From Clostridiales bacterium (GTDB taxonomy: Bacteria > Bacillota > Clostridia > Lachnospirales > Lachnospiraceae): a DNA stretch of 64,000 nucleotides. This document shows positions 1 to 64,000 of this stretch, piece by piece. The position numbers and the translations under genes were made by a program. The notes under the pieces are model-generated. The model was given only the letters and a program-made list of their open reading frames with translations, did no database searches and was not told where the DNA came from. The DNA is taken from contig JAJQIK010000011.1 in assembly GCA_021199255.1 (NCBI GenBank), positions 1 through 64,000 of the forward strand, read 5' to 3'. Every line of letters begins with the position of its first letter. Position 1 is the first letter of the stretch.

Positions 1-93
1 AATAATTCTTCTTGAATTTTCAGGGTTGCATTACTGTTTAGTTGTCAAGGTGCTGTGCCGCTATCGCTCTTTTAAAAAGTACCGACGTGCGAC
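1..93 (-). other. Leader of a probable rRNA operon, cut by the window edge
   Basis: Read on the minus strand, the stretch downstream of a very strong promoter contains CACCTTGACAACTAAACAG. This resembles the boxA-containing leader that precedes 16S rRNA in many Bacillota. No mature rRNA lies inside the window, so the assignment rests on the leader motif and the promoter type. It could also be the leader of another stable RNA transcribed leftwards out of the window. Confidence 0.5.
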
Positions 94-99
94 TTTCAT

Positions 100-128
100 A
101 TAATATCAGATGGTCAATTAGATGTCAA
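100..128 (-). promoter_or_regulatory. Strong sigma-A promoter with UP-like A/T tract
   Basis: On the minus strand, -35 TTGACA (128-123) and -10 TATTAT (105-100) are separated by exactly 17 bp. Upstream, about 129-160, is a run of A and T tracts like an UP element. This combination is typical of rRNA promoters. Transcription would start near 93 and leave the window to the left. Confidence 0.75.
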
Positions 129-178
129 CGGGTTTTTTAAATTTTTTCCAATTTTTTTCTGACATTTCTCGACTCATT

Positions 179-568
179 TCAAAAGACGTAGATGCCCATG
201 TAATCCAGCGCCCGATAGAGCAGATAAGCCAATGCACAGGCTTCCGCTCCGCCCATGGCCGCGCCCATCAGCTTATTAAAAATACCGATAACGGAAATAT
301 TTCCCAAAGCAAGAATGGGCTTAAAGATCAGATTACATATCTTAAAAACAATTCCCAGCAAAATTAATCCGATGATACAGACTGTCAGCGTATTCATCGC
401 TCCGGCCATTACGCTGCTGACCGCAAAGAGGACAAGCGCGACACAAACCAATGATATTACCGCCGACAGGATATTAAGGATTTCTCTCATGATTCCATTG
501 GAGAATCCTTTTTTGATTCTCCATACAAATAATAAAAAGATAATCAGTACAAAAATGAATTTTGTCAT
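179..568 (-). CDS. CvpA-like small integral membrane protein
   Basis: This is a 129-residue protein with four predicted membrane segments and a hydrophobic, Gly/Ala-rich second half (GAAMGGAEACALAYLLY). Topology, length and the basic turn after the first helix fit the CvpA / colicin V production family. Members are inner-membrane proteins of poorly defined role. A GTG three codons upstream (577) is an alternative start, and neither start has an ideal Shine-Dalgarno spacing. It lies 54 bp downstream of the DUF5711-like gene and may be co-transcribed with it. Confidence 0.6.
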   Translation of the reverse strand: MTKFIFVLIIFLLFVWRIKKGFSNGIMREILNILSAVISLVCVALVLFAVSSVMAGAMNTLTVCIIGLILLGIVFKICNLIFKPILALGNISVIGIFNKLMGAAMGGAEACALAYLLYRALDYMGIYVF

Positions 569-622
569 CAAAATCACTGCTTTCCGTTCCTCTGTTCATT
601 CCGCCCGCTGTTGGGCGGCGGA

Positions 623-1825
623 TTATTTTAATTCTATGGTATCAATCGTATCCGGCGTCACTATCATATAATGATAAGCGGAACCCAGCGGAATCAATAT
701 GCGGACCGATTTTTCAAAATTCCCTGCGTATTTCTGTACTCCATTTGTGTTATAAATGCAGCATTCGGTTTCATTATATATAATAATCTGGTCATCGTGA
801 AACAGGATATCCAAATATTCCATATCAAACTCAATCTGCTGCGTTAATTCTCCTGATTTATGATATACCTCCAGCCGATATCTGTTACTGCTTTCCGTGC
901 TGTTAAATACCAGCCCGATATATTCATCTCCATAGTAAACGCTCTGGATATCATCGCCAAGCAGCTTTTCCGCTGCGCTGACCGGCTTCTGGGCGCCGCC
1001 ATAAAACATGATTCTGTCATCGGATACCGCAAATACAGTCTGATTATCCATAAATCTCGTAAAAGGTACTATCACATTCAAATAATCGTACCCGCTGACA
1101 TAATTATCCGTACTATTCTGTCCTACCGCTCCAAAATTATAAAATGCCACGCTTGATTTCATCTGTCCGCTGTCCACAAACAAATAGGATACGCAGAGCA
1201 GCTCTCCGCTGGGGGAAATAGATACGCTGACCGGATAGCCGCTCTCCTGCATGGTGGTTCTGAAATGCACTAATTCATTCCCCTGAGAATCATAAAGATA
1301 AATCAAGGTAACGTCCGTATCATCCAGCACTACCGCCACAACGCCGTTGGACGCCACGCAAAGATCCCGAATGGGTTTATTGGTGGTGATACTGCCTAAC
1401 GCCCCTTCCGTGTTCATAATGTAAATCGTTCTGCCGTTATAATCCCCGATTGCAGCCACATTCTGGCAGATATCTACTAATGGATTCTGCATCTCGAAGG
1501 TTTGGTTCCACACTGCGTTCCCTTTTGTATCTATACAGGAGGCTCCGTCCTTGCTATAGCTGAAAAGACAACCCGAAAAGGGCAGGAGGCTGGCATCCTG
1601 TGTAATCGTAGTTTCCGCCGAAGAAACCACTACGCTTTCCGTGTATACTTTATTCTCCCATTGTACCGCCAAAGCCGCGCCGACTGCCGCCGCCAGAAGA
1701 AGCGCCAGTACGATACGGTAAAAAATCGTAAACTTATGGCTTTTTATTTTTTCTTTATAGCTTACTCTGGGTATATCCTTCTCTCTTTTCTCTTTATTTT
1801 TCAGGTAGTCTCTAACGTTTACCAT
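623..1825 (-). CDS. DUF5711-like membrane-anchored beta-propeller protein
   Basis: This is a 400-residue protein with a basic cytoplasmic N-terminus rich in Lys and Arg, one transmembrane helix at about residues 37-55, and a long extracellular part. The extracellular part has repeating beta-strand blocks (for example GDYNGRTIYIMNTEG, LYDSQGNELVHF), as in WD40/PQQ-like propellers. Layout and length match proteins labelled DUF5711 in Lachnospiraceae. The start at 1825 has GAGGAACAACGG before ATG. The function is not known. It sits between the LysM gene and the CvpA-like gene on the same strand. Confidence 0.55.
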   Translation of the reverse strand: MVNVRDYLKNKEKREKDIPRVSYKEKIKSHKFTIFYRIVLALLLAAAVGAALAVQWENKVYTESVVVSSAETTITQDASLLPFSGCLFSYSKDGASCIDTKGNAVWNQTFEMQNPLVDICQNVAAIGDYNGRTIYIMNTEGALGSITTNKPIRDLCVASNGVVAVVLDDTDVTLIYLYDSQGNELVHFRTTMQESGYPVSVSISPSGELLCVSYLFVDSGQMKSSVAFYNFGAVGQNSTDNYVSGYDYLNVIVPFTRFMDNQTVFAVSDDRIMFYGGAQKPVSAAEKLLGDDIQSVYYGDEYIGLVFNSTESSNRYRLEVYHKSGELTQQIEFDMEYLDILFHDDQIIIYNETECCIYNTNGVQKYAGNFEKSVRILIPLGSAYHYMIVTPDTIDTIELK

Positions 1826-1922
1826 CCGTTGTTCCTCTAACTCTTTGATTCCTGCTCATCTCAAAACAGATGTTGATTCTTTGGTTTGGATTGTCAATAT
1901 GTATATCATACCACACATTTTC

Positions 1923-2915
1923 TTATGGCAGTATTATTTTTTGGCCATAGCGAATATTATCCGGATCTGATATTTGATTCAATTCACAAATTTCCTGCAC
2001 CTTTGAAATATCCCCGTAAATATCCTTGCTAATAGTATAGAGAGTATCTCCCCGTTTTATCTCATAATATCTGGTCACGTTTCTGGACAACGCTTCGGTG
2101 TCCTGCTGCCGGGTATTTGCGGTCTCAGCGGATATGCTGTCTGTTTCCCCGGATTCTTCAGCATCCTCCTGTCCTTCCTCTTCTGTGGTGTCTGCGTCCG
2201 GCAGCGGCTGTAAAATTTCCTCCTGCACCGTTTCGTCCACATATTCCGCAGAAGAATCTCTTTCCACCACAATTTCCTCCGGTATCTCCTCGACAGGAGT
2301 CTCCTCCTCCGCCTCCTGATTTTCTATGGCAAAGAAAACCTCCTGCGCAGATTGGTTTAACTGCTCCATTTTATCATAGCTATTGGAGGAGTTAATAACA
2401 ATAGCCACAAGAATAACAAAAATCACGCCCATCTGCAAGGACATCGCATTATGCAGATGTTTTCCGGGCAGATTCGCGGATTCCGGTATCTCCTGGCCGC
2501 AGGGGGAGTCCTGCTTCCAGCGTCTATCCTCTTCATCCGCCGTCCGGTACTGCTGTTTTCTTTCTATCAGATAATTCTGCATTTCTTCATTTTTATCATA
2601 AAAAATGTGATACCCCTTTACCTCATACAGCCCTTCCGTCTCTCGCACCATAAATACGGGGCCTCCCTGGGTTAAACGACAGGTGATTTTTTCTAATAAA
2701 TCGTATTTGTTAAAGACGGCAAGCTGCTTGTCCCTTCCCGCTCCGTACAGGGTATATTCTTTCTCATTCTTCTCTCCATAGCCATAGAAAAAAATCTCCG
2801 ATAACTCCAGGCTCCCTGTTTCATATTTCAAATAGGATATCACATAATCTTCCACATAAATCTGGTATTTTTCGTCCTTTCTTCCTTTGTGAATGACAAC
2901 CGATTCTGTTTTCAT
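1923..2915 (-). CDS. Membrane-anchored LysM-domain protein
   Basis: This is a 330-residue protein. Residues 1-140 form a cytoplasmic domain without a recognised family. A single membrane helix follows at about 160-176 (MGVIFVILVAIVI), then an acidic Glu/Pro/Thr-rich extracellular linker. A C-terminal LysM domain covers about 283-330 (YYEIKRGDTLYTISKDIYGD to YGQKIILP) and should bind peptidoglycan or another glycan. The ATG at 2915 was chosen over an upstream start because GGAG lies 8 nt before it. It is separated from galM by a terminator, so it is probably its own unit. Confidence 0.75.
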   Translation of the reverse strand: MKTESVVIHKGRKDEKYQIYVEDYVISYLKYETGSLELSEIFFYGYGEKNEKEYTLYGAGRDKQLAVFNKYDLLEKITCRLTQGGPVFMVRETEGLYEVKGYHIFYDKNEEMQNYLIERKQQYRTADEEDRRWKQDSPCGQEIPESANLPGKHLHNAMSLQMGVIFVILVAIVINSSNSYDKMEQLNQSAQEVFFAIENQEAEEETPVEEIPEEIVVERDSSAEYVDETVQEEILQPLPDADTTEEEGQEDAEESGETDSISAETANTRQQDTEALSRNVTRYYEIKRGDTLYTISKDIYGDISKVQEICELNQISDPDNIRYGQKIILP

Positions 2916-3053
2916 TTCATTCACTCCATTCCGAAGCCCTTGTTCCGCTCCTTCCCCGCAGCCCTTCAGTAACACAGCGTTACTATAGCATATTTCCCCT
3001 GAAAAATATGGCAAAACCTGCGATAGCTTCCCCGTAAAGGAAATGAATCGCAC

Positions 3054-3091
3054 AAAAAAAGAAAGGATATGTCAGCCAAACATATCCTTTC
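3054..3091 (-). terminator. Rho-independent terminator after galM
   Basis: A perfect 12-bp stem (GAAAGGATATGT at 3061-3072 with ACATATCCTTTC at 3080-3091) has a 7-nt loop. On the minus strand it is followed by a run of seven T (3060-3054). It ends the pfk-dnaX-ybaB-recR-galM run. Confidence 0.9.
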
Positions 3092-3106
3092 CGAATCGAT
3101 CAGCGC

Positions 3107-4147
3107 TTACTCAAACTGATATACCGTTACGGAATCATAATCTTTACCGGGTCCGAAAATCGCCTGCGGGAAATTGGCATGATGAATATGATCCGGATAA
3201 TACTGGGTTTCCAGGCAAAATCCTTTGCGCGGGCTGTAAGAAGCGTTGTCCTTACCCGTCTCCTCTCCAATGCAGTTGCCCGCATAGAACTGTACGCCGG
3301 GAAGATCCGTAAACACTTTCATCTTTCTGCCGCTCTTAGGCTCCTGTACCTCCGCAATTTCCTTTAAAGTGCCGTCCGCACCGTCAATAACAAAGTTATG
3401 ATCGTATCCCTGCGTCAGCTTCAACTGCTCACAATCCGCGTTAATATCCTGCCCGATCGGTTTCATCCGGGTAAAATCCATGGGAGTGCCCGCTACCGGC
3501 ACAATCTCTCCCGTAGGGATAGCCCCCGCTACCACGGGCGTATAGCGGCTTGCATGAAGCTGCAGCAGATGATCCTCGATCCTGCCCGACTGATGGCCTC
3601 CCAAATTAAAATACGTGTGATTGGTCATATTTACGATAGTATTGGCATCAGCGGATACGTGATAGGTCAGCTTTAAGGCATTGTCCTCCGACAGGCTATA
3701 GGACACCATAACCTTCTTATTGCCCGGGAATCCCATATCGCCATCTTTGCTTTCCAGCGTAAGCGTCACACTGTTGTCGCCCTCTTCCACATTCCAAAGC
3801 TGCTTATGATATCCCTTTTCTATATGGCTATGCAGGTTATTCACCCCGTCGTTCACATCCAACTGATATGTCCTGCCGTCAATCTCAAAGCTTGCATCCG
3901 CAATCCGGTTCGCGTTGGGGCCGATCGTCGCTCCAAAGAAGCTTCCATTCCCGTAATAACCCTCCAGATGATCAAAGCCAAGTACAACGTCGTCTTTCCT
4001 GCCGGTCCGGTCAGGCACCAGCAGACTGACTAAAATAGCGCCGTAATTGATGATCTTAGCCTGCACACCGTTTGCGTTGCTCAGTATGTAGGCATATACG
4101 TCCCTGCCGTCTTTCATTGTCCCGAATTTTTCTTTTCTTACTCCCAT
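3107..4147 (-). CDS. galM: Aldose 1-epimerase (mutarotase)
   Basis: This 346-residue protein, the usual GalM length, interconverts the alpha and beta anomers of aldoses such as galactose and glucose. Family landmarks are the N-terminal NYGAILVSLLVPD strand, GPNANRIADASF, the catalytic-His region NHTYFNLGG, and the C-terminal catalytic-Glu region FCLETQYYPD. The start at 4147 follows GGAAGG at a good distance. It is the last gene of the run starting at pfk. The link to recR/dnaX is positional, not functional. Confidence 0.93.
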   Translation of the reverse strand: MGVRKEKFGTMKDGRDVYAYILSNANGVQAKIINYGAILVSLLVPDRTGRKDDVVLGFDHLEGYYGNGSFFGATIGPNANRIADASFEIDGRTYQLDVNDGVNNLHSHIEKGYHKQLWNVEEGDNSVTLTLESKDGDMGFPGNKKVMVSYSLSEDNALKLTYHVSADANTIVNMTNHTYFNLGGHQSGRIEDHLLQLHASRYTPVVAGAIPTGEIVPVAGTPMDFTRMKPIGQDINADCEQLKLTQGYDHNFVIDGADGTLKEIAEVQEPKSGRKMKVFTDLPGVQFYAGNCIGEETGKDNASYSPRKGFCLETQYYPDHIHHANFPQAIFGPGKDYDSVTVYQFE

Positions 4148-4166
4148 AAGTAATACCTTCCTTTTC

Positions 4167-4763
4167 TTATATTTCCACTCTGCCCTCCAACGCGCGGAGC
4201 AGGGTGACTTCATCGATATATTCCAAATCTCCGCCCACCGGTACGCCGCTGGCTATTCTCGTCACCTTAATCCCCGTAGGCTTAATCAGCTTGCTGATAT
4301 ACATGGCTGTGGTTTCGCCCTCCAGGCTGGAATTGGTCGCAATAATAACCTCCTTCACATCGCCCTCCAGACGCTGCATCAGTTCCTTAAGCTTAATATC
4401 CCCCGGTCCGATGCCCAACATGGGAGAAATCGCGCCGTGCAGCACATGATAAACCCCCGTATATTTCCCGGTCTTTTCATATGCCGCCAAATCTCTTGTA
4501 TTTTCCACTACCATAATCGTACTGTGATCTCTGCTGTGGTTCGCGCACACAGGACAAATATCTTGATCCGTCAGCGTATAGCACTGCTGACAGTATCTCA
4601 CATTCTCTTTGGCGTCCAGAATCGCCTGCGCAAGCTTTTCCACCCGCGCCTTAGGCATATTGATGAGATGGAACGCCAGTCTTTGCGCCGATTTGGAGCC
4701 GATTCCGGGAAGCCCGGCAAGCTCTTCTATTAATTTATTGATATGCCCGCTGTATAAATCCAT
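4167..4763 (-). CDS. recR: Recombination mediator protein RecR
   Basis: This is a 198-residue RecR. It has a helix-hairpin-helix near residues 10-30 ([20 protein letters not shown]), a four-Cys zinc motif [16 protein letters not shown], and a Toprim domain beginning [10 protein letters not shown]. With RecO and RecF it loads RecA at gaps. Its ATG overlaps the ybaB stop (TGATG), showing translational coupling. The dnaX-ybaB-recR order is widely conserved. Confidence 0.97.
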
Positions 4764-5116
4764 CAGAACGGAAGACCTCCGCCCAGCCCTAAGCCTCCCG
4801 TCATTTTATTCATGACCTCCGCGTTCGCCTCCTCCGCCATGCGAAGAGCCTCGTTAGTGGCCGCCATAATCAAATCCTCCAACATTTCAATGTCCTCAGG
4901 GTCGACGACCTCTTCCGACAATTTAATCTTAGTCACTTCTTTCTTGCCGGTCACAGTCACCTCTACGGCGCCGCCTCCCGCTTTAGCCGTAAATTCTTTT
5001 ACTTCCAGTTCTTTCTGGCTTTCTTCCATCTGGCGCTGCATTCTCTGCGCCTGTTTCATCAGATTGTTCATATTACCCGGCATCCCACCGCCCGGAAATC
5101 CGCCACGTTTTGCCAT
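4763..5116 (-). CDS. ybaB: YbaB/EbfC family nucleoid-associated protein
   Basis: This is a 117-residue protein. A Gly/Met/Asn-rich N-terminus is followed by the amphipathic helix region [19 protein letters not shown] and the conserved segment [20 protein letters not shown]. Family members are DNA-binding dimers coded between dnaX and recR, as here. AAAGGAG precedes the ATG. The C-terminus is unusually Gly-rich ([11 protein letters not shown]). Confidence 0.95.
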
Positions 5117-5127
5117 AATTTTCTCCT

Positions 5128-6720
5128 TTACTCTTCCTCTTCTATAATATCCATATGGATAACCTGCGTCAAATCCACATAGTTTTGTCCAAACTCTTCC
5201 TGCCCCCGCACGGTTTGTATGGCCACGTTTATTTCTTTCCCTACAGCTTCTGACAGAATCTGCTCCAGCAGTTCCTTATGACCCTCCTGCTTCAGGAAAT
5301 AATCCGAGGCAAGTCCGTCTTCTACCACTAACAGCAGCCGACTATCGTCGCCCAGACTCAGCCTTGCATCTTTCAGATATTGTTTCATGGGCATGGCCGT
5401 CTGAGCCACAATATGAGCCCATTGACCCGCCACCGCCTGTATGTCCTCCGGAACCGCCTTGGGCAAAAGCGGACGTTCATTCTTCACAACCGATTCCCGG
5501 TCAGGCGCAGAGCCGTCTTCCTGCCCTCCGCCATGTGCCGATTCCCCCGGAGATATTGCTATCACGCCCTTTTCCAGCTTTTCTTCCACTGCCCTGACAC
5601 GCTCCAAAACCGACTCGTAATCCCGTTCCATGCTGGGGCGGCAGAGCTTAACCAACGCAATCTCTATGAGAATACGCTTTTGCGCCGCATATTTAATCTG
5701 TCCTGACAGGTCGGAAAAAATGCGGATATAACGCATAAGGGCATCGCTTTCCAGCATTTGCGCCTCTTCCTTGAGGCGAGTCAGATTGTCAGAAGAGACG
5801 TCTATCACATCTTCAATATCATCTGAGGATTGTATCAGCAATAAATTGCGCAGATACCATGTGAAATCTATCACGAACTGGCTAAGCTCCCTGCCCTGCA
5901 TGATAATCTCTTCCAACAGCGCAATGCAGCCCGCCACATTTTGTCCGACCACATGGCGAAGCAGCCTGCTGAACACCTCGGTATCCACTGCGCCTAATAC
6001 GTTTAAGACCTTATCATAGGTCAGCTCCTGTCCAAAATAGAAAGCGATACACTGATCCAAAAGGCTCAGGGCGTCTCTCATAGCACCGTCCGCCGTCTTC
6101 GCCACATAACGAAGCGCCTTCTCCTCCACCTGAATCTGCTCTATTTCCATCAGTTCTTTCAGCCGCGCCGTAATCGTATCAATCGTAATTCTGTGGAAAT
6201 CATAACGTTGGCAGCGAGAGAGAATCGTAATCGGTATCTTATGCACCTCCGTAGTCGCCAAAATAAAAATAACGTAAGACGGCGGCTCCTCCAATGTCTT
6301 CAGCAGAGCGTTAAACGCTCCTATGGAAAGCATATGAACCTCGTCGATGATATAAACCTTGTACTTTCCCTCCGCCGGCGAGTAAGAAACTTCATCTACG
6401 ATTTCACGGATATTATCTACGCCGTTATTGGAGGCCGCGTCAATCTCAATCACATTCATACTGACGCCTGCCGCAATAGCCCGGCACGTCTGACATTCCC
6501 CGCAGGGGCCGCCGTCTACCGGGCTTTCGCAGTTTACTGCCCTGGCAAATATCTTGGCGACGGTGGTTTTGCCCGTTCCGCGGGTGCCGCAGAATAAATA
6601 CGCGTGGCCGATACGATTCGCCTTAATCTGATTTTTTAACGTAGTAACAATATGTTCCTGCCCTTTTACATCCTCAAAGCAATCGGGACGGAATTTACGA
6701 TAAAGAGCAGTATATGACAT
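5128..6720 (-). CDS. dnaX: DNA polymerase III subunit gamma/tau
   Basis: This is the 530-residue clamp-loader ATPase. It has a Walker A GTRGTGKTT near residues 45-53, zinc-binding Cys residues in CESPVDGGPCGECQTC, a Walker B DEVHML, and the sensor region ILATTEVHKIP. The C-terminal part after about residue 370 is a variable tau-like region, shorter than in E. coli. AAGGATCAAGC precedes the ATG. No obvious slippage signal for a gamma product was noticed. Confidence 0.96.
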   Translation of the reverse strand: MSYTALYRKFRPDCFEDVKGQEHIVTTLKNQIKANRIGHAYLFCGTRGTGKTTVAKIFARAVNCESPVDGGPCGECQTCRAIAAGVSMNVIEIDAASNNGVDNIREIVDEVSYSPAEGKYKVYIIDEVHMLSIGAFNALLKTLEEPPSYVIFILATTEVHKIPITILSRCQRYDFHRITIDTITARLKELMEIEQIQVEEKALRYVAKTADGAMRDALSLLDQCIAFYFGQELTYDKVLNVLGAVDTEVFSRLLRHVVGQNVAGCIALLEEIIMQGRELSQFVIDFTWYLRNLLLIQSSDDIEDVIDVSSDNLTRLKEEAQMLESDALMRYIRIFSDLSGQIKYAAQKRILIEIALVKLCRPSMERDYESVLERVRAVEEKLEKGVIAISPGESAHGGGQEDGSAPDRESVVKNERPLLPKAVPEDIQAVAGQWAHIVAQTAMPMKQYLKDARLSLGDDSRLLLVVEDGLASDYFLKQEGHKELLEQILSEAVGKEINVAIQTVRGQEEFGQNYVDLTQVIHMDIIEEEE

Positions 6721-6745
6721 GCTTGATCCTTACCTTTCCTGCCTG

Positions 6746-7819
6746 CTAATCGCCAAAGCTGATGCCTACCAGCTTAGCTTCCTCAACAATCGTGGCTTCC
6801 GGAGAAACCATCTTGAGCTTGCCCGCCACCTCTTCAAGCGGAACCCGCACGATCTCTCGGTTCTTATAGCCTACCATAAATCCATACTCGCCCTGAAGAA
6901 TCAGCTTGCCTGCTTCCGCGCCAAGTCTGGTGGCAAACACACGGTCATAGGGACAGGGACTGCCGCCCCTCTGAGTATGTCCGGGTACGGTAACGCGCAC
7001 CTCCTTACCGGTCTTCTGCTGAATCTTGTCCGCAATCTCATAAGAAACGGAAGGATATGGATAATTCTTCATCTTCTCTTTATATTCCTTTTTGGAAAGC
7101 TTCGCGTCCTCCTTGGAAATCGCTCCCTCTGCTACCGCCATGATAGTGAATTTGGAGCCCCTTGCCAGTCGTTCGTCAATCGCCTTGATAATGCTGTCGA
7201 TATCATAAGGAATCTCTGGGATCAAAATAATATCGGCTCCGCCGGCAATCCCCGCGTTCAGCGTCAGCCAGCCCACTTTATGACCCATAACCTCTACGAT
7301 AAAAATTCTGCCGTGGGAGGAAGCCGTCGTATGAATACAGTCGATACAGTCCGTGGCAATATTCACCGCGCTCTGGAAACCAAAGGTCATATCCGTTCCC
7401 CACAGGTCATTATCGATGGTCTTGGGCAGGGTAATCACGTTTAAGCCTTCCTCGCGCAGTAAGTTGGCGGTCTTATGGGTACCGTTTCCTCCTAAGATCA
7501 CCATACAGTCCAGTTTTAATTTATAATAATTCTGCTTCATGGCCTCCACCTTATCAAGGCCATTCTCATCTGGCTCCCTCATTAATTTAAAAGGAGTTCT
7601 GGAGCTTCCCAATATCGTGCCGCCTTTGGTTAGAATACCGGAGAAGTCCGACCCGGTCAGCATACGGAAATCTCCGTAAATAAGTCCTTTATAGCCGTCC
7701 AGAAAGCCGTAGATTTCTACATCTTCCCCACTGCATGACAGGCACTTGACAACGCCGCGCATAGCCGCATTAAGAGCCTGACAGTCACCTCCGCTGGTCA
7801 ACATACCGATTCGTTTCAT
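6746..7819 (-). CDS. 6-phosphofructokinase, G104/K124 (group III-like) type
   Basis: This 357-residue protein phosphorylates fructose 6-phosphate in glycolysis. It has the N-terminal GMLTSGGDCQALNAAMRG, the nucleotide-site segment GGNGTHKTA and the catalytic PKTIDND. The residue after GGN is Gly, as in ATP-dependent enzymes, whereas Lys in PKTIDND is the residue usual in pyrophosphate-dependent or group III enzymes. Asn replaces the Asp of the common GGDG motif. The phosphate donor is therefore inferred as ATP but not certain. It is the first gene of the run with dnaX (26 bp downstream), and AAGGAGG precedes the ATG. Confidence 0.88.
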   Translation of the reverse strand: MKRIGMLTSGGDCQALNAAMRGVVKCLSCSGEDVEIYGFLDGYKGLIYGDFRMLTGSDFSGILTKGGTILGSSRTPFKLMREPDENGLDKVEAMKQNYYKLKLDCMVILGGNGTHKTANLLREEGLNVITLPKTIDNDLWGTDMTFGFQSAVNIATDCIDCIHTTASSHGRIFIVEVMGHKVGWLTLNAGIAGGADIILIPEIPYDIDSIIKAIDERLARGSKFTIMAVAEGAISKEDAKLSKKEYKEKMKNYPYPSVSYEIADKIQQKTGKEVRVTVPGHTQRGGSPCPYDRVFATRLGAEAGKLILQGEYGFMVGYKNREIVRVPLEEVAGKLKMVSPEATIVEEAKLVGISFGD

Positions 7820-7914
7820 TTTGCTTCCTCCTTATACCTTCCGCTGACGTCTTCTCATAGATGCTCATATCGATTCAAATAAAATATAAGCCAATATACG
7901 CAATCTATTATAGC

Positions 7915-8406
7915 CTATTTCTCTTCTTTTCTCAACTGCTTCTCTATCTTATTTCGCACCCGCAGCTCCTTAAAAAAAGTCGTCAGCACATGCGTACACT
8001 CTTCCTCCAAAACGCCTCTCTCTACCTGTACCTGATGATTAAACTCCGGCATTTCCAGAATATTGAGAATCGAGCCGCCACAGCCCGCCTTAGGATTCAT
8101 GGTTCCCATGACCACCCTTGTAATACGCGCCTGTACAATCGCGCCCGCGCACATTTGGCACGGCTCCAGCGTCACATAAAGAGTGCAGTCCTCCAGCCTC
8201 CAGTCCCCCATTTTTTTACTGGCCTTATTGATCGCGGTAATCTCAGCGTGCGCCAGCGTATTCTTGTCCGTATTGCGGCGATTATACCCTCTGCCGATGA
8301 TTCGATCCTGATATACAATGACGCAGCCGATAGGCACCTCGCCCAGGGCATACGCCTTTTGAGCCTGCTTCAAGGCTTCTTTCATATATTTCTCATCTTG
8401 CGACAT
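7915..8406 (-). CDS. tadA: tRNA adenosine(34) deaminase
   Basis: This 163-residue zinc deaminase converts A34 to inosine in the anticodon of tRNA-Arg(ACG). It has the catalytic HAE (in LAHAEITAINKASK) and the zinc ligands PCQMC in TLEPCQMCAGAI. The start at 8406 was chosen over an ATG four codons upstream (8418) because GGAG is correctly spaced only for 8406. Confidence 0.93.
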   Translation of the reverse strand: MSQDEKYMKEALKQAQKAYALGEVPIGCVIVYQDRIIGRGYNRRNTDKNTLAHAEITAINKASKKMGDWRLEDCTLYVTLEPCQMCAGAIVQARITRVVMGTMNPKAGCGGSILNILEMPEFNHQVQVERGVLEEECTHVLTTFFKELRVRNKIEKQLRKEEK

Positions 8407-8481
8407 ACTAATCTCCATTCCGGAATGTTAGTGTGATTTTTCAACCTCAGTAATATCTTATCATATTTTTTATAAAAAGAG

Positions 8482-8510
8482 TGGACAACCAGAAAATTTC
8501 AAATTATAAT
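8482..8510 (+). promoter_or_regulatory. Sigma-A promoter of tRNA-Ser
   Basis: A -35 TGGACA (8482-8487) and a -10 TATAAT (8505-8510) are separated by 17 bp. The predicted start, near 8517, is about 5 nt before the mature tRNA. Confidence 0.8.
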
Positions 8511-8521
8511 CAGATAAGTAT

Positions 8522-8607
8522 GGAGATGTATCGAAGTGGTCATAACGGGGCGCACTCGAAATGCGTTAGCCCTCCGGGGCACGAGGGTTCGAATCCCTCC
8601 ATCTCCG
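8522..8607 (+). tRNA. tRNA-Ser(CGA)
   Basis: This 86-nt tRNA has acceptor strands GGAGATG and CATCTCC and a G discriminator. The anticodon loop CTCGAAA gives anticodon CGA, which reads UCG. A long variable arm (AGCCC-TCC-GGGGC) is diagnostic of a class II tRNA. The T arm is GAGGG-TTCGAAT-CCCTC. CCA is not encoded. It stands alone on the plus strand among minus-strand genes. Confidence 0.96.
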
Positions 8608-8610
8608 TTT

Positions 8611-8644
8611 AAGGCATCGGGAATATAACCCCGGTGCCTTTTTA
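8611..8644 (+). terminator. Terminator after tRNA-Ser
   Basis: The stem AAGGCATCGGG (8611-8621) pairs with CCCGGTGCCTT (8630-8640), with one mismatch or wobble, and is followed by a T-rich tail. It separates the tRNA from the SRP RNA promoter. Confidence 0.85.
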
Positions 8645-8684
8645 TTTCCCTGCTTTTCTTATCACTTCCCGCGGTTTTCGCAAG

Positions 8685-8713
8685 TTGACAAACCATGGAA
8701 AAAACAGTATACT
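8685..8713 (+). promoter_or_regulatory. Sigma-A promoter of SRP RNA
   Basis: A consensus -35 TTGACA (8685-8690) and a -10 TATACT (8708-8713) have a 17-bp spacer. The start is predicted at about 8720, which matches the 5' strand of the SRP RNA closing stem. Confidence 0.88.
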
Positions 8714-8719
8714 AATTAA

Positions 8720-8985
8720 ACCGTGCAGCCGGGGTGTCAGCGGTACCCTGTACCCACAATCCGCTCTAGTGGGGGTGATGCTTGATCGAGGGCGTACGCT
8801 TATGTAGCTGCCCTTTATAAGTGGCGTTGAAGTTTGGGTCTTACGCAATGGAAATCCATGAACCGTGTCAGGGTGGGAACACAGCAGCACTAAGTGGAAG
8901 CTTTCATGTGCCGTGAGGGTGCCTGGCGGAGTTAACTGTAAAGGTAACGTGCATGAGTCAAGTTCGACAGAAAGCGCACGGTTTT
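8720..8985 (+). ncRNA. ffs: Signal recognition particle RNA, large bacterial form
   Basis: This is about 266 nt, close to the length of the Bacillus scRNA. The ends pair: CCGTGC at 8721-8726 with GCACGG at 8976-8981. The Ffh-binding domain IV is clear around 8870-8895: GTCAGG, then a GTG/CAC stem capped by a GGAA tetraloop, then AGCAGC. The 5' part GGTGTCAGCGGTACCCTGTA fits the Alu domain kept in Bacillota. Short ORFs crossing it on the minus strand are spurious. Confidence 0.93.
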
Positions 8986-9017
8986 GCTATGCCCTGAACG
9001 CTCTGCCATATTAATCA

Positions 9018-9104
9018 CCATTTCTGAGCTAAAAGCGTCGGTACGGCGCTTGTGCGAAGAGGCGATGAGAAATTCGCAAAGACGATTTCTCATCCGCCAC
9101 TAAA
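9018..9104. repeat. Two-hairpin intergenic repeat, copy 1
   Basis: This element of about 87 bp recurs at 42213-42293. Hairpin 1 is AAGCGTC-GGTAC-GGCGCTT (a wobble pair in place of one Watson-Crick pair). Hairpin 2 is GGCGATGAGAAAT pairing with ATTTCTCATCCGCC, with one bulge and an 11-nt loop. It fills the gap between SRP RNA and the convergent gene ending at 9100, and overlaps that gene's stop codon. It may act as a bidirectional terminator. Confidence 0.75.
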
Positions 9105-10023
9105 GCTCTACTTTTCTCAAATAATATCCGAACTTTCCTTCCTCGGCAACGCCGTCTTCACACTCAAACGCCTCAAACCCAAACATTAGCGCCACCATTT
9201 TTTCCCGCTGGTAAAAAACGCCCGGTACGCCCAGATAATAATCTCCTTCTTTTCCCAAAATTACATAACGGTAGTTATAGAATCCATGCAACAAAAAGCT
9301 GTTATTGACCAAATGCTGATATTGGGACGGCAGAATAATAAAATCTTTGGGCTCTATTTTTACATAAACCCGTTCGTCGCCATAGGGGTGTATCTGCTCG
9401 TAAGAGGATAATATCTGCTCCCACTTGTCCTCTTTAACGCAGGCCGGCTGCAGCCTGTTCCTATCGGGGAGCTTTGCCGCAGTACAACTTTCTGCCCTCT
9501 GCCGGTCGAGGGAAGCCGACTTCTGCTCCGGTCGCCATTCATGATGCTGTGCCGTCATTTGCTCTTTCTTCTGCTCCCGGTACGGCAATTTCTCTGCTTC
9601 CGGTATTCTCTCCATACGTGGCGCTTCTTGTGCCTCCGACATTCTCTCCATACGCGGCGCTTCCCCGGCTTCCGGCGTCCTCTCTCGATATGACGGCACA
9701 TTCTGTTCCGCCGCTTTACTCTGCCCTTCGATCAGATATCCGTCCGGCAAAATAATTTGCAGCCGTACCTTTTCAAGCCCGCCGTCTATCCGCGCTTCCC
9801 ACAGGCCGCAGCCGTTTTCCACAGCCGCCCCTTCTATTTCCTTCCAATCTGTTCCATTATAGATTCGAACCGGGAATCTTCCATTGATGGCATGCGGTAT
9901 ATTTTGCAGCTTCAGAAATAATTTACTCTGTGCGTCCACATTTTCCACTTTTAAAAATCCCGCTGTCCCCAGTCGGCTCCCGTTTTGATGTAATCCCACA
10001 TATATAATCTCTTTCCGATACAT
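9100..10023 (-). CDS. Lineage-specific protein of unknown function (possibly DUF6128)
   Basis: This is a 307-residue protein without signal peptide or membrane helix. Residues 1-100 form an Ig/beta-sandwich-like domain (NGRFPVRIYNGTDWKE). Residues 113-150 hold imperfect tandem repeats of the type ERxxEAxEAPRM. After a charged, low-complexity linker comes a conserved-looking C-terminal domain of about 95 residues (VKIEPKDFIILP to GYYLRKVEL). The layout resembles Lachnospiraceae proteins I recall as DUF6128, but I am not sure. AAGGAGG precedes the ATG. Confidence 0.6.
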   Translation of the reverse strand: MYRKEIIYVGLHQNGSRLGTAGFLKVENVDAQSKLFLKLQNIPHAINGRFPVRIYNGTDWKEIEGAAVENGCGLWEARIDGGLEKVRLQIILPDGYLIEGQSKAAEQNVPSYRERTPEAGEAPRMERMSEAQEAPRMERIPEAEKLPYREQKKEQMTAQHHEWRPEQKSASLDRQRAESCTAAKLPDRNRLQPACVKEDKWEQILSSYEQIHPYGDERVYVKIEPKDFIILPSQYQHLVNNSFLLHGFYNYRYVILGKEGDYYLGVPGVFYQREKMVALMFGFEAFECEDGVAEEGKFGYYLRKVEL

Positions 10024-10113
10024 AACGCCTCCTTATTGCGAATCAATCCGGTTCGCCGAATATTGGATTCGGCTCTGCGGTTCCGTTATCACTATATATG
10101 CGCAAGCCCAATA

Positions 10114-10145
10114 AAAAATGCCGGTTCTTTACGATCCGACATTTT
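10114..10145 (-). terminator. Terminator after the CdaR-like gene
   Basis: The stem AAAAATGCCGG pairs with CCGACATTTTT (one mismatch) around an 11-nt loop. A and T tracts on both sides allow it to work on either strand. It lies just downstream of the gene ending at 10185. Confidence 0.7.
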
Positions 10146-10184
10146 TCTTTCAGGCTTTTGGATATCGCCAAACGCTTCCGCTAT

Positions 10185-11285
10185 TTAATAATCTAAGGAA
10201 TCTAAGTATCTCATGTAATTGACAACCATAAGCGCAATTTTAAAGGTTAACGCGTCATCAAAGGTACGAATGTCCAGCCCTGTAGTCTTTTCCAGCTTCT
10301 CAATACGATACACCAGCGTGTTTCGATGCACAAATAGCTGCCTGGAAGTCTCTGAAACATTAAGATTGTTCTCAAAGAATTTATTAATGGTAGTCAATGT
10401 CTCATCGTCCAGCTCGTCAGGGATGTTGGAACCGAATATCTCATCTATAAAAATACGGCACAAGTTAATCGGAAGCTGATAAATCAACCTGCCGATTCCC
10501 AGCGTATTATAGGCAGTCACCTTCTTCTCCGCATAGAAAATCTTGCCTACGTCCAACGCCATCTTGGCCTCTTTATAAGACTTGGACACTTCCTTAAGCT
10601 CTCCTACAATCGTCCCGTATGCCACACGCACATTGAGCATCGCTTCCATATTCATCATATCTACGATGGTATTCGCCACCTGATCCAGCCTCGTATAGTC
10701 GTCTTCCGGCGCCAGCATTTTGATAAGAATAACGTTACTCTCATCAACAGCGGTGATGTAATCCCCTGTCTGGGAAGAAAACATACTGCCCAGCAACTCC
10801 GATATGGCAGACTCCATCTCATTGTCTTTTTCATTTTCTGTCTCAATTAAAAATACAGCTCTGGGGACGGTCGCCTCTATATGCAGCTTTTTGGCCCTGT
10901 TATAAATATCCACCAACAGCATATTATCCAACAGCAAATTCTGGAAGAAATTATTGCGGTCATATCGCTCCTTATAGGCAATAATCAGATTCTGCAACTG
11001 GCTCACCGCAATCTTGCCAATCATATACGTATCTTCACTGGCACCCTTGGCATCCAGAATAAAAAGCACCTCTTCCTCGTCCAATACCTTCATCAGATGA
11101 TGCGTTCCAATTACCTGGCTATCCGCCGGCGAATCGGCAAATCCCGCAATCAATGCAGGCGAAACTTCATCATCTTCAAAAGTTGCCGCCACGATTTTTC
11201 CCTCTAAGTCCCACACTCCCAAGTCAATCTTGGAGATCGCTTTCAGTTCTTCAATACTGGTCTTAATAACCTGACTTGAAATCAT
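10185..11285 (-). CDS. CdaR/PucR-family transcriptional regulator
   Basis: This is a 366-residue regulator. The N-terminal region is sensor-like (LGVWDLEGKIVAAT). A central GGDEF-like CdaR domain is followed by a C-terminal helix-turn-helix of the PucR/CdaR class (NVSETSRQLFVHRNTLVYRI, then EKLEKTTGLDIR). CdaR homologues sense sugar diacids; the ligand here is unknown. GAGGTACTAT precedes the ATG. It lies downstream of the MsmX/UgpC-type ATPase gene, with a perfect terminator between them, so any functional link is only positional. Confidence 0.85.
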   Translation of the reverse strand: MISSQVIKTSIEELKAISKIDLGVWDLEGKIVAATFEDDEVSPALIAGFADSPADSQVIGTHHLMKVLDEEEVLFILDAKGASEDTYMIGKIAVSQLQNLIIAYKERYDRNNFFQNLLLDNMLLVDIYNRAKKLHIEATVPRAVFLIETENEKDNEMESAISELLGSMFSSQTGDYITAVDESNVILIKMLAPEDDYTRLDQVANTIVDMMNMEAMLNVRVAYGTIVGELKEVSKSYKEAKMALDVGKIFYAEKKVTAYNTLGIGRLIYQLPINLCRIFIDEIFGSNIPDELDDETLTTINKFFENNLNVSETSRQLFVHRNTLVYRIEKLEKTTGLDIRTFDDALTFKIALMVVNYMRYLDSLDY

Positions 11286-11321
11286 ATAGTACCTCGCTTC
11301 TTCGCGCAGCCGTGCGCAAAA

Positions 11322-11349
11322 ACTAAAAGGGGATGCATAAGCATCCCCT
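11322..11349 (-). terminator. Terminator after the ABC ATPase gene
   Basis: A perfect 9-bp stem (AGGGGATGC at 11328-11336 with GCATCCCCT at 11341-11349) has an ATAA loop. On the minus strand it is followed by TTTTAGTTTTT. Confidence 0.92.
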
Positions 11350-11363
11350 CATAATCATTCTAA

Positions 11364-12473
11364 CTAGTTAGTAATAACCTGCTCTGTCTCTTTGTCGAAT
11401 ACGTGAATCTTCTCAACATCGAAAGCAAATTTAACTGTATCGCCAGGTCTTGCTGTTGTACGGGAATCTACTCTGGCTGTAATAGGGAACTCAGCAAGAT
11501 CAAAGTATAAATAAACCTCTGCGCCAAGCAATTCATAAACCTTAATAGTAGATTCAAATGAGCACTTAGCGGTCTCAATAAACATCTCGGAATCATATAC
11601 ATCTTCAGGACGAATACCGAATGTTACAGTCTTTCCTGCATAACCGCCATCAATCAGCTTCTTAGCCTTAGCCGGAGGCAACGGAATAGTCTGGCCAGCT
11701 ACCTTTAAGCTAACTGCATCGCCATTTACTTCAACTACAGCGTCTAAGAAGTTCATCTGAGGAGAACCCATGAATCCTGCTACAAACAGGTTCTGAGGCT
11801 TCTCATATAAGTTCTGAGGAGTATCTACCTGCTGAATAACGCCGTCCTTCATAACGACGATTCTGGTACCAAGCGTCATAGCCTCTGTCTGGTCATGTGT
11901 TACATAGATAATAGTAGTGCCTAATCTCTGATGTAATTTAGCGATCTCAATACGCATCTGGACACGAAGCTTAGCATCCAAATTGGAAAGCGGCTCATCC
12001 ATAAGGAATACCTTAGGATTACGAACGATTGCACGACCCATAGCAACACGCTGTCTCTGACCACCGGACAAAGCCTTGGGCTTACGATCAAGTAATGCGG
12101 TTAAGTCAAGGATCTTAGCTGCCTCTTTAACCATCTTGTCGATCTCGTCCTTAGGTACTTTTCTTAATTTAAGACCGAAAGCCATATTATCATATACGGA
12201 CATATGAGGATACAAAGCGTAGTTCTGGAATACCATTGCGATATCTCTGTCCTTAGGCTCTACATCGTTAACAACCCTGTCGCCGATCTTCAATTCGCCG
12301 GAAGAAATATCTTCCAGACCTGCGATCATACGAAGCGTAGTAGACTTACCACAACCTGAAGGTCCTACGAAAATAATAAACTCCTGATCTGCGATTTCAA
12401 GATTGAAATCTTTTACTGCCTCAAATCCGTTAGGATATACTTTGCAGACATTTTTTAAAGATAAACTTGCCAT
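11364..12473 (-). CDS. ABC transporter ATP-binding protein, UgpC/MsmX type
   Basis: This is a 369-residue ATPase of CUT1 carbohydrate importers. It has Walker A GPSGCGKST, the signature LSGGQRQRVAMGRA, Walker B VFLMDEPLSNLDAKLR and switch His in THDQTEAM. A C-terminal MalK-like TOBE/regulatory region starts at about residue 240. No permease or binding protein is adjacent, so it is probably a shared ATPase that serves several transporters, as MsmX/MsmK do. AGGAGG precedes the ATG. A promoter with a dyad just downstream lies upstream of the gene. Confidence 0.93.
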   Translation of the reverse strand: MASLSLKNVCKVYPNGFEAVKDFNLEIADQEFIIFVGPSGCGKSTTLRMIAGLEDISSGELKIGDRVVNDVEPKDRDIAMVFQNYALYPHMSVYDNMAFGLKLRKVPKDEIDKMVKEAAKILDLTALLDRKPKALSGGQRQRVAMGRAIVRNPKVFLMDEPLSNLDAKLRVQMRIEIAKLHQRLGTTIIYVTHDQTEAMTLGTRIVVMKDGVIQQVDTPQNLYEKPQNLFVAGFMGSPQMNFLDAVVEVNGDAVSLKVAGQTIPLPPAKAKKLIDGGYAGKTVTFGIRPEDVYDSEMFIETAKCSFESTIKVYELLGAEVYLYFDLAEFPITARVDSRTTARPGDTVKFAFDVEKIHVFDKETEQVITN

Positions 12474-12514
12474 GATTGCCTCCTAGTTATTAAATAGTTT
12501 TTAGTTGTCTCACT

Positions 12515-12549
12515 GATTATCATTGATAATCGACTCTGTGATTAGTATA
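12515..12549 (-). promoter_or_regulatory. Putative promoter and operator dyad of the ABC ATPase gene
   Basis: On the minus strand a -10-like TATACT sits at 12549-12544. The dyad GATTATC-ATT-GATAATC (12515-12531) lies about 6-22 bp after the predicted start, a usual repressor position. No convincing -35 was found. Which regulator binds is unknown. Confidence 0.4.
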
Positions 12550-12709
12550 ACGGACTTTTCTTTCCTTTGCTATGCCATTATTTCACAAAGATTTCTCTTC
12601 TCATTGTAGAAATTGCTTACTTTCTGCTCACTTTTTTTGGGTTTTAGACAAGTTGACCAAGAAATTATCATTTTCCTATGCATTTTGACTAAATCCATTC
12701 CCGGTTTAT

Positions 12710-12925
12710 TTATTCCGTCGTACAGGCCAATACCTGATACCCCGCTTCCTTCACCGCGTCAATCAAAACCTGATCGGCTGTCCCGCCTTCCGTGGTTACT
12801 CTGGCCTGATGATCCTCTAAGCTGACCGATACCTGCGTCACGCCCTCCAGATCTTCCAGTGTTTTCTGCACACGTGCCTGACAATGCGCGCACATCATTC
12901 CTTCAATCTTCAACACTTTAACCAT
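12710..12925 (-). CDS. Heavy-metal-associated (CopZ-like) protein
   Basis: This is a 71-residue HMA domain. The metal-binding loop GMMCAHC lies at residues 9-15, followed by the usual beta-alpha-beta-beta-alpha-beta pattern. Such proteins carry Cu(I) to a P-type ATPase, but none is adjacent. AGGAGGACAGATA precedes the ATG. Confidence 0.9.
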   Translation of the reverse strand: MVKVLKIEGMMCAHCQARVQKTLEDLEGVTQVSVSLEDHQARVTTEGGTADQVLIDAVKEAGYQVLACTTE

Positions 12926-12988
12926 TATCTGTCCTCCTTATATTCCGGCAGGCCTGCCCGTTCCACAGCCGCCATGGCGTCGCCGGCT

Positions 12989-14497
12989 TTACTCCGTCTT
13001 TTCCCACTCGTCGCGGTAAAAGGCTAACTGGTTCTTGCCGCGCTTCTTAGCCTTGTATACGCCCTGATCCGCCGCTTTATATAAGGTTTCAAAATCGCCG
13101 CCTTCCTGCGGATAGATTGCCACGCCGATACTGGCTGTGGCGGCATATTTGACATACTCGCCCGCTTGAAATCCCTTAAAGAAATTCTCTACCTTTCTGG
13201 CTTCCTTTCTCACCGTTTCCTCATCTGCAATGTCTTTTAAAAAGATCATAAACTCATCGCCGCCGACACGTCCAATGATATCGGATGCCCGGAAAATCCC
13301 TCCGATCTGCTGCCCCAGGGAACGAAGCACTTCATCGCCGAACGCATGCCCCATCGTATCGTTAATCTTCTTAAAATTATCCACATCCACCATAAACATC
13401 ATACACTGGGACTGGGGATGCTGCTGCATATATTCTTTGATCTTGCGCTCAGTGGCAAGCTTGTTATATAATCCCGTCAACTGATCCGTATCCGCCTTAT
13501 CCTCCAGTTGCTTTTCCTTTTCTATTCGGCGGATTCTGGCAATAATATTAAAAACCATAACGACACAGATAAAGACAAACACCACGACAATCAGGGAAGT
13601 CAGCATACTCTTGATATCCGCCCACTTCTGATCCACCTGCCTGTCTATATACGCCTGGCTGACCCCCAGAAACAATTCCCACTGGTTCGTCCCCATGGGA
13701 ATATAGGTCAGCAAATAAGACACTTCATTGACCGTAACGCTGGAATTGCCCCGCGCGCCGTTCTTCATGCGGCTGCGGATTGTCTGGAGCGCCGTCGAAT
13801 TACCGTCCTTAATGGTTTCCAGCAGATTGCCGCCCTCCAGCAAAGCGTTGTCCGCCCCGCTGGTACCTAATATATCGCCCTCACTGTCAACAAGAACCAG
13901 AAAAGCGTTTACATCTAAATCTGTCTTAGATAAGAGCCCTTCAAACTGAGCCATCGAATAATACATCAGCAGATAGCCTCTTCCCGTATCTGACGATACC
14001 CGTTCTACTATCACAATTGTCTTCTGGGACTGCTCATCCGCTTCTTCCGTGAACAGATAGGATATATTGCCTGAATTTAAAATTGCCTGAAAATAATCCG
14101 TATCGGAAATGGAAACGCTCTCGCCCAGTTGATTAATGCCCTGTCCGGCGGTATCGCAAAGGCAGACCTGATAAGCGTCCGATTCTGAGGCAAGCGCCTC
14201 GATCAACTCCACAAAATATTCTTCATCATCCAGCGCCTCTTTCTGCTCCAGCAGCTTTATAACAGGCTGGGAAACCATTCTGACAGTCTCCAGTTCCGCC
14301 AGAAAAGAATCCGCATACTGCTGTGTGGATTGAATCAGATCAGTATAAACCTCTTCTTCCGCATCGGCGCTGCTTTTGATTGAAAAATTGAATAACATGA
14401 CAAGCACGACTATCATCAGGATAGCCGATGTGACGAACCACTGAAATGTAACTGACTTATTTTGATTCTCCATCGCTTTGTTTGTTCTCCCCATCAT
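12989..14497 (-). CDS. Membrane diguanylate cyclase with extracellular Cache-like sensor
   Basis: This is a 502-residue protein with two membrane helices (about 20-42 and 295-318) enclosing an extracellular Cache-like domain. A GGDEF domain follows, with motif RVGGDEF at 410-416. The inhibitory I-site RASD is placed five residues before GGDEF. It should make c-di-GMP and be product-inhibited. The ATG at 14497 lies inside the preceding gene. An alternative ATG at 14473 has GGGGAG but at long spacing. It is probably coupled to the DUF624 gene. Confidence 0.9.
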   Translation of the reverse strand: MMGRTNKAMENQNKSVTFQWFVTSAILMIVVLVMLFNFSIKSSADAEEEVYTDLIQSTQQYADSFLAELETVRMVSQPVIKLLEQKEALDDEEYFVELIEALASESDAYQVCLCDTAGQGINQLGESVSISDTDYFQAILNSGNISYLFTEEADEQSQKTIVIVERVSSDTGRGYLLMYYSMAQFEGLLSKTDLDVNAFLVLVDSEGDILGTSGADNALLEGGNLLETIKDGNSTALQTIRSRMKNGARGNSSVTVNEVSYLLTYIPMGTNQWELFLGVSQAYIDRQVDQKWADIKSMLTSLIVVVFVFICVVMVFNIIARIRRIEKEKQLEDKADTDQLTGLYNKLATERKIKEYMQQHPQSQCMMFMVDVDNFKKINDTMGHAFGDEVLRSLGQQIGGIFRASDIIGRVGGDEFMIFLKDIADEETVRKEARKVENFFKGFQAGEYVKYAATASIGVAIYPQEGGDFETLYKAADQGVYKAKKRGKNQLAFYRDEWEKTE

Positions 14498-15146
14498 CCT
14501 TTAACGAAAAATCCAAATCCGAGACCAACTGCTCTTCGGGTTCAAACTTTCGAAAAATACCGCTATAGATCCATGCTGCCCCATAGGCCGGCAATGAAAT
14601 GCCAAACATAATAATAAAAATATAAGAATAAGTAGAAAAATAGCCTATGATAAGCGGCAGAGCATAAATCGCCACCATTGCCAACGTTTTCGGCAGATTG
14701 GCAAACGCAATAATCACCGCGTTCTTAATCGTATTTTTCACCGAATTATCAAATCTTGCCAGAAGCGGGAAAATATATGTGGCAATCATCGCAAAAAACA
14801 CCGCAACCGCCACCACCGCAATCACCAGGGCCTTCGGAAACGATATCCCGGAATAATTAAAGATCAGGATATCTCCCACATATACCGCTATTACAACCAG
14901 CATCAAAAGCCACAGAATGGTAGCCTGCTTAAAATTCCGGCGAAAAGATTTAAAGAATCCCCTGACCAGATATCCTTCTTCGCCCCGGATCATCTTCAAC
15001 AACACATAGTGCATCGCCGTATAAGCCGCTCCTATCGTAAAAACCGGTATACAGCAAATAATCATCAGGATGTTTAAAATCAGCAGATCGCCCACACGGT
15101 TTAAAACCCGCATAAAGGGACTGTCCATATCGAATATTCTTCCCAT
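14457..15146 (-). CDS. DUF624 (YesL-like) membrane protein
   Basis: This is a 229-residue protein with about six membrane segments. It begins MGRIFDMDSPFMR and continues with LNILMIICCIPVFTIGAA, as in YesL/DUF624 proteins. These often sit beside sugar uptake genes or two-component systems, and their function is unclear. Here it overlaps the GGDEF gene by about 40 bp. AAAGGAAG precedes the ATG. Confidence 0.85.
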   Translation of the reverse strand: MGRIFDMDSPFMRVLNRVGDLLILNILMIICCIPVFTIGAAYTAMHYVLLKMIRGEEGYLVRGFFKSFRRNFKQATILWLLMLVVIAVYVGDILIFNYSGISFPKALVIAVVAVAVFFAMIATYIFPLLARFDNSVKNTIKNAVIIAFANLPKTLAMVAIYALPLIIGYFSTYSYIFIIMFGISLPAYGAAWIYSGIFRKFEPEEQLVSDLDFSLKDDGENKQSDGESK

Positions 15147-15297
15147 ATTATCGCTTCCTTTACATCTGTAAATATCAGAAAATGCCAGCCCCTCAGTCGC
15201 TTTTCCCTCTTTGAAGCCATTATATTACAAAAGTGCCCAAAAAAGCTATAGAATTTGCAATTTTTATTAAAAATTTAACTATACGCAGTTAATAGAA

Positions 15298-16554
15298 CTA
15301 GATTTTATACTTCTTGCTGATCTGCTCATATTGAAAATTCAGAGTCTGATACATTTTGAGGATTTCCGCGGCCTCTTCCTTCACGCGTTTCATAATCGTG
15401 TCATAAGAGGTCACAAAGATAGTGACCACCTGCTTTTTCAAACGTTTTCTGGAAACCTCCTCGTTCAAAACCGCTATGACCTTATCCTTAGGCATAGCGC
15501 CGCGGTAGCTTCTCTTATTAATCAGAGCGGTAACCACGTCCGATACCTGCAGGATTCTCTGCCGCACATTCATCTGATGATCCTTCAGGCGCAGCGGATA
15601 ACCGCTTCCATCTCCCCGCTCATGATGAGCCAGCGCGGTAGACGCCACTTCGTCTTTCATTCTGTCCGCCAGTGCCTTCCCGGCGACATCCACATGAGTG
15701 CGCACCAATTTGATTTCATCTGCCTCAAGCCTGCGCGGCGCTTCAATAATTTCCCTTGGGATGGCCAGCATGCCAATATCATGAATCAGCGTGCCGTAGT
15801 AAAGGATTTCCTTTTCCAGATCTGTCAGCATCATTCTCTGGGCTATTTCCTCACTGATGCAAACCGCAGTGATGGTTTCCACTACCATGCTCTCGCTGAC
15901 AAAGCCCATGCAGTACATCAGCATTTCCAAAAATTTCTTCTTATCCTCATTGGAAAAAATCATAAAGTCAGCAATCTGATCCAACTCTTCCTTATATTCT
16001 CCGCTCCGCAGCTTCTCGAACATACTGTATTTACTTTCGCACTGGTAAAACCGTTCCAATCCCGCCGAAGACAGCTTGGTTCCCGCCTGCTTCTGAAACA
16101 TATGTAAATCAAACTGGCTTCCCATGGAAGAAGAATAAATATCCATCTTCTCAGCAATATTGATATAAGCCGCCACGTTTTTGTACGGATAATCTATCTT
16201 TACAAGCTGTTCATAATCCCGGTGGTGGTACATAATGACTTTGGCCAGATCGGGAACCGGGGACAGATATTTCAGGAAAAGGTATCCGTAAATCGAGTGC
16301 GCCATGCTGTCCCGCGACTCATATCGGAGCATATCGTTAATTCTTCCTCTCTCCGTCTTATACGCGCCTATATCATGAAAGGTCGCCACCATAACAATGT
16401 CCGCCAATTCAAATTCCTCATACCGCCCTTCTTCCTGCAGCATCTTATACACCATATATGCCACTCTGGAACCATGCTCCATCAGCCTGGGATGAATCAG
16501 CTTCAATACATCGCGTATCAGCAGAAAAATATCCTTACTTTTAATATATTCCAT
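15298..16554 (-). CDS. Tandem HD / HD-GYP phosphodiesterase-like protein
   Basis: This is a 418-residue soluble protein with two HD modules. The first has FHDIG near residue 60 and HH at 110-111. The second has HDIG near 258 and the HD-GYP signature HHERGDGSGYP (310-320), followed by SDVVTALINKRSYRG. HD-GYP domains hydrolyse c-di-GMP. It lies on the same strand just upstream of the DUF624/GGDEF pair, so synthesis and breakdown of c-di-GMP may be coordinated here. GGGGGG precedes the ATG. Confidence 0.88.
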   Translation of the reverse strand: MEYIKSKDIFLLIRDVLKLIHPRLMEHGSRVAYMVYKMLQEEGRYEEFELADIVMVATFHDIGAYKTERGRINDMLRYESRDSMAHSIYGYLFLKYLSPVPDLAKVIMYHHRDYEQLVKIDYPYKNVAAYINIAEKMDIYSSSMGSQFDLHMFQKQAGTKLSSAGLERFYQCESKYSMFEKLRSGEYKEELDQIADFMIFSNEDKKKFLEMLMYCMGFVSESMVVETITAVCISEEIAQRMMLTDLEKEILYYGTLIHDIGMLAIPREIIEAPRRLEADEIKLVRTHVDVAGKALADRMKDEVASTALAHHERGDGSGYPLRLKDHQMNVRQRILQVSDVVTALINKRSYRGAMPKDKVIAVLNEEVSRKRLKKQVVTIFVTSYDTIMKRVKEEAAEILKMYQTLNFQYEQISKKYKI

Positions 16555-16575
16555 GAGTCCCCCCGTTCTAAAGCT

Positions 16576-17046
16576 CTAAAGTATAAACTTCATCGGCGTA
16601 TAAATAATTCCATCCTTCTCTTCCTCGGGACGCAGATCCTGAAAACCAAGCTTATGGTAAAATCCGACTCCATAGGGAGACGCGTTTACAGTCACATGGG
16701 CGGCTCCCACTTCCGTCAGAAGATAATTGTTCAGGTACTCTATCAAAGCGCGTCCAATTCCTTTTCTATGATACCTTTCGTCCACAAACAGCAGAGAGAT
16801 GTGTGTAGAATTACGCAGCGTAATCATACCCACAATTCTATTCTCATACAATGCCACAAACATCTGGTATGCCCCCATAATGAACATTCTGTGCAATGTG
16901 GTATCGGTAATAAAATCCTGAAAATGCCGGACTCCTTCCGGCGAATAAACATCTGCTTCAAACCGCAGGAAGGTTTTCCACGCCAGCGACATGGCGTCAT
17001 CCCATTCACTCCGATATGCACTTCTGATCTGATATGGCGTTTCCAA
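16576..17046 (-). CDS. GNAT family N-acetyltransferase
   Basis: This is an acetyltransferase of about 156 residues. The acetyl-CoA binding motif lies in VDERYHRKGIGRALIEYLNN, and YHKLGFQ follows near the C-terminus. The substrate is unknown. The start is uncertain: the open frame runs to a TTG at 17070, but the TTG at 17046 has AAAGGAG and GGAGG upstream. It ends 21 bp before the HD-GYP gene, suggesting an operon. Confidence 0.85.
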   Translation of the reverse strand: METPYQIRSAYRSEWDDAMSLAWKTFLRFEADVYSPEGVRHFQDFITDTTLHRMFIMGAYQMFVALYENRIVGMITLRNSTHISLLFVDERYHRKGIGRALIEYLNNYLLTEVGAAHVTVNASPYGVGFYHKLGFQDLRPEEEKDGIIYTPMKFIL

Positions 17047-17165
17047 GCCCTCCGCGTCTCCTTTATCCAACTACCGTTATTGTAACATATTATTAGTATT
17101 ATACAACATGTTGTGGTCTTCCACAAATTATTTGAGCAACCGTTTTATACAGCCGTCCGCCATAT

Positions 17166-18158
17166 TTATTTGGTCGCCTCCGCTCCCACCTTATTAACCA
17201 GCGGCAGGCCATTTTCCAGCGCATAGGCATTTTCAAGGGTTACCGTTGCGATTGCCTGCATAGCTTCTTTCGTGAAGAAACCCATATGGGAGGTAATCAG
17301 TACATTGGGGAAGGTCATCAGTCTCGCCAGATTCTCATCCCGCATAATCTCATTGGATTTATCTTCATAGAAAATCCCCTCTTCTTCCTCATATACGTCC
17401 AGTCCGACCCCGCCGAACTTACCTGCCACCAAACCTTCAATCAAAGCGTCCGTATCAATAAGCGCGCCCCTTGAGGTATTCACCAGATACACTCCCTGTT
17501 TCATCTTATCTATTGTGTCCTTATTGACAAGATATCTGGTCTCTGTGGTCAGCGGACAGTGCAGGGAAATGATATCGGCCTCGCTCATCAGTTCTTCCAG
17601 GGACACATATTCTACTTCCAGGCTGGGATTAGGATAAGGATCATAGGCCAATACCTGCATTCCGAAGCCGTTGCAAATCCGTATCATTGCCTGACCGATT
17701 TTACCGGTACCGACAATCCCCGCCACCTTATGATACAGATCCACTCCCATCAGCCCGTTCAGGCTCATATTAAATTCTCTTGTTCGATTATATGCCTTAT
17801 GGGTATAACGATTGACCGTAAGCAACATTCCCATGGCAAACTCCGCCACTGCCTCCGGAGAATAACTGGGCACGCGCAGAATCAGAATCTTATCCTCCGC
17901 GGCTTTCACATCCACATGATTATACCCGGCGCTGCGCAGTAAAATCGCCTTAACCTTCATTTCATAGAGTTCTTCAATCATTCTTTCATTCACATAATCG
18001 TTCACAAAGATGCAAACCGCGTCAAACCCGCGAGCCAGAGTGATGGTTTCTTCATGAAAAGGAGCCTCGTAAAAACGGATGTCAAACCCATATTCTTTTC
18101 CCATCGGCTCAAACCATATTTTATCATATGGCTTAGTACTAAAAAAAGCTATTTTCAT
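17166..18158 (-). CDS. D-lactate dehydrogenase (D-2-hydroxyacid dehydrogenase family)
   Basis: This 330-residue enzyme reduces pyruvate to D-lactate with NADH and has the family's typical length. It has the Rossmann motif VGTGKIG, the catalytic Arg in NTSRGALIDTDAL, Glu in the YEEEEG region and His in SHMGFFT. The start at 18158 was chosen because GGAGG lies 8 nt upstream. Other 2-hydroxyacid substrates remain possible. Confidence 0.88.
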   Translation of the reverse strand: MKIAFFSTKPYDKIWFEPMGKEYGFDIRFYEAPFHEETITLARGFDAVCIFVNDYVNERMIEELYEMKVKAILLRSAGYNHVDVKAAEDKILILRVPSYSPEAVAEFAMGMLLTVNRYTHKAYNRTREFNMSLNGLMGVDLYHKVAGIVGTGKIGQAMIRICNGFGMQVLAYDPYPNPSLEVEYVSLEELMSEADIISLHCPLTTETRYLVNKDTIDKMKQGVYLVNTSRGALIDTDALIEGLVAGKFGGVGLDVYEEEEGIFYEDKSNEIMRDENLARLMTFPNVLITSHMGFFTKEAMQAIATVTLENAYALENGLPLVNKVGAEATK

Positions 18159-18233
18159 TTCTGCTGCCTCCACTTCTATTTTCTATTAGTATGATCCGCA
18201 GACCCGAAATCATTCTCCCAACCATGCCTTTTC

Positions 18234-18689
18234 TTACGCGGAAAACAGATTCTTAAAAAAATCGGATATTGTTTGTTTCAGGCTCTGGAAAAATCCGGCA
18301 ACAGCGCCTTCCACCGCCTGACTTACCGCTTCGCCGATGGCATCGTCTGCTTCTTCCACCAGCTCTACACTGTATTTCTGATACAGCTCTTTCGCCTGTT
18401 CGGCAAAGTCCCCGGCCTCCGTTTCCAGCGTATCCAGAGATTCCACGAAACTGACGATTCGGTCTTCCTCTTCCCGGCTCAACGTAACGGAAAGCTCCTG
18501 CTTGCCTTCTTCAATCGCCTCCCTGATGCTGCTTTCATCGGAAATTCCCGTTTCTCCCTCGGCAATCCTGTCAAGTATCCAGCCCACAACAGATTCCACG
18601 CCTTTTTCGGAAGACGCCGACGCCGTCATACTCCACATACAGACGCCGCACACAAGGCAAAGCAGTACCAGCTTTTTCCTCTTGTTCAA
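18234..18689 (-). CDS. Small secreted protein of unknown function
   Basis: This is a 151-residue protein with a signal peptide (basic start, then LVLLCLVCGVCMWSMTASA). It then has acidic helical segments and an amphipathic C-terminal helix (FFQSLKQTISDFFKNLFSA). No family was recognised. The start is TTG at 18689 with an excellent GGAGG at 6 nt. It follows the alpha/beta hydrolase gene at a 21-bp gap and is probably in its operon. Confidence 0.65.
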   Translation of the reverse strand: MNKRKKLVLLCLVCGVCMWSMTASASSEKGVESVVGWILDRIAEGETGISDESSIREAIEEGKQELSVTLSREEEDRIVSFVESLDTLETEAGDFAEQAKELYQKYSVELVEEADDAIGEAVSQAVEGAVAGFFQSLKQTISDFFKNLFSA

Positions 18690-18710
18690 TCTAATCCTCC
18701 CATTTTCTTT

Positions 18711-19643
18711 TCAGACCCTCTGCAAAAGCCAGCGGTACAGATCTCCATATATCTCTTCCCGGTCGTCCTCATTCAAAATCTCATGTCTGTCGCCGGAATA
18801 TAGCTTCATCTGTACATTTTCCATTCCCAGTTCCTGATAAGATTGAAAAACGCGTTTCACGCCTCTCCCGTAATCCCCCACCGGATCTTCTGCGCCGGCG
18901 ACCAGAAAGATCGGCAGATTCTTCGGCATATTCTCCAGCTTCTCCTGATCATACAGATTGCGAATGAGCTTAAAAATCGTCTGAAAACCATTGACCGTAA
19001 ATACAAATCCACACAGTGGATCTTCCAAATATCTCTGTACATTTTCCTCATTGGCGGAAAGCCAGTCAACCTCTGTCCTGGAATCCGGAATCTGCTTATT
19101 CCAGGAACCGAACGCCGCCCGGTCAATCAATCTGCTGACATGCTTTCCTCCAAAGCATATCTTCTGAACCGCCGCCAGCGCTGCTCCCGCCGTGAGCGTC
19201 GCCTTGGACGGCATACCGGTGCCCATAATCACCGCGCCGTCGATGCCGCCGCCATAACGCAGCAGATAATTGCGGGTGATATAGGAGCCCATGCTGTGTC
19301 CCAGGATAATATAAGGAACCTCCGGGTTCTGTTCCTGCATCATCTTCTTTAAACGATGCTCGTCGCGAACCAGAACGGTAGGCGCATCTTCCTTACAGAA
19401 ATACCCATAAGGTTCGCCGGGATTGACTGATTTCCCATGTCCCAGATGATCGTCCCCCACTACCAGTATGCCTTTCTTCGCAAGATATAAGGCGAACTCG
19501 TCATAACGGTCAATATACTCCGCCATACCATGCACAATCTGCACGACACAAACCGGTTTCTCTCTGTCAGGAACCCATTTAACAGCATGAAGCTTATGCT
19601 CTCCGTCTCTGGAGTCAAAATAAAATTCTTCTTTCTGAATCAC
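18711..19643 (-). CDS. Alpha/beta hydrolase (monoglyceride lipase / S33-like)
   Basis: This is a hydrolase of about 310 residues. The nucleophile Ser is in ILGHSMGSY, the oxyanion region is IVHGMAEY, Asp is in AGAEDPVGD and His in SGDRHEIL. It matches the lysophospholipase / serine aminopeptidase S33 family; the substrate is unknown. The GTG at 19643 was chosen because GGGAGG lies 7 nt upstream. The ATG at 19676 has no clear ribosome site. It may be co-transcribed with metG. Confidence 0.87.
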   Translation of the reverse strand: MIQKEEFYFDSRDGEHKLHAVKWVPDREKPVCVVQIVHGMAEYIDRYDEFALYLAKKGILVVGDDHLGHGKSVNPGEPYGYFCKEDAPTVLVRDEHRLKKMMQEQNPEVPYIILGHSMGSYITRNYLLRYGGGIDGAVIMGTGMPSKATLTAGAALAAVQKICFGGKHVSRLIDRAAFGSWNKQIPDSRTEVDWLSANEENVQRYLEDPLCGFVFTVNGFQTIFKLIRNLYDQEKLENMPKNLPIFLVAGAEDPVGDYGRGVKRVFQSYQELGMENVQMKLYSGDRHEILNEDDREEIYGDLYRWLLQRV

Positions 19644-19694
19644 ACGGCCGTCCTCCCTGTGCTTATTTTCTACCATCAGTATGCCCGCTGTTTA

Positions 19695-21716
19695 TCAGCA
19701 GATTTCAGCGCCCGCAGGCATCATTCGCTCCGGCGTCATAACCGCCAGATTTCCTTCTTCATCAGCAGCGCTTAAAATCATGCCCTCCGACATCATTCCC
19801 GCAATCTCTCTTGGCTGCAAATTTACCAGCACCATCACTCTCTTACCGACCATTTCCTCCGCCTTATAATAATGCTTAATACCGGACAGAATCTGTCTCG
19901 TCTGAGAACCGATCTGGACTTTGAACTTTAGCAGCTTCTTGGATTTCGGTACTTCCTCGCACTCTAATACCAGGCCCACCTGAAACTGACATTTTTCAAA
20001 ATCGTCATACGTAATCATTTCCTTCGCTTCTAAATCTACGACCTTCTCGTCCATACCGTCTGTCTCCTCCTCCGCGATGCCTGCTGCCGCTCTGCGCTTT
20101 GCAAACAGCGCCTCCGCTTTCTCCATTACTTCCTTCAAATCCCGACGCGCAAAGAGAATTTCCGGCGTCTCCGTCACCTTACCGCCAGACGGATATAACG
20201 CGGCGGCTTTGGCAATATCCTGCTTTGCGGCGCACTCCTCCAAAACAGCGAAATCTACTAAGGGGGCGTTAATCTGGTCGGCTATTTTCTGCGCTGTTTC
20301 CGGCATATAAGGCTCTAACAAAGAGGCGCCTGCCAGAATACCGTTTAACAGATTATAAAGCACCGTAGCCAGGCGGTCTTGCCTGGACTCGTCTTTCGCT
20401 AAAGCCCAGGGCATTGTTTCGTCAATATATTTATTGCAGCGCTTAAAGAGCACAAAAATTTCCGTAATCGCATCCGCCACTCGCAGCTCGTCCATTTTTT
20501 GAGATACTCTGGTATAGGTATCTGTCAATATCTGAAACAAATCCGCATCCACATCTTCTGTCCCGGCGTCCACGCCTATTCTCTTATTCTCCACCACGCC
20601 GTTGAAATACTTATTGCTCATGGAAATCGTTCTGTTGATCAGATTGCCCATGGTATTGGCAAGGTCGGAGTTCATACGCTCCACCATCAATTCCCATGTA
20701 ATCACGCCGTCATTCTCAAAAGGCATCTCATGAAGCACAAAATAACGCACCGCATCTACGCCGAAGAAATCGATCAGATCATCTGCGTAGATTACATTTC
20801 CTCTGGATTTGCTCATTTTGCCCTCACCCTGCAACAGCCACGGATGCCCAAATACCTGCTTCGGCAGCGGTTCACCCAGTGCCATCAGAAAGATAGGCCA
20901 GTAAATAGTATGGAACCGGATAATATCCTTTCCGATCAGATGCAGATCCGCCGGCCACAGCTTCCGATACTGCTCGCTGCTTGCTCCTTCCGCATCATAA
21001 CCGATGCCGGTAATATAGTTAGTCAGCGCGTCCAGCCATACATATACCACATGCTTATCGTCAAAGTCTACCGGAATCCCCCATTTAAATGAGGTTCTGG
21101 AAACGCACAGATCCTGCAGCCCCGGCAGCAGAAAATTGTTCATCATCTCATTCTTACGGGATACCGGCTGGATAAACTCAGGGTGGGCATTGATATGCTT
21201 GATCAATTTATCGGCATATTTACTCATTTTAAAGAAATAAGCTTCTTCCTTGGCAGGCTTTACCTCCCTGCCGCAGTCCGGGCACTTGCCGTCCACCAGC
21301 TGGGACTCTGTCCAGAAAGACTCGCAGGGCGTACAATACAATCCCTCATAGGCGCCCTTATAGATATCTCCCTGTTCATATAATTTCCTGAAAATCTTCT
21401 GTACCTGTTTTTCATGATACTCATCTGTCGTTCGGATAAATTTATCATAAGAGGTATTGAGGGAATCGCAGATTCTTCTGATCTCTCCCGCCACACCATC
21501 TACAAATTCCTTGGGCGTCACTCCCGCGTCCTGTGCCTTTAACTCTATTTTCTGGCCATGCTCATCTGTTCCCGTCTGGAAAAATACGTCATAGCCATCC
21601 TTTCTCTTAAATCTGGCTATGCTGTCCGCCAGCACAATCTCGTAGCTGTTTCCGATATGAGGCGTGCCGGAGGTATAAGCGATCGCCGTAGTAATATAAT
21701 ATTTCCCTTTGTTCAT
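19695..21716 (-). CDS. metG: Methionyl-tRNA synthetase with C-terminal tRNA-binding domain
   Basis: This is a 673-residue class I synthetase. It has the HIGN signature at 20-23, a zinc-binding Cys set at 128/131/145/148, and KMSKS at 300-304. The anticodon-binding domain follows. A C-terminal EMAP/Trbp111-like domain starts at about 570 (FQVGLVLECEEVP). No T-box leader is visible upstream. GGGAGC precedes the ATG. Confidence 0.97.
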   Translation of the reverse strand: MNKGKYYITTAIAYTSGTPHIGNSYEIVLADSIARFKRKDGYDVFFQTGTDEHGQKIELKAQDAGVTPKEFVDGVAGEIRRICDSLNTSYDKFIRTTDEYHEKQVQKIFRKLYEQGDIYKGAYEGLYCTPCESFWTESQLVDGKCPDCGREVKPAKEEAYFFKMSKYADKLIKHINAHPEFIQPVSRKNEMMNNFLLPGLQDLCVSRTSFKWGIPVDFDDKHVVYVWLDALTNYITGIGYDAEGASSEQYRKLWPADLHLIGKDIIRFHTIYWPIFLMALGEPLPKQVFGHPWLLQGEGKMSKSRGNVIYADDLIDFFGVDAVRYFVLHEMPFENDGVITWELMVERMNSDLANTMGNLINRTISMSNKYFNGVVENKRIGVDAGTEDVDADLFQILTDTYTRVSQKMDELRVADAITEIFVLFKRCNKYIDETMPWALAKDESRQDRLATVLYNLLNGILAGASLLEPYMPETAQKIADQINAPLVDFAVLEECAAKQDIAKAAALYPSGGKVTETPEILFARRDLKEVMEKAEALFAKRRAAAGIAEEETDGMDEKVVDLEAKEMITYDDFEKCQFQVGLVLECEEVPKSKKLLKFKVQIGSQTRQILSGIKHYYKAEEMVGKRVMVLVNLQPREIAGMMSEGMILSAADEEGNLAVMTPERMMPAGAEIC

Positions 21717-21818
21717 GATAAGCTCCCTTCGCTTTCCTTTTACAACAGAATAGCCGCTGTCTTTCTATTCGTTGTACTGATATTGAAAATAATGACAATT
21801 CTTCAAAGTCATTACGCT

Positions 21819-21843
21819 AATCCTATCATAAAGAAATAGGATT
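21819..21843 (-). terminator. Hairpin between the envelope operon and metG
   Basis: A perfect 8-bp stem (AATCCTAT with ATAGGATT) has a 9-nt loop. A second short stem (AATGAC/GTCATT, 21791-21813) follows on the minus strand and ends in ATTTTC. The T-run is poor, so termination is only likely. Confidence 0.45.
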
Positions 21844-21890
21844 GTCCATTCCCGAAGCCGCAGTTTCCTCCCTTGGGCGGACTGTTCCTC

Positions 21891-23114
21891 CTATTTCGGC
21901 AATAGCAGTCCCGCAACCTCCACCTGCACCCCGGCAGAGCGTATATCGATATCCGTATTCGCCACATTAATACAACACTGATATCCCCCGGCTCCATGAA
22001 CCGTAAGCTCTGAGCCAATTCCCAGAAGCGTCCCCTCTTCATCCGTCCACAGCAGTCCCTCTCCCTCCTGCCAGGCGAACTGTTCATAGCCCTCTCCCGG
22101 CTCCAATTCCGCCTCCAACAGAAATTCCCTGTCATAATAATCGGCATCTGTTCCCCGGATACGAATGACTGCATAGACCACGTCCGTTAAGCCGCAGACA
22201 ATATCGTGGTGCCACACGGTGGACGTTTCCGTCTTGGTCTTGGTACACGTTCCCGATGAATCGTAGGTCGCGTGGCATTGGGGGCACTGATAATTGCCGC
22301 CGTGCCAGAGCCCGTCACTATCCTGAGTAAGCGGACAGTATTCCAGGGTTCTTCCGCATTTCTTCGTTTCTGTTACGGTTGTGGAATAATTATAATAGCA
22401 GCCGTTCGTCCCCTCCTTATTTTCCTGCTGCCCGATATGCACATGACGGACTTCCGCCGCTACCTCCTGCATGGTATAGAGGGGAAACAACTGATCCGGC
22501 ACCAAATCCTGTGCGCCGTCCTCCACTCCCTGTTCATACGCTTTCTCATTATCCGCTCCGTTTCCAAGCAGGAGTATCCCCTCCGCCCACGCCGCCTTTC
22601 CACAGGAAATATGATCAGCCGAGGCAGTCTCATAGCAGTCGGTTCGTTCCCCCACACCGTCTATGCCCAAAGCATAATCCGGATGCAATACGGGCAGTCC
22701 TATGGGCACGCACTGAGACTCCTCCACCGCCAGAAACAGCGTCTCCCAGTCAAGCTCCTCTCTGTCAACAGCCTCTGGGGAATGATCCGGGTCTCTGTCT
22801 ATGATGATTTCTGCTCCCTGCTGCCGGAACTTCGTCCCCAACTGCAGCAAAGTGTCCACAACGGCGCTCCGCTTCTCCGTAATATATGCGCAGATATTTT
22901 CCAGGTCAGCCGCGTCCAGAATCACCTCTTTACAGGCTATCCTGCCTCTGCTGTGAAGCATATCCGTCCGGTTGTCCTTTTCCGCTGCCAAGACCGGGAA
23001 CTTATTCTGGCAGCTTGTCAGAACACCAACTGCCAATAGTAACGCCGCCCCCGCCTTACGTTTCCTTCCCACGATACCCGATCCAGCCGCCCTCTTCGTC
23101 ATACACCGATTCAT
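21891..23114 (-). CDS. Predicted lipoprotein with Cys-rich insert, unknown family
   Basis: This is a protein of about 400 residues with a lipoprotein signal (ALLLAVGVLTSC) directing it to the outer face of the membrane. The N-terminal part is paralogous to the next gene upstream: both have an 'ILDAADLENI / ILWDAEDLNI' block, a 'GTK' block and 'GKAAWAEG / GRAAWADG'. A Cys-rich, zinc-ribbon-like segment follows (CPLT...CPQCHATYDSSGTC), then a beta-rich C-terminus. The start is uncertain: ATG 23114 has AAGGGG upstream, but GTG 23069 would give a more usual lipoprotein signal length. It overlaps the upstream gene. Confidence 0.65.
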   Translation of the reverse strand: MNRCMTKRAAGSGIVGRKRKAGAALLLAVGVLTSCQNKFPVLAAEKDNRTDMLHSRGRIACKEVILDAADLENICAYITEKRSAVVDTLLQLGTKFRQQGAEIIIDRDPDHSPEAVDREELDWETLFLAVEESQCVPIGLPVLHPDYALGIDGVGERTDCYETASADHISCGKAAWAEGILLLGNGADNEKAYEQGVEDGAQDLVPDQLFPLYTMQEVAAEVRHVHIGQQENKEGTNGCYYNYSTTVTETKKCGRTLEYCPLTQDSDGLWHGGNYQCPQCHATYDSSGTCTKTKTETSTVWHHDIVCGLTDVVYAVIRIRGTDADYYDREFLLEAELEPGEGYEQFAWQEGEGLLWTDEEGTLLGIGSELTVHGAGGYQCCINVANTDIDIRSAGVQVEVAGLLLPK

Positions 23115-23652
23115 ATTCCTGATACCCCTTCCCTTCCATCCAGCCCCGTATATAGCTTTCCGCCAGATCATGATTGTTGCCCCGCAGCAGGCTGCCGTCC
23201 GCCCATGCCGCCCTGCCTAACGTCAAATTATCCGAGGAGGCCAGCACATAGCTTTCCGTATACTCTTCCGGCAGGGTCTGGGAATCCTCCAGCGCCTGCA
23301 GCAAAAAATCAAAATCCACTTCCTTCATCTGTTCTTCTGTTTCCACAAACTCCGTTTGCTCCGCTGTCTGCGGATTCCTGGTAACGCGCCACCCCGTTTC
23401 ATCTGCTATCAGCTTGGTTCCCACGCCGCCAAGCGCCATGGACAGGCCTCTCTTGCCCTCAGCGGCATATTGAAAAAGTATGTTGAGATCCTCAGCGTCC
23501 CACAGAATTTCCTGCCCGCTTCCATCCTGGTAATAGATAGAGCCTTTGCTGCGGAAACGCCCCGATTCCTCAGCGGACGCCGTCGCCAGCCCTGCCGCGA
23601 ATAACAAAAGCCCTATTGATAACGCAATCCATAATTTTCCCTTGTTCTTCAT
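23056..23652 (-). CDS. Secreted paralogue of the neighbouring lipoprotein
   Basis: This is a 198-residue protein with an N-terminal signal peptide (LWIALSIGLLLFAAGLATASA). It shares the same core as the N-terminal half of the gene downstream, ending LGRAAWADGSLLRGNNHDLA. No known family was recognised. Its start overlaps the coiled-coil gene by 4 bp (ATGA), so it is translationally coupled. AGGAAGG precedes the ATG. Confidence 0.65.
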   Translation of the reverse strand: MKNKGKLWIALSIGLLLFAAGLATASAEESGRFRSKGSIYYQDGSGQEILWDAEDLNILFQYAAEGKRGLSMALGGVGTKLIADETGWRVTRNPQTAEQTEFVETEEQMKEVDFDFLLQALEDSQTLPEEYTESYVLASSDNLTLGRAAWADGSLLRGNNHDLAESYIRGWMEGKGYQEYESVYDEEGGWIGYRGKET

Positions 23653-24473
23653 TCGCCTTCCTCCTCATATGGCATCAGATATAAAGTATTGCTTACCGCG
23701 TCATAATGATACTGCAATGTGCGGGACGCCAACTGATATATCCTGTTCTCCGCCGTCTCCAACTGCGCAAGCAGCAGAGCCATCTGATTGTTTACTTCCG
23801 TGATATTCTGATTCATAGCGGTCTCTAAGCTGCTTTCCAGTGCGTCGATTCCTGCCCATAGCTTCTCATCTTCCTCCTTTAACGCCGCAAGCTGAGTATA
23901 AATATCCACGATATCCGCATGCACCTTCCCCATATCCTGCTGAATCTCCAATATCTGCTGCTGAATCAGCGGCAGCTTCTCCTGATCCATTATCTGCACC
24001 ACGTCTGTCAAATCATATAGCTTGACCTGCGTTTCCTTCAGATTCTCTACAATAATGCAGACCTCCTGATACAGGGCAGAAACCTGTTCCCGCAAAGCCG
24101 CGTCCTCCTCCTGAAGCTGTTCTAAGGTCTGTTCCAGATTCTCCTGAACCCGCGTCATGGTTTGCAGCAGCTCCTCCACCTTATCCCCCAAATATTGAAT
24201 ACTGGTCAAATACTCCTGTATCAGCGCTTCCTGCCCGGCATCATCTGTCATGTATGTCCCTGAAGCCTCCTCATGAGATTCCGCCTCCTGATTCTGCGCC
24301 TCCCTTTTCTTCTGCTCCTGTACCGTATAACCCCACAGCAGCAAAATCAGCAGCACAATAATGACCGCCGCCACCGACCCAATAATGGCAATACTCAGCC
24401 TGCTTTCTCTCTTCTCCGGATTATTGCGCCATTCATCCAGATAATCTGACACTCTTGTCATAAATTCTCGCAT
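23649..24473 (-). CDS. Single-pass membrane protein with long coiled coil
   Basis: This is a 274-residue protein with a short cytoplasmic N-terminus, one membrane helix at about residues 27-48 (IAIIGSVAAVIIVLLILLLW) and an extracellular helical region. The latter has Gln/Glu/Leu heptads over some 180 residues, strongly coiled-coil. No family was recognised. The ATG at 24473 has GGGAGG at 11 nt; the frame stays open to 24620. It is the first gene of a three-gene operon with the two secreted paralogues and may anchor or space them at the surface. Confidence 0.6.
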   Translation of the reverse strand: MREFMTRVSDYLDEWRNNPEKRESRLSIAIIGSVAAVIIVLLILLLWGYTVQEQKKREAQNQEAESHEEASGTYMTDDAGQEALIQEYLTSIQYLGDKVEELLQTMTRVQENLEQTLEQLQEEDAALREQVSALYQEVCIIVENLKETQVKLYDLTDVVQIMDQEKLPLIQQQILEIQQDMGKVHADIVDIYTQLAALKEEDEKLWAGIDALESSLETAMNQNITEVNNQMALLLAQLETAENRIYQLASRTLQYHYDAVSNTLYLMPYEEEGE

Positions 24474-24821
24474 GAAAAACGATACCTCCCTCTTCTCAAT
24501 CTCTTCCTGATTATGGTTCAACATTTGGAAATCAGCGGCGATACGCCATAGATCCGCATCTGTCAGTGAAACAGTACGGAATAAAGTATACTTTAAAATG
24601 AATCCAAAGATTGTATTCATACAATATCAAAACTATTGGCAGATTACAATATCGGAAATTTGCACAATTTTTCCCGGAAAAATAAGCCAGAATACGCCGA
24701 CAACCTCGGTGTACTCTGACTTTAAAGCTTACAAACGGGATTCCGTATATATAATGTTTTTAAAAACCTGTCCGCAAACTGCTACAGGAAATATCCCGAC
24801 CCGAAAAAAGGAAGCCGCTCT
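24474..24821. other. Intergenic region upstream of the envelope operon
   Basis: These 348 bp hold no supported gene. The perfect 12-bp palindrome AAAGTATACTTT lies at 24583-24594 and could be an operator, and its centre contains a TATACT that could be a minus-strand -10. I found no matching -35. Nothing else was recognised. Confidence 0.35.
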
Positions 24822-25691
24822 TTAATAGGTCAGAATTTCATAACCCTCTTCTGTCACGGCAAGGGTTACCTCCCACTGGGCGGAAGGTTTACCGTCATCT
24901 GTATAGACCGTCCAGCCATCGTTTTCATCAATATAAATATCCGCTTTTCCCATATTCACCATGGGCTCAATGGTAAATACCATGCCCGGCACCATCAGCA
25001 TCTCAGTGCCCTTACTGGTCACATAGCTGACAAAGGGCTCCTCATGAAACTCCAAGCCTACTCCATGTCCGCCGATCTCCCGCACCACGGAATACCCGTT
25101 GGCTTTGGCGTGGTCATTGATTGCCTGCGCCATATCGCCGAGGAAGTTCCAGGGTTTTACCTGCGCTAAGCCCACGTCGATACATTCCTTCGCCACCCGC
25201 ACCAGCCTTTGTTTTTCCTCCGACACATTTCCCAGCATAAACATGCGGGAGGAATCAGAAAAATATCCCTGATAAATGGTCGATACGTCAACATTCACGA
25301 TATCGCCGTCCTGCAGCAGCCTCTCTTCACAGGGAATCCCGTGGCATACCACCTCGTTAATGGACGTGCATACGCTCTTCGGAAACCCATCATAGTGAAG
25401 CGGCGCAGGAATACCGCCCATTTCCTTAGTCATATCGTAAACCAGCCTGTCAATCTCTTCCGTGCTCATTCCAATATGAATCTGCCTGGCGATTTCATCA
25501 AGTATCGCTATATTAAGCTTACTGCTCTCCCGAATACCTTCAATCTGCTCCGGCGTCTTAATGATATCGTGATCCGGCACGATGTGCCCTTGCAGGGCAT
25601 AGCCTTCGATTTTTTCATCCATCGCCATATGGCATACCTTATATTTTCTGCCGCTGCCACACCAGCAATGATCATTTCTTCCCAGTTTCAT
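24822..25691 (-). CDS. map: Type I methionine aminopeptidase with SEC-C zinc motif
   Basis: This 289-residue protein removes the N-terminal Met from new proteins. The N-terminus is a SEC-C zinc motif (CWCGSGRKYKVCH, residues 9-21), as in the long MAPs of Bacillota. The catalytic domain has the metal-ligand segments VNVDVSTIYQGYFSDSSR, GGHGVGLEFHEEP and FTIEPMV. AAGGAATG precedes the ATG. Confidence 0.95.
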   Translation of the reverse strand: MKLGRNDHCWCGSGRKYKVCHMAMDEKIEGYALQGHIVPDHDIIKTPEQIEGIRESSKLNIAILDEIARQIHIGMSTEEIDRLVYDMTKEMGGIPAPLHYDGFPKSVCTSINEVVCHGIPCEERLLQDGDIVNVDVSTIYQGYFSDSSRMFMLGNVSEEKQRLVRVAKECIDVGLAQVKPWNFLGDMAQAINDHAKANGYSVVREIGGHGVGLEFHEEPFVSYVTSKGTEMLMVPGMVFTIEPMVNMGKADIYIDENDGWTVYTDDGKPSAQWEVTLAVTEEGYEILTY

Positions 25692-25878
25692 TTTCTCTCA
25701 TTCCTTCTTGCTTTACCTGTCGACGCTATCCGTTTAACGGAAACGACGGCAGCCGGATAGCCGCTGCCGCCTTCTTATTGTACAGGATATTGAAGAGAAA
25801 CACAAGCCGCAGTCAATGAACTCTTTACTGTCTGTTTATGATTCGCCGTTTTCTATTCGAATTATTTACTTTTCATTC

Positions 25879-25892
25879 TTCTATATATAGAA
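25879..25892. promoter_or_regulatory. Palindrome upstream of the XRE regulator
   Basis: The perfect 14-bp palindrome TTCTATATATAGAA lies about 95 bp before the XRE gene start, in an AT-rich region that probably contains its promoter. It could be an autoregulatory site. Confidence 0.35.
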
Positions 25893-25984
25893 ATAGTACA
25901 ATATATAAGCTAATGACAACCTACGTTAGTATGATACACAAGATTACGATTTACAATACCTCCAGAGAAAGGCATATCGGTACT

Positions 25985-26344
25985 ATGGAATTTGGTGAAT
26001 TTCTGGCCAAGCTGCGCAAAGAAAAGGGGCTTCTGCAAAGGGAAGTGGCTAATTATCTTCAAGTGACCGTGGCAACAATCTCCAACTATGAGAAGGGCGT
26101 ACATTCACCCGACCTGAACACGCTGATTAAGTTAGCCGATTTCTTTGACGTATCCACGGATTATTTACTGCAAAGAACAGATTACAAAGCAAGCATCAGT
26201 TCTCTCAATAAACCGCTTGCCGCTGACTGTAGTATCAGCGACCTGCTGAATATGACGCTGGAACTGGATCAGCGCAATATGGAAGCGTTACTGGATTATT
26301 ATGAGCTGCTGGCGCTGCGCAACTCCGTCGGCCGGGGTAAATAG
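25985..26344 (+). CDS. XRE-family helix-turn-helix regulator
   Basis: This is a 119-residue protein. Residues 1-65 form a Cro/CI HTH (KLRKEKGLLQREVANYLQV, then TVATISNYEKGVHSPD and FFDVSTDYLL). A short helical tail with LELDQRNMEALLDYYELL follows. The open frame extends upstream, but ATG 25985 has AAAGG about 11 nt before it and starts exactly at the domain. It lies alone on the plus strand at the edge of the AT-rich accessory block; the target is unknown. Confidence 0.85.
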   Translation: MEFGEFLAKLRKEKGLLQREVANYLQVTVATISNYEKGVHSPDLNTLIKLADFFDVSTDYLLQRTDYKASISSLNKPLAADCSISDLLNMTLELDQRNMEALLDYYELLALRNSVGRGK

Positions 26345-26418
26345 AGCCCGCTATCAAGTCTTGCAAAGTTCCGACTTTATAATCCGCCAAGGTTATACCC
26401 CTGAAGTCTGCTTCATTA

Positions 26419-27756
26419 CTACGGAGAATATATTACTTCCATAGTTGATACCGAGCCATCCGAGAATTGAGTGACTACAGTTATGATCCCACTACCCTCT
26501 TGATTTATTTCAAAGGTATCATTCTCGGCAAAATCTTGTACCATATATTGCTCACCCTCATCAGGCGTGACGACAATTCTATATTGTAAGCCCTCTCGTG
26601 GTGTTGATGCTATATGATAGCGAAACACACCCGTATATGATTCCGTATAGATCCCCCATGTCTGTTCAGGCATATTGTCTACTTTTTCATCATATGAACT
26701 GTAAAATAAATCATCGCCCTCATACTTCCCTTCATATACGAGTTCGCAAAGAAAATTTGTATACATTTCTACTCCTTTACAATTTAGATGCCCCGCATCA
26801 CGAAAGAACTCTGTTTTTTCTATCGGCAAATATTCCTCTTTAATCAAATTAAAATCGTAAAAATTAATATCATATTCGTTTGCTATCTCCACGATTTTTT
26901 CTCGATAATTATCATATGTATCTATAGAAAGCATCTGCAATTCATATATCGGAGAAACAATTAAGGTTATTTCAAGATTTTCCTTCTGGCAAAGCTCTAC
27001 AATTTTTCTCAAATATTCCTCTGCGTCTTCTGTCAAAAATATTTCATCTGATCTTCTTTCAGCCCCATATACTAGATTCGTAATTTCCCTATCAGTATAA
27101 TAATAACCCTTATCTTGAAAGATTACTACTCCCCCTTCATCATCTTCTTTGTAATTATATGTTAAAAAATCATTTGATTTCTTTTCATTATGCCGACTGA
27201 TCATATAACTATAATCAAATAAATATCTTCTATATCTGATAAAAGGAAGTACCGCATCAATTAAGTGCTCTTTTCCATTTTCATCCCAGATTGCCTGTAT
27301 TTTATTCAGCGAAAGCTTCGCATAATCTGTAGTTCTCCACATATTTTTAATACTACCATCCAATGAATAATTGCCCAAAATACCTGTCGACGGCACATAG
27401 TAAAGTTCTAAAAATACGCGTTTTAAATCATTCTCTTTCAAAGCTTCTCTCAATAAATAATATGACGATATAATTTGCTGCTTTGGTGTCGATAAATTGA
27501 AGTTACTTTCACCCGTAAACTCATCCATTATATTAGGATTCACATCACAATATATATGAGAAGAACCCAGAAAAAGATTGTCGATATTTTCTGATTTATA
27601 AAAATTATGCCATAAAATTCTGGACCATTGATCGTCTTGATAATAATTATACATAAATAGCTTATTTATGAGCGCTAACACCACTATCAGCAACAAAATA
27701 AAGGCTATTCCTCTTTTCACTTTAGAACTGGAAGTAAATAAATTCCGAAGCATCAT
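26419..27756 (-). CDS. Membrane-anchored SGNH/AlgX-like acyltransferase partner
   Basis: This is a 445-residue protein with one N-terminal membrane helix. The extracellular domain carries the SGNH-like block LFLGSSHIYCDVNP and a C-terminal catalytic D/H pair in RDAGHLNCKGVEMY, as in DltD/AlgJ/AlgX-type partners of MBOAT transferases. It probably transfers acyl groups onto a surface polymer together with the MBOAT protein coded directly upstream. The ATG at 27756 has GGAG at 7 nt; it overlaps the MBOAT stop by about 35 bp. AT-rich base use differs from the neighbours. Confidence 0.75.
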   Translation of the reverse strand: MMLRNLFTSSSKVKRGIAFILLLIVVLALINKLFMYNYYQDDQWSRILWHNFYKSENIDNLFLGSSHIYCDVNPNIMDEFTGESNFNLSTPKQQIISSYYLLREALKENDLKRVFLELYYVPSTGILGNYSLDGSIKNMWRTTDYAKLSLNKIQAIWDENGKEHLIDAVLPFIRYRRYLFDYSYMISRHNEKKSNDFLTYNYKEDDEGGVVIFQDKGYYYTDREITNLVYGAERRSDEIFLTEDAEEYLRKIVELCQKENLEITLIVSPIYELQMLSIDTYDNYREKIVEIANEYDINFYDFNLIKEEYLPIEKTEFFRDAGHLNCKGVEMYTNFLCELVYEGKYEGDDLFYSSYDEKVDNMPEQTWGIYTESYTGVFRYHIASTPREGLQYRIVVTPDEGEQYMVQDFAENDTFEINQEGSGIITVVTQFSDGSVSTMEVIYSP

Positions 27757-29230
27757 ACATTTCTCCATAACATCCAAACATGATTATTATTGCTATCAGA
27801 CAGCCAACTGCCACAGCCTGAATCACAATATTTTGGGAAAAGAATGATTCGATTATATTCTTTCCCTTATATTTGTAATAATCAATAATAAACAATACAA
27901 TAATTGCCGCCATCATTACTCTAAAATACTGGAGATCCACGCCAAGGCTAAAGATGGATTCGTCAAAGAAAATCCACCAATTTCGGCTCGACAAAACGCT
28001 CTTTATCATGTGCAACGCCTCTCTTGCACCACTTGCTCTAAAGAACAGCCACGTTGAACATACCAGTGAAAATGTGATCAAACGGCTTAATATCCTATTA
28101 GTAATTGTATCCTTAGCCTTAAATTCTTTGATGCCAAGTCTTGTTATAATCAATTGGAGCAACGTATCTCTAACATCAGCTATTACTTGATATAATCCAT
28201 TTAGAAATCCCCATGTAACATAGCTTATTCCAGCTCCATGCCATAGCCCGCTTAGAAGAAAAGTTATAATAAGATTAAAATTTTTCCTGATATGTCCCTT
28301 ACGATTTCCCCCTAACGGAATATATACATAATCCCGAAACCATCCAGACAATGAAATATGCCATCTTCTCCAAAATTCTTTCACACTTTTTGAATAATAC
28401 GGAGCATTGAAATTATCAACAAGCGTAATTCCCATTGTCAACGCTGCGCCGCGTGCTATTGTTGAATATCCGTAAAAGTCACAGTATATTTGAATTGCAA
28501 AAAAAGCTGTCGCAATCACAATATAAAATCCAGGATATGTCTCCCAATCCCCATATACTGTGTTAACAATAATTGCAACCCTGTCCGCTATTACCATTTT
28601 CAAAAACAGACCATATATTATGAGTACAAATCCACTGATAATATTTTCCAGCTTAAATTTTTGAAGAACATTTAGCTGTGCAAGCAAATTCTTTGAACGT
28701 TCTATTGGACCAGCAACCAATTGCGGAAAAAACGATACGAAAAGAGCATATCTAAGAAAATTTTTTTCTGCGTATATTTCTGCGCGATACACATCAATCG
28801 TATAACCTAATGCCTGAAAAATATAAAAAGATATACCAACTGGCAGCAATATATTTACCTCAGGCGTACTCACGCTTGCCCCGAATCTTCTGGCAACAGC
28901 ATAAATCACTCTGACAATAAGACCTGAATATTTAAAATATCCAAGAATTCCTAAGTTTATAATTAAGCTTACCGATAACCAAAATTTTTTATGGACAATT
29001 CTTTTTCTTTCATCCCATTCCTTATTTTTGATAATCTCCAATATTCTTCCACATATATATGTAACCAATGTAGAGGCAAATAGCAGAACTGCGTAAGCAG
29101 GGTTCCAACCCATGTAAAAATAATATGAACAAGCTAATAGCCATATATATCGCACCCTTTTGGGTATAATGTAATATACAATTAGTGCGATTGGAAAAAA
29201 CAATAAAAAATCAACCGAATTAAATAACAT
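27722..29230 (-). CDS. MBOAT-family O-acyltransferase (AlgI/DltB-like)
   Basis: This is a 502-residue polytopic membrane protein. It has the MBOAT landmarks FFPQLVAGPIERSKNLLAQL, FWRRWHISLSGWFRDYVYIP and the catalytic His in LSGLWHGAGISYV. Such proteins move acyl groups (often acetyl) across the membrane for O-acylation of exopolysaccharide or cell-wall polymers. It is the first gene of an operon with the SGNH/AlgX-like gene. The GGAG before its ATG would remain in the leader when the upstream invertible segment flips. Confidence 0.9.
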   Translation of the reverse strand: MLFNSVDFLLFFPIALIVYYIIPKRVRYIWLLACSYYFYMGWNPAYAVLLFASTLVTYICGRILEIIKNKEWDERKRIVHKKFWLSVSLIINLGILGYFKYSGLIVRVIYAVARRFGASVSTPEVNILLPVGISFYIFQALGYTIDVYRAEIYAEKNFLRYALFVSFFPQLVAGPIERSKNLLAQLNVLQKFKLENIISGFVLIIYGLFLKMVIADRVAIIVNTVYGDWETYPGFYIVIATAFFAIQIYCDFYGYSTIARGAALTMGITLVDNFNAPYYSKSVKEFWRRWHISLSGWFRDYVYIPLGGNRKGHIRKNFNLIITFLLSGLWHGAGISYVTWGFLNGLYQVIADVRDTLLQLIITRLGIKEFKAKDTITNRILSRLITFSLVCSTWLFFRASGAREALHMIKSVLSSRNWWIFFDESIFSLGVDLQYFRVMMAAIIVLFIIDYYKYKGKNIIESFFSQNIVIQAVAVGCLIAIIIMFGCYGEMYDASEFIYFQF

Positions 29231-29253
29231 TGTATCATTTCTCCGATTATATT

Positions 29254-29392
29254 AAAGTATACATTTTCGAAATGGCTTTTAAGCTTGCTGGGAAATTGTT
29301 TGAAAATATAAAAATGTTGAAAAATCAAAGATTTTTGTTATAATAGCTATCGTAGTTCTGTTCCATATTTCAAAATTGAAAATGTATACTTT
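29254..29392. repeat. Probable invertible promoter segment with 15-bp inverted repeats
   Basis: AAAGTATACATTTTC at 29254-29268 is repeated in exact inverted form at 29378-29392. The 109 bp between them contain one clear promoter. The left repeat ends 24 bp before the MBOAT start, and the right repeat lies 24 bp from the 3' end of a serine recombinase gene. Inverting the segment would aim the promoter at the acyltransferase operon with a leader of about 65 nt. This is the layout of a phase-variable promoter switch. Inversion itself cannot be seen in a single sequence. Confidence 0.8.
29317..29344 (+). promoter_or_regulatory. Promoter inside the invertible segment, facing away from the MBOAT operon
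   Basis: A -35 TTGAAA (29317-29322), a 16-bp spacer and a -10 TATAAT (29339-29344) with the extended TG one base upstream make a strong sigma-A promoter. The spacer holds a small dyad, AAAAATC-AAA-GATTTTT. In this orientation it transcribes rightwards, antisense to the recombinase gene. Confidence 0.8.
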
Positions 29393-29415
29393 TACAAATT
29401 TTAGATATTCTCTAT

Positions 29416-30015
29416 TTAATCGGCTTTTTCAAATTTTCTCGCTTTTCCATAAAAAGTTTGCGGCAGCATATCACACTGCTTTGCCGCTTCTTCCATACTT
29501 ATTTTCCCACTTCTCCAATCCTTATGTGCCTTGTGGAAATTGTCAGGTATGGGCAGTGGCGGTCTGCCAAACTTCACGCCCTTTGCTTTTGCGGCAGCAA
29601 TCCCTTCGGCTTGTCTTTGACGTATGTTAGCACGCTCATTCTCCGCCACGTAGCTCAGAAGTGCAAGCACAATATCGTCTATGAATGTCCCCAACAGATT
29701 TTTTTCCCGCCTTGTGTCAAGTATCGGCATATCAATCACGACTATATCTGCGCCCTTTTCTTTCGTAATAATGCGCCATTGCTCGTTTAGGTCGGCATAG
29801 TTGCGCCCCAACCTGTCAATGGATTTGACAAAGAGAACCGTATCCCTGCCAAGCTGCTGCAGGAGCTTCTTGTACTGCGGTCGCTCAAAATCCTTACCCG
29901 ACTGTTTGTCCATGTAAATATTCTGTTCGGGCACTCCCATTTCAAGCAGCGCTATCCTCTGCCTGTCCTCATTCTGCTCCTTTGTCGATACTCTCATGTA
30001 TCCGTATACTTTCAT
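29416..30015 (-). CDS. Serine recombinase (resolvase/invertase family)
   Basis: This is a 199-residue small serine recombinase. The N-terminal catalytic domain has nucleophile Ser10 in YGYMRVSTKEQ and the active-site segment VKSIDRLGRNYADL. The E-helix region LLSYVAENERANIRQRQAEG follows, then a short C-terminal HTH (ISMEEAAKQCDMLPQTFYGK). Size and layout fit Hin/Mpi-type invertases as well as plasmid or transposon resolvases. Position next to a perfect inverted repeat around a promoter suggests it is the invertase. AAAGGATAATCT precedes the ATG. Confidence 0.92.
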   Translation of the reverse strand: MKVYGYMRVSTKEQNEDRQRIALLEMGVPEQNIYMDKQSGKDFERPQYKKLLQQLGRDTVLFVKSIDRLGRNYADLNEQWRIITKEKGADIVVIDMPILDTRREKNLLGTFIDDIVLALLSYVAENERANIRQRQAEGIAAAKAKGVKFGRPPLPIPDNFHKAHKDWRSGKISMEEAAKQCDMLPQTFYGKARKFEKAD

Positions 30016-30059
30016 AGATTATCCTTTCCGCCGCACCCTGCTATTCTCCGTCAAAGACA

Positions 30060-30087
30060 TAAAAATACCCACTGTTGATACAATGGG
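30060..30087 (-). terminator. Terminator-like hairpin upstream of the recombinase gene
   Basis: On the minus strand CCCATTG pairs with CAGTGGG (one G-U) around a 6-nt loop and is followed by TATTTTTATG. It lies about 50 bp before the recombinase ATG and may limit readthrough into that gene. Confidence 0.5.
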
Positions 30088-30572
30088 CATAATCAATACG
30101 ACAAATCCTTTTTTCCGCTACTTATCTGCATTTTTTATTTTCTCAAACGTTTCCTGTTCTTCCGCCAGATTTTTTCAGCTTTCAATAACCAGCACATAAT
30201 TTTGGCACAGAATAGTTTTAGACTATTAAAATTGATAATTGTTTCTATCTCATACCATGTAAATGGCGCCATATTCTCTCCTGAAATTTCTGATGCTCAA
30301 CTAAAAGAAAGCGGTAAGTATCCTCTGTAAAGAAATACCTATCGCTCTCAGTTTATGTATTACATTATTGATAAGCAACTGACGTTCTTCTGCCAAATTG
30401 TGTATTACACAGTTATGCGCTCTACCCCTGCTTTCTTTCTCCTCGACCATTCCTGCCGTCCGCATTTTTCGTTCTGTAACCAATATCATTTCCCATATGT
30501 TTTCAAACAGAACAATTGCTTTTCAGGTTTGCCTTTTGGCAGGCTGTTTTAGCTGCGTTCACTCCTCGCTCC
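30088..30572. other. AT-rich intergenic stretch without a supported gene
   Basis: The 485 bp between the recombinase leader and the BlaR1-like gene have no ORF with a ribosome site and recognisable protein. A minus-strand ORF of 62 codons (30301-30489) has no supporting feature. A short dyad AATAGT-TTTAG-ACTATT lies near 30207. The stretch may mark the edge of the accessory block. Confidence 0.4.
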
Positions 30573-31961
30573 CTATTTTACCACAAAAGCCTCTATATGC
30601 AGCTCCTCAGTCTCGCTCAGATTGGTGACGAAGAAATAATATCTGCCCTTAATCTCAATGGAAAAGGTATGAAAAATCACCCCTTCGCCCTCCACATAAT
30701 GCATAATCTGATCCGGGTCCTTGAGACCGGTCTGGTAAGTCATATCGTCCGGATCGGCACTAACTGTAATGGAAACCTCATTCCCCACGCTCTCGGTGAA
30801 ACCGGAGCTCATAATGGTTCTGTCTGCAGGCACATTCCAGTCCAGCGTAAAGGTAGAACTGCAAGTCTCGATACTGTCGTCTCCCATCATGATTACCTTA
30901 TTCGGATCCAGATCATAGGCTCTGCACAGCTCCTCCAGCGCCTGCTGATCCTCGCTCAGCGCCGCCGCTTCCGCTTCCTTTTCGTTTATATTCTCCACAG
31001 TTTCTATATAGGCGTCCGACAGTTCTTCGCCTGCGGCCAGCGCGGTCATGCTGCTTCCCAGCAGGAAACAGGACGCCAATGCCATGGCCATACCTTTCTT
31101 CATGCCGCCGCACTTACGATACTCACTCATATACCTTACTCTCCTCTCATAATTGGACGGGCTGTCCACTAACGCGAACAACTGATACCGCTCCCTTTTG
31201 CCTTCCGTTAACAGCAATTGAAAAATAACGCGGAAATATTCTCCCGTGCTAAAGGCTTCCGCCCCTTGCTCACACGCCCTCCTGTCACAGCACTCTTCGC
31301 AGATCAAATCCATCTGCTTTAACAGAATATGCGCCGCCGGATTAAACACATGAATCAGCACCACCGCAAAGCTCCAATACTTAAGGCGCAGATCGCCTTC
31401 CAGATAATGACATAATTCATGGTATAAAATCACATCGATTTCCTTCTCCGTATATCGGTCGAGGGGCAGAATCACCGCCGGGCCATGCCAGTAGGTAATG
31501 CAGGGAATATCCACCGAGTCATTGCGGTATAACGACACCTTGCCCGCAATGCCAAGCCTGGCACAGATTTCCCGGAAGCGATGCGCTATTCTCTCGTCCT
31601 CTTCGGGGATATTACCTCTGCATACCGCCATCCAGCGGCCACGTCTGTATAAATGGTATCCCAACAGGGCAAGGCACAGTATCAGCCAGAGCAGCCCCAA
31701 TGCCGAAAACGCCCTGTTGGTAAAGGGCGTATTGTAAAACAGATTGACGTTACTCCCCACATCCAATGCGGCACCCATACAAAAAGCCATATAAACAAAG
31801 GGTATCAGATAGGCGTACCATGTGGCGACCACCATGAACCTGAGGAAGCTCGTGTCATGTTTCATCCATTTTGTCCTGAACAACAAGCCGATCAGGAAAA
31901 ACAGCGTTTCCGTAATATCTGTCAGCAATAACGCGATAAACAGGTTACTCATCCAATCCAT
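30573..31961 (-). CDS. BlaR1/MecR1-like M56 membrane metallopeptidase
   Basis: This is a 462-residue protein with four N-terminal membrane segments. A cytoplasmic-loop zinc protease motif HELCH (in VILYHELCHYLEGDLR) and the downstream ligand region CEECCDRRACEQ are typical of family M56. A further membrane helix and an extracellular C-terminal domain follow; the latter is not a penicillin-binding sensor as far as I can see. It probably senses an envelope signal and inactivates the BlaI-like repressor coded upstream, with which it overlaps by 17 bp. No beta-lactamase gene is nearby. Confidence 0.82.
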   Translation of the reverse strand: MDWMSNLFIALLLTDITETLFFLIGLLFRTKWMKHDTSFLRFMVVATWYAYLIPFVYMAFCMGAALDVGSNVNLFYNTPFTNRAFSALGLLWLILCLALLGYHLYRRGRWMAVCRGNIPEEDERIAHRFREICARLGIAGKVSLYRNDSVDIPCITYWHGPAVILPLDRYTEKEIDVILYHELCHYLEGDLRLKYWSFAVVLIHVFNPAAHILLKQMDLICEECCDRRACEQGAEAFSTGEYFRVIFQLLLTEGKRERYQLFALVDSPSNYERRVRYMSEYRKCGGMKKGMAMALASCFLLGSSMTALAAGEELSDAYIETVENINEKEAEAAALSEDQQALEELCRAYDLDPNKVIMMGDDSIETCSSTFTLDWNVPADRTIMSSGFTESVGNEVSITVSADPDDMTYQTGLKDPDQIMHYVEGEGVIFHTFSIEIKGRYYFFVTNLSETEELHIEAFVVK

Positions 31962-32325
31962 TAATTAATTGGTTAATCCTTTCGATTTCATCTTTTCGTA
32001 AAGGTCTCTCGTTGGTTAACGCGCATAAAAACTCATCCGCGTTGTCATGATTCCAAAAGCTTACATAATCGTTCGTCAGTTGTCCCTTGTATTCCTCTAA
32101 CGGAACCAGAATCTGATAGAAAAATACACGTCCCTGACGGTAATGTCTCAAATATTCCTTTCTTACAAGACGGGCCAGAAAGGTCGACACAGTCTGCGGC
32201 TTCCACTCTTTATGGTACTTATCGTTGACTCTTGCCATAATCTCCATCAGACTCAGCTCTTCCTCAGCGTCCCATACTACCTTCATAACTAACTGTTCGC
32301 AATCCGTTAATTTTTCATGCGTCAT
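31945..32325 (-). CDS. BlaI/MecI-family repressor
   Basis: This is a 126-residue winged-helix protein. It has the family pattern LTDCEQLVMKVVWD, EIMARVNDKYHKEWKPQTV and LARLVRKEYLRHYRQGRVFFY, followed by a dimerisation tail. Partner of the M56 protease gene downstream. AAGGGAGGTTTATT precedes the ATG. The palindrome ACAATTGT (32350-32357), just upstream, is a candidate operator but is not a full BlaI box. Confidence 0.88.
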   Translation of the reverse strand: MTHEKLTDCEQLVMKVVWDAEEELSLMEIMARVNDKYHKEWKPQTVSTFLARLVRKEYLRHYRQGRVFFYQILVPLEEYKGQLTNDYVSFWNHDNADEFLCALTNERPLRKDEIERINQLINGLDE

Positions 32326-32465
32326 AATAAACCTCCCTTAATCATTTCTACAATTGTTCCTATTAAATAAGAATAACCAAAAGTTCCTTTCTTCAATACT
32401 AGTTTATTATCCGTAGAATATCAAGCACAAATTATTCTTCAGGAAACCCGAAAATAAACTGATTG

Positions 32466-32497
32466 TGTAATTTGCTCCGCAAAATCCCGCAATTACA
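32466..32497 (-). terminator. Likely terminator of the arabinose operon
   Basis: On the minus strand TGTAATTGC pairs with GCAAATTACA (one bulge) around a GC-containing loop, followed by CAATCAGTTTATTTTC. It lies just after rpe. The stem is modest. Confidence 0.5.
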
Positions 32498-32502
32498 ACC
32501 GT

Positions 32503-33162
32503 TTAAAACTGTGCCATGATTGCTTTTACATTTTCAGTTATGCCGCCCTTGAAAACCGCAGAGCCCGCTACGATCACATTGGCGCCGGCATCTAATACCA
32601 CATGTACATTGTCCCTTGTGATACCGCCGTCTACCTGTATATCAAGATCTCTTCCCTGCTCAGCCGCCATCTGTCTGATTTTTCTGATGCGTTCCGTGGA
32701 TTCCGGTATGTATTTCTGTCCGCCAAAGCCCGGTTCTACCGTCATCACCAGCAGCATATCCAGCTTGCCGATATATTTCCTGACAGCTTCCACCTCCGTC
32801 TTGGGCTTAATAGACATACCCGCCTTACAGCCCAGACTGTGTATCTGGTCGATGAGTTCGTCCGCGTCCTCTGTGGCTTCCAGATGAAACGTAATGCTGT
32901 CCGCTCCGCAGGACGCAAATTCCTTTACATACCGCTCCGGCTCCACGATCATAAGGTGCACGTCAAATACCTTCTTTGTCACCTTTCGTATCGTCTCGAT
33001 CACCGGCATTCCAAAGGAGATCGAGGGCACAAAGACGCCGTCCATCACATCGATATGGATATATTCTGCACCGGCCTCGTCCGCCTCTTTGATCTGCTCT
33101 CCTAATATGGCAAAATCCGCCGCCAGAATAGAGGGCGATAAAATTCTTTTTCTATCAGACAT
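32503..33162 (-). CDS. rpe: Ribulose-phosphate 3-epimerase
   Basis: This is a 219-residue TIM barrel that interconverts ribulose 5-phosphate and xylulose 5-phosphate. It has the signatures LSPSILAADFAILGEQI, IHIDVMDGVFVPSISFG, VHLMI and the C-terminal IQVDGGITRDN. ATG 33162 has AAAGG at 7 nt, while the ATG at 33168 is too close to it. It is the last gene of the arabinose operon, supplying the pentose phosphate step after transketolase. Confidence 0.96.
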   Translation of the reverse strand: MSDRKRILSPSILAADFAILGEQIKEADEAGAEYIHIDVMDGVFVPSISFGMPVIETIRKVTKKVFDVHLMIVEPERYVKEFASCGADSITFHLEATEDADELIDQIHSLGCKAGMSIKPKTEVEAVRKYIGKLDMLLVMTVEPGFGGQKYIPESTERIRKIRQMAAEQGRDLDIQVDGGITRDNVHVVLDAGANVIVAGSAVFKGGITENVKAIMAQF

Positions 33163-33204
33163 ATCCATGCCTTTCTCTGCTCATATTATTGCAGCCTGTC
33201 TTAT

Positions 33205-34146
33205 CTATTGCACAAAGGCTTTCACTTTCTCGCAGATGCCTTTGCCGTCAAGGCCGTATTTCTCCACCAGCGCTGCAGCCGTTCCGGACTCTCCGAACCG
33301 ATCCTGCATACCGATCTTCAGGACAGGGGTAGGCAGCTTTTCTGAAAGGCAGTCGCATACGGCGCTGCCAAGGCCGCCGATTACGGAGTGTTCCTCCGCC
33401 GTTACCACCTTGCCCGTCTTTTTGGCGGAGGCAAGCACCAGCTCCTCGTCCAGAGGCTTTATGGTGTGGATATTAATGACCTCGGCGCTGATACCGTCCG
33501 CTGCCAGCATCTGAGCCGCCTCCAATGCGGCGGATACGGTGATACCGCTTGCCACGATGGTAACGTCCGTACCTTCCTGCAGCAGAACGCCCTTGCCGAT
33601 TTCAAACTTGTAATCCGGCGTATCGTTTATAACCGGAACTGCCGCACGTCCAAAGCGCAAATACACGGGGCCTTCCATCTCAATCGCCGCCCTGACAGCC
33701 GCTTTCGCCTCTACGTCGTCGGAGGGAACGATTACTGTCATGCCGGGAATAGTTCTCATCAGCGCCACATCTTCGTTACACTGATGGGTAGCGCCGTCCT
33801 CCCCTACCGTGATACCCGCATGAGTCGCGCCGATTTTAACATTCAAGTGCGGATAACCAATGGAATTACGCACCTGCTCAAAGTTACGTCCTGCCGCGAA
33901 CATGGCGAAGGAGCTGATAAAGGGTATCTTGCCGCAGGTGGCAAGACCCGCTGCAATACCTGTCATATTACATTCTGCAATACCGCAGTCAATATGACGA
34001 TCCGGGAACGCTTTCTTAAAAACGCCAGTCTTGGTAGCGCCTGCAAGATCCGCGTCAAGTACGATCAGATTGGGGAAATCTGCGCCGCACTCAGTAAGGG
34101 CATTACCATAGCTTTCTCTTGTTGCGATTTTCTTAACATCTGCCAT
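33205..34146 (-). CDS. Transketolase, C-terminal subunit
   Basis: This is a 313-residue subunit containing the pyrimidine-binding and C-terminal domains (ATRESYGNALTECGADFPNL; DCGIAECNMTGIAAGLATCG; GEDGATHQCNEDVALMR; TVVTAEEHSVIGGLG-like KVVTAEEHSVIGGLG). It works with the N-terminal subunit coded immediately upstream; the stop and start overlap as TGATG. Together they equal a full-length transketolase, split as in many Clostridia and archaea. Confidence 0.95.
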   Translation of the reverse strand: MADVKKIATRESYGNALTECGADFPNLIVLDADLAGATKTGVFKKAFPDRHIDCGIAECNMTGIAAGLATCGKIPFISSFAMFAAGRNFEQVRNSIGYPHLNVKIGATHAGITVGEDGATHQCNEDVALMRTIPGMTVIVPSDDVEAKAAVRAAIEMEGPVYLRFGRAAVPVINDTPDYKFEIGKGVLLQEGTDVTIVASGITVSAALEAAQMLAADGISAEVINIHTIKPLDEELVLASAKKTGKVVTAEEHSVIGGLGSAVCDCLSEKLPTPVLKIGMQDRFGESGTAAALVEKYGLDGKGICEKVKAFVQ

Positions 34147-34985
34147 CAGTTCGCACCTCCTAATTCTGCGTCGATCTTCTCCAAATCCGCCATGGCCGTA
34201 GCGTACTCCTCATCGTTAGGCGCTTTGCCATGCCAGCCTGCGTTGTTCTCCATATAGGAAACGCCCTTGCCTTTAACGGTCTTGCAAATAATCGCCGTGG
34301 GCATTCCCTTAACCGTCTTAGCCTCTTTAAACGCAGCGTCGATCTGGTCAAAATCATTGCCGTCAATATTGATCACGTGGAAATTAAAAGCTTCAAACTT
34401 CTTATCAATGGGATAAGGAGAACATACGTCTTCAATCTTACCGTCGATCTGAAGCCCGTTGTTATCTACGATCACTACCAGATTATCCAGCTTGCGGTGT
34501 CCGGCAAACATAGCGGCCTCCCATACCTGGCCTTCCTCCAGCTCGCCGTCGCCTAACAGGGTATAGGTTCTGTAATCCTTATTGTCCAGTTTAGCTGCCA
34601 GAGCCATGCCTACCGCCGCGGAGATGCCCTGCCCAAGAGAACCGGAGGACATATCTACGCCCGGAGTTTCCTGCATACAGGGGTGTCCCTGTAAATAAGA
34701 GCCTAAATGGCGCAGGGTCTTAAGATCCTCCACCGGGAAGTATCCTCTGTTAGCCAGCGTAGAATAAAGCCCCGGCGCCGTGTGCCCTTTAGACAGGACG
34801 AAACGGTCTCTATCCGCTTTTCTGGGCTCCTTCGGGTCGACATTCATCTCCTCGAAATAAAGATAGGTAAAAATATCTGCCGCGGATAACGATCCGCCCG
34901 GATGTCCCGCTTTGGCGCCATGCACCGCGGTTACGATACCTTTACGAACTTCATTAGCTGTTTTCTGTAACTCTAATTTGTTCAT
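34146..34985 (-). CDS. Transketolase, N-terminal subunit
   Basis: This is a 279-residue thiamine-diphosphate binding subunit. It has the TPP motif GDGELEEGQVWEAAMFAGH...NNGLQIDG and the His-rich start AVHGAKAGHPGGSLSAADI. It moves two-carbon units between pentose and triose/hexose phosphates with the C-terminal subunit. GGAGGTTTGCG precedes the ATG. It is placed between araD and rpe, so the operon carries the arabinose product into central metabolism. Confidence 0.95.
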   Translation of the reverse strand: MNKLELQKTANEVRKGIVTAVHGAKAGHPGGSLSAADIFTYLYFEEMNVDPKEPRKADRDRFVLSKGHTAPGLYSTLANRGYFPVEDLKTLRHLGSYLQGHPCMQETPGVDMSSGSLGQGISAAVGMALAAKLDNKDYRTYTLLGDGELEEGQVWEAAMFAGHRKLDNLVVIVDNNGLQIDGKIEDVCSPYPIDKKFEAFNFHVINIDGNDFDQIDAAFKEAKTVKGMPTAIICKTVKGKGVSYMENNAGWHGKAPNDEEYATAMADLEKIDAELGGAN

Positions 34986-35061
34986 CGCAAACCTCCATAT
35001 ATTTTATATTTTCTCACACTTCCTGACTTGCCGCAGGCATAAGGCTTTTGAAAAAGCTTTC

Positions 35062-35763
35062 TCACTCTTTCCCCTGCCCGTAATAAGCGTTCGCGCCATG
35101 CTTTCTATAGTAATGCTTATCCTGCAACTCCTGAGGCGCAGGCTGGATACGGGGATTAATTGTCTCCGCGCGGTAGGCCATCTTGGCTACTTCCTCCAAA
35201 ACCACCGCGTTATGTACCGCATCATGGCCGTTTTTGCCCCATGCAAAGGGACCGTGGTTCTTGCAAAGCACCGCCGGAACCGCCATCACTTCTTTATCCA
35301 TCTTCTGAAATGCGTCTACAATCAGAAGCCCGGTGTTTTTCTCATAAGCGTCCGCAATCTCTTCCTCCGTCAGACATCTTAAGCAGGGCACCTCGCCGTA
35401 AATATAGTCCGCGTGGGTCGTGCCATAGCAGGGAATACTTCTGCCTGCCTGCGCCCAGCTTGTAGCATAAGAAGAATGGGTATGTACCACGCCGCCGATT
35501 TCAGGAAAAGCTTTGTATAATTCCAGATGCGTCGGCGTATCGGAAGAGGGATTATAACGTCCTTCCACCTTATTGCCATTCAAATCCATCAAGACCATAT
35601 CCTCCGGCGTCAGCTTCTCATAGTCCACGCCGCTTGGCTTAATGGCAAAGATTCCGCTCTCCCGGTCAATCTCGCTGACGTTCCCCCAAGTAAAGGTAAC
35701 CAGCCCGTATGCGGGAAGAAGCATATTCGCCTCATAGACACGTTTTTTCAATTCTTCTAACAT
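35062..35763 (-). CDS. araD: L-ribulose-5-phosphate 4-epimerase
   Basis: This 233-residue class II aldolase-like enzyme has the length of E. coli AraD. It has the segments LVTFTWGNVSEIDRES, the metal ligands in VVHTHSSYATSWAQAG, and KNHGPFAWGKNGHDAVHNAV. It makes D-xylulose 5-phosphate. The start at 35763 was chosen because AGGAAACG precedes that ATG and the N-terminus then matches the family. Confidence 0.95.
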   Translation of the reverse strand: MLEELKKRVYEANMLLPAYGLVTFTWGNVSEIDRESGIFAIKPSGVDYEKLTPEDMVLMDLNGNKVEGRYNPSSDTPTHLELYKAFPEIGGVVHTHSSYATSWAQAGRSIPCYGTTHADYIYGEVPCLRCLTEEEIADAYEKNTGLLIVDAFQKMDKEVMAVPAVLCKNHGPFAWGKNGHDAVHNAVVLEEVAKMAYRAETINPRIQPAPQELQDKHYYRKHGANAYYGQGKE

Positions 35764-35822
35764 CGTTTCCTGCCTCTCTTTTCTGCACGCGGCTTTCGTC
35801 TCCAAAAGCCGCGCGCCACTCA

Positions 35823-37412
35823 TTACTTCAAAGACTCTACCGCAGCTCTCTCAATCGCCAGGCCTGCGCTGTAACGCTTCATAAATTCATCAAAGCCCTT
35901 TACATCCTCGGCTTTAGGGGCAAGCTTCTCGCCCTTCTGTCCCGCAAATACCTTGCTCTCCAGAAATGCTGCCAGGCTTTCCTTCTCACCCTTATGAATC
36001 ATGTACGAAGCAAGCAGGGCAATTCCCCATGCGCCGCCTTCTCCCGCTGTCTCCATCACGCTTACCGGCGCGTCAATGGCCGCCGCCAGAATACTCTGGC
36101 CTACGCCTTTGGTTTTAAACAGGCCGCCGTGTCCGAAGATCTCATCTACTTCCACGCCCTCTTCCTTCAGGAGAATATCCAGACCGGTCTTGAGCGCTCC
36201 CAGGGCGGTAAAGAGATGTACCCTCATGAAATTAGCCAGATTAAATTTAGCGTCCGGTGTACGGACAAACAACGGCCGTCCTTCATTAAAGCCCGTTACA
36301 TGCTCGCCGGAGAAATAATTGTACGCCAGCAGGCCGCCGCAGTCCTCGTCTCCTTCCAGCGCCTTGCGGTACAGATTACCATACAGCTCGTTCATGTCAA
36401 CTTTGAGCCCCATAACTTCGGAATATTCCTTAAACAGATTCACCCATGCGTTTAAGTCGGAGGTACAGTTATTGCAGTGCACCATCGCTACCAGACTGCC
36501 GTCGGGCGTTGTTACCAAATCGATCTCGTCATGTACTCTGGATAATTCTTTCTCCATAACAATCATACCGAACACACTGGTTCCGGCAGATACATTACCC
36601 GTTCTCTGCGCCACGCTGTTAGTAGCCGCCATACCCGTTCCGGCATCGCCTTCGGGGGGACAGAAGGGTACTCCTGCCTCTAAGGTTCCGGTGGGGTCTA
36701 ATAATCGAGCGCCCTCCGCCGTCAATACGCCGGCCTGCTGCCCCGCAGTATAAACCGCCGGAAGGATTTCTTTCAGCTTCCAATCGTACTTGCCTGCTAC
36801 CAGCTCGTCAAACTGCGCGAGCATCTTCTCGTGGAACTGTCCCGTGGCAATATCAATGGGGAACATTCCGGAGGCTTCGCCCACGCCCACGATCTTCTCT
36901 CCGGTCAGCTTCCAGTGGACATATCCCGCCAGCGTAATCACAAACTTCAGATCCGCCACATGCTCTTCACCGTTTAAAATAGCCTGATAAAGATGCGCAA
37001 TCGTCCATCTCTGGGGAATATGATATTGGAACAGCTCTGTCAGCTTTACGGAAGCTTCCTCTGTAATGGTATTTCTCCATGTACGGAAAGGAACCATTAA
37101 CTCGTCCTTCTCATTAAACGCCATATAGCCGTGCATCATGGCGCTGAAACCGATCGCCCCGATTTTCGTCAGCTTTTCGCCATACTGAGCCTGCACATCA
37201 TCAGCCAGCTTCCGGTAGCAGTCCTGCAGCCCTGTCCAGATGTCGTCTAAGCTATAAGTCCAGATGCCGTTCTCCAGTCTGTTCTCCCAGTCATGCGCGC
37301 CGGACGCGACAGGCTGATTGTTCTCGTCTACCAGAACCGCTTTGATTCTGGTAGAGCCGAACTCAATGCCCAATACTGATTTACCATTTGCAATACATTC
37401 TTTTGCTCCCAT
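35823..37412 (-). CDS. araB: FGGY-family ribulokinase (AraB/AraK type)
   Basis: This is a 529-residue sugar kinase with two actin-like halves. The N-terminal phosphate loop [16 protein letters not shown] and the C-terminal [15 protein letters not shown] region ([19 protein letters not shown]) fit FGGY kinases. It differs from E. coli AraB and looks like the xylulokinase-like form seen in clostridial arabinose operons. The ribulokinase role is inferred from its place between araA and araD. GGAGGTAAGT precedes the ATG. Confidence 0.88.
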
Positions 37413-37479
37413 ACTTACCTCCGTTTTCCTCTATTTACAGCGCGCTCAACGCTGCCTGCGGGAATAACTGTTCTCCCTA

Positions 37480-38976
37480 TCAGCGATATGCCGCCTCGTT
37501 CCATCTCAATTCATTCTTGAAATCGCGGATTGTGGTATCCTTGTCGATTACAACGCTCTCAATACCCATAGCGGCCGCCCAGTCTACCATCTGATCTACC
37601 GTCAAATCGTAGGAGAATGCCGTATGATGTGCGCCGCCCGCAAGAATCCATGCCGTAGCGCCAATTTCCATATTCGGCTGAGGCGTCCAGAACGCCGTAC
37701 CAACAGGCAGCTTAGGCATAGGCTTTTCGACTTTCTTACAATCAACCGCGTTAACCAGCAGTCTGAATCTGGTGCCAAGATCAACCAAGGAGCACGCTAC
37801 CGCCGGGCCTGTCTTGGAGGTAAATACCAGACGGGCAGGATCTTCCCTGTTACCCATGGACAACGGGCAGACCTTAATGCCGATCTCGCCGTCCGCTACG
37901 GAAGGACATACCTCTAACATATGCGCCTGTAAAATACCTTCCTTGCCGGGTACTAAATTATAAGTATAATCCTCCATCATGGAAGTACCCTTCGCGTCCT
38001 TCATACCGGCTGTCATTAACTTCATGGTGCGAACCATGGCGGCTACCTTCCAGTCGCCCTCTGCGCCAAAGCCATAACCCTTCTCCATCAGTCTCTGGAT
38101 AGCCAGACCCGGAAGCTGCTTTAATCCGCCCAGCATACCGAAATGCGTTACAACTGCATGATAATTATTGTCTACTAAGAATTTCTCGATACCGATTTCC
38201 TGCTGCGCCTGTACGGCCACATGTCTTCTAAATTCGTCTAAATCTCTGCCTTCATCGATAATCTTATATTTGCTGTAATATTCTTCCACCAACGCGTCTA
38301 CGTCGCCCTGTGCAACCGCGTCGACATATTCTACAAGGTCGTTCACACAATAATGGTCGATCTCCCAGCCAAACTTGATCTGCGCCTCTACCTTATCTCC
38401 TTCCGTTACCGCTACGTTGTTCATGTTGTCGCCGAAACGGCATACCCGGATATGGGAGGATTCGATCACGCCGATGGCGGTTCTCATCCAGCTTCCAAGC
38501 TGCTTCTGAACGCTGTCATTCGCCCAGTGTCCTACGATAATCTTTCTCTCAATTCCCATACGGCTTACGATATGGCCATACTCTCTGTCGCCGTGGGCGG
38601 ACTGGTTCTCATTCATAAAATCCATATCGATAGTGTCATAAGGAAGTTCTTCGTTAAACTGTGTATGCAGATGGCACAGAGGTTTCTTGTACTCCTTTAA
38701 GCCCAAAATCCACATCTTAGCAGGTGAAAAGGTATGCATCCAGGTAATAACGCCCGCACAGTCGGGGTCATTGTTGGCATCGTTAAAGGTCTGGCGGATA
38801 GAAGCCTGGCTGATAAGCGTAGGCTTTAAGACCACCTCAAAAGGAAGATTCCCGGAAGCGTTTAAGCCCTCTACGATCTTAGCGGAATGTTCCGCCACTT
38901 TTCTCAGGCACTCGTCACCGTACAGATCCTGTGAACCGGTACAAAACCAAAATTTGTAATTCTTTACTGCGTTCAT
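37480..38976 (-). CDS. araA: L-arabinose isomerase
   Basis: This 498-residue enzyme converts L-arabinose to L-ribulose. Family landmarks are FWFCTGSQDLYGDECL at the N-terminus, TWMHTFSPAKMWI, FGAEGDWKVAAMVR and SMMEDYTYNL, plus the metal-ligand His near AGGAHHTAFSY. It is the first gene of the operon. GGAGGGAAAAGA precedes the ATG, and a leader of about 100 nt carries an extra AraR-like site. Confidence 0.97.
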   Translation of the reverse strand: MNAVKNYKFWFCTGSQDLYGDECLRKVAEHSAKIVEGLNASGNLPFEVVLKPTLISQASIRQTFNDANNDPDCAGVITWMHTFSPAKMWILGLKEYKKPLCHLHTQFNEELPYDTIDMDFMNENQSAHGDREYGHIVSRMGIERKIIVGHWANDSVQKQLGSWMRTAIGVIESSHIRVCRFGDNMNNVAVTEGDKVEAQIKFGWEIDHYCVNDLVEYVDAVAQGDVDALVEEYYSKYKIIDEGRDLDEFRRHVAVQAQQEIGIEKFLVDNNYHAVVTHFGMLGGLKQLPGLAIQRLMEKGYGFGAEGDWKVAAMVRTMKLMTAGMKDAKGTSMMEDYTYNLVPGKEGILQAHMLEVCPSVADGEIGIKVCPLSMGNREDPARLVFTSKTGPAVACSLVDLGTRFRLLVNAVDCKKVEKPMPKLPVGTAFWTPQPNMEIGATAWILAGGAHHTAFSYDLTVDQMVDWAAAMGIESVVIDKDTTIRDFKNELRWNEAAYR

Positions 38977-39012
38977 TCTTTTCCCTCCGTTTTATATAGT
39001 TTTGATTAGGGC

Positions 39013-39033
39013 AACTTGTACTCTATACAACTT
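39013..39033. promoter_or_regulatory. Second AraR-like dyad in the araA leader
   Basis: Half-sites TTGTA (39016-39020) and TACAA (39026-39030) lie in a wider dyad (AACTTGTA...TACAACTT). The half-sites are spaced 5 bp apart rather than 2 as in the main site. It lies in the transcribed leader, where a second operator could help by looping. Confidence 0.5.
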
Positions 39034-39088
39034 TTCCTCAAAAAACGCCATATTTTCGCACAAATCACCTTAGTTCCTCTTATAAAAA

Positions 39089-39128
39089 ATAATAGCACTT
39101 GTACGTACAATTTTGCAAGTTGTACATA
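39089..39128 (-). promoter_or_regulatory. araA promoter with overlapping AraR operator
   Basis: On the minus strand a -35 TTGCAA (39118-39113) and a -10 TATTAT (39094-39089) are 18 bp apart. The perfect palindrome TTGTACGTACAA (39099-39110) fills the spacer and matches the known AraR box type. A further half-site TTGTACAT lies just upstream (to 39128). A bound repressor would block the promoter, and arabinose would release it. Confidence 0.8.
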
Positions 39129-39140
39129 TTGATTTTCTTC

Positions 39141-40220
39141 CTACACTTTTCTGACGGAATCCCTCTGCACAATATCCACGTCAAATTCATAATTAGCGTC
39201 AAAAAAAGGATCCTTAATCAGATGCAGCAGATTCTCCGCCGCTTTCTTCCCCAGTTCTTCCATGGGGTGAGGCGCCGATGTAATTGCCACTTCGCCCAGC
39301 ACTGCCAGCTCGGAATCGTCAACGCCTGCTATGGACAGATCCTGTGGGACTCTGACCCCGGCTTTTCTCAGGATATCAATCAGGCCAAAGGCCACCTCGT
39401 CGTTATAACAAAACACTCCGGTACATCCCTCAAAGCGATCCAGTATTTTCTCCGTCAGCTTATCTAAATGCTTCACATCTTCCGTATCTACCCAGAAGAT
39501 TCTCGAATCGACCACCTCCAGTCCGGCGTCCAGCATTGCGTCCATATATCCTGAATACCGCAGCCGTCCCTGTCCGTCGTCCAGTTTAAAGATACCGCCG
39601 ATTTCCCGATGTCCCATGGCTATCAAATGCTTCGTCATTTTCCAGCCCGCCATATGGTCGTTAATCGATACATGGGGAATCTTAAGCTGCGGATAATAGC
39701 TGTTGATAAAAATAACCGGTATCCGACGCTTCCGAATCTCCTGATAAAGATGAAGATTAGGGTTGGGAATCCCGCTCTTCGTAGTTTCTACGATAATGCC
39801 CGCCACTTCGTCTCTGCTGATAATATCCTCCAGAATCGTCCTCTCTCTTCCGTTCTGGTTATTCGTAAATGCAATCTGCACGGAATATCCGGCTTCCAGC
39901 AATACGTTTTCAATTCCCTGAATGGTTCTGGGAAAAATATAGCCGTCCACATAGGTCGTCACCACGGAAACTCTCATCCGTTTCGCCAGATTCACCAGAC
40001 GGTTATCATTGATATAGGTTCCGCTGCCCTGTACCCTGCGGATCATTCCGTCCTGTTCCAGCACGCTGATTGCATGTCTGACCGTCTGGCGGCTCACTCC
40101 GAACATTTCCTTCAGTTGATTCTCGGAATACATCTTCTGTCCCGCTACCAGCTTTTTCTCTTGAATCTGTCCATTAATCCACTTCACCAGCTCTAAATAT
40201 TTGGGTGTTGCCTTATCCAT
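39141..40220 (-). CDS. araR: Arabinose operon regulator AraR (GntR/LacI chimera)
   Basis: This is a 359-residue protein. Residues 1-70 form a GntR winged helix (NQLKEMFGVSRQTVRHAISV, RRVQGSGTYI). The rest is a LacI/GalR-type periplasmic-binding fold (GIIVETTKSGIPNPNLHLYQ, CYNDEVAFGLIDILRKAGV, SIAGVDDSELA). This is the AraR architecture. It lies directly upstream of araA on the same strand, with AraR-type boxes in between. GGAGGAAACA precedes the chosen ATG. Confidence 0.92.
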   Translation of the reverse strand: MDKATPKYLELVKWINGQIQEKKLVAGQKMYSENQLKEMFGVSRQTVRHAISVLEQDGMIRRVQGSGTYINDNRLVNLAKRMRVSVVTTYVDGYIFPRTIQGIENVLLEAGYSVQIAFTNNQNGRERTILEDIISRDEVAGIIVETTKSGIPNPNLHLYQEIRKRRIPVIFINSYYPQLKIPHVSINDHMAGWKMTKHLIAMGHREIGGIFKLDDGQGRLRYSGYMDAMLDAGLEVVDSRIFWVDTEDVKHLDKLTEKILDRFEGCTGVFCYNDEVAFGLIDILRKAGVRVPQDLSIAGVDDSELAVLGEVAITSAPHPMEELGKKAAENLLHLIKDPFFDANYEFDVDIVQRDSVRKV

Positions 40221-40326
40221 TGTTTCCTCCATGTCAGAGCAGCCGCCTACAATGGCCTGTATGATGCTAAGGTATAAGCTGCCCGCACTTCCCCCAGACG
40301 AAAATCCTGTATGCTTCTATTTTAAA

Positions 40327-40358
40327 TCACAAAGGGCCGCCCCGCAATAAGGCAGCCC
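40327..40358 (-). terminator. Terminator after the chemoreceptor gene
   Basis: On the minus strand GGGCTGCC pairs with GGCGGCCC (one G-U) around a 9-nt loop and is followed by TTTGTGATTT. It separates the chemoreceptor gene from araR. Confidence 0.65.
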
Positions 40359-40415
40359 TGTTTTTCTACTTCTGAATTGCAAATATCCTCGTCTCTTCCG
40401 GGCAAAGCCTCTCCA

Positions 40416-42134
40416 TTATACCTTAAAGCACGCGGTCTGCCGGGATAAATGGCCAATCACTCCGGACACCTGCTCCAGCGCGCCGATAATATCCTGCATA
40501 CTGTCCGCGAGCGCCGTGGTATTGGCAACCACTCCCGTTACGCTCTGGGCGCTTTCCTGTACATTGTTCGCAATATCATCGTTGGACTGCGCCACCGACT
40601 GCATGATACCGCCGACTTTTTCCATGGAGTCTCTGATCTCCGTCATCATCTGCGCTACCGTAATAGAATCGTTAAGATACTGTTCGCCGGTATTTTCCAG
40701 AATCTCATAATCAGGAAGGATTCTCTCATTGATGAAATCTACCAGGCTTCGGGCATTGTCCGCCAAAGTGGTAACCGCGGCGACAACTTCGCCGGAAATC
40801 TGCTGAATATTATTCGCCGTCTCCTTAGAATTGTCCGCCAGCACGCGAATCTCGTCTGCGACTACCGCGAAACCCCGTCCCGCTTCGCCTGCTCTGGCCG
40901 CTTCAATGGACGCGTTTAATGCCAGCAGGTTCGTTTTAGCGGCAATGCTTAAAATATCACCCGTCAGGCTGTCGATATTTTCAATCTTACGGCTATCCCC
41001 AATGGACGCCTGCAAGGTTACGTCAAACTCTTTGATCATACTGCCTGCGGATTGTTTGCTGTCCTGAGCCAGCTTCTGCAGTTCCTGCGCGCGGGTTCTG
41101 ATTTCATCTGCGAATTTGGTGCCGTGAACCGCCCGTTCAACCATTTGCTGTACAGACTCCTCCGCCTGCTTGGTACTTTCATTCACACAAGCCGCCGTAG
41201 CGGATACCTCTTCCATGCTCGCCGCCAGCCCTTCCATCGTATCAGAAGTCTCTTCCGCATTTCTGTTGGTCTGCTCCACCACCACGTTTACATTCTGCTG
41301 CTGCCTGTCTATCTCCTGTCCGCAGGAAATAACGCCCCCTATCATTTCCTGTAAAATATCCAGAAACTGATTTACGCCTCTGGCGAGCGTAGCAATCTCG
41401 TCCTTCGTGGTCACCGGCACTCTGCCCGTCAGATCTCCCTGACCGTTATGAATATCTTCAATCATGCCGTTAATCACTCTCGCGATCCTGCGGATCGGCA
41501 CCACGATCAGGCGAATCGCAATGGCAGTCACCAGACCGGCCGCCGCCACCAGAAGAATCACCACCATCATAGTCACTCTGTTCGTCTGATCCGCCGTCTG
41601 CTGCAGCTCCGTCTTGCCTGTCTCCAGTTCTTCCGCAGAGTAAGCCAGCAGCTTCTGCATATTATTCTGAATCGTATCGTTTAACATACTAAGATTATTG
41701 GTGATCAGGAGCGTAGCGTTCTCCTTATCATTCTTCCTGCTTGCCTCCAGCACGCTGTCCACGCACGTATCAAAGCTGATCAGCCTGCTCTCCACCGTAT
41801 CATAGGTGGCCTGCACTTCCTCGGAGGTGATTTCCGCCTGATAAGCCTCCATCTTCTCCCACATATCTTCTCTCGCCGCGTAAATTTCTTCCGCGCGCTT
41901 ATCCATAATGCTGGACAGCTTCGTATTGACATGGGCGTAAAGACTCACATACATTTCCAGATAATCATCATAGATGCTATATATCATATTGGTCTTCTCA
42001 ACCTGATTATTCATAAGCTCCTGGCTGCTTGTTGTAATAACGGTCAGATTATTCGCCAAAATTCCCAATGCCACAATGGCGATTAAGGTGAGCGCCATGA
42101 TAGACGCCGCAAATTTGTATCCGATCTTTTTCAT
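40416..42134 (-). CDS. Methyl-accepting chemotaxis protein
   Basis: This is a 572-residue receptor. The first membrane helix covers about 8-30, followed by a four-helix-bundle type extracellular domain and a second helix at about 190-211. A HAMP domain and a long coiled signalling domain follow; the CheA/CheW-contact hairpin lies in [20 protein letters not shown]. No flagellar or che genes are in the window. Its place between araR and the sugar transporter suggests, but does not prove, a role in sugar taxis. GGAGGG precedes the ATG. Confidence 0.93.
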
Positions 42135-42212
42135 CCCCAGACCCTCCTTTTCCCTTCTCGTCAGCCGCCCATTCCGGCTTCTTCCATTCAGTATAATGTT
42201 TCACACTAATCC

Positions 42213-42293
42213 CCATTTCTGAGCTAAAAGCGTCGGTACGACGCTTGTGCGAAGCGGCGGCGAGAAATCCGTGAAGACGGTTTCTCGTCTGCC
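42213..42293. repeat. Two-hairpin intergenic repeat, copy 2
   Basis: This is the second copy of the element at 9018-9104. Hairpin 1 is a perfect AAGCGTC-GGTAC-GACGCTT. Hairpin 2 pairs GCGAGAAA with TTTCTCGT around CGTGAAGACG-type loop sequence. Base changes between the copies keep the stems paired (for example GATGAGAAA/TTTCTCATC against GGCGAGAAA/TTTCTCGTC). It lies upstream of the chemoreceptor gene. Confidence 0.75.
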
Positions 42294-42392
42294 ATCAGGG
42301 CTATTTGCTTTCGCCCAGAAACAAATAGCCAAATCCACTTCCAGAGGATTGTGAAAAATCAGCACATCAGTGTGATTTTCATACTATTCTTA

Positions 42393-42610
42393 TTGCAGAC
42401 AGGTAATTACGAAGCTTATTCATAGCGCCATATTAATTATGCGAATTGTATCAACATAAGCAGCCCCTTTGGAAACGTCGGTACTTGGCGAGGTGTTTTC
42501 GAGCCTAGTACCGCTACGTCGGAAACGGAGCGAAAGCGCGTCTGCGTTGTTGATACAATTTGCACAATTCACAGCCAGAAACAAGTTTCGCAATTACCTG
42601 TCTTCTGCAA
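42393..42610. repeat. Large imperfect palindromic element, about 218 bp
   Basis: Three nested inverted repeats share one centre. The outer arms are 42393-42417 and 42583-42610 (GACAGGTAATTACGAAGCTT against its near complement, 18 of 20). The middle arms are 42441-42456 and 42548-42563 (AATTGTATCAACA type, 15 of 16). The inner arms are GGTACTTGGC (42480-42489) and GCCTAGTACC (42503-42512). It contains no ORF. It looks like a folded repeat or miniature mobile element. Confidence 0.7.
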
Positions 42611-42697
42611 AATGAAAGAAGCAAAAGAAGCTGAGTTCATCATAACATATTTTCAAACCCAAGCCCAGCCCTTTTATCATTTTCAACACGTTTACTT

Positions 42698-42734
42698 AAA
42701 AACTTAACAAAGGCGCACATATCCATGCGCGCCT
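42698..42734 (-). terminator. Terminator of the sugar ABC transporter operon
   Basis: On the minus strand AGGCGCGCAT pairs with ATGTGCGCCT (one G-U) around a GGAT loop, followed by TTGTTAAGTTTTT. It lies 22 bp after the last permease gene. Confidence 0.85.
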
Positions 42735-42755
42735 CTGCAAAATTCCGATAGTGCA

Positions 42756-43781
42756 TTATGCTTTTTTACGTTCTTTAATATTGGCAAGGATCGCCTGCAA
42801 GACAATAAAGAAGCACAGCAGAATCGCCGTCACAATATTAGCCCAGGAGCTGACCAGCTTACCATTAGACTTAACTAAAGTAGAAATCGTACCGTTGATC
42901 ATTACGCCGAACAGAGTACCGATTACATTACCCACACCGCCTGTCAGCAGCGTACCGCCGATAACGGCGGAAGAGATTGCGTCCATCTCAAAGCCGGTGG
43001 CCTGAGAAGTGGTGCCGCTCATGGTATTCAGGCAGTAGCAGATTCCGCCGATAGAAGCTAAGAAGCTCGCCAGCACATAGGTTTTCATCTTCGTCTTGCG
43101 CACATCCAGGCCCATCAGCGTTGCAGACTGGCTGTTGCCGCCCACCGCATAGATGCTTCTGCCGAATTTCGTATACTTCAGCATTAAGTAAATCAGCACC
43201 ACGATCACCAGCGCTATGATTACGCTGATTCGCACATAGGGAACCTGAAGAATACCCTTTTTGTTTGTATAGGCTCCTATCCCAAAGGGAATATTCAGCT
43301 TCATATTAGACAGCTTCACAAACAATTCATCACTTACAATACTGACCTGATTGGTAGAAATAACCGCCGTCATACCTCGGGCAAAGAACAGACCCGCCAT
43401 GGTAACGATAAAGGGCTGGATATCCAGATAAGCGATACAGAAGCCCTGTACGGCGCCGAATACAACGCCGATCAGTAATACCAGAATCATCAGCACCGGA
43501 CTTTTCAGTCCCCATTCTTCCATTCCTACGGCAAGGAACATACAGTCCATAGCCACTAAGGAGCCCACCGAGATATCAATACCACCCGTCAACATTACGC
43601 AGGTGGTTCCGCATGCCACGCAGAGCAGACCCGCATTATTAATCAGCACATTCAGGAATGTCTGTAAATGTGTAAATCCTTTATCCGCGTATACAATACA
43701 GCCCGCGCCGTACATCACTACAAATAGGACAATCGTAATAATCAATAAGATACTGTTGCTATTGATTTTCAATTTCTTCAT
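42756..43781 (-). CDS. Sugar ABC transporter permease (YjfF/RbsC family)
   Basis: This is a 341-residue permease with about ten membrane segments and the CUT2 family motif around MLTGGIDISVGSLVAM and AVIGGTLLTGGVGN. It is the second of two different permeases in the operon, as in YtfQRT-YjfF transporters for furanose sugars. AGGAGGCG precedes the ATG, 4 bp after the upstream permease gene. Confidence 0.92.
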   Translation of the reverse strand: MKKLKINSNSILLIITIVLFVVMYGAGCIVYADKGFTHLQTFLNVLINNAGLLCVACGTTCVMLTGGIDISVGSLVAMDCMFLAVGMEEWGLKSPVLMILVLLIGVVFGAVQGFCIAYLDIQPFIVTMAGLFFARGMTAVISTNQVSIVSDELFVKLSNMKLNIPFGIGAYTNKKGILQVPYVRISVIIALVIVVLIYLMLKYTKFGRSIYAVGGNSQSATLMGLDVRKTKMKTYVLASFLASIGGICYCLNTMSGTTSQATGFEMDAISSAVIGGTLLTGGVGNVIGTLFGVMINGTISTLVKSNGKLVSSWANIVTAILLCFFIVLQAILANIKERKKA

Positions 43782-43785
43782 TCTC

Positions 43786-44859
43786 TTACGCCTCCTTTGC
43801 AGCCGCTCTCTTGGCAGACAGCTTCTTGAAATACTCTTTGACAGGACCTGACTGAATGACTACGATCAGGATAACGACAATAGCCTTAAATACAGGCGCC
43901 TGTGCGGAAGATACGCCAAGCGCATACAAAGTAGTCGTAATGGCCTGGATAGTGTAAGCGCCGATAATGGAACCGGCTAAGTTGAACTTACCGCCGCCAA
44001 GGCTGTTCCCGCCAAGGGCAACCGCAAGAATCGCATCCATTTCCATATTCAGGCCAATATTATTGGTATCCGCGGAATAGATACGGGAGGTGGCCGTAAT
44101 ACCGGCAATACCCGCGCACAGGCCGCAGATTGCATAACACATTAAAATAATTTTAGCGGAGTTAAAGCCTGAGATTCTTGCCGCCTTTTTATTAATACCT
44201 ACGCTCTGTACAAAGGTACCCAGCGCCGTAAATTTCAGAATCAACGCCATAACAAGCACACAGATGGCCGCAATCAGAATCGGTGTGGGCAGCGGTCCTA
44301 TATAAGAGCCGAAGAACTGGAAGGAAGGCACCCGCACATACACGATAGCGCTGTTACACAGCAAAAGGCCGATAGCGCGCCCCGCCGACCAGAGAATCAG
44401 GGTCGCAACCATGGGCTGAATATTCAGATACGCCACCAGAAATCCGTTAAACAGGCCGCAGACAACCGCTACCAGAATACCGGCGCCAATGCCCATCCAA
44501 AGGGGATGCGCGTACTCAGATACATTGGTCACGCCATAGCCTGCAAGCAGCATACAGCACATACCGCCGGTCAGACTCATGACAGATCCCACGGAAATAT
44601 CTGTTCCCGCCGAAGCGGATACTACCAGCGTCATACCGATCGCCAGAATAGCGACCTCGCTGCCACGATTTAAAATATCGATCAAACGCCCGTATAATAC
44701 AGTGTTGCCCGAAGAGGTAACCTGCGTGCTGATTGAAAAAAATGTAAAGGGCGCATTTCCGCTGGCAATATCATAGACCACATTGACCAGCATAACCAGA
44801 ATCATACTGAAGATCGGCAGGAATAACTGCATCTTCGTTATTTTTTTAAGATTACTCAT
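43786..44859 (-). CDS. Sugar ABC transporter permease (YtfT/RbsC family)
   Basis: This is a 357-residue CUT2 permease with VSASAGTDISVGSVMSLTGG and LAVALGGNSLGGGKFN motifs. The ATG at 44859 has GGAGG at 8 nt and overlaps the ATPase stop by 8 bp. Together with the next permease it should form the membrane channel. Confidence 0.92.
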   Translation of the reverse strand: MSNLKKITKMQLFLPIFSMILVMLVNVVYDIASGNAPFTFFSISTQVTSSGNTVLYGRLIDILNRGSEVAILAIGMTLVVSASAGTDISVGSVMSLTGGMCCMLLAGYGVTNVSEYAHPLWMGIGAGILVAVVCGLFNGFLVAYLNIQPMVATLILWSAGRAIGLLLCNSAIVYVRVPSFQFFGSYIGPLPTPILIAAICVLVMALILKFTALGTFVQSVGINKKAARISGFNSAKIILMCYAICGLCAGIAGITATSRIYSADTNNIGLNMEMDAILAVALGGNSLGGGKFNLAGSIIGAYTIQAITTTLYALGVSSAQAPVFKAIVVILIVVIQSGPVKEYFKKLSAKRAAAKEA

Positions 44860-46378
44860 GTGACGCACCTCCTCCTGCGATAGCGTGCATTACGCCTTCC
44901 TGTGTCATTTCCTCGCCGCTGATCTCGCCAACCTTGGCGCCGTCCCTTAAGACCGCCATACGGTTACAGGTACGAAGCATCTCTTCAATCTCAGAGGAGA
45001 TAAAGATCAGGCTCTTCCCTTCCTGCGCCAGCTTAATCACCAGCTTCTGGATCTCTGTCTTAGTACCAATGTCGATTCCCCGCGTAGGCTCATCCAGAAT
45101 CAGGAAATCCGGATTCGTCGCAAGCCATCTGGCCAGAATAACCTTCTGCTGATTACCGCCGGAAAGTCTCTTGATCAGCGTCTCACGGCTTGCCGTCTTA
45201 ATCTGCAGCATTTCTATGTATTGATCCGCAATCTCAATCTGCTTGGACATGGGAATCTTCTTAAACATACCAAGCTTAGCCTGCATGGCAAGAATAATAT
45301 TTTCACGTACGGACAGATCGCCGATAATACCTTCCGCTTTTCTGTCGTCGGGCAGAAGTCCCATACCAAGGTTCATGGCGTCAATCGGGTTCTTGATCTT
45401 AACCTCCTCGCCATTCACCTTAAGGGTTCCGGTCTGCGCCCTGTCTGCGCCGTAAATCGAACGCGCCAGCTCGCTCCGTCCGCTGCCCAGCAGTCCTGTC
45501 AGACCCACAACCTCTCCCTTATGAATATCTAGGTCAAAGGGCTTAATGGTTCCCGCATGGCTCAGGCCTCTGGCCTCAATCTCAAGAGGCGCATTGGAGA
45601 AATCCATGGTTTCCTCCGGTTTGATAGAAGCAAGGTCGTCAAAATCCTTACCCATCATAGCCGCTACCAGCTTCACTCTAGGCAGTTCTTCCACCGTGTA
45701 CTCGCCTACCAGAGTACCGTTACGCAATACTGTAATGCCGTCGCATACGGCATATACCTGCTCTAAGAAATGGGTTACAAAGACAATGCCGACGCCCTGG
45801 TCTCTCAGCCTCCGCATCATACCAAAGAGCTTCTCTACCTCATTGTCATCCAGCGAGGACGTAGGCTCGTCAAGGATCAGCACCTTACTTTTCATATCTA
45901 CAGCACGGGCAATAGCAATCATCTGCTGCAATGCCAGTGAATATTCTTCCAGATTCTTAGTTACCTCAATGTCTAAATCCAAATCCTTCATTAGCTGCGC
46001 CGCCATCTGGTTCATCTTCCGGCGGTTTACTGTTCCAAGCTTAGTCAGCGGCTCACGGCCGATAAAAAGGTTCTCCGCAACCGAAAGGTTGGGGCAGAGG
46101 TTTACCTCCTGATAAACGGTCGAGATTCCCTTTTTCTGGGCGTCCATTGTGTCCTTGTTGACTATGGCGCCCTCAATGCCGTCTACATGAATCTCACCGG
46201 CTTCAAATTTGTTGACACCCGTCAAGCATTTGATCAAGGTAGATTTTCCCGCGCCGTTCTCGCCCATCAGCGCCCGAATCTCACCCTTTTTCAAGGTGAA
46301 GTCTACGTTGTCAAGTGCCTTGACACCCGGGAATGTCATACAGATACCGCGCATTGTTAAAGCAATATTGCTATCCAT
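44852..46378 (-). CDS. Sugar ABC transporter ATP-binding protein (RbsA/MglA/YtfR type)
   Basis: This is a 508-residue protein with two fused ABC domains. The first has Walker A GENGAGKST and Walker B KVLILDEPTSSLDD. The second has a degenerate Walker A (GLLGSGRSE), signature LSGGNQQK and Walker B FLILDEPTRGIDIGTK. This is the CUT2 design. The ATG at 46378 has AGGAGG at 7-8 nt; a TTG-initiated extension to 46414 is less likely. Confidence 0.95.
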   Translation of the reverse strand: MDSNIALTMRGICMTFPGVKALDNVDFTLKKGEIRALMGENGAGKSTLIKCLTGVNKFEAGEIHVDGIEGAIVNKDTMDAQKKGISTVYQEVNLCPNLSVAENLFIGREPLTKLGTVNRRKMNQMAAQLMKDLDLDIEVTKNLEEYSLALQQMIAIARAVDMKSKVLILDEPTSSLDDNEVEKLFGMMRRLRDQGVGIVFVTHFLEQVYAVCDGITVLRNGTLVGEYTVEELPRVKLVAAMMGKDFDDLASIKPEETMDFSNAPLEIEARGLSHAGTIKPFDLDIHKGEVVGLTGLLGSGRSELARSIYGADRAQTGTLKVNGEEVKIKNPIDAMNLGMGLLPDDRKAEGIIGDLSVRENIILAMQAKLGMFKKIPMSKQIEIADQYIEMLQIKTASRETLIKRLSGGNQQKVILARWLATNPDFLILDEPTRGIDIGTKTEIQKLVIKLAQEGKSLIFISSEIEEMLRTCNRMAVLRDGAKVGEISGEEMTQEGVMHAIAGGGASHE

Positions 46379-46481
46379 ACTAATACCTCCTGCTGTTACT
46401 GTCATACACTCCAATACATTTCCGTGAATTTTGAGACAATAATCTCAATACTTCTTTATTATACATCAAATTCAGAGAAAG

Positions 46482-46509
46482 AAAAAGGAGGGAAATAACA
46501 TTTCCCTCC
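46482..46509 (-). terminator. Internal terminator between binding protein and ATPase genes
   Basis: A perfect 10-bp stem (GGAGGGAAAT at 46487-46496 with ATTTCCCTCC at 46500-46509) is followed on the minus strand by TTTTTCTTTC. Partial termination here would keep the binding protein in excess over the membrane parts. Confidence 0.88.
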
Positions 46510-46548
46510 CTATTCTATTCCTATTTACAATCATTCAGTTTCTGTATC

Positions 46549-47637
46549 TTAGTATGCACGTGCGTCTAATACTTCCTGAGTCATGGTTGTTGCATACTGA
46601 GATGTGATACCAGGCGCTACGAAAGCTTCATCTGTAACAAGTGTGAACTTGTCAACTTCTTCGCCTGCTTCCAGCTGCTTAAGAACATCTTCTGCGAAAG
46701 TAGCCTGAAGAGGATTACACTCTACGTTACAGTTGATCTTGCCATCTAAGGTATACTGTAAACCATCATGTGTAGCATCGAAGGAAATGATGATAACATC
46801 GCCGTCAACACCGTATGTGATACCTGCTGCATCCATTGCGTCCATTGCGCCGTATGCTTCGTTATCGTTCTGGCATACTACTACGTTGAAGTCGCTGTAA
46901 GACTTAATGAAGGACTCCATAACCTCCTGGCCGCCTGCCTGTGTGAAATCACCGTCCTGGGAATCAAGAATCGTCCACTCGCTGTGCTCTGCCGCTACGT
47001 TGTTAAAGCCTTCTGTACGTCCCAGAGTTGCAGATGCACCAACAGTACCCTCGATAACAAGGATGTTAGCTGCTTCGCCGTTTAAGTACTCAGCCAGCCA
47101 GTTACCTGCCGTCTCACCTTCCAGAACCATATCTGTACCAACTGCCGTTGTGTAAAGGGACTCGTCAGCGTCCACAGAACGGTCAACGATGATAACCGGG
47201 ATTCCTGCGTCCTGTGCCTCCTGAAGAACGGTATCCCATCCTGCTGTCTCGATAGGATCAAGGAAGATGTAATCAACTTCCTGCTGAATGAATCCACGAA
47301 CTGCCTCGATCTGAGCTGCATTGTCGTTATCAGAATCAACGAATGCCAGGTCATAACCATTCGCCTCGCTGAATACGTCCTGGAAGTTCTGTGTGTTAGC
47401 TGCACGCCAGTCAGACTCATGGCCAACCTGTGCATGGCCAACTTTGATCAGATCGCCGGAGGCTGCCGTATCGTCCGCTGCTTCCTCTGTCGTCTCTTCT
47501 GCGGTCTCTTCCACTGTTTCTGCAGCCTCTTCTGTAGAAGCTGCGGTTTCTGTAGTAGCTGTATCAGAGCTGCCGCATCCTACGAGACTTGCCATTACCA
47601 TAGTACCAGCTAATAAAACTGCTAATTTTCTCTTCAT
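46549..47637 (-). CDS. Sugar-binding lipoprotein of the ABC transporter (YtfQ-like)
   Basis: This is a 362-residue lipoprotein. The signal ends in SLVGCGSSD, followed by a long Thr/Glu-rich linker and a Peripla_BP_4 fold (GHAQVGHESDWRAANTQNF, DYIFLDPIETAGWDTVL, VVVCQNDNEAYGAMDAMDAAG). The fold resembles YtfQ, which binds furanose sugars; arabinofuranose is a reasonable but unproven ligand. It is paralogous to the sensor lipoprotein at 50824. AAGGGAGG precedes the ATG. Confidence 0.93.
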   Translation of the reverse strand: MKRKLAVLLAGTMVMASLVGCGSSDTATTETAASTEEAAETVEETAEETTEEAADDTAASGDLIKVGHAQVGHESDWRAANTQNFQDVFSEANGYDLAFVDSDNDNAAQIEAVRGFIQQEVDYIFLDPIETAGWDTVLQEAQDAGIPVIIVDRSVDADESLYTTAVGTDMVLEGETAGNWLAEYLNGEAANILVIEGTVGASATLGRTEGFNNVAAEHSEWTILDSQDGDFTQAGGQEVMESFIKSYSDFNVVVCQNDNEAYGAMDAMDAAGITYGVDGDVIIISFDATHDGLQYTLDGKINCNVECNPLQATFAEDVLKQLEAGEEVDKFTLVTDEAFVAPGITSQYATTMTQEVLDARAY

Positions 47638-48030
47638 CTCTTAGTTTCCTCCCTTTTATGATGAAATTAAAATTGTTTCGGGAACCAGGCCGTCGCCTTG
47701 TTCCTGCAACCACTTTATCAAATTCCAATCCCCTGTTCAATGTAAAAATCTTCAATTTTTGCGATTTAGGGGAGTTAAACAATACAAATTTTGTGATATA
47801 ATACTTTTGTTCCATACAAATTTTCTATTTTGGTTAAATATTTCATGATTTTTGGTGTTTTTTTATGATTTTGAACCAATTGAGAATATTTTTTAACTTA
47901 AAATTATAGTGATTGTTACTACAAAGATTTTCGAAAATTGAATTTTTTACCCGGGAAGTTTGTATTTTTATGAATAAATATTATACAAATTATGAACAAA
48001 CTGTGAACATGGATAGGATTTTCTAATATT
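47638..48030. promoter_or_regulatory. Divergent control region with repeated ATACAAAT sites
   Basis: This AT-rich gap lies between the transporter operon and the second AraR-like regulator. ATACAAATTTT or a close variant occurs at 47782, 47814 and 47983. The first is part of the palindrome ACAAATTTTGT (47784-47794), which sits just before a plus-strand TATAAT (47797-47802). The same palindrome recurs at 53471-53481. These are good candidates for binding sites of the response regulator or the AraR-like protein. Confidence 0.5.
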
Positions 48031-49164
48031 ATGGGAACCATAGAGGAAAAAGGTACCAATCAGGGAAAGGCTGGATTATCAATGAGTAAATATGAAGAGG
48101 TGGCGGCTAAGCTCGCCGAAATCATTGCCCGGAATCTGGAAAAGGGCGTTTATAAGCTTCCCACGGAGGCGGAATTGAGCAGGCAGTACAAGGTCAGCAG
48201 GCAGACCATCCGCTCCGCCCTGGCGCTTCTCCACGCCAAAGGCATAATCGTCAGCAGGCAGGGCAGCGGCTCCTATGCCACGGGACTGTCCGAGGACAAT
48301 GCCCGCAATACGATTCCGATTCTGGTCGCCAATCATCAGGAATACATCTATCCCCATCTGTTGACGGATATCCGAAGCAGTCTATCAGAACAGGGCTACC
48401 AGCTACAGGTCCATGATACCTTCAACGATACGACACGGGAAAGGGCGCTGCTTCTAAGCCTGCTGTCCTCTCCTCCCAGGGGAATCATCGTGGAGGGCTG
48501 CAAAAGCGCCCTGCCTAATCCCAATCTGGATCTTTATGCGCGGTTACGCGAGGCCGGATGCTTTCTGCTTTTTCTTCATAATTATTATGCCGCCCTGCCC
48601 AATACCGTCTGCATCAAAGACGATAACTACTATGGCGGCTGCCTTCTGGCGGAGCATCTGGTTTCACTGGGGCATACCCGGATTGCCGCTCTTTTTAAGA
48701 TGGACGATCTACAGGGGCCGGAACGTTATTTCGGCGCGGCCTCCTGCCTGAGAGATCTGGGAATCCTCTTAGAAGACTCCCATGTAGGCTGGTTTACTTC
48801 GCGTCATGTTGACGCCCTGGAAACCAGACAGGACACCCGTTTCCTCACAAACTTTATTCAGGAGCAGCTACAGGACTGCACCGCCGTCATATGCTACAAC
48901 GATGAAATTGCCTATTGGCTGATGAAGGAATTGGCCTATGCCGGCAGGCAGGTTCCCCAGGAAATCTCCGTGGTATGCTTTGACAACAGCTACCTCAGCG
49001 ATTTAAGCAGAGTCCGTATCACCGCGCTGACTCACAAGCCCCACGAAATGGGAAACTGCGCGGCGGAATGTATGATTCACAAATTAAAAGGGATTCCTGT
49101 CGCTTCTCAGGAAATCCCGTGGCAGCTTATCCGCAAAGAGAGCGACGCGCCCTGTCAGACTTGA
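48031..49164 (+). CDS. Second AraR-like regulator (GntR HTH plus LacI-type sensor)
   Basis: This 377-residue protein is clearly paralogous to AraR at 39141. Its GntR domain has EAELSRQYKVSRQTIRSALA and SRQGSGSYAT. The sensor domain has GIIVEGCKSALPNPNLDLYA, CYNDEIAYWLMKELAYAG and SVVCFDNSYLSDL. It is transcribed away from the transporter operon. An in-frame ATG at 48082 is an alternative start with GGAAAGG upstream. It probably senses the same or a related pentose. Its 3' end overlaps the convergent response regulator gene by 10 bp. Confidence 0.88.
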   Translation: MGTIEEKGTNQGKAGLSMSKYEEVAAKLAEIIARNLEKGVYKLPTEAELSRQYKVSRQTIRSALALLHAKGIIVSRQGSGSYATGLSEDNARNTIPILVANHQEYIYPHLLTDIRSSLSEQGYQLQVHDTFNDTTRERALLLSLLSSPPRGIIVEGCKSALPNPNLDLYARLREAGCFLLFLHNYYAALPNTVCIKDDNYYGGCLLAEHLVSLGHTRIAALFKMDDLQGPERYFGAASCLRDLGILLEDSHVGWFTSRHVDALETRQDTRFLTNFIQEQLQDCTAVICYNDEIAYWLMKELAYAGRQVPQEISVVCFDNSYLSDLSRVRITALTHKPHEMGNCAAECMIHKLKGIPVASQEIPWQLIRKESDAPCQT

Positions 49165-50783
49165 GCCCTGGCACCGGAGCGGTACTCTCTGGGCGTACAG
49201 CCCTGCGTCTTTTTGAAAACAAAGCTGAAATAATGGGGATCCTTATAGCCAACCTCCAGCGCGATATCGCCGGAGTGCTTCTCCGTCTGGCGCAGCAGCT
49301 TTTTCGCCTTTTCCATACGCTTCTGGGTCACATATTCGATGAAGGTCACCTGCATCGCCTGACTGAAAATCGCGCTGAAATAATTGGCGCTGACATTTAC
49401 CGCGCCGGCGACTGAGTTTAAGGACAGCGTCTCCTGCGCATAGTTTTCTTCTATATAATCCAGCGCCTTTTTCAGCACCTTTTTACTCTGATTGTCCGAC
49501 ACCCGATCCCGAAGCTCCATGGCTTTTTCCAGAATATTCTGAATATAAAGGGACAATTCTTCTATGCTGCGATGAACCTCCTGAATCTGTTCTTCCCCCA
49601 GAAGCTCCAGCAATTCCTTCCTGTCATATCCGATGGCTTCCACATAGGCCATCGCCACAAAATGGATATGGAACACCAGATAATTCTGGAATAATCTGGA
49701 TTTGAGGGCTTCCTGAATACTCATAAGATAGCTGTCTACAAATTCCGCGATTTCATCATGGCTTCCCTTTACCAGAAAATCTTTCATTAATTCCTGATCT
49801 ACCTTAGCGAAATCAATATCGCCGATTTTGCCTCCCTCCTGACGGGGCATATAATTGTCGGCGATTTCTTTTGTGATAATATGCCTGTCCGGCACCAGAA
49901 AACGGTAGGCCAAAAGATGGTTGACCTTACCGTAGCACTCCGACAGCAGGCTTAATCTCTCCACCGGTTCTCCCACCGCCGCGTACCAGTCAAAGATATC
50001 CTGGGCGGACTGGCAGATTCTCTCTACATTGTCCAGGCTTCTGGCCGTCAGCTCCTTCATCTGTTCCTCGCTGCTCTGCAAAAGCACCCCGTAGGTATTG
50101 ATATTCCAGCGGAAAACCAGATATTCCGGGTAGCGCATGAAATAGTGCAGCAGCTCCTCTCTTTTTCTGGCAAAATCCTCCGACTCATAACCGCCGTCCG
50201 CCCCTTCGCGCTTGTTTTGCAGGCTGAACATTAACAGGTTATAGCAGGGCGCGTTAAGCTTCAAGGACAGCTTCGCCGCCTCTTCATAGATATCCTGCAC
50301 CGGCATCCGCCCCTCGAATATTTTTACAAAAAAATTCGTTCGCGAAAACTGTTCGTATTCCTTGGCTTCCTCCTGAAATTTCTCCTGATACCCCTTCTGC
50401 TCCTGCTCGCTCTCAATCTTAGCCTTAAGCTCCGCCAATACCTTCTGTAAGCTGGTTCTGGTAACCGGCTTCACCAGGTACTGCTCCACTCCTATGGCGA
50501 TCGCCTGTCTCGCATACTCGAAATCATCATACCCGCTGATGATAATAATCTTCATCTCCGGAAATTCCTGATGCACGATACGGCTTAAGGATAACCCGTC
50601 CATGAAAGGCATCTTAATATCCGTCAGCAGCACGTCCGGTTTGGTCTTCTGGATCAACGGCAGCGCCATCTCCCCATCGCTGGCTTCTCCCACAAATTTA
50701 TAACCATACTGCTGCCATGGAATATTATCCCGCAGACCCTCCCTGACAATACTTTCATCCTCTACCAGAAATACTTTCAACAT
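49155..50783 (-). CDS. AraC-type response regulator (YesN family)
   Basis: This is a 542-residue protein. An N-terminal receiver has the phospho-accepting Asp55 in VLLTDIKMPFMDG. A long middle region of about 300 residues follows, and a C-terminal AraC HTH pair (LNSVAGAVNVSANYFSAIF, GDIALEVGYKDPHYFSFVFK, then GCTPREYR). It acts with the histidine kinase at 51896. The ATG at 50783 begins the canonical MLKVFLVEDES. Likely targets are the transporter operon and perhaps its own genes. Confidence 0.92.
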   Translation of the reverse strand: MLKVFLVEDESIVREGLRDNIPWQQYGYKFVGEASDGEMALPLIQKTKPDVLLTDIKMPFMDGLSLSRIVHQEFPEMKIIIISGYDDFEYARQAIAIGVEQYLVKPVTRTSLQKVLAELKAKIESEQEQKGYQEKFQEEAKEYEQFSRTNFFVKIFEGRMPVQDIYEEAAKLSLKLNAPCYNLLMFSLQNKREGADGGYESEDFARKREELLHYFMRYPEYLVFRWNINTYGVLLQSSEEQMKELTARSLDNVERICQSAQDIFDWYAAVGEPVERLSLLSECYGKVNHLLAYRFLVPDRHIITKEIADNYMPRQEGGKIGDIDFAKVDQELMKDFLVKGSHDEIAEFVDSYLMSIQEALKSRLFQNYLVFHIHFVAMAYVEAIGYDRKELLELLGEEQIQEVHRSIEELSLYIQNILEKAMELRDRVSDNQSKKVLKKALDYIEENYAQETLSLNSVAGAVNVSANYFSAIFSQAMQVTFIEYVTQKRMEKAKKLLRQTEKHSGDIALEVGYKDPHYFSFVFKKTQGCTPREYRSGARAQV

Positions 50784-50823
50784 TCTGACAACCACGCCTT
50801 TCCTTTTCCCTGTAAATTGCTTC

Positions 50824-51864
50824 TCAGTACGTCCTTTGGCTTAATAATTCCTCCGTCACATTGTCTATCGTATAGACGTCCTCTTCCACATAATATCGTT
50901 TCTCCGGTTCTTCCCCGCTTTCCAGCATCTGAATCGCCTCATAAATATATTCCCCCTGATTGGGATTACATTCAATATCCACATTAATCGTACCCTCCGC
51001 GACCATTTGCAGAGCCTCCTGTACGGCGTCAAAGGAGATAATCGTAATATCGCCGTCAATCCCCACGGTTCTTCCCGACTCTCTGATCGCTTCCAGCGCA
51101 CCGAAGGTCATATCGTCATTCTGGGAAACCACCACGTCAATATCCGGATACTTTTGCAGAAAGCTTTCCATCACTTCCTTCCCCTTGGCGGAAGTAAAAT
51201 CCCCGTACTCCTGATCCAGAATATTCCAGTTAGAATGAGTTCCCGCGATGGTAGAGAAACCGATACTTCTCCCGGTCTGCGCCGAAGCCCCCTGATTTCC
51301 CTTCAGGATAACAATATTAATCTCGTCGTCCGCCGTTCCTCTTTCCTCCAGGTCAGCCTCCAGCCAGCGTCCCGCCTTTTCTCCTTCCTCTACAAAGTCG
51401 CTGCCGATGCAGGTGATATAGAGACTCTTGTCCGCCACGTTGACGCCCCTGTCCATCAGGATAACCGGAATCCCCGCTTCTTTGGCCTCGATAAGCACCG
51501 TCTCCCAGCCGCTCTCCACCACCGGCGCAAAGACGATATAATCCACCCGCTGGGAAATAAAGCTTCGGATCGCCTTGATCTGATTCTCCTGCTTCTGTCT
51601 GGCATTATTAAAAATCAGGAAGAAACCATTCTGCTTCGTAAACACGCTCTGCACGGATTCCGTATTGGCCGTCCTCCAGCCCGATTCGCTGCCTAACTGG
51701 GACACGCCCACCACGGTCAGATTCTCATTCTCACTGATGTAAGCCTCGTCATCATAACCCGCAAACAGGCTGCACCCTCCCAGAATCATCAAAAGGAGGA
51801 TGAGCAGCAGCAGCCCAATCGCTATTTTCCCTGTGGAAATATGATACCTTTTAACAGCTTTCAT
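50824..51864 (-). CDS. Sugar-binding lipoprotein of the three-component sensor (AraP-like)
   Basis: This is a 346-residue lipoprotein with the lipobox LILGGC. Its Peripla_BP_4 fold is strikingly like the transporter's binding protein: GVSQLGSESGWRTANTES, DYIVFAPVVESGWETVL and VVSQNDDMTFGALEAIRESG align with it. It lies between the sensor kinase and the response regulator genes, the layout of AraPST-type sensors in which the lipoprotein hands the sugar signal to the kinase. GGGAGAATAG precedes the ATG. Confidence 0.9.
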   Translation of the reverse strand: MKAVKRYHISTGKIAIGLLLLILLLMILGGCSLFAGYDDEAYISENENLTVVGVSQLGSESGWRTANTESVQSVFTKQNGFFLIFNNARQKQENQIKAIRSFISQRVDYIVFAPVVESGWETVLIEAKEAGIPVILMDRGVNVADKSLYITCIGSDFVEEGEKAGRWLEADLEERGTADDEINIVILKGNQGASAQTGRSIGFSTIAGTHSNWNILDQEYGDFTSAKGKEVMESFLQKYPDIDVVVSQNDDMTFGALEAIRESGRTVGIDGDITIISFDAVQEALQMVAEGTINVDIECNPNQGEYIYEAIQMLESGEEPEKRYYVEEDVYTIDNVTEELLSQRTY

Positions 51865-51895
51865 TTCTATTCTCCCATGCTTTAAGAGGGACTCC

Positions 51896-53356
51896 TTATA
51901 CCACCGCCGGTATGACGATCTCTACGCAGGTGCCTTCTCCCACCGCCGAATCAATATACATTCCGTATTCGGCGCCAAAGTTCATGCGTATGCGCTCGTT
52001 TACATTGGCCAGCCCGAAGCCCTTCTCCGTATCCTTGCAGGGCTTGACAATCTCGCCGCGAAGCTTCTCAAGCTCTTCCGGCTCCATACCGACGCCGTTG
52101 TCCTGCACCTTGAAATGCACCTTGCCGTCTATCAGTTCCCCCGACACGCGAATGGTTCCCTTCGCGCGTTTATATTTGATTCCATGATAAAGGGAATTTT
52201 CTACCAGCGGCTGCAGGGTCAGCTTTAAAATTTTGTATTGATACAGCTCCGGCGCAATCTGAATCTCATATTCCAGAATATCCTGATAGCGAACCTGCTG
52301 GATTTCCAGATAGCTCTTAATATGCATTTCCTCTTCCTGTATCGTGATATATTCCCTGCCCTTACTGAGCGCCAGCCTGAAAAATTTCGACAGGGACATT
52401 ACCATATTCACCGCCTTGTCCGAATCATGCCCCTCTATCAGCCAGACGATAGTATCCAGCGTATTATACAGGAAATGAGGATTAATCTGCTCCTGTAAAA
52501 GCCTGAGGTCGGCTCTGCGCATCTTACGCTCATCTTCCTTGATCTTCTGCACCAGCTCCTCAATGCTTTCCGTCATACTGTTGACACTGTTGGCCAGTAC
52601 CCCCACCTCGTCGTCGGAATCCACCTGCGCCCGCGCGGAAAAATCTCCCTGGGAAACCTGCCTGGTAACCCGTGACAGCTCCTGTATGGGGCGGATAATT
52701 CCTGTGACGATAGTAACGGTCATAACGACGGCTAACAGCATCAGCAGCGCCAGTATAACGACGCAGAATAAGGCAAAGGTATCCACTCTGGTATTCAGCT
52801 GATCTGTCAGGTGTTCCATGCTCTGGGTCTGATAATAAATATAATACTGGATATCGTCCTGCACCAGCTCTGTCATAATATAAATATTATTGTCCAGCAT
52901 TTCTATATTCAGGTCATAACTGTTCTCTGTTTCCAGATTGTCCCTGATATCGTCTACCCTGTCCTCCAGCGTATCAATATCCCGCATCAGAATCTGCAGC
53001 CAGGCGCGGCTTTCGCCATCTGTAGTGATACTCATCAGGTTGCGGAACTCGCTGCGGAGCTCCGCAATCAACTGATAAGGGTCCTGAAGACTGTTATCCT
53101 CTCCAATCGTCTCGAAGGTCACCGATCCGACTACCAGCTTATACAGGCTCTCGTCCATTTCTTCCTTGAAATTCAGGTTATAGCTGTTGGCAACCGTCAT
53201 GTTGCTCACAATCCTGTCATATGCGCTGCTGTAATTGTGAAGCGCATAGATCAGATAGACGATCATGACCGTAAAGGGAACCGCCACCACCATCATCAGC
53301 ATGATTAATTTGTTTTTAATAGAAAATCCGGCTCTTTGTGTGTGTTTTCTCAGCAT
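51896..53356 (-). CDS. Sensor histidine kinase (YesM/LytS-like His_kinase family)
   Basis: This is a 486-residue membrane kinase with helices at about 16-38 and 192-218 enclosing an extracellular, all-helical domain of some 150 residues. A HAMP domain covers about 215-268. The phospho-acceptor is His294 in LLQEQINPHFLYNTLD, and the ATPase domain has DNGVGM and GFGLANVNERI. It is first in the operon with the sugar-binding lipoprotein and the AraC-type regulator. AAAGGAAAGATCAAA precedes the ATG. Confidence 0.93.
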   Translation of the reverse strand: MLRKHTQRAGFSIKNKLIMLMMVVAVPFTVMIVYLIYALHNYSSAYDRIVSNMTVANSYNLNFKEEMDESLYKLVVGSVTFETIGEDNSLQDPYQLIAELRSEFRNLMSITTDGESRAWLQILMRDIDTLEDRVDDIRDNLETENSYDLNIEMLDNNIYIMTELVQDDIQYYIYYQTQSMEHLTDQLNTRVDTFALFCVVILALLMLLAVVMTVTIVTGIIRPIQELSRVTRQVSQGDFSARAQVDSDDEVGVLANSVNSMTESIEELVQKIKEDERKMRRADLRLLQEQINPHFLYNTLDTIVWLIEGHDSDKAVNMVMSLSKFFRLALSKGREYITIQEEEMHIKSYLEIQQVRYQDILEYEIQIAPELYQYKILKLTLQPLVENSLYHGIKYKRAKGTIRVSGELIDGKVHFKVQDNGVGMEPEELEKLRGEIVKPCKDTEKGFGLANVNERIRMNFGAEYGMYIDSAVGEGTCVEIVIPAVV

Positions 53357-53457
53357 TTTGATCTTTCCTTTAAGACCATTTTACCAATTTATATCCAAAA
53401 TGCAAATTTTTCAATCTATCTTTTCGGCAGCGCTTCAGCAAATTTACAAAATCCGCA

Positions 53458-53486
53458 TTGTTTTAATTGCACAAAATTTGTATATA
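53458..53486 (+). promoter_or_regulatory. Promoter of the GGDEF gene with ACAAAATTTGT palindrome
   Basis: A -35 TTGTTT (53458-53463), a 17-bp spacer and a -10 TATATA (53481-53486) form a plausible promoter. The palindrome ACAAAATTTGT (53471-53481) lies at the spacer/-10 junction. The 14-mer CACAAAATTTGTAT (53470-53483) is identical to the complement of 47782-47795. Confidence 0.6.
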
Positions 53487-53517
53487 GTGTAGAATTTCGT
53501 ATGTAAGGTATTTTGTT

Positions 53518-54681
53518 ATGATATCGTTCCGCCGCCGTTTCCACAGCACCGCTTTGGCGGAAACGGGACTGTACGCCGACTGGGGGACTGGTGTGAAAAT
53601 TAAATCATATTTATCTAATATCTACCGGGAAGTCTGCAAGGATACCGGCGGAAAAAATGAATCGTCCAAGCTGATTGTAGTGGTAAGGCTCTTAACGCTT
53701 GTGATGCTGGTTTACACTCTGGCTACCTGTATTCTGAGTTTGCTGTCCGGCCATCGTGGCGGCGTCGCTTTTTATCTGGTGTCTTTGGTTTTCTTCATAG
53801 TCATCTTTATTATGTCCTATAAATATAGTACGTTTGTTTCCTATTGTATACTAAACGTTTATATTTTGGCATGGGTCTTTGCCAATATTATCTGCTTTGG
53901 CTGGAATATCGGCGTGCAGCTCTTTTTGATTACCCTGCTGCTGTTCTGTTATTTTTCCAGATACCGGCATGAGCCTGCCAAGGTCTGTTATTCCATACTG
54001 TTAATCTGGCTTCGTATCTTTCTATATTATTACTGCCAGAACCATAGTCCGATAATTACCTTAAGCCCGATTATCAACGACGCTTTTCAGATCGTCAATA
54101 CGCTGGCGGTTTTCGGTTCCATTTCCATAATTGCCTATATTTTCAGCACGGATACACAAACGCTGGAGGGAAAGCTGATCGAGTATAACGAAAAACTACA
54201 ACAACAGGCTCACACCGATACGCTGACCGGCCTGTATAACCGCCGCAGAACCATGGAATATCTGGATGGGCTTTTCCATTCCGCCACATCTCAGATCAGT
54301 ATCTGCCTTTGCGATATTGATTTCTTTAAAAAGGTAAACGATACCTACGGGCATGACGTGGGAGACGTGGTCTTACAGACGCTGTCCCAGACCTTCCGGC
54401 AGGAGCTGCCCAAGGACTGTTTCATTTCCCGTTGGGGCGGGGAAGAGTTTTTGCTGATTTTCCCTCAGTTAAACGGCGACGAAGCCGTCTCCGCGCTGGA
54501 AACCCTCCGCCAGAAGATTAAGTCCATCGTCTTCGACGGAGGCACGGAAACCTTCTCCGTATCGATGACTTTCGGCCTGGTGGAATATGATTACCGCAGC
54601 GACCTGAACTCCCTGTTAAAACAGGCAGATGAAAAATTATATATCGGCAAGGAAAGCGGGCGTGACCGGATCGTGTTCTGA
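53518..54681 (+). CDS. Membrane diguanylate cyclase (GGEEF)
   Basis: This is a 387-residue protein with about six membrane segments in residues 50-220, a short coiled linker, and a GGDEF domain with motif RWGGEEF (305-311). It should make c-di-GMP. The I-site position lacks an RxxD, so product inhibition is not expected, unlike the GGDEF protein at 12989. ATG 53518 has AAGG at 9 nt. A GTG at 53593 with GGGGG upstream is an alternative start. It is divergent from the arabinose-sensor operon. Confidence 0.9.
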   Translation: MISFRRRFHSTALAETGLYADWGTGVKIKSYLSNIYREVCKDTGGKNESSKLIVVVRLLTLVMLVYTLATCILSLLSGHRGGVAFYLVSLVFFIVIFIMSYKYSTFVSYCILNVYILAWVFANIICFGWNIGVQLFLITLLLFCYFSRYRHEPAKVCYSILLIWLRIFLYYYCQNHSPIITLSPIINDAFQIVNTLAVFGSISIIAYIFSTDTQTLEGKLIEYNEKLQQQAHTDTLTGLYNRRRTMEYLDGLFHSATSQISICLCDIDFFKKVNDTYGHDVGDVVLQTLSQTFRQELPKDCFISRWGGEEFLLIFPQLNGDEAVSALETLRQKIKSIVFDGGTETFSVSMTFGLVEYDYRSDLNSLLKQADEKLYIGKESGRDRIVF

Positions 54682-54692
54682 TCCGGTCTTTT
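54664..54692 (+). terminator. Terminator overlapping the GGEEF gene stop
   Basis: A perfect 9-bp stem (GACCGGATC at 54664-54672 with GATCCGGTC at 54680-54688) with a 7-nt loop is followed by TTTT. It includes the last codons and stop of the gene. Confidence 0.88.
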
Positions 54693-54816
54693 GATACCGT
54701 CCCTTTGGCCGCGCCCCTCTTAACCGTCTGCAGACCGTCCGCCCTATGCCGAATGTCCGCATGATTCTCTGTCATCTCTCATATAATTAGTAAAAATCAT
54801 TCTTGAAGGTATTCCC

Positions 54817-56664
54817 TTGAAACGTACCCTGACCTTAAAACAGTGGATCGCCGCTCTGGTTCTTCTGCTCGGCTTCTCCGCCGCCACCCTGTTCTGTTAT
54901 GTACAGAACCATGGGGACTCCCGGTTCGAAGCCTTTGCCGAAGAATTTTTGCTCAATGAATTACAGTCGAATCCTATTTATTTTCATTATTCCATACAAA
55001 ACCCGGATCCCTATGGAATCGATGAAGCCACGCTTGCCCTTCCTGTTTATCAGGCGGGAGAGGCAGCCAGTACCGTGTACAAACTATCCCAGGTAACCGC
55101 CGGGCTCCGCGCAATAGACAGCGGGACGTTAACAGAATCCAATCAATATCTGTACCAGCTTCTGGATTCCTATCTGACCGCCACAGCGCAGGCCGCTTCT
55201 TACCTCTATTTCTCAGAACCGCTGTCCCCCTCCTCTGGAACGGCCTCAGAGCTGCCCGTGCTTCTGGCGGAATACCGCCTCGACACCGTCGCAGACATCA
55301 AGCTCTACCTCTCGGTTCTGTCTCAGATTCCTGCTTACTTTGAGGGTCTGATTCTTTATGAACAGGAAAAGGCTTCCGCCGGACTGTTCATGTCGGACGA
55401 AAGCGCCGATAAGGTCATCGAACAGTGCATGAAGCTGATGGATGCCGAAGCGCTGCAGGAGGGCACGCATTTTCTGCAAATTACATTTACGCAGCGCTTA
55501 CAGGCTCTGGTGGAACAGGGTATGCTGAGCGAGGACGACGCTCTGGCTTATCAGTGGGAAAACGACCGGCTCTTAACCACAGTCGTGGCTCCCGCCTACG
55601 ATAATCTCGCAGATGAAATGACGCTGTTGAAGGGAAGCGGCAAAGCCATCGGCGGGCTGGCGCAATACGAGGGCGGTAAGGACTACTATCAGGCTCTTGT
55701 CCGACTGCAGACGGGTTCCGGACGGGATATAGGCGAAATCAAGCAACTACTTTATCAGGATTTACAGTTTCACTATGAATCTCTGGTTCAACTGCTGCGA
55801 GACGACCCATCCTTACAGGAACTGCTGACCCAGACGCCTGCTTTCCTGCCTGAATGGACGCCGGAGGAAATTCTCTCCTGTCTGCAGACCCGTATGCTGC
55901 AAGATTACCCTGCTCTGCCCACAGCCGACGGCGCAGACCGGATTGCCTGTCTTATCAAATATGTAGACTCCTCTCTGGAGCCCTACAGCGCCCCGGCGTT
56001 TTATATGACGCCGCCTGTGGATAATGTCTATGAAAATACGATTTATATCAATGCCATGGATCTTTCCGATGACCTGTCGCTTTTTACCACACTGGCGCAC
56101 GAAGGGTATCCCGGCCATCTCTATCAGACGGTATACAGTCAGTTATATTGGGAACAGACAGGCGTCACTCCACTCCGCAGCGTCTTATATTATGGGGGAT
56201 TTACAGAGGGCTGGGCGATGTATGTGGAGCTTGCCTCTTATGATTATGCCATCGAGCTTGTCTCCGACAGGCATCCGGAGGCCGCTTCCTATTATCAGGT
56301 ATGCAGGCTGGACCGCCAGATTCAGCTCTGCCTTTATTCGCTGCTGGATATCGCCATTCATTATGACGGCGCTTCGCTGGAGGATGTGCAGAAAATTTTC
56401 GCTTCCTTAGGCTCTCTGGACGACGACAGTATCCGCGCTATCTATAAATATATCGCCGAGGAACCCGTTAACTACCTGAAATATTATCTGGGATATTTAG
56501 AGATTATGGAACTAAAAAAACAGGCGGCCAACGTCTGGTATGAATCTGACCAAACGGCTTCCGCCTGCAATGATTCTGAATTTGTTTATCGCTTCCACCG
56601 CTTCCTGCTGGAGAACGGTCCCGCAGATTATGAAAGTCTCGCTTTACGGCTTACCTGCGACTGA
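54817..56664 (+). CDS. Exported DUF885-family metallopeptidase-like protein
   Basis: This is a 615-residue protein. The N-terminal hydrophobic segment (WIAALVLLLGFSAATLFCYV) is a signal peptide or anchor. The C-terminal half has the DUF885 metal motif AHEGYPGHLYQ (first His near residue 428) and then FTEGWAMYVE, which resembles the third ligand region of gluzincins. It is probably an extracellular peptidase; the substrate is unknown. The start codon is TTG at 54817, with GAAGG at 7 nt. Its 3' end overlaps the convergent MarR gene. Confidence 0.85.
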   Translation: MKRTLTLKQWIAALVLLLGFSAATLFCYVQNHGDSRFEAFAEEFLLNELQSNPIYFHYSIQNPDPYGIDEATLALPVYQAGEAASTVYKLSQVTAGLRAIDSGTLTESNQYLYQLLDSYLTATAQAASYLYFSEPLSPSSGTASELPVLLAEYRLDTVADIKLYLSVLSQIPAYFEGLILYEQEKASAGLFMSDESADKVIEQCMKLMDAEALQEGTHFLQITFTQRLQALVEQGMLSEDDALAYQWENDRLLTTVVAPAYDNLADEMTLLKGSGKAIGGLAQYEGGKDYYQALVRLQTGSGRDIGEIKQLLYQDLQFHYESLVQLLRDDPSLQELLTQTPAFLPEWTPEEILSCLQTRMLQDYPALPTADGADRIACLIKYVDSSLEPYSAPAFYMTPPVDNVYENTIYINAMDLSDDLSLFTTLAHEGYPGHLYQTVYSQLYWEQTGVTPLRSVLYYGGFTEGWAMYVELASYDYAIELVSDRHPEAASYYQVCRLDRQIQLCLYSLLDIAIHYDGASLEDVQKIFASLGSLDDDSIRAIYKYIAEEPVNYLKYYLGYLEIMELKKQAANVWYESDQTASACNDSEFVYRFHRFLLENGPADYESLALRLTCD

Positions 56665-57106
56665 CCGTTTCATAATTCTCCCGGAAAAAAGCGTGCAGCT
56701 TAATCAGGGCTTTCTCCAGAATCCGCTGTTCCTCCTCTGTCAGCTCGCCTACAACGGCCTCAATCATATCCTCATGGAACTTCTGGTGACGGAGAAAAGC
56801 CCTTTGGCCTTTCTCGGAAAGAGAAACCAGCACAACCCGCCTGTCCTCTTCGCTGCGGACTCTGTCTACATATCCCTTTTTTACCAAACTATTTACTGCA
56901 ATGGTGAGCGTTCCCGTGGTAACCTCCAGTGCTTTGGCAACACTGGTCATATTTCTGGCCGTATCCAGACCGATGGCTTCTATGACATGCATATCGTTAG
57001 TCGTCAAATCCTGATATTCTTCGGTACGAATCGCCTTTTCTTCTATGGTATTCACATTACGGAACAGCTTCACCAGCACTTCATTCAACGTACTACTAAT
57101 ATCCAT
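56651..57106 (-). CDS. MarR-family regulator, FabT-like
   Basis: This is a 151-residue winged-helix protein with NDMHVIEAIGLDTARNMTSV, a recognition region TGTLTIAVNSLVKKGYVDRV and the wing EEDRRVVLVSLSEKG. The N-terminal LVKLFRNVNTIEEKAIR resembles FabT, the repressor of fatty-acid synthesis genes in streptococci. Its promoter carries a TTTGA-N3-TCAAA operator, the FabT box type. No fatty-acid synthesis genes are in the window, so the targets must lie elsewhere or the resemblance is limited. GGAGAACAGAT precedes the ATG. Confidence 0.85.
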   Translation of the reverse strand: MDISSTLNEVLVKLFRNVNTIEEKAIRTEEYQDLTTNDMHVIEAIGLDTARNMTSVAKALEVTTGTLTIAVNSLVKKGYVDRVRSEEDRRVVLVSLSEKGQRAFLRHQKFHEDMIEAVVGELTEEEQRILEKALIKLHAFFRENYETVSRR

Positions 57107-57139
57107 ATCTGTTCTCCGGCCAATGCACTGTTTGAACTT

Positions 57140-57170
57140 ATTCTATCAAAAAATAGTTTGAACGTCAAAC
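57140..57170 (-). promoter_or_regulatory. MarR gene promoter with TTTGA-N3-TCAAA operator
   Basis: On the minus strand a -35 TTGACG (57168-57163) and a -10 TAGAAT (57145-57140) are 17 bp apart. The dyad GTTTGA-ACG-TCAAAC (57156-57170) covers the -35. This points to autoregulation by the MarR protein. Confidence 0.75.
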
Positions 57171-57183
57171 AATTTGAACGCAT

Positions 57184-57624
57184 TTATCTGTATTCTTCCA
57201 GCATACTGTCCAGATATCCCCTGTCCCATAGAAGAATCCGCAGTTTCTTAGCCGCTTCTACCGCCGGAGCCGTAAAATATTGATTTGTCATGACTGCGCC
57301 CACCATACAGTCGTAATAATCTCTGCCGCCATAAGTGCGCAAGACCGTCTCTACGCCCACCGGGTCATGATATCGTTTACACTGGACAGCATAACTCACG
57401 CCGTCTTTTTCCGCCAGAATATCAATGCCGAAGTCGCCGCTGCCGCGGGTCACCTCTACCTCCACAAAGCCCTGCCTCTCCAGCAGATCGGCACAAAACC
57501 GCTCGAAGTCATGTCCTTCCATCCCATCCATCAGGCTGGTTCTGCGGGAATGGACGCGGCGGTACAGAATCACTGTAACCGCCGCAAGCAATATAATCGT
57601 CAATGAAATAAGCAGTATTATCAT
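57184..57624 (-). CDS. Membrane-anchored Mrr-type restriction endonuclease-like protein
   Basis: This is a 146-residue protein. One N-terminal membrane helix (IILLISLTIILLAAVTVILY) is followed by a Mrr_cat nuclease fold with helix GHDFERFCADLLERQGF and the catalytic D-QxK pattern in GDFGIDILAEKDG and YAVQCKRY. The Mrr family cleaves DNA, often methylated, but a membrane-tethered single-domain form has no settled role. ATG 57624 has GGAG at 10 nt. It starts 6 bp after the alpha-galactosidase stop, so the two are co-transcribed. Confidence 0.82.
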   Translation of the reverse strand: MIILLISLTIILLAAVTVILYRRVHSRRTSLMDGMEGHDFERFCADLLERQGFVEVEVTRGSGDFGIDILAEKDGVSYAVQCKRYHDPVGVETVLRTYGGRDYYDCMVGAVMTNQYFTAPAVEAAKKLRILLWDRGYLDSMLEEYR

Positions 57625-57629
57625 GTCTG

Positions 57630-58952
57630 TCACTCTCCAGGAAACGTTACATGGTATGCCGCAACGCCATGGGCGGGAACCGCAGCCTGAATCTGCCCGT
57701 CGACAGTCTCCGTCCTTGTCTGATTCCAGATATCAGACAAGACAACGCGGGCTCCCGCTTTTTCAGGGTCAAGCTCCGCAAGGGACAAGGAAAGCTCTCT
57801 CGTCTCATCGCTCAGGTTAAACAGGGCAACCGCGGTTTCCCCTGTTTTGCTGTCGGTATTTTTCCATACCGCGCAGGAGGCATCGCGCACAAGCTGCACG
57901 CCCCTGCGGTTCTCTCCCAGCAAGGAAAGCAATTCTCTATTGGTCAGCAGTCCCAGAGTCCAGTCGTCCAGCTTTGTCAGCTCCGCCCCGGCCATCAACG
58001 GAGAACGGAACATACACCAGAGGGTCATCATCGTCTTCTGTTCCTCTTTGGTCAGCCGACTGTCCCGCTCCTGCCCGAAGCCCTTGCCTATTTTTCCTAT
58101 GGGCAGCATATCGCAGTCCGGGAAGCAGCCCTCCCTGACATGATCCTGCCAGAGCTCGCAACGCCCGAACATCTCCTTAATCAGTTCCCAGCTATCCCAG
58201 AAATCATCTGTAATACGCCACATATTCGCATACCTGCAATACTCCCATGCCCGGTCGATATGGGCAGGCCCCGGCGATAAGCTCAGGACAATCTCTCTGC
58301 CGGTTTTCTCCACGGCACGGTGCAGCATCCGGATTTCCTCCCAGCCGGAAAAGGGCATCTGTGAAATCCCTCTGTAAAGCCAACTGTCGCAGATATCGTC
58401 ACACTTGATAAAATCAACGCCCCAGTCCGCATAGAGGGAAAGAATCGAATCATAATAGGCCTGTCCCTCCCGCGTATGCCGAACCCCGTACATATCGGGA
58501 TTCCAGCCGCAGATAGAAGAGGGATCGGCTATCCTGTCCGCCGTCACCTCCGCACCCGCCACCTTACAGTGGTTATGCGCCGCCTGCCGGGGAATACCGC
58601 GCATCATATGAATCCCGAACTTCAGACCCAGACTGTGAATATAATCCGCCAACGGCTTGAAGCCCCGCCCGCCGACAGAGGACGGGAAACGCCTGGGGGA
58701 TGGCTGGAACCTGCCGTATTCGTCCATTTCATTATCCCCAAAGGGAATATACTGATACTCTCCCCGTCTTGTTCCCGCATCATTGGAATACCATTCAATA
58801 TCCACCACAATATATTCCCAGCCATATTCCTTCAGGTACTTTGCCATATAATCCGCATTGGCTCTGACCTGCTCTTCCGTAACGGCAGTATCATAATAAT
58901 CATAGCTGTTCCAACCCATGGGCGGCGTGACCGCGAATGTATTCTTATCCAT
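57630..58952 (-). CDS. GH27 alpha-galactosidase-like glycoside hydrolase
   Basis: This is a 440-residue protein without signal peptide, so it is cytoplasmic. The GH27 landmarks are PPMGWNSYDYY at the N-terminus, the nucleophile Asp in DFIKCDDICDSW and the acid/base Asp in WRITDDFWDSW. A C-terminal beta-sandwich follows. The likely substrate is alpha-galactosides, although beta-L-arabinopyranosides are also used by some members, which would fit the arabinose genes nearby. GGAGACGAA precedes the ATG. Confidence 0.88.
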   Translation of the reverse strand: MDKNTFAVTPPMGWNSYDYYDTAVTEEQVRANADYMAKYLKEYGWEYIVVDIEWYSNDAGTRRGEYQYIPFGDNEMDEYGRFQPSPRRFPSSVGGRGFKPLADYIHSLGLKFGIHMMRGIPRQAAHNHCKVAGAEVTADRIADPSSICGWNPDMYGVRHTREGQAYYDSILSLYADWGVDFIKCDDICDSWLYRGISQMPFSGWEEIRMLHRAVEKTGREIVLSLSPGPAHIDRAWEYCRYANMWRITDDFWDSWELIKEMFGRCELWQDHVREGCFPDCDMLPIGKIGKGFGQERDSRLTKEEQKTMMTLWCMFRSPLMAGAELTKLDDWTLGLLTNRELLSLLGENRRGVQLVRDASCAVWKNTDSKTGETAVALFNLSDETRELSLSLAELDPEKAGARVVLSDIWNQTRTETVDGQIQAAVPAHGVAAYHVTFPGE

Positions 58953-59416
58953 TTCGTCTCCTTCTGCCCGGCTTCTCCCAATCGGGCGCCCTGCTCATGC
59001 CGCCGCATATCCGCCCACGCGGGAGGGATTCCTGCACATATTTGGCATGGCTAACGTGTTGCTTTCATTATACTGATAACTGCTGACAATGGCAAGAACA
59101 CTTTGCGGCCTGCGCCCGCCGCCTCTACCCTGCGCAAGGTGTTTCCTTCTTCTCTTTTCTGTCCCCGCCTCCGGGCGATGCGCTTCGCCAACTCCAATCT
59201 GCGTCCGCTATTTGACAAAACCAAGTATATCGGAACAGATGTAAAGTAACTACCAGCGCTATGTAAAATCTCCGTATAATTTGTCTCTTCCGTTTTTTAA
59301 ATTTTTTTTATATTTTCTTTCTTTTTTCTTTCGAGTTTTGACACATCTCATTCACATTTCCCCTTTATAGTAATAACTGTATTAAGGAAGTACCCCTCAA
59401 CGAACTTAATTACATA
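58953..59416. other. Intergenic region upstream of the GH27 gene
   Basis: No gene was recognised in these 464 bp. The left part is GC-rich and the right part has long pyrimidine tracts. TTGACA occurs twice on the plus strand (59212-59217 and 59337-59342), without a well-placed -10. It must contain the minus-strand promoter of the GH27 gene, which I could not assign. Confidence 0.4.
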
Positions 59417-59518
59417 TTAAAAGAAGTCGCCGGTGCTGATTCGGCGCCGACCGGCTTCGGCTAACCATAACAGCTCCGTCCAAAGCGGATGTTCTGTTGA
59501 CATATATTGAGTAAACAT
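59417..59518 (-). CDS. Possible small protein of 33 residues
   Basis: The ORF encodes MFTQYMSTEHPLW..., a short aromatic and charged peptide ending ISTGDFF. It is supported by a very good ribosome binding site (AAGGATAGAA before the ATG) and by position in an otherwise empty gap downstream of spmB. No membrane helix or known family is seen. A GC-rich inverted repeat within its last codons (GCCGGT...ACCGGC) followed by CTTCTTTT could be a terminator. Confidence 0.4.
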   Translation of the reverse strand: MFTQYMSTEHPLWTELLWLAEAGRRRISTGDFF

Positions 59519-59538
59519 TTCTATCCTTCTCACACACA

Positions 59539-59573
59539 GGAAATGGCGCCCCCAAAAGGAGCGCCATTTTCCT
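59539..59573. terminator. Hairpin downstream of spmB
   Basis: GGAAATGGCGC (59539-59549) pairs with GCGCCATTTTCC (59561-59572), with one bulged base. The tail is T-rich only on the plus strand (CCTTT). On the minus strand it lies between spmB and the small ORF and may act as a weak terminator or protect the message end. Confidence 0.45.
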
Positions 59574-59653
59574 TTGCAGCGATATTTTTCTGTCCTGTCG
59601 TCACCGGCCATGCGGCGCAAAGCCTCTCCATGCGGTACCTTTCCCGCCGATGT

Positions 59654-60187
59654 TCAGGCGGCCATCAGCCCTGCCAGCAGAATACTGGCCGCAATGCCCG
59701 CAAGCGTAGAAAGCAGCGCCCCTTTCAGCGTATATCTCGTCCTCGTCACCTTAGCCGCCAAAAAATAAACAGACATGGTATAAAAGATTGTTTCGGTGCA
59801 ACTCATCATAATAGAAGTGGTCAATCCGATCAGGGAATCCGGCCCGTGATTCTTAAAAATATCAAGCACCAGCCCTGTGGCGGCGGAAGAGGAAAACATT
59901 TTAATCAGGATTAACGGCACCAGCTCCGAAGAAAACCCAAGCCGCTGCGTAACGCCGCTAAACAGCCCGCCCACAAAATCCAAAAAGCCAGAGGCTCTCA
60001 AAACCCCTACTGCCACCATCAGGCCGATTAAAGTAGGCATAATCTGAATAACCGTATGGAAACCGTCCTTCGCGCCCTTAATAAAGTCCTCATAGACATT
60101 GCAGCGATTGGCAATTCCATATGCCACGATATAAAATATAATTACGGGAATAACAATGTTGGAAATATTTGATAATACAGAAACCAT
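59654..60187 (-). CDS. spmB: Spore maturation protein B
   Basis: This 177-residue membrane protein has the length of SpmB. A nucleoside-recognition (gate) domain holds IKGAKDGFHTVIQIMPTLIGLMV and SSAATGLVLDIF. It is needed for normal spore core dehydration in Bacillus. ATG 60187 follows AGAGGG at about 10 nt; a GTG-initiated extension to 60232 is less likely. A perfect hairpin AGGCGGCG/CGCCGCCT (60205-60228) sits just before. spmA, normally directly upstream, is absent. Confidence 0.9.
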   Translation of the reverse strand: MVSVLSNISNIVIPVIIFYIVAYGIANRCNVYEDFIKGAKDGFHTVIQIMPTLIGLMVAVGVLRASGFLDFVGGLFSGVTQRLGFSSELVPLILIKMFSSSAATGLVLDIFKNHGPDSLIGLTTSIMMSCTETIFYTMSVYFLAAKVTRTRYTLKGALLSTLAGIAASILLAGLMAA

Positions 60188-60272
60188 ACCCGACAGCCCT
60201 CTTGAGGCGGCGCGCAGATACGCCGCCTGCACAAGCTTCTTTATAAAAGGTATGCGGGAATGGGGGAAAATA

Positions 60273-61541
60273 TTATTTTCTGCTATTGATTACGCCTGCT
60301 GCAGTTACGCCAAATACTGTAATCGCCAGTTCTCTCCAGGTGAAGTAGGAATGATTACTAGAATGTTCCATGGTGACATAATACCACAGATACGGGTAAG
60401 CAGATACAAGCAGAATCATCCAAGTACCCCCCCCCCCTAAAAGAAATTCCTTATTTTTTTTTCTTATATTTTTCATGATGCCATATAAGAAATACGCAGC
60501 CAAACAAATCAACACAAGCCACAGAACCTCTTTATTGCAGACATCCCAATTGTATCTTATCGTTTCAAGCAAACTCTGTTTTCCGCTAAAATGTCCACTT
60601 CGGAATTTTAATTGATCTACGGCTTGCGCAATCACATTTTCTTCCGTAAACACCGAAGCAATCACCCACTTGGACGCCCACATTCCCACATAACCAACGC
60701 CCCATGAAACTGTGTAGAAGCATACGTCCTTGAACCCCTTCTTAACAGAGCTAAGACATTCCCGGCTGGAAGCCAAGTATCCAATCAAGGGAACCGCCAG
60801 CGTAATAAAAGGATAGGTCAAAAAATCAAAGTAAGCGGTGAGAATACCTGTCAGCAAGAAAATATAATTGCGCTTCCTATCCCCTATTCTTTTCCCTGCA
60901 GTAAATATCGCAATCAACGCAAACATAGTCATATAAAAGCAAGGCGAATATTGCAAAGACGTGAATAGGGTCACCGGCGACAGAAAAATATACATCGCCC
61001 AAAACGGAATCAACAGTCTCTTATCCTCAGATTTTGCCAGGATATAAATAAAAACAAATACCAGCGCGAGCTGAAAAATCATATTAATCTGCCGGATATC
61101 CCCATAATCAAACAAGCAGAGCAGGGGTCTTAGAATAATCTGATAACCATGCCAGTACCTTCCATAACTCGTTATCTGATAATTATTATTGGCCATGGCA
61201 ATCACCTCATAAAGCGATTCCATTGGGTTGATATCATGACCATCCCGCAACACCTCTGTCTTCGTCGCCAACAGGATATCCCGAAGCCCATCGTCTGTCG
61301 TCGTATATGTGACATTCAGCATCAGACCGTCCGTGTAATTATCCAACATTGTCTCTGATATGGACTCCCACACATGCCTGCCCAATCCCTCGTTATGCAG
61401 AATAATGGAAGATTCCCAGACATTTTCGCGTATCCATCTATCAGGTATCAGATAGGTAACTGCCAACGCCGCCACACCCAAGAATGCGCACAGTCCTACT
61501 ATAATCAATTCATAAAACAACAATTTTGCAATCTTTTTCAA
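60273..61541 (-). CDS. Polytopic membrane protein of unknown function with G11 tract
   Basis: This is a 422-residue protein with about nine or ten membrane segments and a large extracellular loop after the first (residues 30-135). The topology resembles GT-C-fold glycosyltransferases or O-antigen-type membrane proteins, but no signature was recognised. Codons 369-372 are a run of 11 G (plus-strand C at 60427-60437), and a run of 9 A lies about 20 nt before it. Both are prone to slippage and would truncate the last two membrane segments. Base use is more AT-rich than in the neighbours. Confidence 0.7.
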   Translation of the reverse strand: MKKIAKLLFYELIIVGLCAFLGVAALAVTYLIPDRWIRENVWESSIILHNEGLGRHVWESISETMLDNYTDGLMLNVTYTTTDDGLRDILLATKTEVLRDGHDINPMESLYEVIAMANNNYQITSYGRYWHGYQIILRPLLCLFDYGDIRQINMIFQLALVFVFIYILAKSEDKRLLIPFWAMYIFLSPVTLFTSLQYSPCFYMTMFALIAIFTAGKRIGDRKRNYIFLLTGILTAYFDFLTYPFITLAVPLIGYLASSRECLSSVKKGFKDVCFYTVSWGVGYVGMWASKWVIASVFTEENVIAQAVDQLKFRSGHFSGKQSLLETIRYNWDVCNKEVLWLVLICLAAYFLYGIMKNIRKKNKEFLLGGGGTWMILLVSAYPYLWYYVTMEHSSNHSYFTWRELAITVFGVTAAGVINSRK

Positions 61542-61793
61542 CTTATCCGTCCAATTCTGACACTTTTATTTTTAAACCAAAAACTAAGCTTTTATGGTGC
61601 TAAGTCAGTCAGAATTTATCCTTCCTTATTTCAATATAAAAGTCCTGTTTTGAACCTCAACAAGTATAGCACGGGAAACCCGCCGCCGCAAGTATAAACG
61701 CCCTCAGCCTTGCACGCTCCGCCCTAAAGTAGTACAATAAATTATCGCAATCGCCGTATGGCAGCCCGGCAACACAAGTAAATGGAGATTAGT

Positions 61794-62939
61794 ATGAAAA
61801 ATCAAAATCTGATAACCTACCCTATACATGAAATCCCACACTGTAAAGTACACGGCAGAACTGTTCCCGGCTCTTCGCCGCTTCCTCTCTTCTTTAATGG
61901 AAGCGCTGTGGAAGTAAATGTGTCCGGCACAGAATTGTGGGTTAACCTTACAGTGGACTACACCATTCACGAACCCTGGATTACTTGTGAGATAAACAAA
62001 GAATTGATGAGCCGGCAGATGCTGATGCCCGGAACCTACGACCTCTGCCTGTTCCGCGGCATGAATCCCGCTACGGTTAAAAATGTCAGGGTAACCCGCG
62101 AGCTACAGGCAATGTCCGAGGATCCTTCCTGCTGTATTCTGATAAACGCCATTAAGACAGACGGCGCTTTCTCTCCTGTTGCGCCCAGGAAATACGTGCT
62201 GGAATTTGTGGGCGACAGCATCACCTCCGGAGAAGGCACTTACGGAGCCAAAGAAGATGTGGACTGGATTCCCATGTACATGAGTTACAGCCGCAATTAT
62301 GCCAAAATGACATCTGAAGCTCTGGACGCGGAAGCCTACCTGATCTCCCAGGGAGGCTGGGGCGTTCTGTGCGGCTGGGATAACAACCCGCACTCCAACA
62401 TTCCCTCCCGCTATGAAAAGCTCTGCGGCCTTTGCCAGGGGGACATCAACGGGCAGATGGGCGCCTTCAAGCCTTATGATTTTACATCCAGACAGCCCGA
62501 CGCGGTGATTGTGAATCTGGGCACCAACGACGCTTCCGCGTTTGACCAGCCCGCCTGGCATGATCCCATTACAGGAGAAATCTTTCAACAACGCCGGAAT
62601 GAAGACGGCACCTATGACGAAGCCTGCCTGCGGCGCTTTCAGAACGCCGTCATTGCTTTCCTGCAAATGCTGAGAAAGAACAATCCCCAGGCGCACATTG
62701 TATGGTGCTACGGTATGCTAGGCTGCCCTCTGTCTCCGGCAATCACCGACGCCATCTGTCAATACACCGCGCGGACAGGAGACGGCAACGTCAAATTTCT
62801 TCCGCTGCCGGACACCACAGACGAGACTGTCGGCAGCCATGCCCATCCCGGCCCCCGCTCCCATGCCAAAGCCGCTCAGGTGCTGACTGCATACCTGCGG
62901 GAATATCTGGGCTATCCAATCAAAACCGTTTTACCCTGA
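61794..62939 (+). CDS. SGNH/GDSL esterase (CE2-like carbohydrate esterase)
   Basis: This is a 381-residue protein. An N-terminal beta-rich domain of about 125 residues is followed by a SGNH hydrolase: nucleophile Ser in FVGDSITSGEG, Gly in the QGGWGV region, Asn in NLGTNDAS and His in GSHAHPGPRSH. The two-domain layout resembles CE2 acetyl esterases that remove acetyl groups from glycans. No signal peptide is visible. ATG 61794 has GGAG at 6-7 nt. Its 3' end overlaps the convergent gene by 28 bp. Confidence 0.85.
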   Translation: MKNQNLITYPIHEIPHCKVHGRTVPGSSPLPLFFNGSAVEVNVSGTELWVNLTVDYTIHEPWITCEINKELMSRQMLMPGTYDLCLFRGMNPATVKNVRVTRELQAMSEDPSCCILINAIKTDGAFSPVAPRKYVLEFVGDSITSGEGTYGAKEDVDWIPMYMSYSRNYAKMTSEALDAEAYLISQGGWGVLCGWDNNPHSNIPSRYEKLCGLCQGDINGQMGAFKPYDFTSRQPDAVIVNLGTNDASAFDQPAWHDPITGEIFQQRRNEDGTYDEACLRRFQNAVIAFLQMLRKNNPQAHIVWCYGMLGCPLSPAITDAICQYTARTGDGNVKFLPLPDTTDETVGSHAHPGPRSHAKAAQVLTAYLREYLGYPIKTVLP

Positions 62940-64000
62940 AAGGCAAATCCGTATTTACGAATGTGTTCCGCTGAAATTCCCTTTTCCAGCAAATACGCAT
63001 CATATTTTTTGTCTTCAATTTGCTCTAACGCCGCCCGTACCGTATCCCGCAAAGTTCCGCCATCGTCCGGGTCATACACTTTAAATTCCAGAATTATGGC
63101 GTCGTCCGTTTTCTTTAAAGGCTCTAATATCACATCATATCGCCCAAAGCCGCTTTCCCGGTTGGACTGCACCACATATTGCTCGGATAAATCTACCAGC
63201 AGCCCCAACACAAAACCATGATAGAACCGCTCCGGCTCCACATAATCCGAGGCTCTTTTCCCCGTATCAAAATAGCTGAACGTAGCAAGCGCCACGCGAT
63301 TCATATAAATATTCATGGCTTTTTTATCATCCAGCAGCAAAGCCTTCACAAAATCATTGTAATCATTCTCCGCAGGTAAAAACCAACCGCGCACCATACT
63401 GTCAAACATACGTTCCACTTCATAATTGGTCAGGGCAAGCTCATAGAGCGGTTCCCGTCTACTGGCAATCTTTCCCATATCCTCATAATTAATTACCTTT
63501 AAATATCCGCTCGCCAGTAGCAGGCTCCAAATAGCCGCTTCGCTGTTATCCAACTGGTCATATACGATCTGCTCGTCAATAGAACATCTAAGATGTTCTC
63601 CCTTCAAAAGTCCCTCAAAAGATATCTTAATCCGCCTGCTTCCCTCCCGTATCAACTTTCCTGCTAAACTATTGGAGCTGGTATTAGCCCAATAAGTACT
63701 GAACTTATTTTTATCTATAAAGTTCAAAATGGACCATGGATTATAAATATCCTGATGCTCTCCAAAAATAAACCCATCATACCATCGTTTTACTTCATCT
63801 CTTTCACTGCTGAGCCCGCACTCGTCAAGCGCTGCAAACACCTCCTCCTCCGTAAAACCGAAAGCAGTTGCGTACTTATCGGAGGTAGTGGTTACCACCT
63901 CTAAATTATTCAAGTCCGAAAAAATTGACTCTTTACTGACTCTGGTGATCCCCGTCATAATTCCGCGTTCCAGCCATAGATTTGTTTTAAATGTGGAATT
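62912..64000 (-). CDS. AAA-ATPase-like / PD-(D/E)XK nuclease protein, 5' end outside the window
   Basis: The frame stays open upstream of 63958 to the window edge (FKTNLWLERGIMTGITRVSK), so the N-terminal P-loop part is missing here. The visible part has the family segment RWYDGFIFGEHQDIYNPWS. A C-terminal PD-(D/E)XK nuclease-like domain has YDVILEPL and AIILEFKVY as likely catalytic D and ExK. These proteins are common, multi-copy and often variable in Bacteroidota and Clostridia; their role is not established. The gene is convergent with the SGNH gene. Confidence 0.85.
   Translation of the reverse strand, partial: NSTFKTNLWLERGIMTGITRVSKESIFSDLNNLEVVTTTSDKYATAFGFTEEEVFAALDECGLSSERDEVKRWYDGFIFGEHQDIYNPWSILNFIDKNKFSTYWANTSSNSLAGKLIREGSRRIKISFEGLLKGEHLRCSIDEQIVYDQLDNSEAAIWSLLLASGYLKVINYEDMGKIASRREPLYELALTNYEVERMFDSMVRGWFLPAENDYNDFVKALLLDDKKAMNIYMNRVALATFSYFDTGKRASDYVEPERFYHGFVLGLLVDLSEQYVVQSNRESGFGRYDVILEPLKKTDDAIILEFKVYDPDDGGTLRDTVRAALEQIEDKKYDAYLLEKGISAEHIRKYGFAFQGKTVLIG

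Follow-up and report, generated by a model that had tools for sequence, protein, structure and literature searches.

Several described systems resemble parts of the locus analysed here. Mpi of Bacteroides fragilis shares with it a serine recombinase, inverted repeats, a promoter within the repeat-bounded segment and a presumed surface-polymer target, but PMC5903667 describes Mpi as a master enzyme of at least thirteen regions, whereas the present recombinase adjoins its own segment. The Hin and Gin invertases (Salmonella, phage Mu) have in common with it a small serine recombinase. Hin is encoded within its own segment (PMC5903667) and employs an enhancer that is bound by Fis and lies about 100 bp away from one of the hix sites (PMC3798978), whereas here the gene lies outside the segment and the two sites are 127 bp apart. 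Invertons that read mapping has found in gut Clostridia (PMC11892184, PMC5903667) are likewise short segments near surface or chemotaxis genes. In PMC11892184 the most significant inverton-invertase link, in a Clostridia group, concerned a tyrosine-type recombinase, and its main text contains none of the terms serine, GTATAC, GTGTAC and resolvase.

The genes behind our segment resemble a second group of systems, PatA/PatB, DltB/DltX/DltD and AlgI/AlgX, in which an MBOAT protein with a conserved His and a C-terminal Tyr motif stands beside an SGNH-like protein. PMC12148441 describes MBOAT-SGNH systems as passing the acyl group via an invariant Tyr of the C-terminal hexapeptide and as requiring a conserved His. 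The literature searched, to which most subscription journals were external, gave no report of these pairs or of any MBOAT-SGNH operon under an invertible promoter, no description of the serine-recombinase cassette presented below and no helical phasing of natural invertons.

The DNA under study is a stretch of 64 kb from a gut bacterium with a genome of Lachnospiraceae type, hereafter the window. With a probability of roughly 0.88, we interpret one part of it as a self-contained phase-variation cassette with an invertible promoter for an MBOAT-SGNH operon.

Anatomy of the locus

The features of the locus, with their basis in brackets, are listed by position in the window:

26419–27777, minus strand: SGNH/DltD-like partner, 452 aa from a TTG start (invariant columns; DltD matches below cut-off)
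27722–29230, minus strand: MBOAT O-acyltransferase, 502 aa, DltB-like, ending in FIYFQF (PF03062, E 6.8e-30; DltB structures)
29240–29244, minus strand: ribosome-binding site GGAGA of the MBOAT gene, outside the invertible segment (sequence)
29247–29272, no strand: predicted 26-bp recombination dyad, MBOAT side (site matrix from 70 loci; extent predicted)
29254–29268, plus strand: left inverted-repeat arm AAAGTATACATTTTC, MBOAT side (sequence and resampling)
29317–29344, plus strand: promoter TTGAAA-16-TG(t)TATAAT (promoter scan; 11 of 12 matches plus TG)
29374–29399, no strand: predicted 26-bp recombination dyad, recombinase side (site matrix from 70 loci; extent predicted)
29378–29392, minus strand: right inverted-repeat arm, recombinase side, exact reverse complement of the left arm (sequence and resampling)
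29416–30015, minus strand: small serine recombinase, 199 aa, presumed invertase of the segment (PF00239, E 4.3e-30; PDB matches; residues)

The arms are perfect, 15 bp each with 109 bp between them, and form the sole perfect inverted repeat of at least 15 bp with a 50–300 nt spacer in the window. No such repeat occurred in 20 Markov-1 resamples of the whole window, and one or more occurred in 0.1% of 2,000 resamples of the local 3 kb. The MBOAT start codon at 29230 lies 23 bases left of the left arm, and there are likewise 23 bases between the right arm and the recombinase stop codon, which ends at 29416. Inverted repeats around a promoter, the arrangement that defines an inverton, are therefore present. 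This promoter was the best of five promoter-like sites in 29150–30200, a region whose shuffles averaged 3.2, and in the assembled orientation it points away from the MBOAT gene (OFF), with the 3' end of the recombinase ahead of it. The minus strand between recombinase and MBOAT showed no promoter-like site at the scan threshold. Reflection of the coordinates (58646 − x), computed by hand, would place the −10 element of the inverted state at 29307–29302 on the minus strand, with a start near 29295 and a leader of about 65 nt.

A sequence-only reading of this DNA had described the 15-bp repeats 109 bp apart, one strong promoter pointing right and away from MBOAT, a serine recombinase gene beside the segment, an MBOAT ribosome site outside it and, after a flip, a promoter about 65 nt before the MBOAT start. 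The sequence and resampling bear out the repeats, the scan the promoter, the Pfam match, catalytic residues and position the recombinase, the GGAGA at 29244–29240 the ribosome site and the reflected coordinates the leader. Its coordinates and distances were correct to within one base (24 bp claimed, 23 bases found).

The MBOAT and recombinase genes are co-directional and no terminator was found between them, so that read-through could leak into the operon in the OFF state. A terminator flipping together with the promoter was considered and rejected, as the segment holds no terminator-like hairpin of note in either orientation. The promoter also overlaps a small palindrome, AAAAATC-AAA-GATTTTT at 29320–29336, which may be an operator or a product of chance.

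The recombinase

The PF00239 match of the recombinase was above the cut-off, and its closest PDB matches were Bin3/Sin, followed by the resolvases of gamma-delta and Tn3 as well as two DNA-invertases. Residues 4–189 align to one DNA-invertase structure, 3uj3, which we take to be Gin; for a C-terminal HTH there was no Pfam HTH match at E 0.001. The enzyme has R8, S10, R45, D67, R68 and R71, whose roles we assume to be those of their counterparts in gamma-delta resolvase. Across 239 aligned recombinases these residues were conserved in 236 (R8), 237 (S10, the other two being gaps), 239 (R45), 234 (D67), 238 (R68) and 239 (R71) sequences.

The earlier comparison with Mpi did not carry over to the enzyme, which scored 49.4 bits against the NCBIfam Mpi family (PRK13413.1) where the cut-off is 272 bits, and which gave no sign of many-site action. 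A role as master recombinase was not supported: beyond its own two copies the 15-bp site has no further exact copies in the genome, and inexact copies with up to two mismatches numbered 20 (one with one mismatch, 19 with two) compared to 16 for a reversed control pattern. A terminator-like hairpin with a T tail occupies 30065–30090 on the minus strand, just upstream of the recombinase start, and could attenuate or insulate recombinase expression.

The MBOAT-SGNH operon and a proposed mechanism

The MBOAT protein matched D-alanyltransferase/DltB (teichoic acid) structures at E 2.6e-24 and has H331 within GLWHG in addition to its FIYFQF end. By our reading, these probably correspond to the conserved His and the C-terminal Tyr hexapeptide of PMC12148441. 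The SGNH-like gene overlaps the MBOAT gene by 56 bp, and its product has G71, S73, H74, D327 and H330 among the invariant columns of 21 aligned sequences; S73, D327 and H330 are candidates for the Ser-Asp-His set of an SGNH enzyme. DltD models matched it below their curated cut-offs, and by Pfam it is not AlgX. Thus from the earlier suggestion of an MBOAT plus SGNH/AlgX pair the MBOAT part was confirmed by PF03062, while the AlgX part was not, the partner being DltD-like below cut-offs.

Taken together, these parts would form the following switch. The serine recombinase would bind the two dyad sites of about 26 bp, which lie 127 bp (approximately 12 helical turns) from centre to centre, the bound sites would pair through a very short loop, and the enzyme would cut at the central dinucleotide and invert the segment. 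In the assembled orientation the sole strong promoter faces the 3' end of the recombinase gene and none was found for the MBOAT-SGNH operon, which would be OFF; the inverted segment would let transcription begin some 65 nt ahead of MBOAT (ON). In that state the MBOAT protein would charge its own C-terminal Tyr with an acyl group, which the SGNH partner would hand on to a surface polymer. Flipping in the window strain, its effect on transcription, the acyl chemistry and the polymer are predicted from sequence. The locus makes it possible to test directly whether a common gut family switches polymer acylation on and off.

Linkage of recombinase and segment in related genomes

A search of genome contigs gave 334 related stretches from 360 candidates, of which 80 were kept. 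Counting hits at E ≤ 1e-40 for the genus and E ≤ 1e-60 for the family and class, the recombinase was present, own genome included, in 38 of 77 genus, 102 of 397 family and 43 of 391 class genomes. Regions were fetched for a subset of all matches (59 from the genus list and 60 from the family and class lists, plus loci from searches). Including the window, 294 hits spanning at least 131 residues gave 239 unique loci, and removal of 13 with a searched stretch under 200 nt left 226.

A motif-free inverted repeat (score ≥12) was found just downstream of the recombinase in 122 of these 226 loci, window included, in comparison to 11 of 784 control stretches (460 nt, same loci); the other 104 loci had none beside the recombinase. 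With a score of ≥11 required, 120/226 loci had a pair built on a GT(A/G)TAC-like core. Longer flanks were available for 75 of 119 loci that lacked a core pair, and a wider search gave a pair in only three. A site matrix was built from 70 loci, those left when three with other cores were dropped from the 73 core-repeat loci in the first set. It detected pairs in 81 of 126 loci, a sample that includes the 70 training loci, against 1/742 controls and 0/630 shuffles.

Over the 70 loci the arms are halves of a dyad of about 26 bp, of the form TTYGAAAAAGT(A/G)TACTTTTTC, around GT(A/G)TAC. A dyad with a 2-bp centre is the usual look of a serine recombinase site and, we presume, resembles hix. By this matrix, the window repeats have the form of crossover sites, a dyad of about 26 bp with a shared 2-bp core. 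The central dinucleotide was AT in 23 loci and GT in 47, and it was equal in both copies in 70/70, an agreement largely built in as the loci were chosen by core-containing repeats. The window has AT at 29259–29260 and at 29386–29387; a core that is self-complementary, as this one is, cannot by itself impose inversion rather than deletion. The recombinase-segment-cargo layout that had been proposed as a switch on this one locus recurs in relatives, and the locus is a copy of a dedicated type of cassette that many Clostridia share. Jiang et al. 2019, reportedly the first inverton survey on a large scale, may list some of these segments.

Two variants of the layout were observed. Loci L335 and L011 each have a recombinase gene on either side of one segment, the two genes facing one another. 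In L176, L177 and L179 the recombinases are 56–57% identical to that of the window and the repeats, of another form (containing TACACTTCGGCG or TACACTTTGGCG), surround promoters TTGACA-17-TATAAT.

Cargo genes and other MBOAT loci

Cargo was defined as the first co-directional gene that codes for 90 aa or more and lies no further than 420 nt away, and was found in 62 of the 73 first-set loci, window included. A Pfam scan of 52 cargo genes, with 10 near-duplicates left out, showed among the matches listed (25 of 51 families) zinc-ribbon (5), flagellin (4), acyltransferase-3 (3) and MBOAT (3, window included) proteins, in addition to S-layer, leucine-rich-repeat, glycosyltransferase, methylase and chemotaxis proteins.

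Six loci have an MBOAT gene behind the segment, namely the window, L311/L359, L165/L114, L272/L360, L032/L273 and L042, in the last as the second gene after a putative adenylation-enzyme gene (read from its N-terminus). Each of the six MBOAT proteins has the C-terminus F(I/V)Y(F/N)xF, and the promoter score placed L272 and L311 ON and the other four OFF. The gene after MBOAT is in L359 a homologue of the window SGNH protein (30%, E 6e-47) with no Pfam hit and in L360 a match to ALGX (PF16822), while in L165 and L032 it had no Pfam hit at E 0.01. The placing of a switch in front of an MBOAT operon, as the sequence-only reading had it, is therefore not confined to the window, and once it recurs with a homologue of the same SGNH partner. 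In-frame stops interrupt the recombinase match in L273, where the match aligned to residue 195, and in genome G439 (L311/L359), where a 167-aa frame is left; from this, at least the G439 switch may be locked.

It is important to note that 29 further loci with MBOAT homologues among the matches listed (tblastn, 49–56%) had no site pair upstream in the stretch searched (mostly 500 nt; 104 nt in L228), so the switch does not look ancestral to this MBOAT; the L311 MBOAT (54%) does have an upstream site pair.

Spacing of the sites and position of the promoter

Distances between site centres clustered at 114–118, 124–129, 134–139, 145–149, 153–160, 165–167 and 176–179 bp, with further values of 207, 209 and 228 bp. 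Overall, 113 of 120 distances, kin loci included, deviated from a multiple of 10.5 bp by no more than a quarter turn, where 50% are expected to do so, and the mean phase was +0.17 bp. The vector length for all loci was 0.63 at 10.5 bp and 0.70 at the best period of 10.1 bp. Since a straight fit gave 10.0 bp per turn and the 16–17-turn classes fall 1.5–1.9 bp short of the 10.5-bp multiples, the period is near, and not exactly, 10.5 bp. As a control, the distance from recombinase stop to first site centre gave a vector length of 0.25 at 10.5 bp and at most 0.30.

This pattern could alternatively reflect shared ancestry of a few length classes, with helical quantisation arising without any synapsis constraint. 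Kin often do share a length, which makes the length test weaker, as 28 of 60 disjoint close-relative pairs differed by 0–1 bp, and with one locus per cluster the vector lengths at 75% (0.67, 15 clusters; null mean 0.41, maximum 0.78) and 70% identity (0.81, 7 clusters; null mean 0.59, maximum 0.98) lie inside the null range. At 90% (83 clusters), however, the value was 0.69, when none of 2,000 jittered null sets exceeded 0.37, and at 80% (41 clusters) it was still 0.66 against a maximum of 0.50 in 2,000. Furthermore, when 31 of the 60 disjoint pairs with changes under 4 bp and three with changes over 60 bp were dropped, the remaining 26 favoured whole turns (p ~0.0006 at 10.5 bp); in a looser test, where nearest pairs could overlap, p was 0.007 (51 of 95 pairs differing by at least 4 bp). 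Ancestry as the sole source of the pattern is accordingly somewhat unlikely in our view. A constraint on pairing can be understood if the loop is too short for free twist, in which case both sites would have to face the same side of the helix.

The promoter is also positioned with regularity. Among strong, clearly directed promoters, 60 of 79 have the end of the −10 element 36–43 nt before the next site centre and seven others have it at 30 nt; over all segments, 69/120 have the 36–43 nt position, compared to 6% of shuffled segments. In the window this distance is 42 nt. The promoter thus may sit where polymerase just clears the bound recombinase. Both features, site spacing near whole helical turns and a promoter ending about 40 nt before a site centre, look new.

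These regularities incline us, with some reserve, to a wider interpretation, namely a widespread, portable Clostridia module that would consist of a dedicated serine invertase, perhaps without a remote enhancer, sites set whole turns apart (mostly 11–17) and a promoter kept roughly 40 nt away from one of the sites, just far enough for RNA polymerase to clear the bound recombinase, and that would have been placed repeatedly before unrelated cargo including MBOAT-SGNH. The length rule makes serine-invertase pairing over very short DNA testable by insertions of a few bases, and together with the site motif and layout it could make many such switches findable in Clostridia from sequence alone.

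Inverted segments in relatives and alternative explanations

Homologous segments occur in both orientations among relatives. The segments of L017 and L021 are exact reverse complements with 120 nt on each side 100% identical (flanks of 100 nt, used in the pairwise comparison, were also 100%), and this was the only inverted pair with identical flanks. L019, L020 and L022 were merged with L021, being identical to it over a stretch that begins within the recombinase and ends 60 nt after the stop codon. Further inverted pairs were L148/L163 (segment 98%, flanks 77 and 82%), L345/L281 (97%, flanks 92 and 53%, the latter on the cargo side) and L062/L079 (94%, flanks 90 and 80%), with weaker pairs L166/L167, L148/L158 and L017/L018 at 79%. 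Compared without inversion, the inverted pairs were 54–65% alike. In all, 16 of 54 pairs of clearly similar segments were inverted, which does not amount to 16 events, as eight involve L148 and two are a contig against itself. A simple promoter score with a margin of 1.5 called 63 of 120 segments OFF, 28 ON and 29 undecided.

The comparison of segment orientation across related genomes, suggested with the original reading, has thus found both states and supports an invertible switch. The exact window locus is represented by one assembly, and for this reason we infer flipping in the window strain from its relatives. That single known orientation is also what a switch of a genuine family, left in the window strain as a frozen OFF relic, would display, and the MBOAT-SGNH relative G439, its recombinase cut short by a stop, offers a precedent. 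The window copy, however, has perfect repeats, a length in one of the main classes and the catalytic residues, and we regard a relic as improbable. Much less credible again is a resolvase system in which the repeats would serve as accessory (res-like) sites for the excision or resolution of a mobile element: resolvases (Bin3/Sin, gamma-delta and Tn3) are indeed among the nearest solved relatives of the enzyme, but the window sites are inverted and not direct, and relatives carry the segment inverted between identical flanks. Lastly, MBOAT might be regulated in an ordinary way, with the repeats acting as binding sites or RNA structure beside an unrelated recombinase. Nearly palindromic sites in one genome alone would have allowed this, but it is barely tenable given that recombinase and sites are linked in 120 of the 226 eligible loci, whose cargo belongs to many unrelated families. 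A phase-variation cassette is accordingly the reading that we retain.

Loci L017 and L019–L022 have identical or nearly identical recombinases and flanks across differently named genomes, which suggests recent horizontal transfer or misbinned contigs.

Further searches and a second switch in the same genome

A DNA search with a 190-bp region matched 17 of 299 family genomes, own genome included, the other matches being 23–100 bp long, and plasmid records gave no match. Contig breaks at the segment were too weak as a signal, with 14/136 contigs ending within 250 bp downstream and 6/136 beginning within 250 bp upstream of the recombinase.

Besides the window recombinase, the own genome has two paralogues at 63–64% and two far weaker matches. 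No site pair was found for paralogue L086. Paralogue L087 has a related 16-bp pair 1.55 kb downstream with site centres 159 bp apart, which marks a second switch of the same site type (L087 7508–7672, contig G000:C54); an AAA_14/DUF4143 gene stands between it and the recombinase, and an 862-aa protein without a Pfam hit is its likely target.
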